This document shows, one piece after another, positions 1 to 55,432 of a stretch of 55,432 nt of DNA. Source of the stretch: Deltaproteobacteria bacterium (lineage in GTDB: Bacteria > Desulfobacterota > Desulfomonilia > Desulfomonilales > Desulfomonilaceae); the NCBI GenBank assembly GCA_021777225.1, contig JAJYDQ010000021.1:1-55432 (forward strand), given 5' to 3'. A model generated the notes under the pieces. It saw nothing but the letters and a program-made list of their open reading frames with translations. It searched no databases and was not told the origin of the DNA. The position numbers and the translations under genes were made by a program. The stretch's first letter is position 1. Every line of letters starts with the position of its first letter.

Positions 1-265
1 TAACCAAAAATTGTTGAAGAAAAACTATTGCCAGAAGAACAATAAGAGGGGAAAAGTCTATTCCCATTTGCGGTATAGGAAGATGACGCCGCACAAAGCT
101 GAATAACGGCTCGGTAATCCCATATAGAAACCTTACAATGGGATTGTATGGATCAGGATTGACCCAAGAAATCAAGGCGGACACGATCACGATCCACATG
201 TAAATCGACAAAAGTATATCAACAACATGAGCCAAAGCGTAAACAAGGTTTCCTAAAACAAACAT
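1..265 (-). CDS. YggT family membrane protein (3' end outside window)
   Basis: Reading down from an ATG at 265, the minus strand encodes 88 codons that stay open to the left edge, so the C-terminus is missing. The protein starts MFVLGNLVYALAHVVDILLS and has a first membrane helix at about residues 5-35, a conserved polar turn SWVNPDPYNPIVRFLY at about 40-55, and the start of a second hydrophobic pair (FSPLIVLLAIVFLQQF). This layout is typical of YggT (two YGGT repeats, about 95-100 residues). The family lies in the inner membrane and is linked to osmotic tolerance and, in some lineages, to cell division; its biochemical role is not established. A GGAG sits upstream of the ATG. It commonly neighbours DUF167 genes, one of which lies at 2062. 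Confidence 0.85.
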   Translation of the reverse strand, partial: MFVLGNLVYALAHVVDILLSIYMWIVIVSALISWVNPDPYNPIVRFLYGITEPLFSFVRRHLPIPQMGIDFSPLIVLLAIVFLQQFLV

Positions 266-360
266 TCTTTCTCCTCAAAACCCTCTACAAAAAACTTAAT
301 TGCTTTTCTTAACTTAACACTTTCCGCAAAGTTTTTCAGCCGCGCGAATTGACCGACCCT

Positions 361-384
361 AAAATTAAAAGCGCCCGTAGGCGC
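361..384 (-). terminator. Rho-independent terminator of the HU gene
   Basis: On the minus strand a GCGCC/GGCGC stem with a 4-base TACG loop (371-384) is followed directly by TTTTAATTTT. It lies about 140 bases downstream of the HU stop codon and before the YggT start, so it most likely ends the HU transcript and separates it from yggT. Confidence 0.6.
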
Positions 385-523
385 AAATAAAACTGAGTTA
401 AAAATAGAAAATGGTCGGCGTAACTCACCACCAACAACTATAAATTTGTCACTGCGTGAAAGTTAACTTGCAATGGCGTTGTCTCGAATTTTGAGAACCC
501 ACAGTAGTTCAACCAAAGGACAA

Positions 524-796
524 TTACTTAATGGATTCTTTAAGTGCCTTTGCCGGCGAAAATTTTGGGGCTTTAGCCTCTTTGATCTTGATTTTTTCTT
601 TGGTTCTAGGATTGATGCCGGAGCGCGCCTTTCTCACAACAATTGAGAATTTGCCGAAGCCAGGCACGGAGATCTCTTGGCCTGCCACCAACGCGTCGGC
701 TATAGTCGAGAAAACAAGATCTATAGCTTCAGATGCGTGCTTTTTGGTTGTTTGGCCCTTCTCTGCAAGTTTGTCCACGAATTCAGCTTTTGTCAT
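524..796 (-). CDS. HU/IHF family DNA-binding protein
   Basis: This 90-residue protein has the whole histone-like fold: the N-terminal helical dimerisation region (MTKAEFVDKLAEK), the conserved core VPGFGKFSIVVRKARSGINP with the DNA-intercalating arm proline in INPRT, and the C-terminal FSPAKALKESI helix. HU bends and compacts DNA in the nucleoid. A GTG six bases further upstream (802) is open but would sit directly on the Shine-Dalgarno. GGGAGG at 804-809 is spaced 7 bases from the ATG at 796, so 796 is the start. The gene stands alone between its own promoter (852-881) and terminator (361-384). Whether it is a homodimeric HU or an IHF-like subunit cannot be decided here. Confidence 0.93.
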   Translation of the reverse strand: MTKAEFVDKLAEKGQTTKKHASEAIDLVFSTIADALVAGQEISVPGFGKFSIVVRKARSGINPRTKEKIKIKEAKAPKFSPAKALKESIK

Positions 797-851
797 TTCC
801 ACGCCTCCCTCGAGATGATCATAAATTTATGTTACTAAAATCAATGATGGT

Positions 852-881
852 TCTATACGACCCTAAAACGTCAAGTGTCAA
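852..881 (-). promoter_or_regulatory. Sigma-70-type promoter of the HU gene
   Basis: On the minus strand a perfect -35 box TTGACA (881-876) is followed after 18 bases by a TATAGA -10 box (857-852). Transcription would start near 845, about 50 bases before the HU ATG at 796. The rest of the 420-base stretch between HU (796) and ferredoxin (1217) shows no supportable gene. It is AT-rich and must also hold the ferredoxin promoter, for which I see no clear boxes. Confidence 0.6.
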
Positions 882-1216
882 GAAAATATTACATTCAAAA
901 CATTTTTCAGAGTGCTTTGCCGCTGTGTTTTAGCGAAACTGCGGCTACTTTAAGGTCGCGTAACGTCAAAAAGAGTTATTCAATATATCTCATGTTATAC
1001 AGTCATAGCTACATTTAAACTTCAAATATAACTGTTTATTTTACGTATATACTAAAAGGCGGTGGCGTCTTTTCTCAGTGGGGAGCGCAACAAATTATAT
1101 GATCTGCAAATATTTCGTTCATAATAACGTTGACTGAAAAAACGCGTACATGTAAAGGTCTGTTATTGAATATTCCACACCTATCAAATTATGTCCTGAC
1201 AGACAAAGGAGGAAAA

Positions 1217-1411
1217 ATGGCAAGGACTTTAGTTGTTGATCAAGAGGCTTGCAGTGGTTGCGGAACTTGTGCGGCGATAGCAGAGGACTGTTTTGCTGTG
1301 AGCGATGATACCGATAAGGCTTACGTGGTTGATCAGAGCGCGTGTTCTGAAGACGAGATTCAAGAAGCCATCGATACCTGTCCAGAAGAGGCGATAAGCT
1401 GGCAGGAATAA
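1217..1411 (+). CDS. Small [4Fe-4S] ferredoxin
   Basis: This 64-residue soluble electron carrier has the single-cluster pattern CSGCGTC (Cys12, 15, 18) plus Cys55 in the DTCPEEAI motif, which together bind one 4Fe-4S cluster. Two further cysteines, Cys25 and Cys43, fit the positions that in monocluster Desulfovibrio-type ferredoxins can form a structural disulfide; that is inference. The acidic, short sequence starting MARTLVVDQEAC closely follows that group. The reading frame extends upstream, but AAGGAGG at 1206-1212 lies just ahead of the ATG at 1217, which fixes the start. It probably serves low-potential redox enzymes of anaerobic metabolism. No redox partner is adjacent. Confidence 0.93.
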   Translation: MARTLVVDQEACSGCGTCAAIAEDCFAVSDDTDKAYVVDQSACSEDEIQEAIDTCPEEAISWQE

Positions 1412-1474
1412 TGTTGGAATGCTTCCTTGATCGAAACAATTGTTTCATTGAACAAAGAACATTAGGCGCAAGAA

Positions 1475-2065
1475 ATGAATTCCGGAGATAATTATGACTG
1501 TTTCCCCGGGACTGATTTCGCTCCCCGTCTAAAAAAGCTTTACCAAGAAATGGACGCCACGTACAGCGCGGCGTCCAACCTATCCGATTTCAATTGCGAC
1601 GGATGTGATGGAACCAAGTGTTGCACAGTTGACCTAATCATTTATACATCGGTCGAAATGTCTTACATGAAGCAAGGCCTTCTAACTTTAGATCAAGCCA
1701 TTAAATTTAAAATTAAAAATCGAAGCCTCCAAATAGTCAGATTTAAACAGAGCAATCCTTTCGGATCCGATTACCGCAATTCCATTTGCGCCGCCAATTT
1801 TGGCGGACGGTGCGTCATCTACGAACATCGACCGATGATATGCAGACTAGCGGGAATTCCTCATTTCATCGAGAAACCCGACCAAACAAGGATATCCGGT
1901 CCAGGCTGTCCCCGCTTCGAGACAGTCTTTCTTGCATCCAACCCGGAACTCAAAATTGATAGAACCCCTTTTTACCGATTGCTGGCGGTAATGGAAATCG
2001 AAACCATAAAGAAATACGGGAAAAGGACCCAAAGTCTAACTATTGCCGAGATTTTAGCTAGTTAA
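1475..2065 (+). CDS. YkgJ family cysteine-cluster protein
   Basis: This 196-residue cytoplasmic protein has the arrangement of YkgJ/UPF0153: an N-terminal CDGCDGTKCC group at about residues 46-55, a central CAANFGGRC followed by YEHRPMICR, and a C-terminal GPGCPRF. These Cys motifs are thought to bind zinc or an Fe-S cluster, but the biochemical role of the family is unknown. The stop codon overlaps the end of the convergent DUF167 gene by four bases. It could share a transcript with the ferredoxin 63 bases upstream, which would be compatible with a redox role, but nothing in the sequence proves it. Confidence 0.85.
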   Translation: MNSGDNYDCFPGTDFAPRLKKLYQEMDATYSAASNLSDFNCDGCDGTKCCTVDLIIYTSVEMSYMKQGLLTLDQAIKFKIKNRSLQIVRFKQSNPFGSDYRNSICAANFGGRCVIYEHRPMICRLAGIPHFIEKPDQTRISGPGCPRFETVFLASNPELKIDRTPFYRLLAVMEIETIKKYGKRTQSLTIAEILAS

Positions 2066-2382
2066 CCCAATAGATATTGCTCAGCTAAATCGCGAGATAC
2101 GCCCCTGATTAGAAGTGTCTTGTCTCTTGAGCGTTCGCCTCGTGCAATGGAAACATCCGATTGGCGGATCTTGAGCTTTTTGGCGACGAATTTAATCAGC
2201 GCCTTGTTTGCCTCACCATCGACTGGAGGGCTCGTAAGTCTGATAAAGATTTTATCTCCCGGCCCCACTGAAACTGTGTTCGTAGAGGAATTCGGAGTTA
2301 CTCTTACCGAGAGAATAAATGTTTCTTCTGATACACCGTGTTTCAGGTTTCCACCCGTCCAGGGAAAATAAGCCTGATGCAA
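2062..2382 (-). CDS. DUF167 (YggU) family protein
   Basis: This small protein matches the DUF167/YggU fold: LSVRVTPNSSTNTV near the N-terminus, then SPPVDGEANKALIKFVAKKL, the family's most conserved stretch, and RGERSRDKTLLIRG. The function is unknown; members often sit beside yggT or lspA. It is the third gene of the ileS-lspA-DUF167 minus-strand operon. No ATG or GTG is available in frame; the only usable start is a TTG at 2382, which lies inside lspA (40-base overlap), suggesting translational coupling. The 106-residue length with about 18 extra N-terminal residues is slightly longer than usual, so the exact start is uncertain. Confidence 0.85.
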   Translation of the reverse strand: MHQAYFPWTGGNLKHGVSEETFILSVRVTPNSSTNTVSVGPGDKIFIRLTSPPVDGEANKALIKFVAKKLKIRQSDVSIARGERSRDKTLLIRGVSRDLAEQYLLG

Positions 2383-2837
2383 AAGATTATAGCGCCTACT
2401 GTCAAGGCCGAATCCGCAACATTAAAAGCCGGCCAGTGTAGGTTCCCTATATGAACATCTATGAAGTCAGTAACTTGGCCAAACATAACTCTATCCACAA
2501 AATTTCCTGCCGCCCCCCCAAAAAACAAGGCGAACCCAATTATGGAATATTGATCCAACCTTTGTAAAATGACTATCCAGATTATGACAACAAGAGCAGT
2601 TAATGAAATCCCAGAGAGGACATAACGGCTCAACACGTCGCCATGGCTGGAAAATACTCCGAAAGCCGCGCCTGAATTCGTGACATGCGCCAAATTAAGA
2701 AACCCGGGTATTATGGTTTCAGATCCATTAAAAGTAATATTATCTGAAACCCAATACTTTGTAAGCTGGTCGGCGATAATAACAAGACCAGCGATAATTC
2801 CAAATATTATAAAAGTTTGCTTTTTGTATTGGTTCAT
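2343..2837 (-). CDS. lspA: Lipoprotein signal peptidase (signal peptidase II)
   Basis: This 164-residue inner-membrane aspartyl protease cleaves the signal peptide of diacylglyceryl-prolipoproteins just before the lipid-bearing cysteine. Four hydrophobic helices are visible (about residues 8-25, 70-92, 97-112, 140-158). The two catalytic aspartates fall in the expected motifs, GNFVDR (Asp115) and FNVADS (Asp142), and the conserved NSGAAFG is at 54-60. It lies 35 bases downstream of ileS on the same strand, the classic ileS-lspA pairing of Gram-negative bacteria. At least one likely lipoprotein substrate, the transglutaminase-like protein at 5857, is encoded next to the operon. Confidence 0.97.
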   Translation of the reverse strand: MNQYKKQTFIIFGIIAGLVIIADQLTKYWVSDNITFNGSETIIPGFLNLAHVTNSGAAFGVFSSHGDVLSRYVLSGISLTALVVIIWIVILQRLDQYSIIGFALFFGGAAGNFVDRVMFGQVTDFIDVHIGNLHWPAFNVADSALTVGAIIFCIRLIFPGRVET

Positions 2838-2872
2838 TATCTCTTATGTTCAGGGAACCCAACGCCGTGAAT

Positions 2873-5668
2873 TTAACCTATATCGGAGAGTACTCCAGCG
2901 CATCTCGGGCAGACTTCCGGAAATTCTGGATCGGTTCCGATGTTAGTGCTCCAAATCCAGCAGCGCGGACATTTTGCGCCTTCTGCTCGGGCTACTTTAA
3001 CGCTTACTCCCTGTAATGGATTCTGGTCACTTTGGTCTACTTCGGATGTTTCCTCCGCAATGAGTTCAAGTTGTGAGACAATGAAAAATCCTTCCGGGTC
3101 CTCCATCTCTCCAATTTGAGCAATGAAATCGTGGGGGCCAACTATTTCAAGCTTGGCTTCAAGAGATGAGCCGATAATTTTTTCAGATCTAGCCTCTTCC
3201 AGAATCTTTGAAGCCTCCTGTCTTAACGCCAACATCTTGGCCCAGAAAGCTCTTTCTTCGTTACTGAAGTCGACCCCTGCAATGTTTTCCGGAAATAACA
3301 GCAGATGAACACTCGCTGCTTTTTGGGGGCCGGCCACAAACTCCGACCAAACTTCTTCAGCTGTGAATGCCAGGATCGGGGCCATCAGCCTGATTAGTGC
3401 CGACAGTATGTGATGGAGGGCTGTCTGGGCCGATCTTCTAAGTGGACCCTGAATATGTTCCACGTATAGCCGGTCTTTCAGGATGTCCAGGTATAACGAT
3501 GACAGATCTACAGTACAATAATTGTAAAGTGTGTGAAACACGACATGAAAGTCAAAGTCTTCATAAGCCTTTTTAACTCTGTCGATGACGCTGTTGAGTC
3601 TGTCCAGCGCAAATCTGTCCAGCACGATCATTTCGGCTGGTGGACACTGGTCACATGGTTTGAAACCCTCCAGGTTGCCCAAAAGAAAACGACAAGTGTT
3701 TCGGATCCTGCGATAAGCTTCTGAAAGCCTATCCAGTATTTCGGGAGAAATTCTTATGTCGTCGCGGTAATCATCTGCAGATACCCACAACCTGAGGATG
3801 TCCGCGCCGTACCTGTCAATAATTTGAGATGGCTGAATTACATTTCCAAGTGACTTGGACATCTTTTTCCCTTGTCCATCAACCACGAATCCATGAGTCA
3901 AAACATTTCTGTATGGCGCTTGCCCCCTCGTTCCTACTGAGGTTAGCATGGCGCTGTGAAACCACCCTCTATGCTGGTCGCTGCCTTCGAGGTACATCTG
4001 GCAGGGGTATTCAAGCGATGGCCTTTTTTCTAGTACCGCTGCCCAGCTAACGCCCGAATCGAACCATACATCGAGGATGTCTGTTTCCTTTACAAGAGAG
4101 GAGCTTCCACAATTAGGACACCTTAGCCCCTCGGTCTTTAGGTCTTGTGCGTCCAACTCGAACCACACATCGGCGCCCCGTTTCTCAAACAGCCTGGCGG
4201 TCTTTTCGAACAATTCTCCTGGAGCGACAACAGAGTCACAGTCCGCGCACCTCATGGCTGTAATCGGTACACCCCAGCTCCTCTGGCGCGATATGCACCA
4301 ATCAGGTCTGTGCTGTATCATTCCATAGATTCTGTCCCGGCCCCATTTAGGAATCCAGCCAACTGTGTCGATAGCCTTGAGAGCGGAATCCCTTAAACCT
4401 GTAATATCCATTGAAATAAACCACTGATGGGTGGCCCTAAAAATTACCGGTTTTTTGCATCGCCAACAGTGAGGATAGCTGTGATTTATTTCTTCCGACG
4501 CCATAAGGGCCCCTGTTTCGTCGAGTTTCTCTATAATGGCCCTGTTTGCGCTGAAAACGAATTGTCCTGAGAAAAACCCAACCTCATCCGTGAATCGTCC
4601 GCGATCATCTACTGGAGCATAGACGTCAATGTTGTACGATCGACCTACTTCGTAATCCTCCTGTCCGTGTCCTGGCGCAATGTGCACTAGTCCTGTACCG
4701 GTGTCCAATGTAACGAAGTCCGCTAAAATCAATTGAGAAGTTCTGTCATAAAGAGGGTGCGCGCACTTCAAGCCCTCGAGTTCTTTTCCCGAGAATTCCG
4801 CCAAAACTTGAAATTGGTCTTTACCGAAGACCTCCATGTTGATTGGTACCAGTCGCTGTGCGAGAATATAGACTTCATTGCCAACCTTAACAGCCGCGTA
4901 TTGTTCCCTAGGGTGGGCCGCGATGGCGAGGTTGGCAGGTATCGTCCATGGTGTTGTGGTCCATATGACCACGTAAACTTGTTCGCCTTTTAGTGCAGGA
5001 ATTCTGGAAGAGAAATCATCCGCCGCCGCAAATCGGACATAAATAGCAGGGGTCGTAGTATCCGCATATTCAACTTCCGCCTCGGCCAGCGCGGTTACAC
5101 ACGACGAACACCAGTAGACGGGTTTCTTGCCCCTGTATACCGCTCCTGAATCAAAGAAACGCCCCAATTCCCTTACTATAGTTGCCTGATAGCCATAGTT
5201 CATGGTCAAATAAGGGTCTTGCCATTCTCCGAAAACTCCTAGTCGCTGAAATTCCTTGCGTTGAATATCTATGAACTTAGTGGCATAGTCTCGGCACTTT
5301 TGGCGAACCTGAACCTCTGTCATTTGAGCTTTAGATTTGCCTAACTCCTTGTCGACTTGATGTTCAATCGGTAAGCCATGACAATCCCATCCAGGGACAT
5401 AGTTTGAATCGTAGCCAGCCATGAATTTGGACTTTATTATTATGTCCTTGAGGATTTTATTAAGCGCCGTTCCAAGGTGGATATGACCATTGGCGTACGG
5501 AGGCCCGTCGTGGAGTATATATTTGGGCCTGCCTTGAGCAGCTTCAATAATCTGATCATATATTTTTTCCGTCTCCCAACGTTGCAAGGTTTGAGGTTCT
5601 TTCTTGGGAAGGTTAGCCCGCATAGGAAAGTTGGTTTTTGGTAGATTTAGGGTATCTTTATAATCCAT
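2873..5668 (-). CDS. ileS: Isoleucyl-tRNA synthetase
   Basis: This 931-residue class I aminoacyl-tRNA synthetase charges tRNA-Ile. The HIGH motif appears as NGHIHLG (residues 60-66), the KMSKS signature as [11 protein letters not shown] around residue 600, and the editing CP1 domain has [13 protein letters not shown] around 230-250. The C-terminus carries the bacterial zinc finger, CPRCW then CPRC at about residues 895-925. The length is normal for the bacterial IleRS type with the C-terminal zinc site. It is the first gene of the ileS-lspA-DUF167 operon. The region between its ATG (5668) and the divergent gene at 5857 should contain both promoters. Confidence 0.98.
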
Positions 5669-5856
5669 GTCTATTCCTCCGCCACTCCATCGTTAAAATC
5701 GTGGCTGCTCCGGTTCAGGCATTATACAATCTTTTAAAATTGACGATCCAAATATTAAAGTCAATAAAAATCCCTCGAATGTCTGATGAAGAACACCGTA
5801 CAACACGGTTGAGTAATTTTGGAGTAATTAGTATAATTGATATAAGGTATTAACCG

Positions 5857-7368
5857 GTGAACATTATAACCAAGTTTATTATATATTTATTATGCCTCTT
5901 TATTGCAGTTATTAACTGTGGATGTCTGATCAAGAATGTAACTCCATCTGCTAACAACAACGACGTGCCATCGAATGGTTATGGGACCCTTTCAAACTTT
6001 CCGTTCAAGGAAGCGTGGTACGGGCTTTATTTTCAGGAGGATAAAATCGGGTATAGCCACTTCAAGATAACTCCAACCGGCGAAAATTTCGCTATTGAGA
6101 GTGATTCGACGATGCGGCTCACTGCAATGCGCAAAACCAACGAAATAAAAATGAACGAAAAAATTACGGTCTGTCCAGACCTTTCGTTAATCTCCTTTGA
6201 TTCCAATGTTAAAATGAATCAAAAGGAACTCAAGGTTGAAGGCAGTGTAGAATCATCGAAGCTGCTACTAAAAATGAATGTGGATAATGAGAAAGTGGAT
6301 AAGAATTTCCCACTTGACGGCAAAATATTTCATACGAGCGCAATTTCCTTGATGCCTGCCTTGAAGGGACTCAAGGATGGGGCAAAATACTCTTTCAATG
6401 TATTTAATGTTGAAAGACAGTCTATCGAGTTAATTGAACAGGAACTTTCCAAAGTGAAGGGAACTCCTGGACCTTCAGGAGCGGTTTGGAGAGTTAAAAA
6501 TAATTATGGGCAGTCAAGTGTCACTTCCTGGCTAAATGGAAAAGGCCTGGTAGTTCTTGAAAAGGGTTTGGATGGTTCCTTGATAACTATACTTGAGGAC
6601 GAGGGAGCCGCCAGAAGTTTTTTAGAAAAGAAAGCTCAACAAAAGGACCTGATTCTTGATTTCAGTTTGGTGAAATCACCCAAAAGGATATTGAATCCAG
6701 ACAAAATAAGATTTTTGAAGGCTTGCCTTCAGGGAGTCAAGTCTGACCTGATTGCCAAGGACCATCGGCAGACCGTTAATGACGTCAAGGATGGGTTCGA
6801 CGTAGAGGTTCGCGTGGAGGACTTACAACGTTTTAGAAACGGGTCAAACAGAGATGAATCCCAAGGAAAGGGATCAATCGCTGAAGACGAACTATCCGGA
6901 TATTTGGTTTCAACTCCGGCTATTCCGTCAGACAACAGGGAAATAATTGCGCAGGCCCGAAAAATAGTCTCCAACAGTTCACCTGAATTGGAAAATGTTA
7001 TAAAGCTTGTGAACTGGACTGCTGATAACATAAAGGCTGACATGAAAGAATCTTTTTCGGCTTTGGGTGTTCTTCAATCCGGAGAAGGTGAATGCCAATC
7101 ACATACGAAGCTTTATACTGCTATGGCCCGCTCAGTGGGGATCCCTACTCGCATAGTTACCGGGCTGGTCTATGCCGACAGCCTGGGGTTCTCGTACCAC
7201 GCGTGGGCAGAGTCGTATGTAAAGGGATGGCTTTCAGTTGATCCAACATTGAGGCAAGTCCCCTCCGACGCGACACATTTAAAACTAGCTTCTTCGGGCG
7301 ACAATGACCCGACATCGGTGCTCAAAACTATGGGTAAAATCCGCATTAAATCATTGGAATACCAGTAA
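5857..7368 (+). CDS. Transglutaminase-like domain lipoprotein
   Basis: This 503-residue exported protein starts with a positively charged, hydrophobic signal (residues 1-20) ending in VINCGC, so lipidation at Cys20 or Cys22 is likely although the lipobox is not canonical. The C-terminal domain is of the transglutaminase/protease-like type, with a full Cys-His-Asp triad: Cys413 in GEGECQSH, His448 in SYHAWAES and Asp462 in SVDPTLRQ. The first 380 residues resemble the beta-rich N-terminal part common in bacterial proteins of this class, which may act as peptidases or cross-linkers in the periplasm; the substrate is unknown. Translation starts at a GTG (5857) with TAAGG about 10 bases upstream. 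It is divergent from ileS. Confidence 0.8.
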   Translation: MNIITKFIIYLLCLFIAVINCGCLIKNVTPSANNNDVPSNGYGTLSNFPFKEAWYGLYFQEDKIGYSHFKITPTGENFAIESDSTMRLTAMRKTNEIKMNEKITVCPDLSLISFDSNVKMNQKELKVEGSVESSKLLLKMNVDNEKVDKNFPLDGKIFHTSAISLMPALKGLKDGAKYSFNVFNVERQSIELIEQELSKVKGTPGPSGAVWRVKNNYGQSSVTSWLNGKGLVVLEKGLDGSLITILEDEGAARSFLEKKAQQKDLILDFSLVKSPKRILNPDKIRFLKACLQGVKSDLIAKDHRQTVNDVKDGFDVEVRVEDLQRFRNGSNRDESQGKGSIAEDELSGYLVSTPAIPSDNREIIAQARKIVSNSSPELENVIKLVNWTADNIKADMKESFSALGVLQSGEGECQSHTKLYTAMARSVGIPTRIVTGLVYADSLGFSYHAWAESYVKGWLSVDPTLRQVPSDATHLKLASSGDNDPTSVLKTMGKIRIKSLEYQ

Positions 7369-7382
7369 TAAAAATGACAGTC

Positions 7383-7411
7383 TTGTAATCGCTGGTATAC
7401 GTTTATATAAT
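7383..7411 (+). promoter_or_regulatory. Promoter of the selenoprotein gene
   Basis: A TTGTAA -35 box (7383-7388) is separated by exactly 17 bases from a perfect TATAAT -10 box (7406-7411). Transcription would begin near 7418, about 33 bases before the selenoprotein ATG. This suggests the selenoprotein and the following zinc-ribbon gene are transcribed separately from the lipoprotein gene. Confidence 0.6.
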
Positions 7412-7450
7412 CATAGAAAATGAAAAGGTCCAAATACAGGAGATTCCATC

Positions 7451-7681
7451 ATGGCGGATAAATGTAAGATTACATTCTGTGGTAGTTGAAACTATCGTCC
7501 CAAGGCCGCTGGTCTGGCGGAAGAACTAACACGGGAACTTGGCATCGAACCCGAACTCGTCAAATCGAGTGGAGGAGTTTTCGAAGTCGAATTCAGGAAC
7601 GATCTAATTTTTTCAAAGAAGCAGATAGGACGTTTTCCCGATCCTGGTGAAGTGCTGAACTTGATCAGAAAGAAATTGTAG
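7451..7681 (+). CDS. SelW/Rdx-family selenoprotein (CxxU, in-frame TGA = Sec)
   Basis: Read through the TGA at 7487-7489, this is a 76-residue protein beginning MADKCKITFCGSU, with Cys10 and Sec13 forming a CxxU redox motif. It continues NYRPKAAGLAEELTRELG, then SSGGVFEVEF and KKQIGRFPDPGEVLNLI. This is the complete Rdx/SelW thioredoxin-like pattern: CxxU after the first strand, a Gly-Gly turn before the middle strands, and a K..GRFP.P.EV segment near the C-terminus. CAGGAG sits 8 bases ahead of the ATG. A hairpin just after the TGA fits a bacterial SECIS. The absence of any codon-level decay after the TGA argues for read-through, not a nonsense mutation. The partners of this family are poorly known; a thiol-oxidoreductase role is inferred. 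Confidence 0.9.
7504..7522 (+). promoter_or_regulatory. Candidate bacterial SECIS element
   Basis: Sixteen bases after the UGA codon (7487-7489) the coding sequence can fold into CCGC (7506-7509) paired with GCGG (7517-7520), closed by a U-G wobble and leaving a GGUCU loop. Bacterial SECIS hairpins recognised by SelB lie at this distance inside the reading frame and carry a G in the first two loop positions, as here. The fold was judged by eye only. Confidence 0.6.
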
Positions 7682-7694
7682 GTAGCCAATAATA

Positions 7695-8150
7695 ATGGTA
7701 GTCAAATGTTTTAATTGTCAGACGCTCCTTAAAGTGGAGGCTGACCGTGTGCCCGTAAATGGTCAAATTGACGTTCGCTGCCCCAAGTGTGGAAGTGAGG
7801 GTATAATTTTGGCGCCTCATAGCTCAATTGATCCAAAGGTTGATTTTTTTCAGCAGATGGAAGCGCCGGAAACTAAAATTGCTGAAACCGAGACGGATCT
7901 GACAAAATATAAAACTGCACCCAAGACGAAAACCCAGGTCAAGGCCAGTGAACTGACTCTACCTGAAGACGCTTTCAGAGACTTCCGTTTTCCCGCAGAG
8001 GTTGAATCTTCAGTTAAAAAGGGGGTAAAAGTGAGCCATAGGTCCAACCTGATTACTTTTTTGATTGTTTCAATTCTTGTTGTAGCGCTCTTTGCCGCAC
8101 TGGTAAATGTTATTCTCCCAGGATTGCCTCCTGCGGGGACTGGACAATAA
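7695..8150 (+). CDS. Zinc-ribbon (MJ0042-type) single-pass membrane protein
   Basis: This 151-residue protein opens with MVVKCFNCQTLLKVEADRVP and a second CPKC at residues 31-34. The CxxC-N26-CxxC zinc ribbon is of the MJ0042 kind found in many delta-proteobacterial proteins. A charged linker follows, then one strong membrane helix at about residues 119-142 (LITFLIVSILVVALFAALV) and a short tail rich in Pro/Gly. The topology therefore puts the zinc ribbon in the cytoplasm. It begins 13 bases after the selenoprotein stop and probably shares its transcript. I do not recognise a specific function; similar proteins are annotated only as zinc-ribbon domain proteins. Confidence 0.75.
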   Translation: MVVKCFNCQTLLKVEADRVPVNGQIDVRCPKCGSEGIILAPHSSIDPKVDFFQQMEAPETKIAETETDLTKYKTAPKTKTQVKASELTLPEDAFRDFRFPAEVESSVKKGVKVSHRSNLITFLIVSILVVALFAALVNVILPGLPPAGTGQ

Positions 8151-8206
8151 AGAAACCTTTCCTGGTTTCCTCACCCTCGAGTTGAATCAATTTCAAGAGA
8201 GCCCAA

Positions 8207-9373
8207 GTGATAATCGATCGAAATATTCAGGAAAAGAGAGAACGGGACTATTTAGCGCCTTATGCGTTCCTCTCGCAAAACAGTTCAGGCCGACAGTGGC
8301 CTGAACCTGAGTGCAACTATCGAACAGCGTTTCAAAGAGACCGGGATAGGATCATTCATTCCAAAGCCTTCCGACGACTCGAATACAAAACACAGGTTTT
8401 TGCCTATTACGAGGGCGATCACTACAGAACAAGACTGACCCACACATTGGAAGTTGCTCAGATAGCCAGAAGCGTCGCTCAATACATAGGGGCCAACGAG
8501 GATTTGACCCACGCGATCGCGCTTGCTCACGACCTGGGACATACCCCATTTGGTCACGCAGGTGAGAAATCTTTGCATCACCTGATGCAAGATTTTGGGG
8601 GTTTCGAGCACAATCGTCAATCGTTACGGGTTGTTGACTTGCTGGAAACCAGGTACCCGGACTTCCCTGGATTGAACCTGACGTTTGAAACCCGCTCCGG
8701 CATCATCCGGCATACCACCAGATATGACCAGGCCCCGGAGGAAATGCTCTCAGAGTTTATCACATCTCCAAATCCTGCTCTTGAAGCTCAAATTGTAAAC
8801 ATCGCAGACGAAATAGCCTATAGCTGTCATGACATAGAGGATGGATTACGCTCAGGTTTTTTTACCGAATATGATCTCGCCGGATTGGGAATATGGAACG
8901 AAGTGACCAAACTGGTTAAGGAACGACCCACATTATTGGACGAAAACACATTCCTCTATCAATGTATTCGTTTCCTCATAGATTTTTTTATAAGAGATGT
9001 TCTCGGTCGAACGGAACACCTCTTGACAGCTATCAGGGCCGAAAAACCCGAACAAATTATGACGGCCAGCGGACCTATCGTTTTGTTTTCAGATACAATG
9101 CAGGAATGGAAGACTCAACTCGATAGTTTCCTGTACAACAAGTTTTATACTCACTATAAAATCATGAGAATGCAGTATAAAGCCGACCGGTTGTTGTCTG
9201 ATCTCTTTAAAGAGTATGTGCAGAGGCCATTTCAATTGCCGCCAGGTATCAGGCGACGGATTGATAAAGGCGATGAATCCCTCGAAAGAATTGTTTGCGA
9301 TTACATTGCGGGCATGACCGACCGATTTGCTCTAAATGAACATCGAAAACTGTTCTTGCCCTACGAATACTGA
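8207..9373 (+). CDS. dgt: dGTP triphosphohydrolase-like dNTPase (HD domain)
   Basis: This 388-residue cytoplasmic enzyme hydrolyses dNTPs to deoxynucleosides and triphosphate, tuning nucleotide pools. The HD-domain metal site is complete: RTRLTHTLEVAQ (His), LAHDLGHTPFGHAGE (HD pair) and NIADEIAYSCHDIEDG (distal Asp). The N-terminal RTAFQRDRDRIIHSKAFRRL matches the deoxyguanosinetriphosphate triphosphohydrolase-like branch; the enzyme is shorter than E. coli Dgt, and this class often has broad, allosterically controlled specificity. It starts at GTG 8207 with AGAG upstream. It is convergent with mobA, only 18 bases apart, with a small dyad (9374-9398) between the two stops. Confidence 0.93.
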   Translation: MIIDRNIQEKRERDYLAPYAFLSQNSSGRQWPEPECNYRTAFQRDRDRIIHSKAFRRLEYKTQVFAYYEGDHYRTRLTHTLEVAQIARSVAQYIGANEDLTHAIALAHDLGHTPFGHAGEKSLHHLMQDFGGFEHNRQSLRVVDLLETRYPDFPGLNLTFETRSGIIRHTTRYDQAPEEMLSEFITSPNPALEAQIVNIADEIAYSCHDIEDGLRSGFFTEYDLAGLGIWNEVTKLVKERPTLLDENTFLYQCIRFLIDFFIRDVLGRTEHLLTAIRAEKPEQIMTASGPIVLFSDTMQEWKTQLDSFLYNKFYTHYKIMRMQYKADRLLSDLFKEYVQRPFQLPPGIRRRIDKGDESLERIVCDYIAGMTDRFALNEHRKLFLPYEY

Positions 9374-9398
9374 TTTCTGAAACATATTTTTTCAGAAA
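9374..9398. terminator. Weak bidirectional dyad between dgt and mobA
   Basis: TTTCTGAA (9374-9381) pairs with TTCAGAAA (9391-9398) across a 9-base AT-rich loop, between the convergent dgt and mobA stop codons. The stem is AT-rich, so termination efficiency is doubtful. Confidence 0.35.
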
Positions 9399-10036
9399 GG
9401 CGGGGAATTTGTCCTAACCATTTTTATGGCTTTATCCAAATCAGTTGGAGTGTTCACGTTGATACGGAACCGGAGAGAAGGGTCGATTGCCGACAGTTCT
9501 TGCTGCCTTATCTCCAACTTATCAACTTCGTCGAATAATTTCGCTATTTTCAGCTCGCCTCTTTGCATCAATTTTTCTATAAATGGAATACACCGCGTTG
9601 AATATACGGCATGCAATGGTTCAAGGTGGCCAAGGATTCTCGGTATAGTTAAATCATGTCCTGGGCTGCGTCGGCAAATGAGAGATACAACCTCTTGATT
9701 CAAGAAAGGCATGTCACAAGGCAAAACAAAACCATATTGCCTTGAGCAACGGTTAAGTCCGGTGAAAATCCCTCCCAATGGCCCATAGCCAGGTTTTATG
9801 TCGGCGAACATGGGCTTTTTCAGAAAAGCGTACTGTTCAAAACTGTTATTAACAACAATTATCCTCTCAAAAAGAGGCTCAAGTATCTCTATTTCTGTTT
9901 GGATTATGGTCTTACCATTAATTTTTATGAACGCCTTATTTTCTCCACCCATTCGTCTGGATGCGCCACCGGCCAACAAAATAGCAGCGATATCAGAAAA
10001 AAGCGGTGAAGTTGTTCTGAGAGCTTGAGATTCCAT
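9392..10036 (-). CDS. mobA: Molybdenum cofactor guanylyltransferase
   Basis: MobA attaches GMP to molybdopterin to make the guanine dinucleotide cofactor of formate dehydrogenase and related enzymes. The nucleotide-binding loop AAILLAGGASRRMGGENKAF is near the N-terminus, and the metal/GTP aspartate lies in LPCDMPFL. The remainder is a normal-length Rossmann-type transferase. A longer reading frame begins at a GTG (10087), but neither start has a good Shine-Dalgarno. The ATG at 10036 gives 214 residues, closer to the usual length, so I chose it with moderate certainty. A molybdo- or selenium-dependent formate dehydrogenase would fit the selenocysteine machinery implied by the gene at 7451. 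Confidence 0.9.
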   Translation of the reverse strand: MESQALRTTSPLFSDIAAILLAGGASRRMGGENKAFIKINGKTIIQTEIEILEPLFERIIVVNNSFEQYAFLKKPMFADIKPGYGPLGGIFTGLNRCSRQYGFVLPCDMPFLNQEVVSLICRRSPGHDLTIPRILGHLEPLHAVYSTRCIPFIEKLMQRGELKIAKLFDEVDKLEIRQQELSAIDPSLRFRINVNTPTDLDKAIKMVRTNSPPF

Positions 10037-10107
10037 TAAATCTTTTGTTGCCAATCCGGAGCGATGACCATAATATATTGCTAACACCCAACAGAAAGGT
10101 TCGGGGC

Positions 10108-10356
10108 ATGGAAGATCATACGATACTGGCGACTGAAGAAAATTTTGGAGCGGTGTCAGTTTGCCCCGGAGGCATAGTCCATATTAACCTTGCTCACCTG
10201 ACCTTGAAGCTCCTTCCAGCCGATTTTGAAAAATTCTCTGACCTGGTAGCCAAAGCAAAACTTAACTTTGCCCGACCGAAAAGAACTGAAGGTAAACCTC
10301 ATTTGCAGGTGGTGACATCCGAGCCCGAATCAGACGACAATCCCCGAAAAACCTGA
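10108..10356 (+). CDS. Small conserved-looking protein of unknown function
   Basis: This 82-residue protein starts MEDHTILATEENFGAVSVCP and continues with a hydrophobic beta-like segment, GGIVHINLAHLTLKLLPADF, then a helix, FEKFSDLVAKAKLNFARP, and a charged disordered tail. The frame is open further upstream (to 10045), but GAAAGG lies 9 bases before the ATG at 10108. It has no signal peptide, cysteine pair or membrane helix. It is divergent from mobA and convergent with the Hpt gene. I do not recognise the family; the alternation of short strand and helix suggests a small compact domain. Confidence 0.6.
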   Translation: MEDHTILATEENFGAVSVCPGGIVHINLAHLTLKLLPADFEKFSDLVAKAKLNFARPKRTEGKPHLQVVTSEPESDDNPRKT

Positions 10357-10381
10357 AAAGGTTCAACTTTTAGATCAAAGT

Positions 10382-10735
10382 CTATTTTGACGAGACTAAC
10401 TCGGTTTTGATTGATGTGAGTTCGTCAAACAATCGGTTAAGTTCTTTGTGCAAAACCTTTAATGCTTCTTGTGCTCCAGTCAAATTCTTATTTCTTCCCA
10501 TTGTTTCGAGTATCAAAGACGCTTCGAAAGTGTCTTCAGCCGCGAAATTTCCAACAGCGCCCTTTAGGCTATGGGCGGACCTTTGGAGACCATCTGGAGA
10601 CCCCTGCTCGACAGATTCCTGTATGTCTTTAAACATCCCAGGCCCTAGTTCCAGGAACAATTCGATAAGTTCGTTAAGCAATTCACGGGAATCCCCTACA
10701 CGCTCCATAAGCTTTTTTCTATCGATCACGGACAC
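10382..10735 (-). CDS. Hpt (histidine phosphotransfer) domain protein
   Basis: This 117-residue all-helical protein has the phosphotransfer motif RSAHSLKGAVGNF with the phospho-accepting His55, followed by the second helix FEASLILETMGRN. Stand-alone Hpt proteins relay phosphoryl groups between receiver domains of multistep phosphorelays. No histidine kinase or response regulator is adjacent, so its partners are encoded elsewhere. The start at 10735 overlaps the end of the Nnr gene by 17 bases, with GGAGGAGACT just upstream, so the two are probably co-transcribed although functionally unrelated. Confidence 0.88.
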   Translation of the reverse strand: MSVIDRKKLMERVGDSRELLNELIELFLELGPGMFKDIQESVEQGSPDGLQRSAHSLKGAVGNFAAEDTFEASLILETMGRNKNLTGAQEALKVLHKELNRLFDELTSIKTELVSSK

Positions 10736-12359
10736 CGTTGAGTCTCCTCCAAAATCTAGGGTATGAGTCTTTTCCCTTTTTGGAACAAGTTTTGATCACC
10801 TTTTGCAGAAAATTCGGGATCTCACTCACAATAACGGTCGCGACAACAGGTCCAGGACCGTCTCTGTCTACAATACCATCGGCCACTAATCCGTGAAACC
10901 ATACTCCAAAAGGAATTATTGCCTCAAGCGGCAATCGTTGCGCAACCAACCCCGCAAGAATACCGGTTAATACATCCCCCTGTCCACCTGAAGCCATCCA
11001 CGAATTGCCGGTGTTATTGACAAACGCTTGCCCGCTGGGGAAGAAAGTGATTGTGCTTGCACCCTTTAGAACCAGACCACACTTATGGGTTGTAGCGAAT
11101 TCCTTACCAATTGCGAATCGGTTTTGCTGGACTTGCGAACATGAAAAACCAAGCAGTCTGGCCATTTCGCCTGGGTGTGGAGTCAAAACAACTTCAGCGT
11201 TGGTTCGAGATAAAAAGCTTAAGTCCTGAGCGAGGCAATTTAAACCATCAGCGTCGATAATTAGTTTGCCTTCATAATGGTTCAACAGGCTCTGCACAAT
11301 TTTTAAAGCGCCGGGTCCCGTAGACAAACCTGGCCCGACAGCTACCACGTCCTTGTCTTGAGCAAGCTCAAGGACCCGGTTCGCAGCGGATGGCAGGAAG
11401 TGCCCGGATTCATCGTATAAGGGCTCTGTCATCTCCTCAGTAAGCTTACTTTCCAGGATAGAGTTAAGAGAAGCTGGAACAGCTACGGTAACTAACCCGG
11501 CCCCCATTCGTGAAGCGGCCATAGCGGCCATGGCCACAGCGCCCGTTTTCCCAGAGGACCCACCAACAACGAGAACTCTACCAAAGGTCCCCTTGTGAGC
11601 GGTTGGGTCAGAACGTAGACTCAAATAACGTTTTAAATCGGGTTTCTCATACAGGAGCACATCAGGAGTACATTTTTGAACAGCGGTTTCAGGAATACCA
11701 ATATCAATAGTTTGGGTTTGACCACATAAACCCAGTCCTGGATATAAAGCCATGCCCAACTTCTTGAAACCAAAAGTAGCGGTCAAATTAGCCTGGATAG
11801 CTACCCCCAGTATTTTCCCAGTGTCTGAATCCAGTCCTGATGGTATGTCGACGGACATTTTTATGGCTTTAAGACTGTTTATCTTCTCAATTGCTTCACG
11901 ATAAGGAGATCTGACTTCAAGCTGAAGGCCCGTTCCTAAAATGGCGTCAACAATTACCGAGCTGTCAGACCACATTTGTTGAACCGATTCAAGAGCATCG
12001 ACAGAATTGATTTGCCATATACTGGCCCCCATTCTCTCCAGGATATTGAGATTTGCTCTAGCGTCTCCTCTAATTTTTTCCCGCGGACTCAAAAGGAATG
12101 TTTTCACGTCTGCGCCGCTGTTTATTAAATAGCGCGCTATCACATACCCGTCTCCTCCGTTATTACCTGGCCCGGCCACAACCGAAACATTGAGTCCGTC
12201 TAGATCATCATCTAACGCCTTCTTAAGAATTTCGAAAGAGGCTCGTCCAGCGTTTTCCATCAGGACAACTCCTGGAATTGCAAATTCATTTATGGCTGCT
12301 AAATCAAAAGCACGCATCTGTTCCGCTGTCACCAAATATGAATTTTTGCAACTCTTCAA
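10719..12359 (-). CDS. nnr: Bifunctional NAD(P)HX epimerase / ADP-dependent dehydratase
   Basis: This metabolite-repair enzyme converts damaged hydrated NAD(P)H back to NAD(P)H. The N-terminal half is the YjeF epimerase (LVTAEQMRAFD, VLMENAGRAS, VVAGPGNNGGDGYVIAR). The C-terminal half is the ribokinase-like dehydratase (VVGGSSGKTGAVAMAA, IIDADGLNCLA, LTPHPGEMARLLG, GNSWMASGGQGDVLTGILAG). The open frame starts at 12488, inside the upstream protease gene, and would add a non-conserved N-terminus. AAGGA placed 7 bases before a TTG at 12359 gives a 546-residue product starting just ahead of the conserved domain; I prefer that start. The Hpt gene follows with overlapping ends. Confidence 0.92.
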   Translation of the reverse strand: MKSCKNSYLVTAEQMRAFDLAAINEFAIPGVVLMENAGRASFEILKKALDDDLDGLNVSVVAGPGNNGGDGYVIARYLINSGADVKTFLLSPREKIRGDARANLNILERMGASIWQINSVDALESVQQMWSDSSVIVDAILGTGLQLEVRSPYREAIEKINSLKAIKMSVDIPSGLDSDTGKILGVAIQANLTATFGFKKLGMALYPGLGLCGQTQTIDIGIPETAVQKCTPDVLLYEKPDLKRYLSLRSDPTAHKGTFGRVLVVGGSSGKTGAVAMAAMAASRMGAGLVTVAVPASLNSILESKLTEEMTEPLYDESGHFLPSAANRVLELAQDKDVVAVGPGLSTGPGALKIVQSLLNHYEGKLIIDADGLNCLAQDLSFLSRTNAEVVLTPHPGEMARLLGFSCSQVQQNRFAIGKEFATTHKCGLVLKGASTITFFPSGQAFVNNTGNSWMASGGQGDVLTGILAGLVAQRLPLEAIIPFGVWFHGLVADGIVDRDGPGPVVATVIVSEIPNFLQKVIKTCSKKGKDSYPRFWRRLNGVRDR

Positions 12360-12414
12360 CTCTATATCCTTCACGGGGGAGCAGGTTTCTAAAGCCGGAA
12401 TCTGAGAAACACCA

Positions 12415-13509
12415 TTACGCCTTGCTTGTTCCGAGGAATTCACAGGAATAACCACTGCAGAGCATATTATAGCGCCCAATTTGCTCAAGTGTGATAAGCC
12501 CCCGTAATTCAGATCCTTTCATTATTGGAACTGCTTTAGTGCCGCTGGTCTGCATTTTTTGGAGAATGTCTATGACAGGTGTTTGCTCGTTTGCTGTCGG
12601 GAAATCCCGTACCATAGCCTCAGAAATTGGAGTGGACGATCCTCTCCTGTGAAGTGTGTCAACGATGGCTTCTCTCGTCACTAGGCCGATCAGTCGACTC
12701 CCATCCAGGACTGGGAAATCTCCCTGAAAGCTACGGCAAAAATGTTCTGCAGCATCTCCAACCGTCTGGAACGGGGTCAAGGTTTCGATGTCGCTAATCA
12801 TAGCTGCTTGGGCTGTAACTCCTCCAAGGGCTACCATAATGCCCATTTGGCGCTCTTCCGCCTCCGCTCCGAGGTACACAAATAATGCAATTAGAATCAA
12901 GAAGATGTTACCGGAAAAGAAACCCCAAAAAAACATGAATATTGCGAACCCCTGTCCCACACCAACCGCAATCTTGGTGGCCTTGTATGGATTCAGGTAA
13001 ATTGCTAGAGCACTTCTCAAAACCCGGCCGCCATCCATAGGGAAAGCTGGAACCAAGTTAAATAAACCAAGGACAAGGTTGACCGCTGTCAATTCTGCGA
13101 GTAAACCACCTTTAACTGAAAAGTCGGTAATCGTAACACCGGACCCGAAGAAATCTGCGGCAAACCACAAAAGGAACGCTAAAAGAAAGCTTGACGCCGG
13201 ACCAGCTATTGCAATCAGAAGTTCTTGAAGTGGCTTATCCGGGGTCTCAGCCATTCTTGAGACTCCGCCAATCGGAAGAAGCGTGATATCGACGACATTG
13301 ATCCCAAAATGTCGCGCAACTAGAGAATGACTTAGTTCGTGAAAAACAACTGAGGCAAAAACAAGAATAACAAAAACTACACCCGCCAGGCCTCCAGCGC
13401 CAATTATGGAGCCACCGACAAAATAAATTAGTATTAACAGCAAGATAAATGTTATATGAACATTCAGTGGGATCCCGAATATTGCCCCGATCTTAAAGGA
13501 CCATTTCAT
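12415..13509 (-). CDS. Site-2 protease family (M50) metalloprotease with CBS domains
   Basis: This 364-residue inner-membrane zinc protease cuts substrates within membrane helices. It has about six hydrophobic segments, the zinc motif FHELSH (residues 56-61) and the third ligand in NLVPAFPMDGGRVLR around 165-180. Two CBS modules at about 235-355 (VGDAAEHFCRSFQGDFPVLD, VIDILQKMQTSGTKAVPIM) probably sense adenine nucleotides. This is the SpoIVFB/Rip3-like branch. The frame is open to 13563, but CAGGAGG lies 8 bases ahead of the ATG at 13509, which also matches the family start MKWSFKIGAIFGIPL. The Nnr gene begins 55 bases downstream. Confidence 0.92.
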   Translation of the reverse strand: MKWSFKIGAIFGIPLNVHITFILLLILIYFVGGSIIGAGGLAGVVFVILVFASVVFHELSHSLVARHFGINVVDITLLPIGGVSRMAETPDKPLQELLIAIAGPASSFLLAFLLWFAADFFGSGVTITDFSVKGGLLAELTAVNLVLGLFNLVPAFPMDGGRVLRSALAIYLNPYKATKIAVGVGQGFAIFMFFWGFFSGNIFLILIALFVYLGAEAEERQMGIMVALGGVTAQAAMISDIETLTPFQTVGDAAEHFCRSFQGDFPVLDGSRLIGLVTREAIVDTLHRRGSSTPISEAMVRDFPTANEQTPVIDILQKMQTSGTKAVPIMKGSELRGLITLEQIGRYNMLCSGYSCEFLGTSKA

Positions 13510-13676
13510 GGCAGGCGCCTCCTGATGATGGTAGTTAGTTGCAGTAAATAAACTCTTTCGCAAAAGGTTTATTATGAAGGGTCATTTTACAAGTAAACCT
13601 GAAAGTTGGCAAGGTCGGGGGTTTTGTCTTGGGTCAATGGGGAAAAGTCAATGAGATTAAAGGACGGAGAAATTTC

Positions 13677-15854
13677 ATGAAACAGGTCCTCCAAAATTTG
13701 GGAGATGGACGAGCCGAACTTGCTGAAGTTCCTGCGCCAAAAGTCCGGCAGGGTCACTTGTTGATAAAAACTGTTGCAAGTCTTGTTTCCTCTGGGACAG
13801 AACGTAGCGTGGTGGAACTGGGCCAGGCAAGTTTGTTTCAGAAGGCCAGAAGGCAGCCGGAAAAGGTTTTGCAGGTCCTGGAAAAAATCAAGAAAGAGGG
13901 CTTGTTTCAAACTATTGATGCCGTTCGTGAGAAACTCGACCATCCGATAATAATGGGCTACAGCAATGTTGGCATAGTCGTCGAAAAGGGAACAGGGGTA
14001 AACGCATTCAAGGTTGGGGACCGTGTTGTATCCAATGGACCGCACGCTGATATAGTTCTGGTACCGAAAAACCTATGCGCTAAAATTCCAGAAACAGTTT
14101 CGGATGAAGATGCGGCGTTCACTGTATTGGGAGCTATTGGACTGCAGGGTATCCGTCTAGCCAATCCTACGCTGGGTGAAAATTTTGTAGTTACGGGTCT
14201 TGGCTTGATAGGCTTGATATCGGCCCAGATTTTGAAAGCTAATGGTTGTCGGGTCCTAGGCGTCGACCTGGACCCCGGCAAAATAGCGATGGCTGAAAGC
14301 CTTAATATACAGGCGATAAACCTCTCCAGCGGAGAGGACCTATTGAGATCGGCTTCAGCGTTCTCAAATGACTCAGGCGTGGATGGTGTTATAATTACAG
14401 CCTCTACTCAGAGCGACGAGCCGGTGAGACAGGCCGCCAAAATCTGCCGGAAACGTGGCCGAATAGTATTGGTGGGAGTAACAGGCCTTAATCTTGATAG
14501 ATCACTGTTTTATGAGAAAGAATTGAGTTTTCAGGTTTCTTGTTCATACGGACCAGGTCGATACGATCCTGAATACGAAGAGAGAGGCGCAGATTATCCT
14601 TATGGGTTTGTTAGGTGGACTGAACAACGGAATTTCGAGGCGGCGCTTGAACTTTTGGCGACCAGGAAGCTCGCTGTGCAACCTTTGATCTCTCATCGGT
14701 TCAAGTTCGAAGAAGCCGTGAGCGCTTACGAACTTTTAGCGGGACCAGAACCGTCTCTAGGGATAGTGTTAACCTATGATTCTGACCGAGTTTCAAGAAG
14801 CGATTTAATTGGGAAAACCGTTAAATTGTCTCAGAAGACAGCAAAGGTCCCGGATAGCAAGGCAACAAAAAATGTGGGACAAGTCGAGCCTGTTGTTGGA
14901 GTTATAGGCGCTGGGAATTATGGATTGAGAACATTTTTGCCGGCCCTCAATGCAACCGGAGCAAAACTCAAAATATTATCAACCTCTACTGGTGTAAGCG
15001 GTGCATACGCGGGCAAAAAATTTGGCTTTGCGTACGCTACCACAGACACCGCAAGTCTTTTCACAGATCCTGAAATCAACTCGATCTTTGTTTTGACACG
15101 TCATAATACTCATGCTGATTTGGTATGTCAGGCGCTAAAGGCGGGGAAAAACGTTTATGTTGAAAAGCCTCTCGCAATTTTTCCCGAACAGGTAAATACA
15201 ATTGAAGCAACTTACCTGTCCTCCCAGGAATATGAAAACCCACCGATTGTCATGATTGGTTTCAATAGGAGATTTGCGCCTCATATGCAGAAGATCAAGG
15301 AACTCATAAAAGGAATAAAGCAGCCGATATCAATCATAATGACCATAAACGCCGGTGAAGTCCCATCAGGAGATTGGACCCAGGATCCGACGGTAGGAGG
15401 AGGGCGAATAATTGGAGAAGGCTGCCACTTTGTAGATTTGTTGTACTATTTGACTGGATCAAGGCCGACTTCGGTTTGTTCAACTAAAATCGGGGCAGCT
15501 CCTGGTGTTTTTGTCACGGATGATAAAATGACTTTCACGATTAAGTTTGAAAATGGTTCATTTGGAACAGTTCACTACTTCGCCAATGGCGCCAAAACCT
15601 TCCCCAAGGAGAGAATTGAAATATTTTGTGAAGGAAGAATACTCCAACTGGACAACTTTCAATCATTAACAGGTTTTGATTGGCCGGGTTTCAGGAAAAT
15701 TTCTTTGTGGAAGCAAGACAAGGGTCACAAAGAGTCGATCACGAGATTCCTGAACGCGGTCAGAACTAAAAGCGGGTCCCCAATACCGTTTGAAGAGATC
15801 GTTGATATCACCAATACCACGTTCGACGTGGTGAGAGCCGCTTCGAATGAATAA
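13677..15854 (+). CDS. Fused zinc-type alcohol dehydrogenase / Gfo-Idh-MocA oxidoreductase
   Basis: This 725-residue protein has two enzymatic halves. Residues 1 to about 350 form a medium-chain dehydrogenase (GHLLIKTVASLVSSGTERS, GVNAFKVGDRVVSNGPHADI, FVVTGLGLIGLISAQIL). From about 385 onward a second NAD(P)-binding oxidoreductase of the Gfo/Idh/MocA class follows (VGVIGAGNYGLRTFLPAL, NVYVEKPLAI with the catalytic EKP, GGGRIIGEGCHFVDLLYYL). Such fusions usually act on UDP-sugars or sugar lactones in surface polysaccharide gene clusters; here no glycosyltransferase is adjacent, so the substrate is unknown. The ATG at 13677 has GGAG 7 bases upstream; the longer frame from 13629 lacks support. 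Confidence 0.88.
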   Translation: MKQVLQNLGDGRAELAEVPAPKVRQGHLLIKTVASLVSSGTERSVVELGQASLFQKARRQPEKVLQVLEKIKKEGLFQTIDAVREKLDHPIIMGYSNVGIVVEKGTGVNAFKVGDRVVSNGPHADIVLVPKNLCAKIPETVSDEDAAFTVLGAIGLQGIRLANPTLGENFVVTGLGLIGLISAQILKANGCRVLGVDLDPGKIAMAESLNIQAINLSSGEDLLRSASAFSNDSGVDGVIITASTQSDEPVRQAAKICRKRGRIVLVGVTGLNLDRSLFYEKELSFQVSCSYGPGRYDPEYEERGADYPYGFVRWTEQRNFEAALELLATRKLAVQPLISHRFKFEEAVSAYELLAGPEPSLGIVLTYDSDRVSRSDLIGKTVKLSQKTAKVPDSKATKNVGQVEPVVGVIGAGNYGLRTFLPALNATGAKLKILSTSTGVSGAYAGKKFGFAYATTDTASLFTDPEINSIFVLTRHNTHADLVCQALKAGKNVYVEKPLAIFPEQVNTIEATYLSSQEYENPPIVMIGFNRRFAPHMQKIKELIKGIKQPISIIMTINAGEVPSGDWTQDPTVGGGRIIGEGCHFVDLLYYLTGSRPTSVCSTKIGAAPGVFVTDDKMTFTIKFENGSFGTVHYFANGAKTFPKERIEIFCEGRILQLDNFQSLTGFDWPGFRKISLWKQDKGHKESITRFLNAVRTKSGSPIPFEEIVDITNTTFDVVRAASNE

Positions 15855-15867
15855 TCTCCAATCTTTT

Positions 15868-15926
15868 TTAACGAAAAATCACTCAAGCGATTTTTGCTCA
15901 CCAATTGCTCGAGTTGATTGGCAAAA
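15868..15926 (+). repeat. Tandem small hairpins upstream of ureD
   Basis: In the 208-base gap between the dehydrogenase fusion and ureD, AAAAATC/GATTTTT (8-base loop) is followed by CCAAT/ATTGG around an 11-base spacer. The first may end the upstream transcript. The second could be an operator for the urease operon. No T-run or clear promoter boxes accompany them. Confidence 0.35.
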
Positions 15927-16062
15927 GTTCTACTGAAGCAATCAATAACGTATGGGCGCGCCTAAAAAGTTGAAAAGTACGAGCAATACGTAAAAATGAA
16001 TAATCTAGTTTCCACAAATTGCTTCAAGAAGTTTGGCCGAAACTACATGAACGGCCTTCATT

Positions 16063-16890
16063 ATGTGTTTTGAAAAACAATGGAGCTACCTGGAGGTAGG
16101 AATATCCGGGGGAATGTCTCGAGTGATTACTTCCCGGAGCGTAACTCCTCTTCGCCTTTTCAATCCTCGTGTGAACGCGTCGAGTTGTCACGTCTTTGTC
16201 TCAAATTATGGAGGTGGCATGGTTGATGGTGACTCCGTTGGTATCAAGGTAATTTGTCGGGAAGACGCGCGGTTGCACATAGGTTCGGTCGGCAATTTAC
16301 ACATTTACAAAGGTCCTACCAAAGGTTGTTCTCAGACGATAGAAGGTTTTCTCGAAAACAATGCGCTTTGTGTCCTCAACTCAGAACCGATAGTCCTACA
16401 TTCTGGTAGTAGCCTTAAACAAAAACAAACGTGGAATGTACATCCGGAAAGCTCTCTCCTAATAACCGAATGGGTCATTGCCGGACGATTGGAGACAGGG
16501 GAACGGTTCGCCTTCTCACAGTATGTTAATGAAATAACAGTCTTTATGGATGGACATATTTGGATGATGGATCGGTTTGAATTTGCGCCTGATGAATTGA
16601 ATTATTACGATCCAGCTCTATTTGCTGGTTTGGCATGTCTTTTGAATGTTTATATGGTGGGGCCTAAATGGGGCCCTTTGGAAAGCTTGCTTACGTTGGA
16701 AATCGACCGTAGTGGTGGGAAAACTGATAGTCGGTTTCCGGTGTCTATACACCCTGTGCGAGGACACGGATACATCCTAAGGGCTTTATCCGATAGTAGG
16801 AGCGATTTTATAGGAATAACAAACACCATCTACGATTTTGTTTCTCATTCGGATTATCTCGGGTTCAACCCTACCGAAAGAAAATACTAA
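16063..16890 (+). CDS. ureD: Urease accessory protein UreD
   Basis: UreD (UreH) is the scaffold that binds apo-urease and, with UreF and UreG, lets nickel and CO2 reach the active site. This 275-residue protein shows the family's signature beta-rich start: [20 protein letters not shown], then [19 protein letters not shown] and [16 protein letters not shown]. It also has [17 protein letters not shown] in the middle. Length is normal. It is the first gene of the ureD-ureAB-ureC-ureF-ureG operon, 17 bases before ureAB. ATG 16063 is preceded by no strong Shine-Dalgarno, so the exact start could shift slightly. Confidence 0.93.
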
Positions 16891-16907
16891 ACATAGGTTT
16901 GCTCATC

Positions 16908-17669
16908 ATGAGACTGTCACCAGGAGAAGTAGAAAAATTGATTCTGCATAATGCGGGTTTTCTCGCCCAGAAAAGATATGCTCGTGGGCTGAAATTGAAT
17001 TATGTTGAATCTGTCGCGTTGATCGCATCACAATTGTTGGAGTTTATTCGTGAAGCGTACAGTGTTTCCAATTTGATGGATCTTGGGAAAAAGATTCTTG
17101 GAATCAATGATGTCATGAGAAACGTGCCGGATATGATTCATGAAGTCCAGGTCGAGGGCACGTTCCCTGACGGCACAAAACTCGTATCCGTACATGGCCC
17201 GATTTGTAGAGATTATGGCGATGAGTCACTGGCGCTCTATGGGAGTGGGTTGATTAGAACGGTGGGAATGTTGCCGACAGACGGAGCGATTCACCGTAGA
17301 CCTGGAGAGATCCTTTCTGAAGATGGTGATGTGATTCTAAATGAAGGCCGCAAAACAGTAACCATTGAAGTTACAAACCGAGGGGATCGGCCTATTCAAG
17401 TTGGTTCCCATTATCCATTTTTTGAAGTGAACCCATATTTGGATTTTAAGAGACAGCAGGCCTATGGTTATCGGCTTAACATACCATCCGGCGCTGCGGT
17501 GAGATTTGAGCCGGGGGAATCCAAAAGAGTAGAATTGGTTGAGATCGCCGGACAAAGAATAGTGTATGGAGGTCACGGTCTCATTTCTGGAGAATTATCC
17601 GAGGCCAATCAGGCTGTCGCTCTAAAGAGCGCCAAAGAGAAGGGTTTTTTGGGAGTAGACAATGAGTAA
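16908..17669 (+). CDS. ureAB: Fused urease gamma/beta subunit
   Basis: This 253-residue protein joins the two small urease subunits. Residues 1 to about 100 are the gamma subunit ([57 protein letters not shown]), and residues from about 125 on are the beta subunit ([40 protein letters not shown]). The gamma-beta fusion is the arrangement known from Helicobacter UreA, where separate subunits are the rule in most bacteria. The beta motif reads [10 protein letters not shown], whereas GSHYHFFEVN is usual. A TTG lies 9 bases upstream, but the ATG at 16908 matches the family start. The stop overlaps ureC by eight bases. Confidence 0.95.
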
Positions 17670-19374
17670 GTGTTTGTCACATTCAGCTTATGCCGAGATT
17701 TATGGGCCGACGGTGGGTGATCGATTGCGTCTAGGTGACACGGACCTCATTATTGAGGTCGAGAAGGATTTCACCGTATATGGAGATGAATGTAAATTCG
17801 GCGGGGGAAAAGTTCTGCGTGACGGAATGGGACAAGCATCTGGAGTATCTGACAATGACGCATTAGACTCGGTGATTACCAATGCGCTCGTAATCGATCA
17901 TTCAGGAATATTCAAGGCGGATGTTGGTATAAAAAACGGGCTCATTGCCGGGATCGGCAAAGCCGGGAATCCTCATATAATGTCCGGTGTTGACCCCGAC
18001 TTAATTGTAGGGGTCACTACGGAAGCCATAGCAGGCGAAGGACTTATATTGACTGCGGGCGGAATTGATAGCCATGTCCATTTTATCTGTCCCCAACAGA
18101 TTCATGAAGCGTTGGCGTCAGGCCTGACGACCATGATTGGGGGCGGAACAGGACCTGCCACTGGAACGAACGCTACCACTTGTACTCCAGGTAGTAACCA
18201 TATTAAAATGATGCTGAGGTCGACAGACGCTTTCCCTCTTAACTTCGGCTTCATGGGAAAGGGAAATTCCTCCCGGACTGCGGGACTCATCGAACAGATT
18301 GAAGCTGGCGCGATGGGTCTAAAACTTCATGAAGATTGGGGAACGACCCCTGCTGTTATTGACGCCAGTCTAATTGTCGCCGACAAATATGACATTCAGG
18401 TCGCAATCCACACAGATACTTTGAATGAATCAGGTTTTGTGGAACATACAATGGCTGCGTTCAAAAATAGAACCATACACACATTTCATACTGAAGGAGC
18501 GGGTGGTGGACACGCTCCTGACATTATCAGGTTGTGTGGTGAGCCCAATGTACTGCCGAGTTCCACAAATCCTACACGCCCATTCACAATTAATACGCTT
18601 GATGAACATTTGGACATGTTGTTGGTGTGTCATCACCTGGACCAGAATATACCTGAAGATATTGCTTTTGCCGAAAGCCGTATTCGTGGTGAAACCATTG
18701 CAGCGGAAGATATATTGCACGATTTGGGCGCCATATCCATGATGTCTTCGGATTCCCAGGCGATGGGACGCATTGGCGAAGTTATTTGCCGCACGTGGCA
18801 GACTGCCCATAAAATGAAGATTCAACGCGGCGCGCTTAAAGAAGACACGGGGAGAAACGACAATTTCAGGGTAAGACGTTACATTGCCAAATACACAATC
18901 AATCCTGCTATCGCTAACGGGATATCGAACCATGTGGGTTCTGTTGAAAAAGGGAAACTCGCGGATTTGGTTCTGTGGAAGCCGGAATTTTTTGGGGTAA
19001 AGCCCGAAATGGTAGTCAAGGGCGGTGTCATCGTCGAGGCTCAGATGGGGGACCCGAACGCGTCCATTCCAACTCCGCAGCCGTACTTCTCCAGACCTAT
19101 GTTCGGGGCCTTTGGTTCGACCGCAAAAAACAACTCGCTTGCCTTCGTATCCAGAGCAGCGATGAATTATGTAAAAGAACGGTACGACCTTGTAAAGAAT
19201 ATAGTGGGGGTTACAAATTGTCGAAATATAGGGAAAAAGGACCTGATTCTGAATGATATTTGCCCGGAGATCGTTGTAGATCCCGAGTCATATAAAGTTT
19301 TTGCCGACGGCGTCCATCTTCGTTGCGAACCGGCGTCTGAATTACCGCTAACGCAAATGTATCATCTGTTTTAG
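17662..19374 (+). CDS. ureC: Urease alpha (catalytic) subunit
   Basis: UreC hydrolyses urea to ammonia and carbamate with a di-nickel centre. All active-site residues are present at a constant +4 offset from the Klebsiella enzyme: His138 and His140 ([10 protein letters not shown]), the carbamylated Lys221 and His223 (GLKLHEDWG), His250 (AIHTDTLNE), His276 ([15 protein letters not shown]), the flap CHHLD (Cys323, His324) and Asp364 ([11 protein letters not shown]). Length is 570 residues, normal. Its start overlaps ureAB by eight bases, typical of coupled translation. The intact active site says the enzyme is functional once nickel is inserted. Confidence 0.98.
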
Positions 19375-19429
19375 TGTGTTGTCGAACTGGATTTGATTGT
19401 TTGGATTTTGTAAACAGGGCCTTTGGGTC

Positions 19430-20125
19430 ATGAATCAACAAGAGTCATACTTACCGGATATACGCTTGTTCCAAGTCACGGATTCAGCTTTTCCGTCGGG
19501 AAGCTTCGCCTTCTCTTACGGCCTTGAGAGCATGGCCAAACTTGGACGCATCAGAGATGTGGCGGATTTCAGAAAATATATGTTCAATGTTTTGACCCAA
19601 ATATCCCGTAGCGAAATGCCATTCGTTAATAGCGGATACAACAGCGCTTTAGAATTTCGTCAATCCCTGGCCCCTGTTATGGAGATGCTGGACGCATTCA
19701 TTACAATTCCATGCCTTCACAAGGCGAGTATTATGCAAGGAAAGGTCCTGCTGCAGGTTATGAAAATGGTTTACCCAGAACATGACTTTGTGGATGTTGT
19801 GAGTTGGTTCCAGCTCAATGAGTTGTCCACTCATTATGCTCCGTTATTCGGGATCGTATGTAGAGTCATTGGATTTACCCACAGGGAAACCCTATCCGCC
19901 TATGCGTATATCTCCCTACGTGATCAGATCAGCGCTGCAATAAAGCTCGGAATGTTCGGGCCACATAAGGCTCAGGGAATTCTCCAGGAAGTCTTGCGTA
20001 ATGTTAGTGCAGAAATTAACTTGGTCAAGAAACTTGAATACTATGAAGCCTACAGAATAGCTTTAGCGCTTGAAATCGCCCAGGCGAATCATCCTGGACT
20101 TTATAGCCGCCTGTTTCAGAACTAG
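19430..20125 (+). CDS. ureF: Urease accessory protein UreF
   Basis: UreF sits between UreD and UreG in the urease activation complex and stimulates faithful nickel delivery. This all-helical 231-residue protein has the family opening LFQVTDSAFPSGSFAFSYGL with the conserved PSG, then LHKASIMQGKVLLQV in place of the usual AR/GR-rich stretch, and the C-terminal DQISAAIKLGMFGPHKAQGI segment. A TTG-initiated extension to 19397 is possible, but the ATG at 19430 matches family length. It follows ureC by 55 bases and precedes ureG by 30. No ureE lies between, where it is often found. Confidence 0.93.
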   Translation: MNQQESYLPDIRLFQVTDSAFPSGSFAFSYGLESMAKLGRIRDVADFRKYMFNVLTQISRSEMPFVNSGYNSALEFRQSLAPVMEMLDAFITIPCLHKASIMQGKVLLQVMKMVYPEHDFVDVVSWFQLNELSTHYAPLFGIVCRVIGFTHRETLSAYAYISLRDQISAAIKLGMFGPHKAQGILQEVLRNVSAEINLVKKLEYYEAYRIALALEIAQANHPGLYSRLFQN

Positions 20126-20155
20126 GACAATTGAGGAACCGAACAGGAGAGTGCA

Positions 20156-20941
20156 ATGGGAGAACATCGCAACGGACTTGGAGCAGGTCCTAATGTCCAT
20201 GAAACTAATACTCATCACCACGGTGGAATGAGACATTCCCATGAGCGGTTCCCTTCGCCTGGTCAATTTCATCTGCAGGGACAGATGTTATCTACGAGAA
20301 ACTTTTCAGATCGAGCATTCACGGTTGGGATAGGTGGCCCTGTCGGAAGTGGAAAAACAGCGTTATTACATTCCCTGTGCAAAGAAATGCGTGATGAATA
20401 TAGTATCGGTGTTGTGACCAACGACATTTTTACAAGAGAGGACGCTGAATTTCTGATTCGGAGCAATGCTGTTGAACACGACAGAATTATCGCTGTGGAG
20501 ACCGGTGGTTGTCCTCACGCCGCCATACGTGATGACATCAGCATGAACCTGTTTGCCCTTGAAGAGCTTATGTCGAAATTCAAAGGCAAGATTGACATAT
20601 TATTCCTTGAAAGTGGAGGAGACAATCTCGCCGCTCATTTCAGCCGAGAATTGGTTGATTTTTCAATTTACGTAATTGACGTTTCCGGTGGGGATAAGAT
20701 CCCACGAAAAGGTGGACCGGGGATAACACAGTCCGACCTTTTGGTTATTAACAAAATCGACCTGGCTGAAATGGTGGGCGCCGACCTGGATATCATGATA
20801 GCCGACGCGGCCAAAATGCGAGGCGCTGGGGAAACAATACTTACTTGCATGAAGGATCGCAGAGGCGTTGCGAAAGTAATAGAAGTTATTTTGGACGCAA
20901 GCCAAGCCCTGGTCAAAAAACACGCTAATTCGAAAACTTGA
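20156..20941 (+). CDS. ureG: Urease accessory GTPase UreG with His-rich N-terminus
   Basis: UreG is the SIMIBI-class GTPase that powers nickel insertion into urease. The P-loop is [10 protein letters not shown] (residues 60-69), followed by the nickel-binding CPH motif in [13 protein letters not shown], then [12 protein letters not shown] and the guanine motif NKID. The first 44 residues are an extra tail with eight histidines (His4, 15, 20, 21, 22, 27, 29, 39), including an HHH run and RHSH. Similar tails occur in some UreGs and in HypB and are thought to store nickel. Because no ureE is present, the tail may substitute for it. CAGGAG precedes the ATG. The stop lies 7 bases from the convergent urtE stop. 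Confidence 0.96.
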
Positions 20942-20948
20942 TATTCGC

Positions 20949-21644
20949 CTATACCTGAAGATGTTTTGTAACCAGGTTTTCAGTCAATTCTTCGGTGATT
21001 CCATCGGCTACAACCGTACCGCGATTCATAATGTAGAACCTGTTTCCGAATTCCTTAACGAAATCTAGGAACTGCTCTACAATAACTACCGCCACATCCT
21101 TTTCTGAAACTAGAGTTCGGAGAACATCACCGATTTTCTCAATAATATTCGGTTGAATCCCTTCGGTAGGTTCGTCCAGCAATATAACTTTTGGTTCACC
21201 GACCAAAGCTCGAGCTATGGCAAGCTGTTGCTGCTGCCCTCCAGAGAGGTCACCACCGCAACGTCTGGACATTGTCTTTAATATGGGGAAGAGATTATAA
21301 ACTTCATCAGGAATGTTCCTCTTTCGATCTTCCCGAGCTTCCAAGCCAACACGCAGGTTTTCCTCGACTGTCAGCTTTGGAAAAATGTGACGGCCTTGTG
21401 GAACCAAAGCTAACCCTGCCTTTGCCCTTCTATTGGCGGGAAAATGAGTTACGTCCCTACCAGTAAGCCATATTTTACCCGAATTTGTCTGAAGTGTGCC
21501 CATTATGTTTTTCATGAGCGTTGTTTTTCCTACACCGTTTCGCCCCATGACACAGGTGATCTGCTTGGGTTCCATCAACATGTTCACCTGGTGTAGGGTC
21601 TTGATTTCGCCGTATGCAAAAGAGAGGTTTTCAATTCTTAGCAT
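20949..21644 (-). CDS. urtE: Urea ABC transporter ATP-binding protein UrtE
   Basis: This 231-residue cytoplasmic ATPase is of the LivF/UrtE type. It has Walker A GRNGVGKTT (about residues 34-42), the ABC signature LSGGQQQQLAIARAL, Walker B VILLDEPTEGIQP and the His switch in VVIVEQ, where the usual His is replaced by Gln as in this subfamily. It is the last gene of the urtABCDE operon, starting only two bases after urtD ends. With UrtD it powers urea uptake by the UrtBC membrane channel. The gene ends tail to tail with ureG. Confidence 0.94.
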   Translation of the reverse strand: MLRIENLSFAYGEIKTLHQVNMLMEPKQITCVMGRNGVGKTTLMKNIMGTLQTNSGKIWLTGRDVTHFPANRRAKAGLALVPQGRHIFPKLTVEENLRVGLEAREDRKRNIPDEVYNLFPILKTMSRRCGGDLSGGQQQQLAIARALVGEPKVILLDEPTEGIQPNIIEKIGDVLRTLVSEKDVAVVIVEQFLDFVKEFGNRFYIMNRGTVVADGITEELTENLVTKHLQV

Positions 21645-21646
21645 TA

Positions 21647-22432
21647 CTATGATCTTCCAAGGTATGCTTTGACGACTTCGTCGTTTTGTCTCAATTCGTC
21701 GAGCTTTCCCTCCGCAAGGAGCCTTCCTTCATTCATTACAGTAACGTAGGAATTTAGTCTCCGGACAAATTCCATATCATGTTCTATGACTATGATGGTG
21801 TGTTGTCCCTTCAACTCAAGGAGCAGCTCAGCAGTTATTTCAGTTTCTCTATCCGTAAGGCCTGCGGCCGGTTCATCCACCAGTAACAGTTTGGGTTCAG
21901 CGAGTATCAACATACTGAGGGCAAGCCACTGTCGTTTGCCGTGACTCAAATACCGTGCCTGAACGTTAATTTCATCGGCAAGACTTACCCTCTCAAGAAT
22001 AGATGTTATTCGTTCCTTTTCTCTATTGGTTTCTTTTAGCCAGAGATTTGAAAATACAGACTTTGCTCGTGGCAGGGCGAGGTCCATGTTTTCCCAGACG
22101 GTAAGACTGTCGAAAACTGTGGGGGTTTGAAACTTCCTCCCTACACCCATGCCGGCAATTTCCACATCACCGGCCTGGATGATATCAAGACCCCCGACGT
22201 AAACCCTTCCGGACGTAAGAGGGGTTTTCCCGCTGATGACGTCGCATAGGGTTGTTTTTCCTGCGCCGTTCGGTCCGATAATAACACGCAGTTCGTTATA
22301 ATATACTCCTAACTCTTCAATATCCAGCGCCTTGAAACCGTCAAAAACTACTACCGCGTCCTTCAAATACACCTGATAGGAGCTGATCTTATCTATGGGA
22401 ACGATACTGCTAATGTTCAGTGACTGGCTCAT
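21647..22432 (-). CDS. urtD: Urea ABC transporter ATP-binding protein UrtD
   Basis: This is the second ATPase of the urea importer (LivG/UrtD type). Walker A is IIGPNGAGKTTLCDVI, the signature is LSHGKRQWLALSMLI, the variant characteristic of UrtD where most transporters have LSGG, and Walker B is LLLVDEPAAGLTDRE with the switch VIEHDME. The open frame extends to 22450, but the ATG at 22432 has a G-rich Shine-Dalgarno (GGGGGGA) about 9 bases upstream, giving 261 residues. The start overlaps the end of urtC by 23 bases, indicating coupled translation. Confidence 0.94.
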   Translation of the reverse strand: MSQSLNISSIVPIDKISSYQVYLKDAVVVFDGFKALDIEELGVYYNELRVIIGPNGAGKTTLCDVISGKTPLTSGRVYVGGLDIIQAGDVEIAGMGVGRKFQTPTVFDSLTVWENMDLALPRAKSVFSNLWLKETNREKERITSILERVSLADEINVQARYLSHGKRQWLALSMLILAEPKLLLVDEPAAGLTDRETEITAELLLELKGQHTIIVIEHDMEFVRRLNSYVTVMNEGRLLAEGKLDELRQNDEVVKAYLGRS

Positions 22433-23861
22433 AATATTTCCCCCCGGCATGCCGGAAAACGTTTATGCGACTTAAGACTCCTGCACCAGCAAGTACAATG
22501 AACAATATGTAGTACTTCAGAGGCATCCCCATCCATGTGATTCGCATGGCCTCCGGCATAAGGCCTAGGGCTTCTATGCCGAAGAAAAAAGTTATTGCCG
22601 CCAACACAATCCCTGAAGGGTTCAGACTTCGGATTACGAGGATCGACATCGTTACACATGCGATCAACGCCGTCAGATGGTATGGAACGTAGAGCCCCCA
22701 GCTAGACTTGTCAAACAGAAGGGCCGTCAATCCAACCACCATAGCCGAAAAAATCCCTGAGACGCGAGCCCCTGAAGCTACATTTTGTTCAAATCTGTCC
22801 CAGAGCCCAACCAGACCACTAGGGAAGAACAGCACAACAGCCATGAACATGCCCCCCTCAATGAACGGCCATGTCTTTGGCATGTCCGACGTTGTTATTG
22901 AATATGCGTAATTTACCAAGAGAGCCCCGGCCATTGCCCCCCATAGACGACCACGTCCGCCTAATGCCACCCATATGATCATCCAGATTGAATCTTCAAC
23001 CCTCATAATATTTGGTGTAATGATACCATTTTGAGGCACGTAAAGAACGCCTCCGGTAGCGGCAAAAATCGCCGCTGTGGCGAAAGCGAACAACTTAATA
23101 GACTGTGGGCGATAGGCCATAAAATTGAGCAACATCTCCTTGTCTCTCACCGCTACCAGCAAACGCCCCAGTCGACTGCCAGAAATGTATTTCGCCCCAA
23201 AGAATAGCAGGACAAGCATAGAAACAGTAATTAGATAGAAAAACAGGACCCAGCCAAGGTCTCTATTGAATGCGGGATTGAAATTGGTCAATCCATTTGT
23301 GCCGCCTAAGAGCATTTCATTCCTGCAAAATAACAGAAATGCGCCCCATGCGACAGCTTGGGTTATGATAGAGAAATAGACACCTTTGACTCGACTTCTG
23401 AACACGGTAAATCCAAAAACGGAGGCAATAATTGCCGGAATCAGAATTGCCATAACCAAAGCAAAGGATAGAGAGGAAAAATGCGTCCACCAGCCTGGCA
23501 ACGTATCTACATTATTGAAGAAAAAGAACTGCGGAATATTATGGTATTCTGGGCGAACGTTACCACCACCTTCAGGTAAACTTAAATGCATAGCCATCGC
23601 ATAGCCGCCAAGACAGAAAAACAAAGCCTGACAAAGGCTTAACAAGCCTGTATATCCCCACAACAAATCGATTCCTAGCGCTACGACGGCAAAACATAGA
23701 TATCGTCCCAGCTTGTTGATATTTGTCACGTCTACCAAGCCAAACCAGCCGAGAAAGGGTATGACGACAAAGAAAAAGGCCAATACACCGAGAGCGGTTT
23801 TTTTCCTGAAGACCCTCAACAACTCTGTTCCGTCAAATGTCATTAGTTCCTGGTTCTTCAT
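22410..23861 (-). CDS. urtC: Urea ABC transporter permease UrtC with C-terminal membrane extension
   Basis: UrtC is one of two membrane subunits of the urea importer. The core (about residues 1-365) matches LivM/UrtC permeases: FAVVALGIDLLWGYTGLLSL at about 58-77, FRSRVKGVYFSIITQAVAWG, and WMIIWVALGGRGRLWGAMAG near the end, then the usual terminus GLWDRFEQN. Beyond it, some 115 extra residues hold roughly four hydrophobic segments (for example FSAMVVGLTALLF, LTALIACVTMSILV, YILFIVLAGAGVL). Typical UrtC proteins are about 360-380 residues, so the 483-residue length is unusual. The tail might belong to a fused small membrane protein. An internal ATG six codons in is an alternative start. Confidence 0.92.
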   Translation of the reverse strand: MKNQELMTFDGTELLRVFRKKTALGVLAFFFVVIPFLGWFGLVDVTNINKLGRYLCFAVVALGIDLLWGYTGLLSLCQALFFCLGGYAMAMHLSLPEGGGNVRPEYHNIPQFFFFNNVDTLPGWWTHFSSLSFALVMAILIPAIIASVFGFTVFRSRVKGVYFSIITQAVAWGAFLLFCRNEMLLGGTNGLTNFNPAFNRDLGWVLFFYLITVSMLVLLFFGAKYISGSRLGRLLVAVRDKEMLLNFMAYRPQSIKLFAFATAAIFAATGGVLYVPQNGIITPNIMRVEDSIWMIIWVALGGRGRLWGAMAGALLVNYAYSITTSDMPKTWPFIEGGMFMAVVLFFPSGLVGLWDRFEQNVASGARVSGIFSAMVVGLTALLFDKSSWGLYVPYHLTALIACVTMSILVIRSLNPSGIVLAAITFFFGIEALGLMPEAMRITWMGMPLKYYILFIVLAGAGVLSRINVFRHAGGKYYEPVTEH

Positions 23862-23870
23862 TTTTTAGAC

Positions 23871-25538
23871 CTATTCATCCACCAGACGACCTTTGGAGGG
23901 GAATAGGCCAGCCGGCCGCCATTGAAGAAAAACAATTATCATACCTAAAACCAGGGCTTTTCCGTAAACTGCCTGGAGAAAAGGCTCGATAAATTTGGTG
24001 AGGAAACCAAGGCCCACTCCGCCGATGATAACACCCGCCAATTTTCCAAGTCCTCCCAGGACGACTACCATAAAGCTGTCAACAACGTAGCCCTGTCCCA
24101 TGCTAGGGTTAATCTTGTCATAAAGCGGAATGACGCACCCTGCTAATCCTGCCAGGCCCGTCCCCAGCGCAAATGTCAATCCATCCACTCTCCGTGTCGG
24201 GACCCCTAAACTTGACGATGTTTCGCGATCTTGCACAGTGGAACGTAAGAGCAAGCCTAGTTTAGTCTTTTGAACAATCATATAAAAAAGGAGAGTACAT
24301 AGGGCGCAAAAGATAATGATAAACAGGCGGTTAATAGGAAACACCAGGTCTGTAGAAACTTCCCAACTACCATTCAACCATTCTGGAGGAGTTAGTGAGA
24401 GAGTGTCTCCAAAAAGAACCCTTACAGACTGTATTAGAACCAGGCTTAAACCCCATGTCGCCAACAGGGTTTCTAGCGGGCGACCGTACAGGTGCCTTAT
24501 AAGCGCCCATTCGCAGAATAGCCCTGCTAAGGCGCTTATTAGGAATGCGGCTGGAACGGCGCACAAAAAATAATAGTCAAATATTCCAGGAGGAAGGTAC
24601 CTTTTGAAAATCTCGGAAACCACATAGGCGGTAAAGGCCCCCAGCATCATGAATTCGCCGTGCGCCATATTTATGACCCCCATTAGTCCGAAGATCACGG
24701 CCAGTCCAAGGGCCATAAGAACCAGAATGGAACCCAAAGATAATCCGGAAAATAGGTCCTGAATAAATCCTATTAACTTTTGATAACGATCTATTTTAGT
24801 CAGAGCGTCTTGGACAGCTATCATTATCTCCGGATCATCATCAGTTTTATCTGCCAAAGCGTGGCGAAGCGGTAAAGCCCCCCTAGCGCTGCCGGTTTCA
24901 CCTAAAAATCGCGCGGCCTGAAGTTTTTCGGATTTAGAACCATGAGTGATCCGTATTGCAGCAAGAGATTCGGCAAGAGCGTCTGAAATCCTCTTTTCAG
25001 GGTTGGCCTGCAACTGTTTTTGTAAGATTGGCGCCAATGTGGCGTCTGATCTGTCACCGGCAGCCACTATGGCGGCGATTCTTTTTTCCGTGTCAAAATG
25101 AGAAAGCGATAGTATCTTTATTAAATCCAAAACGGTTACACGTTCAGTCCGGTTCGCACGTATCATGGAAGACGAAAGATTTTCGGTGTAAATAGGCCTA
25201 CCGGTGGGATCCAGGACAGGTTTGCCTGTAAATACGTCCAATAAGGGATATTCTCTCCTGCCTTTTTCGACTTGAACTCTTGGCCCATAAATTACAAGCA
25301 GGCCGGATCGGTTCTCTAAAAGCCCGGAGATAAACGCTTCCAGAATAGGTATGATGGTCGCGTCACCCTCTTTCATCAAAGTCCCGTAAGACTGTTGACG
25401 AATGTTTTTATCGGAATCCCCAAGATTTATGAGCGCTTTACGCACAGATTCCGTCATTGCGTACGAAGTTATACTGCTTAATAAACACAAAAGAATTACG
25501 AGTGAAAAGACCGTGGAATTTTTATTCACGAGAAACAT
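23871..25538 (-). CDS. urtB: Urea ABC transporter permease UrtB
   Basis: This 555-residue protein has the UrtB layout: a signal sequence or first helix (about residues 10-28), a large N-terminal extracytoplasmic helical domain (about 30-255) that carries HEAT-like features such as ILQKQLQANPEKRISDALAE, then a LivH-type permease (about 265-550) with GLSLGSILVLMALGLAVIFG, INMAHGEFMMLGAF and GLGKLAGVIIGGVGLGF. Together with UrtC it forms the urea path. It ends 9 bases before urtC and begins about 80 bases after urtA. Length matches the family, which is longer than ordinary amino-acid LivH permeases because of the extra domain. Confidence 0.94.
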   Translation of the reverse strand: MFLVNKNSTVFSLVILLCLLSSITSYAMTESVRKALINLGDSDKNIRQQSYGTLMKEGDATIIPILEAFISGLLENRSGLLVIYGPRVQVEKGRREYPLLDVFTGKPVLDPTGRPIYTENLSSSMIRANRTERVTVLDLIKILSLSHFDTEKRIAAIVAAGDRSDATLAPILQKQLQANPEKRISDALAESLAAIRITHGSKSEKLQAARFLGETGSARGALPLRHALADKTDDDPEIMIAVQDALTKIDRYQKLIGFIQDLFSGLSLGSILVLMALGLAVIFGLMGVINMAHGEFMMLGAFTAYVVSEIFKRYLPPGIFDYYFLCAVPAAFLISALAGLFCEWALIRHLYGRPLETLLATWGLSLVLIQSVRVLFGDTLSLTPPEWLNGSWEVSTDLVFPINRLFIIIFCALCTLLFYMIVQKTKLGLLLRSTVQDRETSSSLGVPTRRVDGLTFALGTGLAGLAGCVIPLYDKINPSMGQGYVVDSFMVVVLGGLGKLAGVIIGGVGLGFLTKFIEPFLQAVYGKALVLGMIIVFLQWRPAGLFPSKGRLVDE

Positions 25539-25619
25539 GACGACCTATCCATCCCAAATTGTTCGGTTAAAGATGGGGCATTTCATTACGCCCCATCCCT
25601 TGATCCTGTTGAGCCAAGC

Positions 25620-26864
25620 CTATTTTTTCAAATAGCTACTAAATGCTTCGGGTTTAACAAGTCCCTTTGTTTGCCAGATGATGTCGAATTGGCCGTCAGG
25701 GCGTATTTCTCCGATGAGAACGGGCTTATATGTGTGATGATTCTTTTCATCCATTTGTTTGGGACCACCAGGAGCGTCGAATTTCATTCCCAAGACGGCT
25801 TCAGTGACTTTGGCAGGGTCAAAGGATTTGCATTTCTCTGCGGCCTTTTTCCATACGTAGACACCAAAATAGGCGGCTTCAATAGGGTCGTCGGTGACTC
25901 TCTTGTCCCCACCGGGAAGATTGTTTTTCTTGCAAAAGTCCTTAAAGTCTTTGACGAATTTTTTGTTCTCGGGTGTGTTTATACTCTGGAAATAGTTCCA
26001 CGCTGCAAGATGGCCTGAGAGAAATTCAGTCTCCATGGAACGGAGTTCGTCTTCCGCCACGGAAAAGGCCATAATGGGGCACTTATCGGCAGTAAGCTTT
26101 TGATTTGCGAATTCTTTGTAGAAAGGCACATTTGAATCACCGTTAATGGTTGAAAGGACACAAGCGTCTCCAGCTTCTGAAAATTTCTTAATTTTCCCAA
26201 CAATTGTCTGATAGTCAGCATGTCCGAATGGAGTATATTCCTCCACGATGTTTTGTTTAGGAACGCCCTTGGCCAGCAAAAAGGCTTTAAGTATCTTGTT
26301 GGCAGTGCGCGGAAATACGTAATCGGTGCCCAAGAGGTAAAATTTCTTTTTTGAACCGCCTTCAGGGCTCATGAGATATTCCGCAGCCGGAATAAGCTGT
26401 TGGTTTGGGGTGGCCCCGGTATAAAATATATCGGGGCTCTGTTCTTCGCCCTCGTACTGAACAGGATAGAATAGCAACCCTTTATTGGCTTCGAAAACAG
26501 GCAGTACGGATTTGCGGCTAACCGAAGTCCAACAACCGAAAACTACGGCAACCTTGTCTTTCAGGAGTAATTCTTTGGCCTTTTCCGCGAAGAGATCCCA
26601 ATTTGAGGCTGGATCAACGACAACGGGCACGACTTTTTTGCCAAGAACGCCTCCTTTAGCGTTTATTTCATCGATGGCCATTAAGACCACATCTTTTAGG
26701 GATGTTTCTGAAATTGCCATTGTTCCGGTAAGGCTATGTAAAATTCCGACTTTGACCTCTCCCTCGGCCCATGTTTTTGTTGGGTTCAAGAAAATCAATG
26801 TCGAAAGAGACAAAGCTAAGACAGATACCCAAAAGTTCGGTCTGTAAAAAGTTGATTTTTCCAT
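25620..26864 (-). CDS. urtA: Urea ABC transporter substrate-binding protein UrtA
   Basis: This is a 414-residue periplasmic urea-binding protein of the type I leucine-binding fold. A cleavable signal peptide covers about residues 1-33 (hydrophobic core VSVLALSLSTLIFL, site near TWAEGE). The mature protein begins VKVGILHSLTGTMAISETSL, the UrtA/AmiC-type start, and has VFGCWTSVSRKSVLPVFE and GLLFYPVQYEGEEQSP, which are hallmarks of urea binders. The GTG at 26879 is open, but GAGGA is 8 bases before the ATG at 26864. It is the first gene of the urt operon, with a long 650-base untranslated or regulatory region upstream. Confidence 0.95.
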   Translation of the reverse strand: MEKSTFYRPNFWVSVLALSLSTLIFLNPTKTWAEGEVKVGILHSLTGTMAISETSLKDVVLMAIDEINAKGGVLGKKVVPVVVDPASNWDLFAEKAKELLLKDKVAVVFGCWTSVSRKSVLPVFEANKGLLFYPVQYEGEEQSPDIFYTGATPNQQLIPAAEYLMSPEGGSKKKFYLLGTDYVFPRTANKILKAFLLAKGVPKQNIVEEYTPFGHADYQTIVGKIKKFSEAGDACVLSTINGDSNVPFYKEFANQKLTADKCPIMAFSVAEDELRSMETEFLSGHLAAWNYFQSINTPENKKFVKDFKDFCKKNNLPGGDKRVTDDPIEAAYFGVYVWKKAAEKCKSFDPAKVTEAVLGMKFDAPGGPKQMDEKNHHTYKPVLIGEIRPDGQFDIIWQTKGLVKPEAFSSYLKK

Positions 26865-27516
26865 GTTTCTTTTCCTCACTAGTTTGAAAATTCAAGACAT
26901 AGGCCAGGGGGCGATATTTTCTTTCCTGGCACATCCAAGACAAACTACACTGTATTGTCTCCGCCAATGACAGACACAGGAAAGATCGATCTCGGCGCCA
27001 CTTTTATCGAGACCCGCTTGACGTTTAGCTGATTCTAGAATCCTCAAAAACAAAGCCATTGCATGTTTGGCGCCATACAATTACATAGTCGATATTTGCT
27101 TAAATAGACTGGATTTTAATGAATATTGGCAATGAAGACTATGCGAAGGTAAAAGTGACGAAACTACAAAAAAGTACTAGAATGTATATTAAACCTACCA
27201 GAGCGTAAGAACAGTCTGGACAAAACGGTCTCTGAAAAAGCATCAAAGGATCTGTGGCCCTTCCTGCAACATTCCAACAAAAATTCCGCAGAAAGTGTAT
27301 AATATGATAAGTAAAAATGTCGTGGAACCCACGATAATAGGAATTTGATATTAATTTTAATACATTTAACAGACTGGACTTATTTAACGCATCTGGCTTT
27401 TTCCCAATGTATCAATCAAATTAGATTTGACTTATAAACGGAAGCCCTGTGCGGTTTTGATCTTTAAGGAAAACATCGCTTGATCAAGACCCAATTTATA
27501 TGAAGGGAATAAATTA
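26865..27516. other. Gene-free 650-base interval upstream of urtA
   Basis: This interval lies between the divergent urtA and radical SAM genes. Short frames on the minus strand (26892-27080) lack a Shine-Dalgarno and domain features and are not called. It must hold promoters for both sides. One sigma-54-like site for urtA is listed separately. A tiny CGTGG/CCACG dyad lies around 27320. No riboswitch or RNA gene was recognised. Confidence 0.5.
27060..27075 (-). promoter_or_regulatory. Possible sigma-54 promoter for the urt operon
   Basis: The minus strand reads TGGCGCCAAACATGCA. The invariant GG and GC of the -24/-12 elements are exactly 10 bases apart, although the match to TGGCACG-N4-TTGCA is partial. 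Transcription would start near 27048, about 185 bases before urtA. Nitrogen control of urea uptake through sigma-54 is known in other bacteria. The match could be chance. Confidence 0.3.
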
Positions 27517-28956
27517 TTGAACAGCATTTATAAACATGCGCTGTGTATTCATCCGTATTATCGAGACAGCCACGCTGGGTCGCTTGGGTTAGCGATTTTT
27601 CCACCTATTGGTCTTGAGTACATAATGGCGGCTTTGAAACCATATGTGGAAGAACTAACCTTTGTCGATCTCCGACTTTCCGGGCCATTGAGAGACCTCA
27701 AAAAACTGAAAAGGTTCATAGAGGAAAAGGTTGACCTGTTATGCGTGAGCGTTAACTGGGAATATAATTTCCGTGAGGTTTGTGATCTCATAAATAAGCT
27801 TCCTTCACACGTCACTACGGTAGTTGGTGGACAACAGGCTACTGACAGTGTTGAAGAAGTTCTTCAATCGTGTCCAGGCGTAGATATCCTTGTGCGGGGT
27901 GAGGGTGAAGAGACTATCGCCGAGATTGCTAAGGGAGCGCCGTTGTGTGACATTTTTGGTATATCATATAGAAAAGGCTCACAAGTTTTTCATAATCCTA
28001 ACAGACCATTAGGTGAGATAGAAAATTATGTTTGCCCTGATCGTAGCCTCAGAAGTCAGGAATACAACATGAATTTGGGCGGCTATTCGCTTCCGGTCGA
28101 ATCTTTTGACATGATCCTGACATCCAGGGGCTGTCCTTATAATTGCAAATTCTGCACATTCAGTCTCAATCCATGGACCCAGAAACGTCGATACTCAGTA
28201 CGTCCAATAGACGCTGTGATGGACGAACTTGACCAAATCAAAGCAGGAATCATTCTTATAGCTGACGAGAATTTTTTCGTGAACCCTAACCGAGCAAAAG
28301 AAATTTGCAACAGATTGATTGCAAAGGGCAATAAAAAGAGATTTCTGGTTCAAGCTCGTATCGAAATATTTGAACGGCCTGATGTGCTGGAGGCTGCGGC
28401 CAAGGCAGGCATAAAGGTTTTTCTACTAGGGATCGAGTCTCCGAGTGATCGCATACTGGAACAGCTTAATAAAGGCTTCGACACCAGTAAACTACGTCTT
28501 GCCTTTGAAGAGTTTAGAAAACACCCATTTTATTATCACGGCTATTTTATCTACGGGAACATCACCGAGTCGGAACAGGAAATGCTTCTCATCCCGGGGT
28601 TTGCCAAAGAACTTGGTCTTGACTCGATAACTTATCAAAAACTTCGCGTGGATAGATATTCACCTCTAAGAGAGTTGGTAGAATCCACTCCAGGATATTA
28701 TGTGGGAGATGACAAGATTGTATATTTGGAGGGATTCGGGCGTCAGGGACTTAAACGAGTGAGCCGGGAAATAACGAGGAAATTTTACACGCCCAAGCAA
28801 CTAGTCTCTCTAGTAAGAAAACTGTTTTCAGTGGAATTGTTCACACTCAAAAATACTCCAGCTCTTTTATCCAGCATGCCGGTTTTACTGGTAAATATGG
28901 CAGGAAGAAAAATAAACAAGAAAGCCCGGCGCCTGGTGGCGCGTTTCAACCTTTGA
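27517..28956 (+). CDS. Cobalamin-binding radical SAM protein
   Basis: This 479-residue enzyme combines an N-terminal B12-binding domain (about residues 1-150, HPYYRDSHAGSLGLAIFPP through VVGGQQATDSVEEVL and ILVRGEGEETI) with a radical SAM core carrying the 4Fe-4S motif CPYNCKFC (Cys206, Cys210, Cys213) and the SAM-binding GIESPSDRILEQLNKG. Members often methylate unactivated carbons or rearrange lipids and cofactors; the substrate here is unknown. The only plausible start is a TTG at 27517, with GAAGGGA about 9 bases upstream. The neighbouring 3' gene is a decayed FAD oxidoreductase, so the two may once have formed a biosynthetic pair. Confidence 0.85.
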   Translation: MNSIYKHALCIHPYYRDSHAGSLGLAIFPPIGLEYIMAALKPYVEELTFVDLRLSGPLRDLKKLKRFIEEKVDLLCVSVNWEYNFREVCDLINKLPSHVTTVVGGQQATDSVEEVLQSCPGVDILVRGEGEETIAEIAKGAPLCDIFGISYRKGSQVFHNPNRPLGEIENYVCPDRSLRSQEYNMNLGGYSLPVESFDMILTSRGCPYNCKFCTFSLNPWTQKRRYSVRPIDAVMDELDQIKAGIILIADENFFVNPNRAKEICNRLIAKGNKKRFLVQARIEIFERPDVLEAAAKAGIKVFLLGIESPSDRILEQLNKGFDTSKLRLAFEEFRKHPFYYHGYFIYGNITESEQEMLLIPGFAKELGLDSITYQKLRVDRYSPLRELVESTPGYYVGDDKIVYLEGFGRQGLKRVSREITRKFYTPKQLVSLVRKLFSVELFTLKNTPALLSSMPVLLVNMAGRKINKKARRLVARFNL

Positions 28957-29004
28957 ACTTGAAATAAATCTCAGGATTGCTGGTCAAGCGCTTTGTTTGG
29001 TTTG

Positions 29005-29367
29005 ATGTTGCCCACTTTGCGACATGCAGGCGGAGGCCGATCGCCGAAGGAGGTTCTCAGGAGATAGAGACTGCTTTGGTTTCTTTTTTCGAATCTATGA
29101 GAGGAATCATACAACTGGAAACGACCATCTCATCAATCGATGATCTTCCAAAAACAAGGGCGATTTTGCTCAATGTAACTCCCGCACAACTTGCCAGAAT
29201 GGCGGGCCACAAGTTTTCCAGAGCTTATAGGAAAAAACTGGAACATCACAAGTACGGACCCGGCCTATTCAACTCCGGTAAAAGGCGTATATATTTGTTC
29301 GTCATCGATGCCGCCTGGTGGAGGGGTGCATGGCATGTGCGGGCATCTCGCACGAAATGCGTACTAA
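29005..29367 (+). pseudogene. Remnant of a phytoene-desaturase-like FAD/NAD(P) oxidoreductase
   Basis: Three frame-shifted pieces add up to the C-terminal part of a phytoene-dehydrogenase-like (COG1233) oxidoreductase. MLPTLRHAGG is followed by a one-base loss. Then PIAEGGSQEIETALVSFF continues through [18 protein letters not shown] to [11 protein letters not shown]. After an internal deletion of perhaps 150 codons, the last piece, in another frame, reads [20 protein letters not shown] and stops at 29365-29367. The GGSQ, NVTP.QL and [15 protein letters not shown] motifs are strongly conserved in the family. The N-terminal FAD-binding half is gone, so no function remains. Its decay product is open as a 134-residue frame (28977-29381), which is not a real gene. 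Confidence 0.8.
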
Positions 29368-29521
29368 ATGAAGTCTTTTGAGCCTTTAGGAAGGTGAAGA
29401 AGTGGATCTGACAACACCTGGTCTTTATGTTCAATCTCTATAAGCATTCCCATTTTCAATAAGTTATGATATAATAATAATATTGAGTAATACCTGTTGA
29501 CTAAAAGGTTGGAGGATTAAC

Positions 29522-29791
29522 ATGAGATCTTTTGGCAAGATCTGCGGAATTATAATCTTGATCACCTTCCTTGGTGTAAGCGTGGTCATGGCGGTAGGTT
29601 ACGAGAAATATGATTCTGCCGGAAATCCAATATCGAAAATGGACAACGAATCAAAGCAGGATCAAAGCATGTCATCTGCCATTGAAAAGGCTACTTTCGC
29701 AAAAAAGTATCCACAAATAATAGATGAAGTTACGGTTTATATCAGAGACGTCTTAAGCCAGTTTGGTTTAACCGACAACAAAACACAATAA
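29522..29791 (+). CDS. Small secreted protein of unknown function
   Basis: This 89-residue protein has a clear signal peptide (MRSFGKICGIIILITFLGVS, cleavage near VVMAVG) and a hydrophilic 65-residue mature part with a predicted helix near KYPQIIDEVTVYIRDVLSQF. No cysteine remains after cleavage. GGAGG lies 6 bases ahead of the ATG, and an AT-rich TATAATAATAAT tract about 50 bases upstream may hold the promoter. It precedes the large TPR protein by 147 bases on the same strand and could be expressed with it. I do not recognise the family. Confidence 0.65.
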   Translation: MRSFGKICGIIILITFLGVSVVMAVGYEKYDSAGNPISKMDNESKQDQSMSSAIEKATFAKKYPQIIDEVTVYIRDVLSQFGLTDNKTQ

Positions 29792-29938
29792 TTTCTAATG
29801 CAGCGCGGCGGCTTTTTGGGATGATGATGTGGACAACCTGGCGCTAAAGGCAAAGTTCTCTTTGCTTGAAGGGAATTGTCATGAAACGTTTATTTCTGAT
29901 TTGTACAAAAGGTCATTAAGCCCCGAGGGGAACGTCAG

Positions 29939-32344
29939 ATGAAGCCATTTCGGATACTGATTTTGTTGACCCTCGCTTTTGCGTTGATTGGCCCTGGAAT
30001 TAGCGCAGCGGAAATCGCCGATCACCAACAATATAACGCTGGTCTGATAGCCATGAAAAAGGGAAATGTCAGAGAAGCATTACAGCATTTCACCAAGGCT
30101 GTAGAAATAAACCCCGCTGAATACAAATATTATAACGATAGAGGGGTCGCGTATAAAAGATTAGGTGATCTCGAAAAAGCTCTTGGTGACTACAACAAGA
30201 GTCTTGAGCTTAATCCGCATTATACTAACGCCTTGAACAATCGCGGAGTGGTTTATCTCGAGCAGGGACATTATGATGAGGCTTTGGTGGATTTTAAAGA
30301 AGCGCTTAAATATGGCGGACTGGAAGGTAAAATTTTTACAAATATTGGCATAGCCAAAGCTGCTAAAGGAGATTATCGTTCCGCTATAAAAGAATTCAAC
30401 AACGCTGTTTCATTACATCCGGTGGATCCCCGATCGTTCCTGTTCATGGGACAGTCACTTGAGCATTTAGGGGATAGGGACAAAGCGCTAAAGATGTATC
30501 AGGTTGCTCTTGGTGTAATCAAGGAACCTGAAATAATAGCCTTGGTCGAAAAGAAAATTGCCGCTTTGGATTCAAATGCCCACGGATCTTCACTTCCAGG
30601 AATTCACAAAGAATCTGGTATACGATCTGAAAAATCCCCAAAAACAACCCCCAAGCTTCCCGCAAAATCGACGATTTCCCCGGCCAAACGAGCTAGAGAG
30701 GTCGTGCTGGCGAACAGGCGACCTGATTACATCGAACAAATTGTCAAACAAAGTTCGTCAAAGCCCGCTCACACGGACCTCCCTGAGGATCTCGAGGCTT
30801 ACAGCAAGCAAATGAGGAACAAAATCATTGGCCAACTTGCTCCCGCTTCCGCCGAGATCCTCCGTCAGGCTCACGATTTTGTCGGAAAATCTGATGATTA
30901 CAAAGCCATGGTCAGGTTTGAGGACATTCGTCAGCTTGAAAGAAGAAACAAGAATTATCGGGCTGTCGCATGGGCGCTCCTTGAAATTGGGAAAATTTAT
31001 ATTCGCCGTGGAGATTATCTGAAAGCGGAAGAATCTCTTGATAGCTCCCTGAAAATTTCTTCTGCAGCAAAAGCTACTGGAGAAAGGATTTTGGCCCTGA
31101 TTGAGCTAGCCAGATTAAGAGGGCTTGAATCATCTACTGAAAAGGCAAAAACACTGTTTACACAAGCCCAGGACCTGACCAACACTGCCGGTCGTTCAAC
31201 TTTAACCAGGGCTATACAGGACATGGAAAGCGGAGCTTTTGAGAAACGAAAGAACACTCCAGTCCAGAGTAACAGTGCCCAGACGAAACTACAATCAGAC
31301 AAGATCATTCCTAAAGGCTCTACCTCCAAACTTGTTACGGCTCAATCCAGTCAAGCGAAGACCCAGGACGCTCCGGAATCAACCCGAAATTCCAAAGCTC
31401 ATGAAACTAAATTGAACTTTGGGCAAGTTAAATCAGTGTTTAATATGAAATCGATTTCTAGACCGAGCACTCCAGGATTTATAATTAACGACAAACCCAA
31501 GCCGAACAATTATGTATCTATTAAACAATCCCAACAAAAAGACGAGGCTAAAAATAGAGTGATAGCGCCTACCGCTGCTATACATCCCGACGCGATGAAA
31601 CCGATGATAGCTGAAACAGTAAAACGTCGAGAAATTGAGCGGACAGTCGCCAAAAAAGTTGTAAAGTCCCCTACCAACTCAATTAACAGTGACATTAATG
31701 AACTTAAAAGGCTTAGAAGACAAAGAGATGAAGCGAAAATGATCCCCGTTCTGGAAAACTTATCCAGAAATTTTTCTGAATTAGGTGACTATAAAAAGGC
31801 CCTCGAAGCGATAAATGTCTCTCTTGCTTTTAGGGAAAAGCTGGGGATCAATGACGGAAGATCCAGGGCCTTGGAATTGCGCGGAATGGTTCATGAAAAA
31901 CTTGGCAAAAAGGTTGAAGCCCTGGAAGATTTAACCTGGGCAGGGACACTTTCAAAAACCTTGCGCGAATCTGACAAAGCCAAGACAAAGATTTTGGCCC
32001 AAAGCTTGGGGTTGGAAGTCACCCCAGTCCTCGACTATTATCGTGCCCTTTGGTCAGCTAGAGAGTCTGGGGATACGAAAAATGAGATCAAATCACTTCT
32101 TGAATTGGGAAATCTTTACGCCAAAACTCAAAATTTCGTGGAAGCTTCAAAATACTATGAATTATCAAACGCGTCGTTAATGGCTGAGCGGTCCGTATGT
32201 TACAAAAAATTAGGAAAACTTAGTGAAGCGCGAAAAACTATGGATGAAGCCTTACAGAATCTGAAATCGCTGGATTATCTACTCTATTTTTCATTCATGA
32301 ACCGGTCAGAGTACCATGATAAGCTCTCGGCGGTTCAACAATAA
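29939..32344 (+). CDS. Large exported TPR-repeat protein
   Basis: This 801-residue protein has a signal peptide (MKPFRILILLTLAFALIGPG, site after ISAAE) and should act in the periplasm or at the outer membrane. About five tetratricopeptide repeats occupy residues 25-205 (for example YYNDRGVAYKRLGDLEKALG, ALNNRGVVYLEQGHYDEALV). A second helical-repeat block lies at about 310-420 and a third at about 590-790 (SRNFSELGDYKKALEAINVS, LELRGMVHEKLGKKVEALED). They are joined by long Ser/Pro/Lys-rich disordered linkers. TPR domains are protein-binding scaffolds; the partner is unknown. Two short genes flank it, a secreted protein upstream and a membrane protein 6 bases downstream, so the three may form an operon. 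Confidence 0.8.
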   Translation: MKPFRILILLTLAFALIGPGISAAEIADHQQYNAGLIAMKKGNVREALQHFTKAVEINPAEYKYYNDRGVAYKRLGDLEKALGDYNKSLELNPHYTNALNNRGVVYLEQGHYDEALVDFKEALKYGGLEGKIFTNIGIAKAAKGDYRSAIKEFNNAVSLHPVDPRSFLFMGQSLEHLGDRDKALKMYQVALGVIKEPEIIALVEKKIAALDSNAHGSSLPGIHKESGIRSEKSPKTTPKLPAKSTISPAKRAREVVLANRRPDYIEQIVKQSSSKPAHTDLPEDLEAYSKQMRNKIIGQLAPASAEILRQAHDFVGKSDDYKAMVRFEDIRQLERRNKNYRAVAWALLEIGKIYIRRGDYLKAEESLDSSLKISSAAKATGERILALIELARLRGLESSTEKAKTLFTQAQDLTNTAGRSTLTRAIQDMESGAFEKRKNTPVQSNSAQTKLQSDKIIPKGSTSKLVTAQSSQAKTQDAPESTRNSKAHETKLNFGQVKSVFNMKSISRPSTPGFIINDKPKPNNYVSIKQSQQKDEAKNRVIAPTAAIHPDAMKPMIAETVKRREIERTVAKKVVKSPTNSINSDINELKRLRRQRDEAKMIPVLENLSRNFSELGDYKKALEAINVSLAFREKLGINDGRSRALELRGMVHEKLGKKVEALEDLTWAGTLSKTLRESDKAKTKILAQSLGLEVTPVLDYYRALWSARESGDTKNEIKSLLELGNLYAKTQNFVEASKYYELSNASLMAERSVCYKKLGKLSEARKTMDEALQNLKSLDYLLYFSFMNRSEYHDKLSAVQQ

Positions 32345-32350
32345 AATAGT

Positions 32351-32536
32351 ATGGTCATGATTTCCAAAGTTTTTACTAGTGATTGGTTCGCTCTGATTTT
32401 AGTTGCCATGTGTGTTTTTCTGCTGAGTTTGCTTTATATAAAGCACAGGACGACTGAGGCTGTCATTGGTGGGGTCCTACTGAGTGTGGCGGTTGTCCTG
32501 ATAGTGTTTGGGCGAAGGGGAACCCCAAAAACATAA
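32351..32536 (+). CDS. Small two-helix membrane protein
   Basis: This 61-residue protein consists of two hydrophobic helices (WFALILVAMCVFLLSLLYI and AVIGGVLLSVAVVLIVFG) joined by a short charged loop KHRTTE and ending in a basic RRGTPKT tail. It starts 6 bases after the TPR protein stop, and a second ATG three codons in (MISKV) is an alternative start. No Shine-Dalgarno is obvious, so translation may be coupled to the TPR gene. Tiny two-helix proteins of this kind often modulate larger membrane complexes, but no function is recognised. Confidence 0.55.
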   Translation: MVMISKVFTSDWFALILVAMCVFLLSLLYIKHRTTEAVIGGVLLSVAVVLIVFGRRGTPKT

Positions 32537-32637
32537 ACTCCGCTTTCAGGAAACGTGACCTAAGATTTTCAAACCTATATCATCAGGAGTCAACTAATAA
32601 GAGGGCGAAGAACCAATTATTTCTTCCTGGACGCAAA

Positions 32638-32922
32638 TTAGGGAGAAGTGACTTGGTAAGTATATGAAAATTTCAATCCATTGCACCCGTCGGAGCAAAT
32701 TTTGTTTCCGTAACTTTTGCAGGCGAGATCTGCGTCGAAACCAATGTCTGGAGATCTGTCCACTGGAATTACAAAAGAGAAATTTCCAACAGAATTGTCT
32801 TGGAGACATCGGCAGGTAATGTGACATTTCGTCCAAATCTGGTCCGTAAATCCGGTATGGCCCTCAATCAAAACGATAAAACCAATTGCGGACAAAAATA
32901 AACAAGCTTTTAAGAGTCGCAT
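32638..32922 (-). CDS. Small secreted six-cysteine protein
   Basis: This 94-residue protein has a signal peptide (MRLLKACLFLSAIGFIVLIE, site near EGHTG) and a mature part with six cysteines (Cys33, 37, 39, 68, 76, 80) in CHITCRC and CKSYGNKICSDGC. The spacing suggests either three disulfides in the periplasm or a metal site. GAGG lies 8 bases upstream of the ATG, supporting it as a real gene despite its small size. It is convergent with the TPR locus. I recognise no family. Confidence 0.6.
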   Translation of the reverse strand: MRLLKACLFLSAIGFIVLIEGHTGFTDQIWTKCHITCRCLQDNSVGNFSFVIPVDRSPDIGFDADLACKSYGNKICSDGCNGLKFSYTYQVTSP

Positions 32923-33112
32923 GGATGCATCCTCTAAATATATTAAAGAAACCCTATCACATCGACTGACCTGTTTTCAAGAAGAGGAATCGGCGTCTTG
33001 AAGTTTGGCCCTTTATAAGTTATGATTAGAATATAATCTCTCTTTTTTTTCTCAAATTTATTTACTAATCTTAGATAGAGAGAGTTCAAATTTTCTCAAG
33101 GACTATTTTCTA

Positions 33113-33418
33113 ATGTTGCGAGAACATATAAATGACATGAGGACCCGATGGAGTCCAAAAGAACGCGCCGGTAGTCTGTACGATCCTCACATCTATCTTG
33201 AGAGCCCGGAGCAGGCACGTAGACTGATTAACTATTTAAAAGAAAAACTTACAAAGGCCAAAAAGAACCACGACCGCGTGTTGGCGGAGGAAATCTCCGA
33301 TACGCTTCTAAAGGTTGAGAATCTTTCGCGTAGGTTTTTCCGATGGGAAGAGAGCATTTCTAATTCATTGAATAAACAAGATTTGAAAGAAATTAGTGAA
33401 TTACCGGTTATATTTTAA
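33113..33418 (+). CDS. Small cytoplasmic helical protein of unknown function
   Basis: This 101-residue protein has no signal or membrane segment and is strongly helical and charged (ARRLINYLKEKLTKAKKNHD, RVLAEEISDTLLKVENLSRR). The mid-protein YDPHIYLESPEQARRLINYL is the most conserved-looking patch. The ATG has AAGGA 10 bases upstream. It lies 19 bases before another small soluble protein (33438), so the two are probably co-transcribed. The function is unknown; coiled-coil helices suggest protein interaction. Confidence 0.55.
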   Translation: MLREHINDMRTRWSPKERAGSLYDPHIYLESPEQARRLINYLKEKLTKAKKNHDRVLAEEISDTLLKVENLSRRFFRWEESISNSLNKQDLKEISELPVIF

Positions 33419-33437
33419 TAATTGCTGAGGGAAGATA

Positions 33438-33758
33438 ATGGATTATGAATCAATGACTCGCGAACAACTTGTGAGCGAACTGCGCGCTTTAAACGAATAC
33501 ATGTCAAATGTGATCGTTTTCTGGGGTGATAAAAGAGGGTTATTATCCATGTTCGACGAAGTCGCCAGGAATGAAAATGGCGAATTTACAGAGGAAGAAG
33601 CTCGGGACGCTAAATTTATTCTGGAAACTGATGGAGCTTTTGACCGATTCGTTGAGCTGTTGCAGGATTCTTTTGAGAGGGGTGGCATTTACCACGCAAT
33701 CTCGGAGAAAATGTCTTATATAATGGAACAGGTTTCTCGAGGCGATAAAGTTAATTGA
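33438..33758 (+). CDS. Small acidic cytoplasmic protein of unknown function
   Basis: This 106-residue acidic, helical protein begins MDYESMTREQLVSELRALNE and has a central FDEVARNENGEFTEEEARDA followed by AFDRFVELLQDSFERGGIYH. GAGGGAAGATA gives a good Shine-Dalgarno before the ATG. It follows the 33113 gene by 19 bases. The pair may form a two-protein unit. No family is recognised. The N-terminal TREQLVSELRALNE resembles short coiled coils that start many sensor and chaperone-like proteins. Confidence 0.55.
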   Translation: MDYESMTREQLVSELRALNEYMSNVIVFWGDKRGLLSMFDEVARNENGEFTEEEARDAKFILETDGAFDRFVELLQDSFERGGIYHAISEKMSYIMEQVSRGDKVN

Positions 33759-33928
33759 CTATTTGGTCCAACAAGATCAACAAGCCAAAGCCAATAGCTA
33801 ATAAACATCATCAAAACTTGCAAAGTTTGTAGAAAAAGTTCGAAAAATAGTTTAATATAATGTCGTGGCAATTCATTCGATTGTCTTGATAGTTGTTGAT
33901 AGGGTTTGAGTGAAAGGAGAGAGTTCCT

Positions 33929-34522
33929 GTGAATCGGCGTCTGCAATTATTAGTTGAAATATCCAAGTGTATTGTGTGTTTATGCGTAATGTTAATTTGT
34001 GCCGAAATGTCTGCGTTGGCTCAAGGACCTGACTCCGATTGCGCTCAACTGAAAGATCGATGGGAGCAGCTCTATTCCGAGATGAAAGAAAAAGTTGACG
34101 GATTTGGCGCAGTAGAACAAACCCCGATTGAACAAATCATCAAAAGACCTTTGGTAGATCCTAATGAACACAAGACAATAGCGGCACAAGTCTCTGAGGC
34201 GCTGAAGGTTAAAGAAGATTTATTAGCGGGGCAGAGAAAGGAATTACGAAATCTCTTGAATACGGAAAACAAGGTTTTTGGCGAACTCCAGCACTGTTTG
34301 CAGATGGACAAATCCGCTAAGCGTAAGGATGCCGGAAACATACAAAAAAAAAGAAGGGCCTTACTTGACAAAGTAGTGGTAACAGTTGCTGAGGTAAAAG
34401 AAGTTGAAGGCAGGGAAACCGTGATGCCGTATTCTGAAGCTTCAGGCCAGGATCAATATCGCCGCAGCGTAAATAATCAATGGCCCAACTACCAGGATTC
34501 ACGGCGTTGGTGGGGATATTGA
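33929..34522 (+). CDS. Secreted coiled-coil protein of unknown function
   Basis: This 197-residue protein starts at GTG 33929 with GAAAGGAGAG upstream. A hydrophobic signal (about residues 10-32, CIVCLCVMLICAEMSALAQG) precedes a mature region dominated by helix with heptad-like pattern (VSEALKVKEDLLAGQRKELR, NLLNTENKVFGELQHCLQMD) and a Tyr/Trp/Arg-rich tail ending YQDSRRWWGY. Two cysteines (in DSDCAQL and QHCLQ) could form a disulfide. It is monocistronic between AT-rich intergenic regions. No family is recognised. Confidence 0.6.
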   Translation: MNRRLQLLVEISKCIVCLCVMLICAEMSALAQGPDSDCAQLKDRWEQLYSEMKEKVDGFGAVEQTPIEQIIKRPLVDPNEHKTIAAQVSEALKVKEDLLAGQRKELRNLLNTENKVFGELQHCLQMDKSAKRKDAGNIQKKRRALLDKVVVTVAEVKEVEGRETVMPYSEASGQDQYRRSVNNQWPNYQDSRRWWGY

Positions 34523-34580
34523 CGAACGGCTGTTGACGCGATACAATCGGACTTACTTCACAAAAATGTTTCCCATCTTG

Positions 34581-34609
34581 TTGACTAATTTTAAGAGTAA
34601 TTATATAAT
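34581..34609 (+). promoter_or_regulatory. Near-consensus promoter of the CAU tRNA
   Basis: TTGACT (34581-34586) and TATAAT (34604-34609) are separated by exactly 17 bases. Transcription would start near 34616, some 15 bases before the tRNA. This is the strongest sigma-70 promoter in the window, as expected for a stable RNA gene. Confidence 0.75.
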
Positions 34610-34630
34610 TATTATTTGCCATATGGTAGG

Positions 34631-34706
34631 GGGCCCATAGCTCAGCTGGTAGAGCTCCCGGCTCATAACCGGTTGGTCCCTGGTTCGAATCCAGGTGGGC
34701 CCACCA
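34631..34706 (+). tRNA. tRNA with CAU anticodon (probably Ile2, possibly Met)
   Basis: This is a 76-base cloverleaf with acceptor stem GGGCCCA/TGGGCCC, discriminator A and encoded CCA. The anticodon arm reads CCGG-CTCATAA-CCGG, giving a CAU anticodon. The D arm is AGCTCAGCTGGTAGAGCT and the T arm CCTGGTTCGAATCCAGG. It lacks the initiator features (acceptor mismatch, three G-C pairs in the anticodon stem). The GGGCCC acceptor and GGCTCATAACC arm resemble tRNA-Ile2, whose C34 is converted to lysidine by TilS, more than elongator tRNA-Met, but I cannot settle this by eye. Confidence 0.9.
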
Positions 34707-34764
34707 TTTACCGGAAGTCTTAGATGAAACTTATATGTTGCGCATATATCGTAGAGTCATTTCC

Positions 34765-34798
34765 CACGGGGAGCCCAACAAGGCTCCCCGTGATGTTT
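34765..34798 (+). terminator. Strong Rho-independent terminator after the CAU tRNA
   Basis: A perfect 11-base stem CACGGGGAGCC/GGCTCCCCGTG with a 6-base CAACAA loop (34765-34792) is followed by ATGTTTTTA. It lies 58 bases beyond the tRNA 3' end and should end its transcript before the Nif3-like gene. Confidence 0.85.
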
Positions 34799-34936
34799 TT
34801 ATAGGAGCATGCTTGTTGATGTGCTTTATGGACAGTAATCGCTATCGGATAAGTTGGGCTGTTCCAAAACTTTTTCCGAAATTGAACAGTTGCTTATGAT
34901 TTTTGTTCACACCGGATGCCTGGTTGGATTCGTCTA

Positions 34937-35752
34937 ATGGTTCCAACACTTTCACATATTCTGGAGTTAGCTGACAGGCTGTTTCCTTTTGGTAACACGG
35001 AACCGTGGGACAATAGTGGCGTTCAGATAGGCGACCTTTCAAGAAACATAACGGCTATTGCCTTCAGCCTGGATCCATCTGTCAATGCAATCGGTTTCGC
35101 TGCGGAAAACAAATGTGACCTGCTTGTTACCCACCACCCTTTGCTTTTAAATCCGATCAAAAAAGTCGTCACATCTGAATTAAAGGGGAGAGTCATTATT
35201 GCAGCCGTTAAGGCCAATGTGGATATTATTAGTCTTCACACTAATCTTGATGCGGCTCAAGGGGGCTTGAATGACTTTCTTGCCCAGCTCCTAGGCCTTG
35301 CGGAAGCCCAAACTCCTGCCAATGCTCCATCCGCCAGATTTGGAAAACTGCTTAAACCACAAGCTGTATCGGAACTGGCCCAACTTGTTTGTCAAAGGCT
35401 GGTCCTGGACTCAGTGCGAATCGTTGGTCCTTTGAGTAAAGTGGTAAATTCGGTATTTCTGGTATCTGGGAGTGGGATGGCATATCTTGAACACGCAATC
35501 CTGTCTGAGGCCGATGTTATGATAACAGGGGATATCCGCTACCACGGTGCAGTTGAAGCCCTAGCTTCGCGAATTTCCTTGATAGATGCTGGACATTTTG
35601 GATTGGAAAAATTCGCGATTAAATTAATGCAAGACAAATTTCGAGATGAAATTTCCAAATTGGGTTGGAACATCGATCTTTATCCTTATAAAGAAGAAGA
35701 AAATCCATTCACTGATATATGCTTTGAAAGACTAGGAGGAATGATCAATTGA
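34937..35752 (+). CDS. Nif3-like dinuclear metal-centre protein
   Basis: This 271-residue member of the Nif3/YbgI family is known to form hexameric rings with a two-metal site. Landmarks are WDNSGVQIGD near the N-terminus, the metal-binding LLVTHHPLL (paired His), SLHTNLDAAQGGLND and, at the C-terminus, ITGDIRYHGAVEA and DAGHFGLEK. The function is unproven; roles in GTP cyclohydrolase-like chemistry or iron handling have been suggested. The frame extends to an ATG at 34916, but the one at 34937 has GGA at a suitable distance and a more typical start. It overlaps the following zinc-ribbon gene by four bases, indicating an operon. Confidence 0.92.
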   Translation: MVPTLSHILELADRLFPFGNTEPWDNSGVQIGDLSRNITAIAFSLDPSVNAIGFAAENKCDLLVTHHPLLLNPIKKVVTSELKGRVIIAAVKANVDIISLHTNLDAAQGGLNDFLAQLLGLAEAQTPANAPSARFGKLLKPQAVSELAQLVCQRLVLDSVRIVGPLSKVVNSVFLVSGSGMAYLEHAILSEADVMITGDIRYHGAVEALASRISLIDAGHFGLEKFAIKLMQDKFRDEISKLGWNIDLYPYKEEENPFTDICFERLGGMIN

Positions 35753-36480
35753 AAGAACAGTTGCAATTGCTTATGCGACTTCAGGACATAGACGTTCAAG
35801 TAGATCAGCATGAGACCATTCTGGAACAGTTGCCCAGGGAACTGCAAGAAATGGCAAGAAACCTGGTTTCCTTGAGACATGAAATATCTGAAACCGAGGA
35901 AAGTTTGCTCGCTGCTGAAACGGAACTTCAGAAAAAGGAATCTGAATTGAGCGTGGAGCAAGAAAAAATCAAACGATCTGAACGCAGACTATTGAGTATC
36001 AAAAACCTTAAGGAACATGAGGCTCTTTCCCGAGAAATAAAACTCGGCAAAAAGGTCGCGGGGGAAATCGAAGAAGACGTGCTGGAGTTGATGAATCGAC
36101 TTGAACAGTTAAAAAAGATCCTGGAGAGAAAAAAGGCCGATTATGCTGATTGCGAAAAGAAAATGGTGGACAGAAAAGCTGAATCAGAGGGAATCCTTTT
36201 TGACGCTACAAAGGCATTGGAGTCTCTCAAAGTGGAACAGCAGGAACTGGCCGAGAACGTTACGAAAGAATATTTCAAACGTTACACGATGGTAAGAAAA
36301 TTAAGGGGCAACGCCATAGCGGAAATGGTAAATGGTTCCTGTGATGGTTGCCATATAGCGATTCCTCCGCAACTTGGTTTAAGAGTACTGAGACAGCAGG
36401 AATTCATTTATTGTCCTAACTGCCACAGGATACTCTATGTAAAACCCGAGAACATTCCTTTACCGAATGGGGCGCAGTGA
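35749..36480 (+). CDS. Coiled-coil zinc-ribbon protein (CT398/C4-type)
   Basis: This 243-residue protein is a long antiparallel coiled coil (about residues 5-185, rich in Glu/Lys/Leu) followed by a C-terminal zinc ribbon with CDGC and CPNC motifs (NGSCDGCHIAIPPQL, FIYCPNCHRILY). It matches the bacterial C4-type zinc-ribbon family that regularly follows Nif3-like genes. The proposed role is in nucleic-acid or flagellar-protein contacts and is not established. It starts at a TTG (35749) overlapping the Nif3 stop, with AGGAGGA 9 bases upstream, a typical translational-coupling arrangement. Confidence 0.9.
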   Translation: MKEQLQLLMRLQDIDVQVDQHETILEQLPRELQEMARNLVSLRHEISETEESLLAAETELQKKESELSVEQEKIKRSERRLLSIKNLKEHEALSREIKLGKKVAGEIEEDVLELMNRLEQLKKILERKKADYADCEKKMVDRKAESEGILFDATKALESLKVEQQELAENVTKEYFKRYTMVRKLRGNAIAEMVNGSCDGCHIAIPPQLGLRVLRQQEFIYCPNCHRILYVKPENIPLPNGAQ

Positions 36481-36573
36481 TCTCTTGTGCCCGCATAGTT
36501 GGACTGATTCGTTTGAACGCGATTATTCCAATTAGACCAGAGATGTCAAATAACAATCATTTCAGAGGCCGTC

Positions 36574-38793
36574 ATGCTTTCCAAAGAACTTTTGACCGGC
36601 ATCACCGCTGAGGACATTCAGCGAATTTTGCTCATCGAACATTCTGATCCTCACAGTGTTTTGGGGGCGCATCCAGCAAAAATAGATGGTCAAGACGCGT
36701 TGATCTTCCGATTTTTCCATCCTGAAGCAAGTTCAGCAGAGTTGATAATTGGGGACGAAATTATCTCCTTGAGAGAGACGGATATAGCTGGTTTTTTTTG
36801 GACGTGGCTCCCAAAAAGATTTTTACCATTAGACTATCTCGTTAGGTTTGTTTTCGGAGATGGGGCCTCCTGGACGATTGATCCACCATATCGTTTTATG
36901 CCAACCCTTGGCGATCAAGATTTATATTTCATGGGTGAAGGTAAACATTATAATCTTTATGAAAAAATGGGCGCGCATTCTCGCTATCTCAACGGTGTAA
37001 AAGGTGTCTCATTCGCCGTATGGGCCCCTAATGCTAAGCGAGTTAGTGTAATCGGGGACTTCAACAATTGGGATGGAAGACTGTTTCCGATGCGAAGTAT
37101 GGGAGAATCGGGAACATGGGAACTTTTTGTGCCGGGTCTCGATCAGGGGAGCTTGTACAAATACGAAATCAAATCTAACTCCGATGAAATAAGAATCAAA
37201 ACCGATCCCTTCGCATTTGCCATGGAACTCAGACCAGGCTCCGCATCCAGGATCTGGGACATAGACAGGTATGAATGGGGTGACAGAGAATGGATTGGGA
37301 AACGGGACCGGACTGATCATTTCTCTTCACCCATTAATATTTATGAGGCGCATCTGGGGTCGTGGCTTCGAATGGAAGAAGACGGAAACCGGTGGGCCAG
37401 TTATCGGGAGTGTGCAGCACCCCTGATCGCACATCTGAAAAAACACGGATTCACGTATGTTGAACTCATGCCGATTATGGAACACCCGTATGACCCTTCC
37501 TGGGGTTATCAGGTTACAGGGTACTACTCTCCGACCAGCAGATTTGGGGACCCTGACGATTTCAAATTCTTCGTAGACACACTGCATCGTAACGATATTG
37601 GAGTTATACTTGATTGGGTTCCGGCTCATTTCCCAAAAGATGACTATAGCTTACGATTGTTTGATGGGACAGCGCTGTATGAACACGATGATCCCAAACA
37701 AGGAGAGCACAAAGATTGGGGAACTCTTATTTTCAATTATGGTCGAAACGAAGTCCGGAACTTTCTGGTTAGTAACGCGCTTTTCTGGCTCGACAAATAT
37801 CATATTGACGGCTTGCGAGTCGACGCAGTCGCTTCAATGCTCTATTTAAATTACAGCAGGCCAGAAGGAGAATGGGTCCCCAACATCTACGGAGGTAACG
37901 AAAACCTTCAGGGTATTGAGTTTATTAAAGAATTCAACTCGATAGTATATGCGAATTTTCCAGGCTGTTTTACCGTCGCGGAAGAGTCCACAGCGTGGAC
38001 GGGAGTAACCACTCCGACATATTTGGGAGGACTCGGATTCGGCTTCAAGTGGGACATGGGTTGGATGCACGATACCCTGGATTATTTTTCTAAAGATCCT
38101 ATACACCGCAGTTTTCATCATAATGAGCTAACATTTTCCATGATGTACGCGTACAGTGAAAACTTTGTGTTGCCTTTATCACATGATGAGGTCGTTTATG
38201 GGAAAGGTTCACTTCTCAGAAAAATGCCGGGCGACGACTGGCAAAAATTTGCTAATCTGCGTTTGCTGTTCGCATACATGTATACTCACCCCGGGAAAAA
38301 ATTGATGATGGCGGGATCTGAATTAGGCTCATGGAATGAATGGAGTCACGATTCCAGTCTGGAACGACAATTGCTCAACTATGATTCTCATCGCCAGATT
38401 TCAAAGTTTGTGCAAGATTTAGGAGCAGTTTATACTTCAAATAAAGCTTTGTGGGAATGGGACTGTAGGCCGGAAGGCTTTTCTTGGATAGACTGTAATG
38501 ACAATATGAACAGTGTCTTGACATACATTCGGAGAAGCCAGGACGAATATGTGATTTGTCTTTTGAACTTCACACCTGTTGTGCGTGAAGGTTACCGTGT
38601 CGGAGTGCCTGAAATGACATCATATAAAGAAATACTCAATTCTGATTCTGAATATTATGGCGGAGGAAACGTCGGTAACGCCGGTTTTATAGTTGCCAAA
38701 CAGGGCCGGTATCATGGCTATGAACAATTTCTGGAACTGACGCTGCCACCTTTGGCAGGTTTGATCCTCACCAAAGCCGGAGACGGAGAATAA
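36574..38793 (+). CDS. glgB: 1,4-alpha-glucan (glycogen) branching enzyme
   Basis: GlgB moves alpha-1,4 chains into alpha-1,6 branches during glycogen synthesis. This 739-residue GH13 enzyme has the N-terminal carbohydrate-binding and beta-sandwich part (HSDPHSVLGAHPAKIDGQ, FAVWAPNAKRVSVIGDFNNW) and the TIM barrel with YVELMPIMEHPYDPSWGYQV. The nucleophile is Asp417 in GLRVDAVASML, the acid/base is Glu470 in FTVAEESTAW, and the transition-state Asp is in PLSHDEVV. Length and motifs are complete. It is convergent with hldD. Another alpha-glucan-type enzyme (GH57) lies at 42241, but no other glycogen genes are in the window. Confidence 0.97.
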   Translation: MLSKELLTGITAEDIQRILLIEHSDPHSVLGAHPAKIDGQDALIFRFFHPEASSAELIIGDEIISLRETDIAGFFWTWLPKRFLPLDYLVRFVFGDGASWTIDPPYRFMPTLGDQDLYFMGEGKHYNLYEKMGAHSRYLNGVKGVSFAVWAPNAKRVSVIGDFNNWDGRLFPMRSMGESGTWELFVPGLDQGSLYKYEIKSNSDEIRIKTDPFAFAMELRPGSASRIWDIDRYEWGDREWIGKRDRTDHFSSPINIYEAHLGSWLRMEEDGNRWASYRECAAPLIAHLKKHGFTYVELMPIMEHPYDPSWGYQVTGYYSPTSRFGDPDDFKFFVDTLHRNDIGVILDWVPAHFPKDDYSLRLFDGTALYEHDDPKQGEHKDWGTLIFNYGRNEVRNFLVSNALFWLDKYHIDGLRVDAVASMLYLNYSRPEGEWVPNIYGGNENLQGIEFIKEFNSIVYANFPGCFTVAEESTAWTGVTTPTYLGGLGFGFKWDMGWMHDTLDYFSKDPIHRSFHHNELTFSMMYAYSENFVLPLSHDEVVYGKGSLLRKMPGDDWQKFANLRLLFAYMYTHPGKKLMMAGSELGSWNEWSHDSSLERQLLNYDSHRQISKFVQDLGAVYTSNKALWEWDCRPEGFSWIDCNDNMNSVLTYIRRSQDEYVICLLNFTPVVREGYRVGVPEMTSYKEILNSDSEYYGGGNVGNAGFIVAKQGRYHGYEQFLELTLPPLAGLILTKAGDGE

Positions 38794-38816
38794 TGAACCT
38801 GTGAATTAGTCTTCTA

Positions 38817-39803
38817 TCAAGTTTCTAGCATTTCACAGTCAGGCTCTTTTTCAAGATAGTTTAAAATGTAATCCTGTACTGCTTCTTCTAGATTGTAGAA
38901 TTTTCCCTGATAACCAACGCTTTTTAATTTCTCCAATTCAGCGCAAGTGTAATATTGATATCGTTTGTCTAAACCGGATGGCATGTCGACGTACTCTATA
39001 TGGTTAGGGATTTTGAGCGCTGAAAGAACACTACTAGCTAATCTGTTAAAAGTATTCGCTTCCCCGGTTCCCACATTGAACAATCCATTTGCTTCAGGTC
39101 TTCCTAGGAAAAACAGTGTGACCTTTACGGCGTCCTTTACGTAGATGAAGTCACGGCGCTGTTCGCCGTCCGCGTAATTGGGTAGATAAGATTTGAAGAG
39201 ACTGATGATTCCACTGCGTTTTGCCTGGCCATAAGCCCTGATTGCCACACTTCGCATGGGACCTTTGTGATATTCATTTGGCCCGAAGACATTAAAATAC
39301 TTGAGTCCCACGGACCTTTTTAGGAACCCCGTTTTATGGGCCCAACAATCAAACAGGTGCTTTGAGTAGCCATACATGTTGAGCGGTTGCAAATAAGATC
39401 CTGGCTCCGGTTTGTCCGAATATCCTTGGGCGCCGGAGCCATAAGTGGCCGCGCTGGAGGCGTAAATAAAACGGGTTCGTGGTTTCTCGGCGTATATTGT
39501 TGCAAGTCTTCGAGAATATTCGTAATTATTTTGAATTAGATAGTCCGCATCCTTTTCGGTTGTTGAACTACACGCGCCCAAATGAAATACAGCCGAAACA
39601 TCATTGCCGAACAATCCCTTTTCAGCTTTACAAATAAAGTTTTCCTTGGTTTCGAAATCCAGGAATCTGAGATCACGAAGGTTCTTCCACTTTTCTCCAG
39701 TCCCTAAATGATCGACGATCAAAATGTGTTCTTCACCTAATTGGTTGAGGGCATTGACCAGATTACTTCCTATAAATCCCGCTCCGCCGGTTACTATAAT
39801 CAT
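38817..39803 (-). CDS. hldD: ADP-L-glycero-D-manno-heptose 6-epimerase
   Basis: HldD (RfaD) makes ADP-L-glycero-D-manno-heptose for the LPS inner core, evidence for a Gram-negative outer membrane. This extended short-chain dehydrogenase has the NAD(P) motif VTGGAGFIGSNLV, the loop IVDHLGTGEKWKNL, the Tyr/Lys catalytic pair in MYGYSKHLFD, and the substrate part KYFNVFGPNEYHKGPMRSVA. The frame extends to a TTG at 39833, but the ATG at 39803 starts exactly at the family's MIIVTGG, giving 328 residues. It is monocistronic here; other heptose genes must be elsewhere. Confidence 0.95.
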   Translation of the reverse strand: MIIVTGGAGFIGSNLVNALNQLGEEHILIVDHLGTGEKWKNLRDLRFLDFETKENFICKAEKGLFGNDVSAVFHLGACSSTTEKDADYLIQNNYEYSRRLATIYAEKPRTRFIYASSAATYGSGAQGYSDKPEPGSYLQPLNMYGYSKHLFDCWAHKTGFLKRSVGLKYFNVFGPNEYHKGPMRSVAIRAYGQAKRSGIISLFKSYLPNYADGEQRRDFIYVKDAVKVTLFFLGRPEANGLFNVGTGEANTFNRLASSVLSALKIPNHIEYVDMPSGLDKRYQYYTCAELEKLKSVGYQGKFYNLEEAVQDYILNYLEKEPDCEMLET

Positions 39804-40044
39804 GGTGACGGTTTTATGCCTTTCGTTGACCAAATTTTACCCATCAATTTTTCAAATGGTTTAGCATGAATTGATTTAGCGCACATGATGAAAATTCGCA
39901 ATAACTTATACTACTTCCGAACGATTCAATCATTTCTTAAAAACCTATGTCGATTGAATAACTAGACAAATTACAAATTTTTATGGTAATAGGAAAGGAT
40001 CATCCCCTTAAAGGATTATTTGATCATTTAGGGAGTAACGACAA

Positions 40045-40329
40045 ATGAAGAAGCTGCTTGTGGTAATCGCTCTTACCGTTTCACTGGGTCTTCTGGCTGG
40101 GTTGTGTGCGCAACCTGCGTCCGCGTTTTTCAACGGCCTGCCATTCTTTGGAAACAGCGCAAAATCTTGCTGTGTTCCAGTATGCGCTCCTGTTGGTTGT
40201 GGCTACTATTGCGCTCCGGCTTATGCTTGCAAGTCAATGAAAGCAAAAAAGGCCAAAGCCAAAGGCAATGAACCGGTGAAGGCGAAAAAGGTAAAGAAAG
40301 AAAAAAAGACAAAAAAGGAAACGAAGTAA
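40045..40329 (+). CDS. Small secreted Cys-rich, Lys-tailed protein
   Basis: This 94-residue protein has a signal peptide (MKKLLVVIALTVSLGLLAGL, site at ASAFFNG), then a compact segment with six cysteines (Cys42, 43, 47, 52, 56, 62) in SCCVPVCAPVGCGYYCAP, and ends in a 30-residue tail that is about half lysine. The ATG has GGGAG 9 bases upstream. Cysteines plus a polycationic tail suggest binding of an anionic surface or metal, but this is inference. A long palindrome follows immediately and may shape its mRNA 3' end. Confidence 0.65.
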   Translation: MKKLLVVIALTVSLGLLAGLCAQPASAFFNGLPFFGNSAKSCCVPVCAPVGCGYYCAPAYACKSMKAKKAKAKGNEPVKAKKVKKEKKTKKETK

Positions 40330-40330
40330 G

Positions 40331-40507
40331 GCACAAGAAAATTTGTAGGACACAAATGACTCATGGGTCTGAGATTCGAGGCTCAATCGCAGGATTTCTG
40401 CTCAGGGGATGACATTTTGGAATCCTGTTATACTTGGCCTCGGATGTCAAACCATGAGTCATTTGATCACTTGCACCTGGTTATGCGCTCTTCGCAGTTT
40501 CTTGTGC
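40331..40507. repeat. Nested long inverted repeat (possible MITE or structured RNA)
   Basis: Four matched arm pairs nest inside one another: GCACAAGAAA (40331-40340) with TTTCTTGTGC (40498-40507); CAAATGACTCATGG (40353-40366) with CCATGAGTCATTTG (40452-40465); CGAGGC (40377-40382) with GCCTCG (40437-40442); CAGGATT (40390-40396) with AATCCTG (40421-40427). The whole folds into one imperfect hairpin of about 180 bases just after the Cys/Lys protein stop. Outer arms resemble terminal inverted repeats, but no target duplication is evident. The remainder of the 300-base gap to 40630 shows nothing else. Confidence 0.75.
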
Positions 40508-40629
40508 GCCTGAAAACGCGATTTTGCTAAATTGGTCCGATAGTCTTTCCACACATTTATTTTCTCTAATTAAAAAATTCATCCAAATAACAATTTTTCA
40601 AAGTTTTATATGTGAAGTCGGCCTAAGTT

Positions 40630-41133
40630 ATGATTCTTGATACTAATACGGATATGCCGAATTCGGAGGTAGATTTGGGTCTTTTTAAAGAAGTCATGTT
40701 GCAACTGAACAAGCGCGAAACGGAATCCAAACCACCGGCGGTGATGGACGATGATAGAATTTTCCTGGCATGGCAACGGACACACATGGCTAATGAAAGG
40801 ACCTTTTTGTCGTGGTCCCGGACCAGCATTTCTCTCTTAGCGTTTGGTTTTGTCATAGAAAAATTTGAAATATTTTTGCGACATTTAGTTGCTTTTGAAG
40901 AAGGGACTGTGGCTCAAAATCATGGTAATAGCGCCATCTATTTGAGTCTTCTATGTTTTATTCTTGCTGGATTTATGATTGTTGTCTCTGGGATGCGTTT
41001 CATTCTTGCGAGAAGGCATATTAACAGAGGCGAAGCTGTTTTCTCGGCAGTTCCGGACCTACTGGTAGTAGTGTCCGTGGCTGTTATAATCGGTCTGGCC
41101 TTTATGCTGGGATTACAACGTTATATATGGTAA
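40630..41133 (+). CDS. DUF202 (YidH-type) membrane protein
   Basis: This 167-residue inner-membrane protein has a hydrophilic N-terminus ending in the DUF202 signature LAWQRTHMANERTFLSWSRT, followed by three hydrophobic helices (about residues 70-85, SISLLAFGFVIEKF; 105-127, LSLLCFILAGFMIVVSG; 143-162, LLVVVSVAVIIGLAFMLG). DUF202/YidH proteins are widespread small membrane proteins of unknown function. The N-terminal acidic 45 residues are longer than in typical YidH. It is isolated, with about 120 bases of AT-rich DNA after it. Confidence 0.88.
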   Translation: MILDTNTDMPNSEVDLGLFKEVMLQLNKRETESKPPAVMDDDRIFLAWQRTHMANERTFLSWSRTSISLLAFGFVIEKFEIFLRHLVAFEEGTVAQNHGNSAIYLSLLCFILAGFMIVVSGMRFILARRHINRGEAVFSAVPDLLVVVSVAVIIGLAFMLGLQRYIW

Positions 41134-41251
41134 ACGAAGAACTCTGGGAGCGGTTGTTTAATTGAATCTCCAGACTTTAAAATAATTCCTAATGACTTCG
41201 CTGAGTTACTACAAATAATCTTCAGGGCTGACCGATACCATACTGAAGTTA

Positions 41252-41512
41252 TTAATCATTCCCGATGTTATTCATCTGTCGATTCCATTTTTTCCAATAT
41301 CTTTTTTCACACCGGTCGATGCACTGGGCGGAAAGCTGCCACAACCCTGGATCGTCATAGTCGAATTGCTCATGGCAATCTTGTAAACAGAGTTCGCGTT
41401 GTTGTTCAATATCCTCAAAAGAGTTTGCAGATGGGACAAATACGCCAAAGTTTATAAACGCGACCAGTATCGCAACAATCGCTAATGTAAATAAGTATTT
41501 AATTTTTTTCAT
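41252..41512 (-). CDS. Small exported twin-CX3C protein
   Basis: This 86-residue protein has a signal or anchor helix (MKKIKYLFTLAIVAILVAFI, possible cleavage near SANSF) and a mature part with two CX3C motifs, Cys42-Cys46 (CLQDC) and Cys64-Cys68 (CIDRC), 17 residues apart and flanked by charged helices. That is the coiled-coil-helix-coiled-coil-helix pattern of small disulfide-linked periplasmic or intermembrane proteins. Bacterial functions are mostly unknown. AAGGAGG lies 6 bases before the ATG, a strong Shine-Dalgarno. It is convergent with the DUF202 gene. Confidence 0.65.
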   Translation of the reverse strand: MKKIKYLFTLAIVAILVAFINFGVFVPSANSFEDIEQQRELCLQDCHEQFDYDDPGLWQLSAQCIDRCEKRYWKKWNRQMNNIGND

Positions 41513-41735
41513 CCCTAGCCTCCTTATGTAAAAGTTGATAAAAACGCCTCAATTAAGAGTTCAACAATATTAGAATATGCATCTTGAACTAGATGTCATA
41601 AAAATGTTGAAAAACGGCCATGAGTGTCTTGGTTTTACCTAAAAACATCCAATTGTAAATATATTATATTATAATTTTAAGACGCAATGTTTTAATACAA
41701 GTAACAATCCATAAACTTGAGAAGTTATTTGTTGA

Positions 41736-41764
41736 TTGACTTTTATTAATTAATTTGGTATAGT
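41736..41764 (+). promoter_or_regulatory. Near-consensus promoter of the Lys/His-rich protein
   Basis: TTGACT (41736-41741) lies 17 bases ahead of TATAGT (41759-41764) in a very AT-rich stretch. Transcription would start near 41771, about 28 bases before the ATG at 41799. The surrounding 41513-41798 interval is otherwise empty. Confidence 0.65.
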
Positions 41765-41798
41765 TACTATAATTCCATGTCAACAGGAGATGAAAAAC

Positions 41799-42146
41799 AT
41801 GACAAGATTCCTTGTTTTGGTATCTTTTCTGGTTGTTTGTCTATTTGCTAATTTCTCGGCTCAGGCCCTTGCAAGCGTCACGAGCGATGGCCTATCATTG
41901 GATAATTTTAAACTAGCCGATTCAAAGCCATATGACGCGTTAGCAAAAGCCTTTCAGAAAACCCGTCATCAGGCCGTATCAAGTGGCAGCACAAAAACTC
42001 CGCATAAAAAAGCCACATCCAAGCTGTCAAAGAACTCAAAGTCCCACAAAAAGAGTTATGCTTATAAAGGAAAAAGTTCCAAAAATCACAAAAAAACATC
42101 AGTTAAGAAATCCAGAATGTACAAGAAGGCTGCTTACCACCATTAA
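41799..42146 (+). CDS. Small secreted Lys/His/Ser-rich basic protein
   Basis: This 115-residue protein has a signal peptide (MTRFLVLVSFLVVCLFANFS, site near AQALAS) and a mature part that becomes highly basic after about residue 55: repeated Lys, Ser and His in KTPHKKATSKLSKNSKSHKK and SSKNHKKTSVKKSRMYKKAA, ending YHH. An ATG at 41790 sits directly on the Shine-Dalgarno (CAGGAG), so the ATG nine bases later is the better start. The composition suggests binding of polyanions such as LPS, DNA or silica, but no family is recognised. A terminator follows. Confidence 0.65.
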   Translation: MTRFLVLVSFLVVCLFANFSAQALASVTSDGLSLDNFKLADSKPYDALAKAFQKTRHQAVSSGSTKTPHKKATSKLSKNSKSHKKSYAYKGKSSKNHKKTSVKKSRMYKKAAYHH

Positions 42147-42181
42147 ATTCAATTTAGTCTTAGAGCATCGCAAAAATTTGG

Positions 42182-42215
42182 ACCCACCTTTTGATTACAA
42201 AAGGTGGGTTTTTTG
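42182..42215 (+). terminator. Rho-independent terminator of the Lys/His-rich protein gene
   Basis: ACCCACCTTTT (42182-42192) pairs perfectly with AAAAGGTGGGT (42199-42209) across a 6-base GATTAC loop and is followed by TTTTTG. It lies 35 bases after the stop codon at 42146. Confidence 0.85.
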
Positions 42216-42240
42216 TTATTAGATCTGTAGAGGGCAGTGT

Positions 42241-44652
42241 ATGGATCGATACTTTACAAAACAAATTTGTATTCATGGTCATTTCTATCAACCGCCTAGA
42301 GAAAATCCGTGGCTTGAGGAAGTCGAAAAACAGGATTCTGCTCATCCTTTCCATGATTGGAACGAAAGAATAGCATATGAGTGTTACCGTCCAAATTCTG
42401 AAGCGCGGTTGTTGGATAGTCAGGGAAGATTAAGACGAATAATCAATAATTATGAATATATCAGCTTCAATTTTGGCCCCACATTGCTGTCATGGATGGA
42501 ACAGCGTGAAAAAACTGCCTACGAATCAATTCTAAGAGCTGATGCGAATTCCATAATCAATAGGTCCGGACATGGCAATGCTATAGCTCAAGCATACAAT
42601 CACATGATCATGCCTTTAGCCACGCCCCGCGACAAGATCACACAAATATTGTGGGGAATCAAGGATTTTAGAAAACGTTTCATGCGTGATCCTGAGGGTA
42701 TGTGGCTTCCCGAGACGGCTGTAGACTTGGAAACGCTAGAAATAATGGTAGATAACGGTTTATTGTTCACAGTCCTATCACCTCATCAGGCGAAGCGATT
42801 TCGGGAAAAGGCAACTGATTACTGGCGGAATGTCGATGGGACCGCAATTGACCCATCTAGGCCCTATCTGTGTCAGTTACCAGACGGATCTCACATTACC
42901 ATTTTCTTTTTTGACGCTCCCATATCTCAGGCAATTGCTTTTGAAGGATTGCTTAATAGCGGGGCTGCCTTTAAGGATCGACTAGTTGGGGCTTTTTCTA
43001 ACCAGCGGACTTGGCCTCAGTTAGTAAACATTGCTACGGATGGCGAGTCTTACGGGCACCATCATCGATTTGGTGAGATGGCTTTAGCTTTCGCCTTAGA
43101 GCAGTTGATGAATGAACCGGACCTGCGGCTAACAAATTACGCTGAATTTCTTGCAAGCTATCCACCGGTAACTCAAGTAGAAATTGTCGAAAGGACTTCG
43201 TGGAGCTGTTCTCACGGGGTTGGACGTTGGATTAGAGACTGCGGATGTTCCGCCAATCAAAAATCTGGCTGGAACCAGGCGTGGCGCACACCGCTGCGCA
43301 AATCCCTCGATTTAATCCGTGACGGGGTTGACCACCTCTTTGAGAAACGAGGACAAGATCTATTCAAAGAACCATGGATCGCACGCGACAATTACATTGA
43401 TCTCCTATTGCAGGATCGGTCTGAAATGCACGCGTTTTTAAAATCATGCGAAAAAGGGGACCTTTCACCTGCCGAATATGTAGAAGCGTTAAGTCTGCTG
43501 GAAATGCAAAGAAATCGAATGTTGATGTACACAAGCTGTGGATGGTTTTTTGACGACATTACCGGAATTGAAACTCTGCAGATATTGAGTTACGCTGCGC
43601 GTGTTCTGCAATTGGCGAGCGCCTATGATCCTGCTTTGGTCAACGAATTCTTGAGAGAATTGTTTCCTGCGGTTAGTAACATTCAATCTCACATCCACGG
43701 AGATGAGCTATATAAGGAAAAAATTGCCCCGCAGATAATTGATCTTCCACAAGTGGCCGCACACGTCGCTATTTCAGCACTTTTTGACCAACCCCACGCT
43801 TCCCTGAAAGTGTATGTCTACAACGTCCATTTAGTTGATTTTGCAAGAGAAGACTTTGGGGAACGAATATTATTGATCGGTCAGGTGAGAATACAAAGTT
43901 CCGTTACACTACGTGAACAACGACTCATTTTTGCTGTTTTGTATTTGGGCGCGGTTGATCTTCGCTGTTCAATTCAACTGTTGTCAGGCGGCCAAGTGGG
44001 TTATGAGGACTTGAAAAAGGATCTCATGGACACCTTTAAAAAACATTCCTCCACAGAATTGATACGAAAACTCGATGGATATTTTCCCCACAAATATTTT
44101 ACACTTAAAGATCTATTCGTAGAACAAAGATCCAGGCTTCTTGAAGCGGTGACCAAAAGGATGTTTCAGGAACAAGCTGCGTTATTGGGCACATTTTACA
44201 AAAAGAATGAGGATTTAGCCCGCCTGATAGTGAATCACAGCTCACGCTTGCCTGACACATTCAGGGCCGCTGCGAGATTCGTTTTAAACCGGAGGTTCCT
44301 CAGGGAGCTGGAAAAGTTATCGCAGGAAATTTTTCCAGAGGGTTTGGAATCAGTCCTTAAAGACATAAATTTTTGGAAAATAGAATTGGATCTAAGCGCA
44401 GCCCAAAAACTGATAAGCCATCGAATCGGACTTCTCGTTGAAAAACTTGGTCAGGACTGGTCAAACAAATCCGTTCTTTCTGAAATCTTCAGGTTCCTGG
44501 ATATGGCCCAGAATCTCGATATCAATCTTCAACTTGGTGAAGCTCAGATAGAGTTGTTTCGAATTATCCACAAGGACGAAGGCCAACCTAAAAAAGAAAT
44601 TTCACCTGAAATGAAAAGACTTGCGGAGCGGTTGGCGGTAAGATTGGACTAA
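42241..44652 (+). CDS. GH57 family glycosidase with DUF3536 domain
   Basis: This 803-residue enzyme has the N-terminal GH57 (beta/alpha)7 barrel: ICIHGHFYQPPRENPW at the start, the probable nucleophile Glu158 in GMWLPETAVD and the acid Asp267 in NIATDGESYGHHH. The C-terminal half matches DUF3536 (WSCSHGVGRWIRDCGCSANQ, YTSCGWFFDDITGIETLQIL). GH57 enzymes act on alpha-glucans or related alpha-linked sugars; the activity of DUF3536 members is not established. There is no signal peptide, so it is cytoplasmic. It may work with stored glycogen made using GlgB (36574), but this is inference. GAGGG precedes the ATG by 6 bases. Confidence 0.9.
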   Translation: MDRYFTKQICIHGHFYQPPRENPWLEEVEKQDSAHPFHDWNERIAYECYRPNSEARLLDSQGRLRRIINNYEYISFNFGPTLLSWMEQREKTAYESILRADANSIINRSGHGNAIAQAYNHMIMPLATPRDKITQILWGIKDFRKRFMRDPEGMWLPETAVDLETLEIMVDNGLLFTVLSPHQAKRFREKATDYWRNVDGTAIDPSRPYLCQLPDGSHITIFFFDAPISQAIAFEGLLNSGAAFKDRLVGAFSNQRTWPQLVNIATDGESYGHHHRFGEMALAFALEQLMNEPDLRLTNYAEFLASYPPVTQVEIVERTSWSCSHGVGRWIRDCGCSANQKSGWNQAWRTPLRKSLDLIRDGVDHLFEKRGQDLFKEPWIARDNYIDLLLQDRSEMHAFLKSCEKGDLSPAEYVEALSLLEMQRNRMLMYTSCGWFFDDITGIETLQILSYAARVLQLASAYDPALVNEFLRELFPAVSNIQSHIHGDELYKEKIAPQIIDLPQVAAHVAISALFDQPHASLKVYVYNVHLVDFAREDFGERILLIGQVRIQSSVTLREQRLIFAVLYLGAVDLRCSIQLLSGGQVGYEDLKKDLMDTFKKHSSTELIRKLDGYFPHKYFTLKDLFVEQRSRLLEAVTKRMFQEQAALLGTFYKKNEDLARLIVNHSSRLPDTFRAAARFVLNRRFLRELEKLSQEIFPEGLESVLKDINFWKIELDLSAAQKLISHRIGLLVEKLGQDWSNKSVLSEIFRFLDMAQNLDINLQLGEAQIELFRIIHKDEGQPKKEISPEMKRLAERLAVRLD

Positions 44653-44686
44653 AATGAGCCAAAATCGCTGTTTCACATGGTAGCTT

Positions 44687-45595
44687 TTACCTGGAATCCA
44701 GATATCCGAACTCTTTTAATTTGTTAGTACTCCTAGTCCAATTTGGAGAGACTTTAACAAACAGTTCCAGCCTGACGGAACGTTCCAGGAATTCCTCAAT
44801 CCTTTGTCGGGCGGCTGTTCCAATGTTTTTGATCATGTTTCCTCCCTTTCCAATCAAGATCTTTTTCTGGCTGTCCCTTTCAACATGAATGTTTGCCTGA
44901 ATTAAAACCCTGTTTTCGATTTCTTTGAACGTCTCTATTGTAACTGCTGTTTTATGGGGTACTTCCTGAACTAGAAGATTCAGAATCTGCTCTCTAATCA
45001 ACTCTGTGGCAAAAAAACGCTCAGGCATGTCGCTCAGATCATCCTCACCAAACAAATAAGGGCCTTTCGGTAATAGCTTTATCACTTCATTTATAAGAAG
45101 ATCGCAATTGTAACCAGTGAGCGCGCTGATTCCCAAAACTGAACTGAATCGCTTGTTGGATAATCTTTTAGAAACCAAATCCTCAGCGACTTTTTTATCA
45201 AGAGCATCGATTTTGTTGATTACCAAAATTATTGGTTTTCCGGATTGCACCGCGAGACGTTCAATTTCTTCTCCATGGTTGGACTTTTTGGTAGTTGGGT
45301 CTATTACAAAAACGACTATATCTGTCATCTTGATAGTTCTTAAAACAGATTCAACAAAGGCCTGGTTCAGGGCTGTAGTCGCTTCATGAAACCCGGGAGT
45401 GTCCTGGAATATAATTTGAGCGTTCGGAAGTGTCAGTATTACCGACACAGTGTTTCGTGTTGTTTGTGCCTTTGGTGATACGATTGACAGCTTTGTATCC
45501 GTTAATCTGTTTACAAGGGTTGATTTGCCAACATTGGGCAGACCGACTATTGCTGCGAATCCTGCCTTCGTTATGGGGGGCCTTACGCGTTCCAT
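44687..45595 (-). CDS. era: GTPase Era
   Basis: Era is the essential GTPase that binds the 3' end of 16S rRNA and aids 30S maturation. The G-domain motifs are complete: GLPNVGKSTLVNRL, the switch region AQTTRNTV, DTPGFHE, NKIDAL and SALTGYN. The C-terminal KH domain reads LIGKGGNMIKNIGTAARQRI with the following SVRLELFVKVSPNW. The frame is open to 45619, but AAGGA lies 7 bases before the ATG at 45595, giving 302 residues, the normal length. It is divergent from the tRNA-Ser gene, with only about 56 bases between them for both promoters. Confidence 0.96.
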   Translation of the reverse strand: MERVRPPITKAGFAAIVGLPNVGKSTLVNRLTDTKLSIVSPKAQTTRNTVSVILTLPNAQIIFQDTPGFHEATTALNQAFVESVLRTIKMTDIVVFVIDPTTKKSNHGEEIERLAVQSGKPIILVINKIDALDKKVAEDLVSKRLSNKRFSSVLGISALTGYNCDLLINEVIKLLPKGPYLFGEDDLSDMPERFFATELIREQILNLLVQEVPHKTAVTIETFKEIENRVLIQANIHVERDSQKKILIGKGGNMIKNIGTAARQRIEEFLERSVRLELFVKVSPNWTRSTNKLKEFGYLDSR

Positions 45596-45604
45596 TAAAT
45601 ATCC

Positions 45605-45635
45605 TTGACCGAATAACATGTTCAGTCTATATAAT
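45605..45635 (+). promoter_or_regulatory. Promoter of tRNA-Ser(GGA)
   Basis: TTGACC (45605-45610) is followed by overlapping -10 candidates, TATATA at 17 bases or TATAAT (45630-45635) at 19 bases. The tRNA begins 16 bases further on. Confidence 0.55.
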
Positions 45636-45651
45636 TATCTTTTACGGCCAT

Positions 45652-45744
45652 GGAGAGATGCCCGAGTGGCCGAAGGGGCGCGACTGGAAATCGCGTGAAT
45701 GCTCACAAGGTGTTCCGAGGGTTCGAATCCCTCTCTCTCCGCCA
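45652..45744 (+). tRNA. tRNA-Ser(GGA)
   Basis: This 93-base class II tRNA has acceptor GGAGAGA/TCTCTCC, discriminator G and encoded CCA. The anticodon arm GCGACTGGAAATCGC presents GGA, which reads UCC/UCU serine codons. The long variable arm (TGAATGCTCACAAGGTGTTCC) is diagnostic of tRNA-Ser, and the T loop is GTTCGAATCCC. Confidence 0.96.
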
Positions 45745-45796
45745 GTAAATCATTCATATTCCAGGTTGTTTATTTTTCCAACCTTACAATACATTT

Positions 45797-46672
45797 TCAG
45801 CGAAGACCGGATTGTTCTCGTATGCTGCGAGCCACGGCTGAGACATCCTCGTCGCCATAACCATTTGCAATAACAGCGGTTTCTATTTGATCTACCACAG
45901 CAGCCACCGGAAGCGTAACGCCGAGCTTACGGGCTGTCTCAAGGGCTATCCCAAGGTCCTTTTGGTGAAGCCTGACACGAAAACCCAGAGGATAGGTGTT
46001 GTTAATCATATTCCCGGCGCGATTGCTTAGCACCCACGACCCGGCGGCGCCTTGACTAATCGCCTGCACTACTTTTACCATATCCAGGCCTGCTTTGAGC
46101 CCCAGAACCATTCCTTCCGCAACACCAACATACACCCCAGCGATAATAATTTGATTTATAGACTTAGTGATCTGCCCTGCTCCAGTAGGCCCCACATGTG
46201 TGATCGTTGTACCCATTGACTTTAGTACCGGCAACACGGTTTCTACATCCATGCGATCGCCGCCGACCATTATCGCAAGAGTTCCGTGCATAGCCCCCTC
46301 GGACCCGCCGGATACAGGAGCGTCTACCATTCTTATGCCCTTTTCAGCCAAGGCGCCGGCCATTCTGCATGTGGCTTCGGGACTGATGGTAGACATGTCC
46401 ACTACTACTGACCCCGCTTGAGCGCCATGAATAATGCCGTTGTCACCCAGGACGACTTCTTCAACATCTGGTGTGTCACTGAGACAAGTTATGATAACCT
46501 CCGCCTCGCGAGCTGCTTCCAGCGGCGTTATGGCGCGCTTGGCGCCGTGAGACGCCAACAACTCTTCTTTACTTTTTGTGCGGTTATTGACGACAAGATC
46601 GTGACCGGCCTTCAATACATTTAAGGCCATCGGTTCTCCCATGGTGCCCAGTCCAATAAATGCGACCTTCAT
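45797..46672 (-). CDS. Beta-hydroxyacid dehydrogenase (GarR/3-hydroxyisobutyrate type)
   Basis: This 291-residue NAD(P)-dependent enzyme belongs to the 2-hydroxy-3-oxopropionate reductase/3-hydroxyisobutyrate dehydrogenase family. It has the Rossmann motif VAFIGLGTMGEPMALNVLKA, the substrate signature DAPVSGGSEGAMHGTLAIMV and the catalytic lysine in GAGQITKSINQI (about residue 170). These features do not tell tartronate semialdehyde reductase from other beta-hydroxyacid dehydrogenases. It lies 99 bases downstream of the pyruvate-kinase-like gene on the same strand, so the two may be co-expressed and act in three-carbon metabolism. Confidence 0.9.
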   Translation of the reverse strand: MKVAFIGLGTMGEPMALNVLKAGHDLVVNNRTKSKEELLASHGAKRAITPLEAAREAEVIITCLSDTPDVEEVVLGDNGIIHGAQAGSVVVDMSTISPEATCRMAGALAEKGIRMVDAPVSGGSEGAMHGTLAIMVGGDRMDVETVLPVLKSMGTTITHVGPTGAGQITKSINQIIIAGVYVGVAEGMVLGLKAGLDMVKVVQAISQGAAGSWVLSNRAGNMINNTYPLGFRVRLHQKDLGIALETARKLGVTLPVAAVVDQIETAVIANGYGDEDVSAVARSIREQSGLR

Positions 46673-46771
46673 TAGACTTTCCTTTCGAGATTGAATTGTA
46701 ACTTTTCAGATAGATAAAAATCGATCCGTCGTTTTGAGCAAAGAAACGGTCGCGAAATGGCCGACGATTGC

Positions 46772-47362
46772 TCAAAACCTTGAAGGCTTGCATATGATCT
46801 CTCTGACTTTCAAACGTAGAAAATCGGCGCTATTCGCAGGTTGTAACACTAAAGCCGTGTCTACGCCTCTCTGTGTTCCCCCAACTGAAATGACATCCTG
46901 GTCAGTCCTGACTAGTCCGGCGTCTGCAGCCATCAGCGCCAGTTCTATAGCCACTTTGGTCCCATGTCCAAAAGTTCTAAGTGTAAACGCGATTATCTCA
47001 TCAACCTGGTAAGTCCCCAGTTGTTTCCTGATACTACGGCCGACGCCACCAAAAGCATGCTGGGTGGTCAATACGTTAACCCCCATTGATTCAAGGCTTT
47101 TTCGAACCTCCGAGGGCATTTCCTGTTGATTTGGCTTTTCAAAACCTGCAACATGAGTGATCACTGTCATGCGAACATCAGGAACAAGGGTCTCTCTGGC
47201 CTTTAGCGCAGAGACGCCTGTTACAGACGCTATCAGGACGTCTTTGATGTTAAGCTCCTTCGTTCGTTTATTAACACATTCCAGGACTCTTTCAGTAGCG
47301 CTCGATCCGGGTTTGGAGAAATAACAAGTAGAAGCTTCATAATACTGATCTGGAGTTTTCAT
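46772..47362 (-). CDS. Pyruvate kinase C-terminal (alpha/beta) domain-like protein
   Basis: This 196-residue protein consists solely of the domain that ends pyruvate kinases (PK_C-like, COG1751). It begins YFSKPGSSATERVLECVNKR, then VLIASVTGVSALKARETL, TVITHVAGFEKPNQQEMPSE, and ends DAGLVRTDQDVISVGGTQRG. The catalytic barrel of pyruvate kinase is absent, so it cannot carry out that reaction. The stand-alone family is thought to be regulatory or to act on unknown ligands. It is followed by the hydroxyacid dehydrogenase gene. Confidence 0.85.
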   Translation of the reverse strand: MKTPDQYYEASTCYFSKPGSSATERVLECVNKRTKELNIKDVLIASVTGVSALKARETLVPDVRMTVITHVAGFEKPNQQEMPSEVRKSLESMGVNVLTTQHAFGGVGRSIRKQLGTYQVDEIIAFTLRTFGHGTKVAIELALMAADAGLVRTDQDVISVGGTQRGVDTALVLQPANSADFLRLKVREIICKPSRF

Positions 47363-47470
47363 CTATCTTTCTTCCTCGCCGCCAAATCCAAATATTGTAA
47401 ATCTAGTTTTGACAAAATCATTCTACGATCATCTGGAAAACTTTTCTATCCTATTAGACACTCTATTTCG

Positions 47471-48055
47471 TCATGTGCAAACACCACGCAAAATTAGCCA
47501 GTTGACAATCTCTTTGTGAGCTTCAGATTCCGTCTGTTCGCCATCTATTCTTTTGATAACATGGTCCTGAAATGTTTTGTAAATACCAGAAACGGCTTCA
47601 AGGTTCTTCCTTTTCTCGAAAATGGAAAACCCGGCCGATCTTGATAGCTCGATTCGTTTAAGCGCTGTCTCAACAGATACCACCATCAGAAACACAACGT
47701 CAGGCTCCAGGACCGCAGATCGATTGAAGTCAAGGACCTCAACAGGGTCCAGGCCAAGCGCTCCTTGATACGCGGCTGATGAATAGTAATATCTGTCACA
47801 GATTACATGTCGACCGGCTCTCATTGCAGGATGGATAACTCTTTTAACGTGATCAACGCGGTCTTCGAGGAAAAGTCGCGATTCTTCCTTTGGGTGGAGT
47901 CTGGATGTTAGGCTACGCAGTTTTTGCCCAATCATGCCGTCAGAAGGTTCGTGTGTTAGTATAAATAGAATTCTTCTAGATTCAAAAAAGTCAGCCAATA
48001 AGTGCGCCTGAGTGCTCTTACCACTTCCGTCAATACCTTCAAAAACGATGAACAT
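47471..48055 (-). CDS. tmk: Thymidylate kinase
   Basis: Tmk phosphorylates dTMP to dTDP for DNA synthesis. This 194-residue P-loop kinase shows FIVFEGIDGSGKSTQAHLLA (Walker A), the DR motif in HVICDRYYYSSAAYQG, and the lid and base-binding LDPVEVLDFNRSAVLEPDVV. The frame is open to 48118, but the conserved domain begins at the ATG at 48055, making 194 residues, close to usual size; GGAG lies 11 bases upstream. It is divergent from the photolyase gene. Confidence 0.95.
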   Translation of the reverse strand: MFIVFEGIDGSGKSTQAHLLADFFESRRILFILTHEPSDGMIGQKLRSLTSRLHPKEESRLFLEDRVDHVKRVIHPAMRAGRHVICDRYYYSSAAYQGALGLDPVEVLDFNRSAVLEPDVVFLMVVSVETALKRIELSRSAGFSIFEKRKNLEAVSGIYKTFQDHVIKRIDGEQTESEAHKEIVNWLILRGVCT

Positions 48056-48172
48056 GTTATAGGAAACTCCGTAACCATAGTTCTTCGCGAGACAAGAATA
48101 CAATTTCTTCATGTTCAAGTCTGCGATACAATGTTAAGCAATCCAATAGACAATCTCAATGAGAAAAACCTT

Positions 48173-49642
48173 ATGTTCAATGTTCCAAATTGCAGGATCA
48201 GAAAGCTGAATGAGCAACCGGTAAACGAAAATGGAGATTTTGTTCTTTACTGGATGACCTCAAATCGAAGGACTCAATGGAACTTTAGCCTCGACAGAGC
48301 CATCATGTGGGCGCAACAACTTAGAAAGCCACTGATTGTCCTTGAGGCCCTTAGATCGGGCCAAAAATGGGCCTGTGATCGATTTCACAATTTTGTCATG
48401 GATGGCATGAGGGACAACCGTCAAGCTCTAAAGGACAGCGGGGCCTTCTATTACCCATATATTGAAACGGTTTCCGGCTCAGGGAAAGGGCTCTTAAAAA
48501 CTCTGTCTCAAAAGGCGTGCGTCATAGTTAGCGACTATTTCCCCTGTTTTTTCCTGCCTAAGATGACGCTGGCAGCCTCATCACAAGTATCCTGCCGGAT
48601 GGATCAGATCGATTCAAACGGATTGTTACCATTATTTGAGACAGATAGGGTTTTTGTTAGCGCTTTCTCATTCCGAAGATATCTTCAAAAACATCTTCCA
48701 AAACATATCCTGGAAGCCCCTAGCAGTGCGCCATTGACTTACCGTAAGCTGCGAACCTTAGAAAGAATTCCTGAAAATATTTTGAGACAATGGCCTCCAA
48801 TTGAGGACGATCTTTTGGATTCATCCAAACGAGACCTGTCCACAGTCCCCGTAGATCACAATGTCCGGGCCGTATCAAAACGTGGCGGAGCTATCGCTGC
48901 GACCGAAACGTTGAACATTTTTATCAATCAGCGTCTCCACAGATACGCTTCAGACAGAAATCACCCTGATGTTGGGGCTGCCAGCGAATTGTCGCCGTAC
49001 CTTCATTGGGGTCACATATCGGTACACGAGATATTCTGGAGTCTCATGAGGTTCGAAGGTTGGACCCCTGACAAGCTCTCCTCAAAGACCAACGGAAAGA
49101 GAAGTGGCTGGTGGGGCGCCAGTGAGAACGCCGAATCTTTTCTCGATGAGTTGATTACATGGCGAGAAATAGGGTACAACATGTGCTCACTTAGAAATGA
49201 TTATGATTCTTATGAATCCTTACCTGAGTGGGTGCGGAAAACCCTTTCCGAGCACCAGAATGACACAAAACAATATCTCTATGATCTTGAAGATCTTGAA
49301 AAAGCTCAGACTCATGACCCAGTCTGGAATTCGGCTCAACGAGAACTTGTAAATACTGGATCTATCCACAACTATCTGAGGATGTTGTGGGGCAAGAAGA
49401 TCCTGGAATGGGCCTCTACCCCACAAAAGGCCCTGGAAATCATGATAGAATTAAACAACAAATACGCTCTAGATGGTAGAAATCCTAATTCATATACTGG
49501 CATATTCTGGACTTTAGGTCGCTATGATCGACCATGGGGACCTGTCCGTTCCATTTTTGGTAAAGTACGGTACATGAGTTCAACACGGACTCGCGAAAAA
49601 CTCAAAATGGACAATTATCTGAAAACTTACCGTATTGATTAA
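48173..49642 (+). CDS. phr: Class II-like deoxyribodipyrimidine photolyase
   Basis: This light-driven flavoenzyme splits cyclobutane pyrimidine dimers. The photolyase N-terminal domain starts RIRKLNEQPVNENGDFVLYW, a hallmark of class II enzymes. The FAD-binding C-terminus has ELSPYLHWGHISVHEIFW, FLDELITWREIGYN, LRMLWGKKILEW and YALDGRNPNSYTGIFWTLGR ending in FGKVRYMS. Several starts are open (48002, 48131, 48173). The ATG at 48173 is closest to the conserved region and has GAGA upstream, so 489 residues is my estimate. A photolyase implies exposure to light or sunlit sediment. Confidence 0.9.
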   Translation: MFNVPNCRIRKLNEQPVNENGDFVLYWMTSNRRTQWNFSLDRAIMWAQQLRKPLIVLEALRSGQKWACDRFHNFVMDGMRDNRQALKDSGAFYYPYIETVSGSGKGLLKTLSQKACVIVSDYFPCFFLPKMTLAASSQVSCRMDQIDSNGLLPLFETDRVFVSAFSFRRYLQKHLPKHILEAPSSAPLTYRKLRTLERIPENILRQWPPIEDDLLDSSKRDLSTVPVDHNVRAVSKRGGAIAATETLNIFINQRLHRYASDRNHPDVGAASELSPYLHWGHISVHEIFWSLMRFEGWTPDKLSSKTNGKRSGWWGASENAESFLDELITWREIGYNMCSLRNDYDSYESLPEWVRKTLSEHQNDTKQYLYDLEDLEKAQTHDPVWNSAQRELVNTGSIHNYLRMLWGKKILEWASTPQKALEIMIELNNKYALDGRNPNSYTGIFWTLGRYDRPWGPVRSIFGKVRYMSSTRTREKLKMDNYLKTYRID

Positions 49643-49708
49643 AATCTCTTATAAAAAACCTTATAAAAATAGCCTCAAATATCAATTAATAAATATGGAG
49701 CTATCTCT

Positions 49709-51292
49709 CTATTTCGAGACTTTCGTCGGAAAGTTCCTCCCTGTTCCTCCATAGAGTTTCCTAAGCATTGGCTTTTCTATTTTGCCGGTGGCATTACGCG
49801 GCACTGCAGCGAAGATTACACTTCGTGGCCTTTTGTATCTGGGCAGATTTCGACAGTAATCATCTATTGCTTCATGAGTAAGTTCCTGTCCCTGTTTGAT
49901 TTGAATGACAGCGGCAGGTATTTCACCCAAACGTTCATTAGGAAGCCCAATTACAGCAACATCCTGAATCCTCGGGTGTGCTTGAAGAAAACTTTCGATT
50001 TCAACAGGAAATATATTTTCTCCGCCAGTGATGATTACGTCCTTTTTCCTGTCAACTAGCCAAACAAACCCATCCTCGTCCTGAAGGGCCATGTCTCCGG
50101 TCAAAAGCCACCCGTCCCGTAGGACCTCTTCAGTAGCTTTTGGATCCCTGAAATATTCCTTCATAACGCCGGGGCCCTTAGCCGCCAGTTCGCCCACTTC
50201 CCCAAGCGGCGCCTGATTTAAGTTAGAATCAACTATCCTGATTTCCCAGTCCATCCCGGGTATCCCGATAGCGCCGACCTTATGCATGTTTTCCATTCCC
50301 AAATGTACACACCCAGGCCCTGTACATTCGGTCAAGCCATAGTTCGTGTCATATTGATGATGAGGAAAAACCTTCTTCCATTCCTGAACCAGGCTTGGAG
50401 GAACGGGTTGAGCGCCGATATGCATCAGCCTCCAGCGGCTCAGGTCATATTCGTCGAGATGGATGTCCTGGTTTTCTATGGCAAAAAGAATGTCCAGCGC
50501 CCAAGGGACAAGCAGCCAAACAATTGTCACCTTTTCCTCAGATATGGCTTCAAGAATCCATCTGGGTTCCACACCCTTTAAGATTACCGCTTTTGCTCCC
50601 ACTATTAGATTGCCGAACCAGTGAATCTTTGCGCCTGTATGATAGAGAGGAGGAATACATAGAAAATTGTCAAAGTGGGTCTGGTGATGATGACTGTTTT
50701 CAACATAGCAGGCAAACTCGAGATTCCTGTGGGTCAACAGGACAGCCTTAGGGTTGCCCGTTGTGCCGGAAGTAAAATAGAGCCCCGCGTTGTCAAATAA
50801 GTCGATCTGAATTTGAGGGCCTACAGGGGAGCCAGAGTCAAGAAAAGCCTGGTAAGATTCTGCAAAATTGGGTCGTGTTTCCTCGGGGCCTACGAATACA
50901 AAGCTCGTAACTGCTTTAAGATCATTCCTCACTATATCAGCGTGTTCGACAAATTCCTTGCCGAGAAAAAAGGCCTTGGCATCCGCTATCTCAACGCAGC
51001 GTTTGACCGCAAGGGGATCAAATCTGAAATTTAATGGAACAACCGATGCTCCTGTTCGGAGAATTCCAAAATAAATAGGTAGCCATTCCAAACAATTTTT
51101 CATTAAGTGAACTACGGTGTCGCCCTTTTTGACACCTATTCTCAAGAGTGCGTCGGCTATTTTATTCGCTTGGTCATCAAACGTTTTCCAACTGATTTCT
51201 TTTCGTTTTCCTTTAGCCGGCTCACGTTCTATCAAAGCAATTTCGTCGCCATACATCCTGGCGTTGCGAGCCAGCATTTCAGTGATCAACAT
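49709..51292 (-). CDS. Class I adenylate-forming enzyme (acyl-CoA synthetase-like)
   Basis: This 527-residue member of the AMP-binding superfamily activates a carboxylic acid as acyl-AMP and transfers it to CoA. Key motifs are YFTSGTTGNPKAVLLTHRN (A3 P-loop), YGLTECTGPG (A5), DGWLLTGDMALQDEDGFVWL (A7) and DRKKDVIITGGENIFPVEIE (A8), with the A10 lysine in NATGKIEKPMLR. The substrate cannot be read from sequence; medium/long-chain or aromatic acids are typical for this subgroup. AAAGGA precedes the ATG by 6 bases. The DUF4442 gene lies 21 bases upstream, so the pair forms an operon. Confidence 0.92.
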   Translation of the reverse strand: MLITEMLARNARMYGDEIALIEREPAKGKRKEISWKTFDDQANKIADALLRIGVKKGDTVVHLMKNCLEWLPIYFGILRTGASVVPLNFRFDPLAVKRCVEIADAKAFFLGKEFVEHADIVRNDLKAVTSFVFVGPEETRPNFAESYQAFLDSGSPVGPQIQIDLFDNAGLYFTSGTTGNPKAVLLTHRNLEFACYVENSHHHQTHFDNFLCIPPLYHTGAKIHWFGNLIVGAKAVILKGVEPRWILEAISEEKVTIVWLLVPWALDILFAIENQDIHLDEYDLSRWRLMHIGAQPVPPSLVQEWKKVFPHHQYDTNYGLTECTGPGCVHLGMENMHKVGAIGIPGMDWEIRIVDSNLNQAPLGEVGELAAKGPGVMKEYFRDPKATEEVLRDGWLLTGDMALQDEDGFVWLVDRKKDVIITGGENIFPVEIESFLQAHPRIQDVAVIGLPNERLGEIPAAVIQIKQGQELTHEAIDDYCRNLPRYKRPRSVIFAAVPRNATGKIEKPMLRKLYGGTGRNFPTKVSK

Positions 51293-51313
51293 AGTTATTC
51301 CTTTGAGATACTG

Positions 51314-51754
51314 TTATTTTTTTCGAATGTACAATGTCTTAAGCACACGAGCCACGGTCTTGCCTTCCTCGTCAATTACATCAACGGTAAGCGTAGGTGT
51401 ATATTTTTGTCCCTCACTCGTATTCTTGAGGATATTCAAGACTGTTTCCTCATCTATTATAAATCGGGCTGTGACTGTACCCTTCCCAGGCCTAATGAAA
51501 TCTATGTTTGCGGATTTGTCCCACACCATATATTCTTTTCCAAGGATTTGAATCAGCATCAACATATAAAAGGGGTCAGTCATGGCGTAAAGAGAGCCTC
51601 CAAAGTGCGTATGCACATAATTGCGATTATAAAACCTCATCTTCATCTCGACAATGACCTCTCTGAAGTCCGAGGTAACTTTTGTCACTGAAATTCCAGT
51701 AGCCCAGTAAGGGGGATAGATATTTAAAAGAAGCCTGAACGTCCTATGATTCAT
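51314..51754 (-). CDS. DUF4442 hotdog-fold (thioesterase-like) protein
   Basis: This 146-residue protein has the DUF4442/YiiD-C pattern of the hotdog superfamily: LNIYPPYWATGISVTKVTSD, MKMRFYNRNYVHTHFGGSLY with the HxxxGGSLYAMTDP motif where thioesterases carry active-site residues, and FIRPGKGTVTARFIIDEETV. Such proteins are often acyl-CoA thioesterases, but DUF4442 activity has rarely been measured. It is the first gene of a two-gene minus-strand operon with the acyl-CoA synthetase-like enzyme 21 bases downstream, so a role with the same acyl substrate is likely. Confidence 0.87.
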   Translation of the reverse strand: MNHRTFRLLLNIYPPYWATGISVTKVTSDFREVIVEMKMRFYNRNYVHTHFGGSLYAMTDPFYMLMLIQILGKEYMVWDKSANIDFIRPGKGTVTARFIIDEETVLNILKNTSEGQKYTPTLTVDVIDEEGKTVARVLKTLYIRKK

Positions 51755-52011
51755 CTAATCACCATCTTTGATACAATCTGATTTCTTCAACTGGCCTTTG
51801 GATCCAATTTGCCGAACAATAGCCTTACTGTCGGGAAACGGATTCCGATTATGCGCTAGTAACTATAAAAAGCTTAAACATTTGTTTGAAGCCATTGCAA
51901 AAAAAAATAAAGACCCTAGACTTAATTCAATTCAAGCATTTGGTGACTAGTTGGCACGGTAGAGTTGCAACACAATCCTACTGACTATAATTTGTCCTGG
52001 AGGATTCTGAA

Positions 52012-52785
52012 ATGGCGGATCAAATCACAACTTTCCTGCAATCTCTCTATGGAGTATATTGTGACAACGCGCAGATGTGGCACTACGCTGAACACCGTCA
52101 AAATGGAATCTATTCAACAATGCCAACCACTTCGTTTATTTACAATTTCTTCATTTATAATAGCATTTACCAATATGATTGGGAAACTTCGATAAGACAC
52201 CGAAAGCTGACTCCATGGTCAGCGGAACAGGAAACTCACGACAAAGAACGGCTAGCCGAGATGGTCAAGTCGGACTCAGAATTGGCAAAACAAAAAAGAC
52301 TGGAAAAATTCATGAGAAAAGCATGCAAAAAGGACCAAACTCTTTTGCATAAGGCTTTTCGACCTTTGGCCAGGCTTACAGACCTTGATGGACCGTGGAC
52401 TTCAGTAGCTACTGATTCAAGGACAACCAGAGATGCCCCCACAAGTTTCTTGATGCATCTTTTAGAATTGTCACAGACTATAAGACTGGATGAGGAAACA
52501 AGTGACAAAACCGTCAAAGCTTCAAAGCAAAACTTCGAATTAATCCAAAAATGTCGCTATTTCATGTACACGGTTAGAAACAACATTTTCCATGGATCTA
52601 AAACATTGGGTGATACCTGGGACAAAAATCAAACAAAAAGACTAGCGCATTACGATTTATTTTTAAAATGTCTTCTACAGTTGTTTTTTTTGTGTCTCGA
52701 TATGAATCCCTTGCCGGACGAATCTCTTAGTTTGTGCATAGAGGACCACAGGGTTGAAATTCTTCCGGAAGGTGGTCAGAATTAA
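52012..52785 (+). CDS. Orphan protein with a HEPN-like RxxxxH motif
   Basis: This 257-residue soluble protein has no recognised full-length homology. Its N-terminal 120 residues have aromatic-rich helices (TTSFIYNFFIYNSIYQYDWE) and then a charged stretch. The C-terminal part contains YFMYTVRNNIFHGSKTLGDT, in which R-N-N-I-F-H is an exact RxxxxH motif, followed by a helix HYDLFLKCLLQLFFLCL. That helix-RxxxxH-helix layout is typical of HEPN and Apea-like HEPN domains, many of which are RNases in toxin or defence systems. GGAGG precedes the ATG by 8 bases. It stands alone, with no nucleotidyltransferase or antitoxin beside it. Confidence 0.6.
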   Translation: MADQITTFLQSLYGVYCDNAQMWHYAEHRQNGIYSTMPTTSFIYNFFIYNSIYQYDWETSIRHRKLTPWSAEQETHDKERLAEMVKSDSELAKQKRLEKFMRKACKKDQTLLHKAFRPLARLTDLDGPWTSVATDSRTTRDAPTSFLMHLLELSQTIRLDEETSDKTVKASKQNFELIQKCRYFMYTVRNNIFHGSKTLGDTWDKNQTKRLAHYDLFLKCLLQLFFLCLDMNPLPDESLSLCIEDHRVEILPEGGQN

Positions 52786-52841
52786 TGACCAATCGTTTTG
52801 CGAGTGGTAAGACAATAACCAGCCTAAAGAAAAAACAAACC

Positions 52842-52876
52842 GGATTCATTTATGAATCCATTAGTAATCACTAATA
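52842..52876. repeat. Two adjacent small palindromes upstream of the CGGC gene
   Basis: GGATTCAT/ATGAATCC (52842-52859, 2-base loop) is followed immediately by TTAGT/ACTAA with a 4-base spacer (52861-52874). They lie about 100 bases ahead of the CGGC-domain gene. They could be an operator or the end of the HEPN-like gene's transcript; no T-run follows. Confidence 0.4.
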
Positions 52877-52975
52877 GATTTAGAGTATTGCTAAGTCTGT
52901 TGTCGATAATCATTTGTTCAGCGATCGATATCGTTCATTGAACGTTAAATTTTAAGTCAGGAGGTTCAATTCATT

Positions 52976-53320
52976 ATGAAAAAAGTAGCTATCGTAGGTT
53001 GTGGAGCTTACATGGAAAGTGGATATGGCTGCCCCGGGGAATGGAGATGCCTTAAGGCTGCGGCGCTTGGTGAAGGGCGTTTCGAAGAACCATCCTCGGT
53101 GGTTTCCTTTGTTAGCTGCGAATGTCCAGGTAGGACCGTGATCCCAAACCTGGGCATGGCGGCTAAACTTTCTGAACTTAAACCTGATGTTGTCCATTTC
53201 AGCGCCTGCATGGCGTCTGCGAAGCCCGATTGCCCATACTTCAAACCCGAGGAACTTGCGAAAACGATAGAAGACAAAACCGGAATTAAGGTCATACTTG
53301 GGACTCATGATTACCATTAG
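52976..53320 (+). CDS. CGGC-domain protein (variant CEC motif)
   Basis: This 114-residue protein matches the CGGC domain (PF08821): it opens MKKVAIVGCGAYMESGYGCP, has VVSFVSCECPGRTVIPNLGM where the family usually reads CGGCPG, then KPDVVHFSACMASAKPDCPY, and ends TGIKVILGTHDYH. The loss of the two glycines between the paired cysteines shortens the name-giving motif to C-E-C, which may alter a proposed metal site. The family is common in anaerobes and its role is unknown. AGGAGG lies 11 bases before the ATG. A katA pseudogene follows. Confidence 0.82.
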   Translation: MKKVAIVGCGAYMESGYGCPGEWRCLKAAALGEGRFEEPSSVVSFVSCECPGRTVIPNLGMAAKLSELKPDVVHFSACMASAKPDCPYFKPEELAKTIEDKTGIKVILGTHDYH

Positions 53321-53388
53321 CGTTTGGAAGCATCCTATTTCTTAACATAATTGAAAAGGAGGCCAATCATATCTAAGGAGAAAATTTC

Positions 53389-54240
53389 CTTACAACCGCT
53401 TTTGGGGCGCATGTCAGTGACGACCAGAGCAGCATGACCGCCGGGACCTGCGGACCGGTGCTCATGCAGGACGACCGCCTCCTTGAAAAGCTCGCTCACT
53501 TTGACCGTGAACGCATCCCCGAAAGGGTGGTTCATGCCAAAGGCGCTGGGGCTCATGGTTACTTTGAAGTCACGGCTGACGTTACAAAATACACAAAAGC
53601 TAAGTTCCTGTCTGAGATTGGCAAAAAAACAGAAGTCTTTGCCCGTTTTTTCACCGTTGGAGGGGAAAAGGGATCTGCCGACGCGGAACGGGCTCCCCGT
53701 GGTTTCGCAGTGAAATTTTACACGGAAGAAGGCAACTATGACCTTGTCGGCAATAACACCCCGGTCTTTTTCATCAGTGACCCCCTCAAGGTTTCGGATT
53801 TCATACACACAGAAGCGCCGCCGATAAAAATCGGCAAATTCGTTATTGAATTGTAATCCATTGAATTATTTTGCCGAGGTTGAGCAGGCGGCGTTCTGTC
53901 CGGGCAAGGTGGTTCCCGGCGTTGCAATTTCACCTGACAAAATGCTTCAGGCAAGGGGTTTTTTCGTGTCATGACGCTCATATCCATAGACTGGGGCTCA
54001 ATTACCATCTTATCCCGGTTAACGCTCCGAAGTATGCGCCCGAAAAAAGTTACCAGCGTGTTGGTTTCATGAGGATTGACGGCAATGGCGCCGCTGGACC
54101 CAATTACTGGCCCGACAGTTTTGGTGGTCCTGAACCTGATCCCTCCGCCGCAGAGCCTGTTTTTGAGGTTGAAGGATTTGCCGGGCGCCACGCTTTTAAT
54201 CACCATCATATCCTGAATGAACACGCACAATTAGCCTTTT
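53389..54240 (+). pseudogene. katA: Decayed monofunctional heme catalase
   Basis: Pieces of a typical catalase are recognisable in sequence order: [58 protein letters not shown] (with the distal haem His), [20 protein letters not shown], and [20 protein letters not shown]. The frame then runs into a stop (53856). An internal deletion of about 200 codons follows, after which [20 protein letters not shown] resumes in another frame, then a frameshift to [20 protein letters not shown] and a truncated end. The start codon position (53389), perfectly spaced from AAGGAG, reads CTT instead of ATG. The proximal haem-binding tyrosine region is missing, so no activity is possible. Confidence 0.88.
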
Positions 54241-55432
54241 AGTTTTTGCAAAAGAACTTCCAGATAACGTGATTTTAATTGACGGCTAGCCATTGCTCTC
54301 TTAATTGGCGGCAATTTAAGAATAGCCCCAAGAACAGCGGCCAGGGCCCTGTGGCTAAACAATGACTGATTGTAAAAGATTAGATCCTGAAGAGAGCCTC
54401 TTTCAATCGCCATGATTACTGCCCGATGAACGCTGTCCACTGGCGTAATTGTCCTTTCGGGGCGGGATTCCAAATACAACGCTCCGGTTGGACAATTGTT
54501 CACGCATACCCCACATCCAAGACACATTTTATCGTCTATTTTTGCACGGCTTTCTGAATCTGTTACTGTTTTATCTTCATTGACCAGTGATATCGCATTG
54601 ACAGGGCACAATGATGAACACTGTCTACAGCCAACACATTTGTCTTCAATAATTTGAGCGATGAAATTCGAATGAATAGGACGGACCAATCCGAATTTTT
54701 GGATTGCGAGTAACGCCTCACAACAGCATCCACAGCAATTGCAGATAAAATTTACCTGTTTTCGGACGTTCTCGCCGAACTGCACAAGATTTTTTGAGTA
54801 GGCGGTATTGAGAAGGTCAAGACATTCTGAAGAACTTACCTGACGAGCAAAACCGTGTCTAGTCAATGATGACGCTGTGGTGTTGAAAGTCATGCAGATA
54901 TCTAAAGGCGCATCGCATGCCCGTTCCAAATGCTTCATTTTATGTCGGCAATAACACATACTGACACCTATATGAATAGCTGTGCGAATAACTTCACTGG
55001 CACGTTCATAATCCAGAACATGGATCGCATTCTGCTCCCCAAGCGCTGGCTCCTGAACAAATACCCGTCCAAGTTGTGTCTCGCCATCTAGTATTAAAGC
55101 CCTGATAAAGTCTTCTTCGACATTGATGTACTGATAGAAAAGCTCACTAAGAACTTTCTGGTCCAGATCGTTTCGTAATCTCATCATTGAGAATTCGAAA
55201 AATCCTGCCATTGGAGGAGGTAGACAATAAAGAACCTCGCCGTTTTGTTCAATGTCGACCAGAATTGCCCTGTTGGCCAGTTCGTCCAGGATTTTCCTTG
55301 CAGACGAGAGGTCCATCTTCCAAACTTTAGCCGCTTTTTGAGCGTTAAATGGCTTTATAGGTAATAGAGCTACCAGTTCAGCCTCTTTTTCGCTGAACAA
55401 CATGGCCAGGATCCGGTATAGTAGTTCGGAAG
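54231..55432 (-). CDS. Fe-S cluster protein, dicluster ferredoxin-like (5' end outside window)
   Basis: The C-terminal region has two 4Fe-4S motifs, CVGCRQCSSLCP and CLGCGVCVNNCP, of a dicluster ferredoxin domain. Ahead of it lies a cysteine-rich stretch (MCYCRHKMKHLERACD, FICNCCGCCCEALLAIQKFG) found in reductase-like proteins of sulfate reducers and other anaerobes. The N-terminal part, KAAKVWKMDLSSARKILDEL, looks like a winged-helix or helix-turn-helix element. An ATG is present at 55403, but the frame stays open to the window edge with coding-like residues (SELLYRILA), so the true start probably lies beyond 55432. Its stop overlaps the katA pseudogene by 10 bases. The electron partner is unknown. 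Confidence 0.85.
   Translation of the reverse strand, partial: SELLYRILAMLFSEKEAELVALLPIKPFNAQKAAKVWKMDLSSARKILDELANRAILVDIEQNGEVLYCLPPPMAGFFEFSMMRLRNDLDQKVLSELFYQYINVEEDFIRALILDGETQLGRVFVQEPALGEQNAIHVLDYERASEVIRTAIHIGVSMCYCRHKMKHLERACDAPLDICMTFNTTASSLTRHGFARQVSSSECLDLLNTAYSKNLVQFGENVRKQVNFICNCCGCCCEALLAIQKFGLVRPIHSNFIAQIIEDKCVGCRQCSSLCPVNAISLVNEDKTVTDSESRAKIDDKMCLGCGVCVNNCPTGALYLESRPERTITPVDSVHRAVIMAIERGSLQDLIFYNQSLFSHRALAAVLGAILKLPPIKRAMASRQLKSRYLEVLLQKLKG

Follow-up and report, generated by a model that had tools for sequence, protein, structure and literature searches.

The window, a stretch of 55,432 nucleotides, almost certainly contains a SelW-like (Rdx family) selenoprotein gene at positions 7451–7681 of the forward strand, in which UGA codon 13 would be decoded as selenocysteine (Sec) by way of SelB, tRNA-Sec, and a hairpin located just past the codon. 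The gene belongs to one of the most common selenoprotein families of bacteria, within which it is unremarkable. Its novelty is low, and what is known of SelW-like proteins is unchanged by it. Its value lies instead with the organism: a well-supported SelW-like selenoprotein is added to an uncultured deltaproteobacterial-type lineage, and the genome is shown to use selenocysteine, a use that a standard list of open reading frames (ORFs) would not reveal.

A SelW-like protein encoded across an in-frame TGA

A preliminary description of this DNA had proposed an ATG-opened frame of 77 codons with TGA as the thirteenth, and the frame lies exactly where that description placed it. The start codon ATG (7451–7453) and the stop codon TAG (7679–7681), both read directly from the forward strand, bracket the TGA at 7487–7489, a position that is occupied by TGA or a Cys codon in homologues. 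Translated with Sec at the TGA, the frame gives a protein of 76 amino acids with a CGSU motif, MADKCKITFCGSUNYRPKAAGLAEELTRELGIEPELVKSSGGVFEVEFRNDLIFSKKQIGRFPDPGEVLNLIRKKL. A profile search of the read-through frame gave a match to the Pfam family Rdx (PF10262) over residues 5–74 (E 5.1e-19; 68.7 bits versus a cut-off of 22.6), which means that sequence from both sides of the TGA makes up a single domain. The NCBIfam models NF041051 (90.2 bits, cut-off 88) and TIGR02174 (58.2 bits, cut-off 34.2) also recognize the protein. Together with the fold matches described below, these results agree with the earlier proposal of one Rdx/SelW protein that is continuous across the TGA and carries CGSU at its redox site.

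The AlphaFold model of the protein (pLDDT 89.1) has a strand at residues 5–10, a helix at residues 16–30, three further strands, and a C-terminal helix, and the redox motif C10-G-S-U13 sits between strand 1 and helix 1. Both redox positions of the motif are invariant across 23 homologues when TGA is written as C. When the model was used as a Foldseek query, the top 23 PDB matches were all SelW/Rdx-family structures, with bacterial SelW-related proteins matching best and human MIEN1 and mouse SelW following. As modeled, then, the protein is one of thioredoxin-like Rdx fold, and translation of the gene would yield a 76-residue thioredoxin-like protein with CxxU between strand 1 and helix 1. Judging by its family, the product probably acts as a small thiol/selenol redox protein.

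The gene had also been described as hidden, which is true in one respect. The ORF list contains no forward-strand ORF of at least 70 amino acids between 7368 and 7695, leaving a gap at this locus in a plain six-frame list, and a gene finder that takes UGA for a stop codon can easily overlook a gene of this kind. The description does not extend to curated resources, since the NCBI models score the protein above their cut-offs. A related experience comes from the Epsilonproteobacteria, in which SelW genes were wholly missed by genome annotation (PMC4607533).

Evidence for selenocysteine at codon 13

Homologous loci were collected from GTDB contigs (23 loci) and from 60 related genomes (19 matches, with the genome under study included), and the aligned codon is TGA in all 42. 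Some of these loci represent the same genome in two collections, and 37 distinct sequences remain once duplicates are removed. Within the taxonomic family, TGA is present in 15 of 15 matching genomes (18 searched, own included), and members of the genus differ, both before and after the TGA, mostly in the third positions of codons. A wider phylum sample of 297 genomes contains 42 with an Rdx gene, 39 of them with the in-frame TGA and three with TGT (Cys) in its place. Whether homologues carry Sec or Cys here was one of the checks suggested at the outset, and every locus read has either TGA or TGT. None of the loci read has, at position 13, a sense codon for an amino acid other than Cys.

The machinery needed for decoding is encoded in the same assembly, which spans 4.04 Mb and is 97.6% complete. 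As the preliminary description had anticipated, all four components are present: selA (578.8 bits), selB (402 bits), selD (350.3 bits), and the tRNA-Sec gene selC (68 bits), whose anticodon is TCA (UCA). The selD of the host also encodes a selenoprotein and has its in-frame TGA within SGUAAKIGPGDL (L099, G000:C14:29800-31600). Across the phylum sample, a strong selA accompanies the TGA in 38 of the 39 TGA genomes, the exception being a genome of 82% completeness in which selA matches only weakly (G089). The sole Rdx gene from a genome that lacks selA (G131) has a Cys codon in place of the TGA. This co-occurrence is weak evidence when taken alone because selA is present in 269 of the 297 genomes.

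The third element is a hairpin at 7506–7520 of the forward strand, CCGCU-GGUCU-GGCGG, which we interpret as the apical hairpin of a bacterial SECIS element. Its 5 bp stem (7506–7510 paired with 7516–7520) starts 16 nt downstream of the TGA, and the GGUCU loop lies 21 nt after the UGA, inside the 16–37 nt reported for the distance from UGA to apical loop in bacteria (PMC10778597). The single-sequence folding energy is no better than that of shuffled sequence (z −0.32 to +0.19), and Rfam matched no RNA family at the hairpin, either in a search of the whole window or with a lax threshold over 7380–7700. The support comes from covariation among the 37 distinct sequences. Standard pairs fill 95.7% of the hairpin's pair cells versus 87.5 ± 1.0% in shuffles, 12 cells are changed on both sides versus 1.7 in shuffles, and none of the slid-register controls comes near the covariation of the hairpin. 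RNAalifold independently predicted nearly the same helix. Compensatory stems include CUUCC/GGAAG (L040), CCACC/GGUGG (L039), CAGCC/GGCUG (L057), and CCGUC/GACGG (L044), and every one of the 37 sequences has a G as the first or second base of the loop. The hairpin with a G-rich loop that had been noticed 16 bases past the TGA is thus present, with GGUCU as its loop, and it covaries in the homologues. In Cys-form genes, the equivalent of the hairpin forms 1–3 of its 5 pairs (n = 3) compared with 4–5 at TGA loci (n = 29), a contrast that is suggestive and comes from three Cys cases only.

Two other explanations of the TGA must be weighed against these data. A Cys-form Rdx gene could have acquired the codon through a change of TGC or TGT to TGA, as a pseudogene or a sequencing error with no Sec insertion, and it is true that TGA is one base away from either Cys codon and that Cys homologues exist. 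An accident of this kind is exceedingly improbable when the identical TGA is found in dozens of independent genomes and is conserved across genera, when the differences that flank it are mostly at third codon positions, when the hairpin covaries, and when the host encodes the Sec machinery; it was rejected on the conservation of the TGA. Only slightly less improbable is that a standard amino acid is inserted at the UGA, either by near-cognate readthrough or under a reassigned code. In favor of such a reading, the evidence for Sec in this protein is genomic and not proteomic. It is hard to reconcile with homologues that have either TGA or a Cys codon and nothing else at the position in the loci read, with a covarying hairpin at SECIS distance, and with an encoded SelB and UCA-anticodon tRNA-Sec, and the large genes that were read (selA, ileS, urease) are free of in-frame TGA, which speaks against a reassigned code. 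Decoding as Sec is the reading that we favor. By analogy with established bacterial Sec decoding, the hairpin at 7506–7520 would direct the host SelB and tRNA-Sec to decode the UGA at codon 13 during translation, so that Sec would be incorporated at this position.

Relation to known SelW-like proteins

SelW-like proteins with CxxU (pfam10262) are a known bacterial selenoprotein family (PMC9312934), and the GOS ocean survey found them to be the most numerous prokaryotic selenoprotein family, with 427 sequences (PMC2398784). They have been listed in Deltaproteobacteria, for example in Geobacter sulfurreducens and Desulfotalea psychrophila, and Cys homologues of them were noted to be very rare or absent in Sec-using organisms (PMC1794560), which fits the 39 TGA genes among 42 in our phylum sample. 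The window gene shares with the bacterial family (PF10262; TIGR02174; NF041051 SelTWH_Campy) the Rdx domain in a small single-domain protein, the CxxU at the end of strand 1, the in-frame UGA, and the downstream hairpin. The two are separated by sequence divergence only, and no difference of kind was found. The bacterial SelW-related structures 2fa8, 2obk, 2oka, 3dex, and 2p0g have the same fold (Foldseek TM-score to the query about 0.8–0.93) and are related in sequence, with about 25–33% identity; in the window gene, the codon for the second redox position is TGA. Mammalian selenoprotein W (2npb, mouse) also has the fold of the window protein and the same CxxU placement. The difference lies in the RNA: the hairpin of the window gene is inside the coding region just past the UGA, as in bacteria, whereas eukaryotic SECIS elements are found in the 3′ UTR (PMC10778597).

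Promoter, gene neighborhood, and other features of the window

The signals for expression are of the usual bacterial type. A Shine-Dalgarno sequence, AGGAGA, can be read directly at 7438–7443 on the forward strand, where its AGGAG stops 8 nt short of the ATG, and a similar AGGA-containing motif precedes the ATG in members of the genus. Farther upstream is a predicted sigma-70-type promoter (7383–7411, forward strand), with a −35 element TTGTAA at 7383–7388, a 17 nt spacer, and a −10 element TATAAT at 7406–7411. Calling this promoter perfect, as the preliminary description did, was an overstatement, given that it matches the consensus at 10 of 12 positions. The −10 TATAAT, together with a TTG-type −35 element at 16–17 nt, is nonetheless kept upstream of selW in all seven genus species compared, and this conservation suggests that the gene is probably transcribed from its own promoter. 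The same conservation makes it less likely that selW is tightly linked in an operon to the gene upstream.

The order of genes around selW (transglutaminase-like, selW, zinc-ribbon, and HD-domain (dgt-like) hydrolase) is kept in relatives from the genus, which also speaks for the selenoprotein reading. One conceivable reason for the conserved order is that a specific partner of the selenoprotein is encoded nearby, an idea that we consider unlikely. The zinc-ribbon protein directly downstream (7695–8150, forward strand) has a C-terminal hydrophobic segment, and its adjacency to selW is conserved in the genus; its sequence diverges much faster than that of the neighboring dgt-like gene.

Elsewhere in the window, a urease cluster surrounds the alpha-subunit gene at 17662–19374 (forward strand) and includes UreD, a fused gamma/beta subunit, UreF, and a CobW/HypB/UreG-type gene. 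On the reverse strand at 17815–18109, across from the 5′ part of the alpha-subunit gene, Rfam matched the antisense RNA family 5_ureB_sRNA (102.9 bits). The match may stem only from conservation of the urease coding sequence that it faces and not from an expressed RNA.
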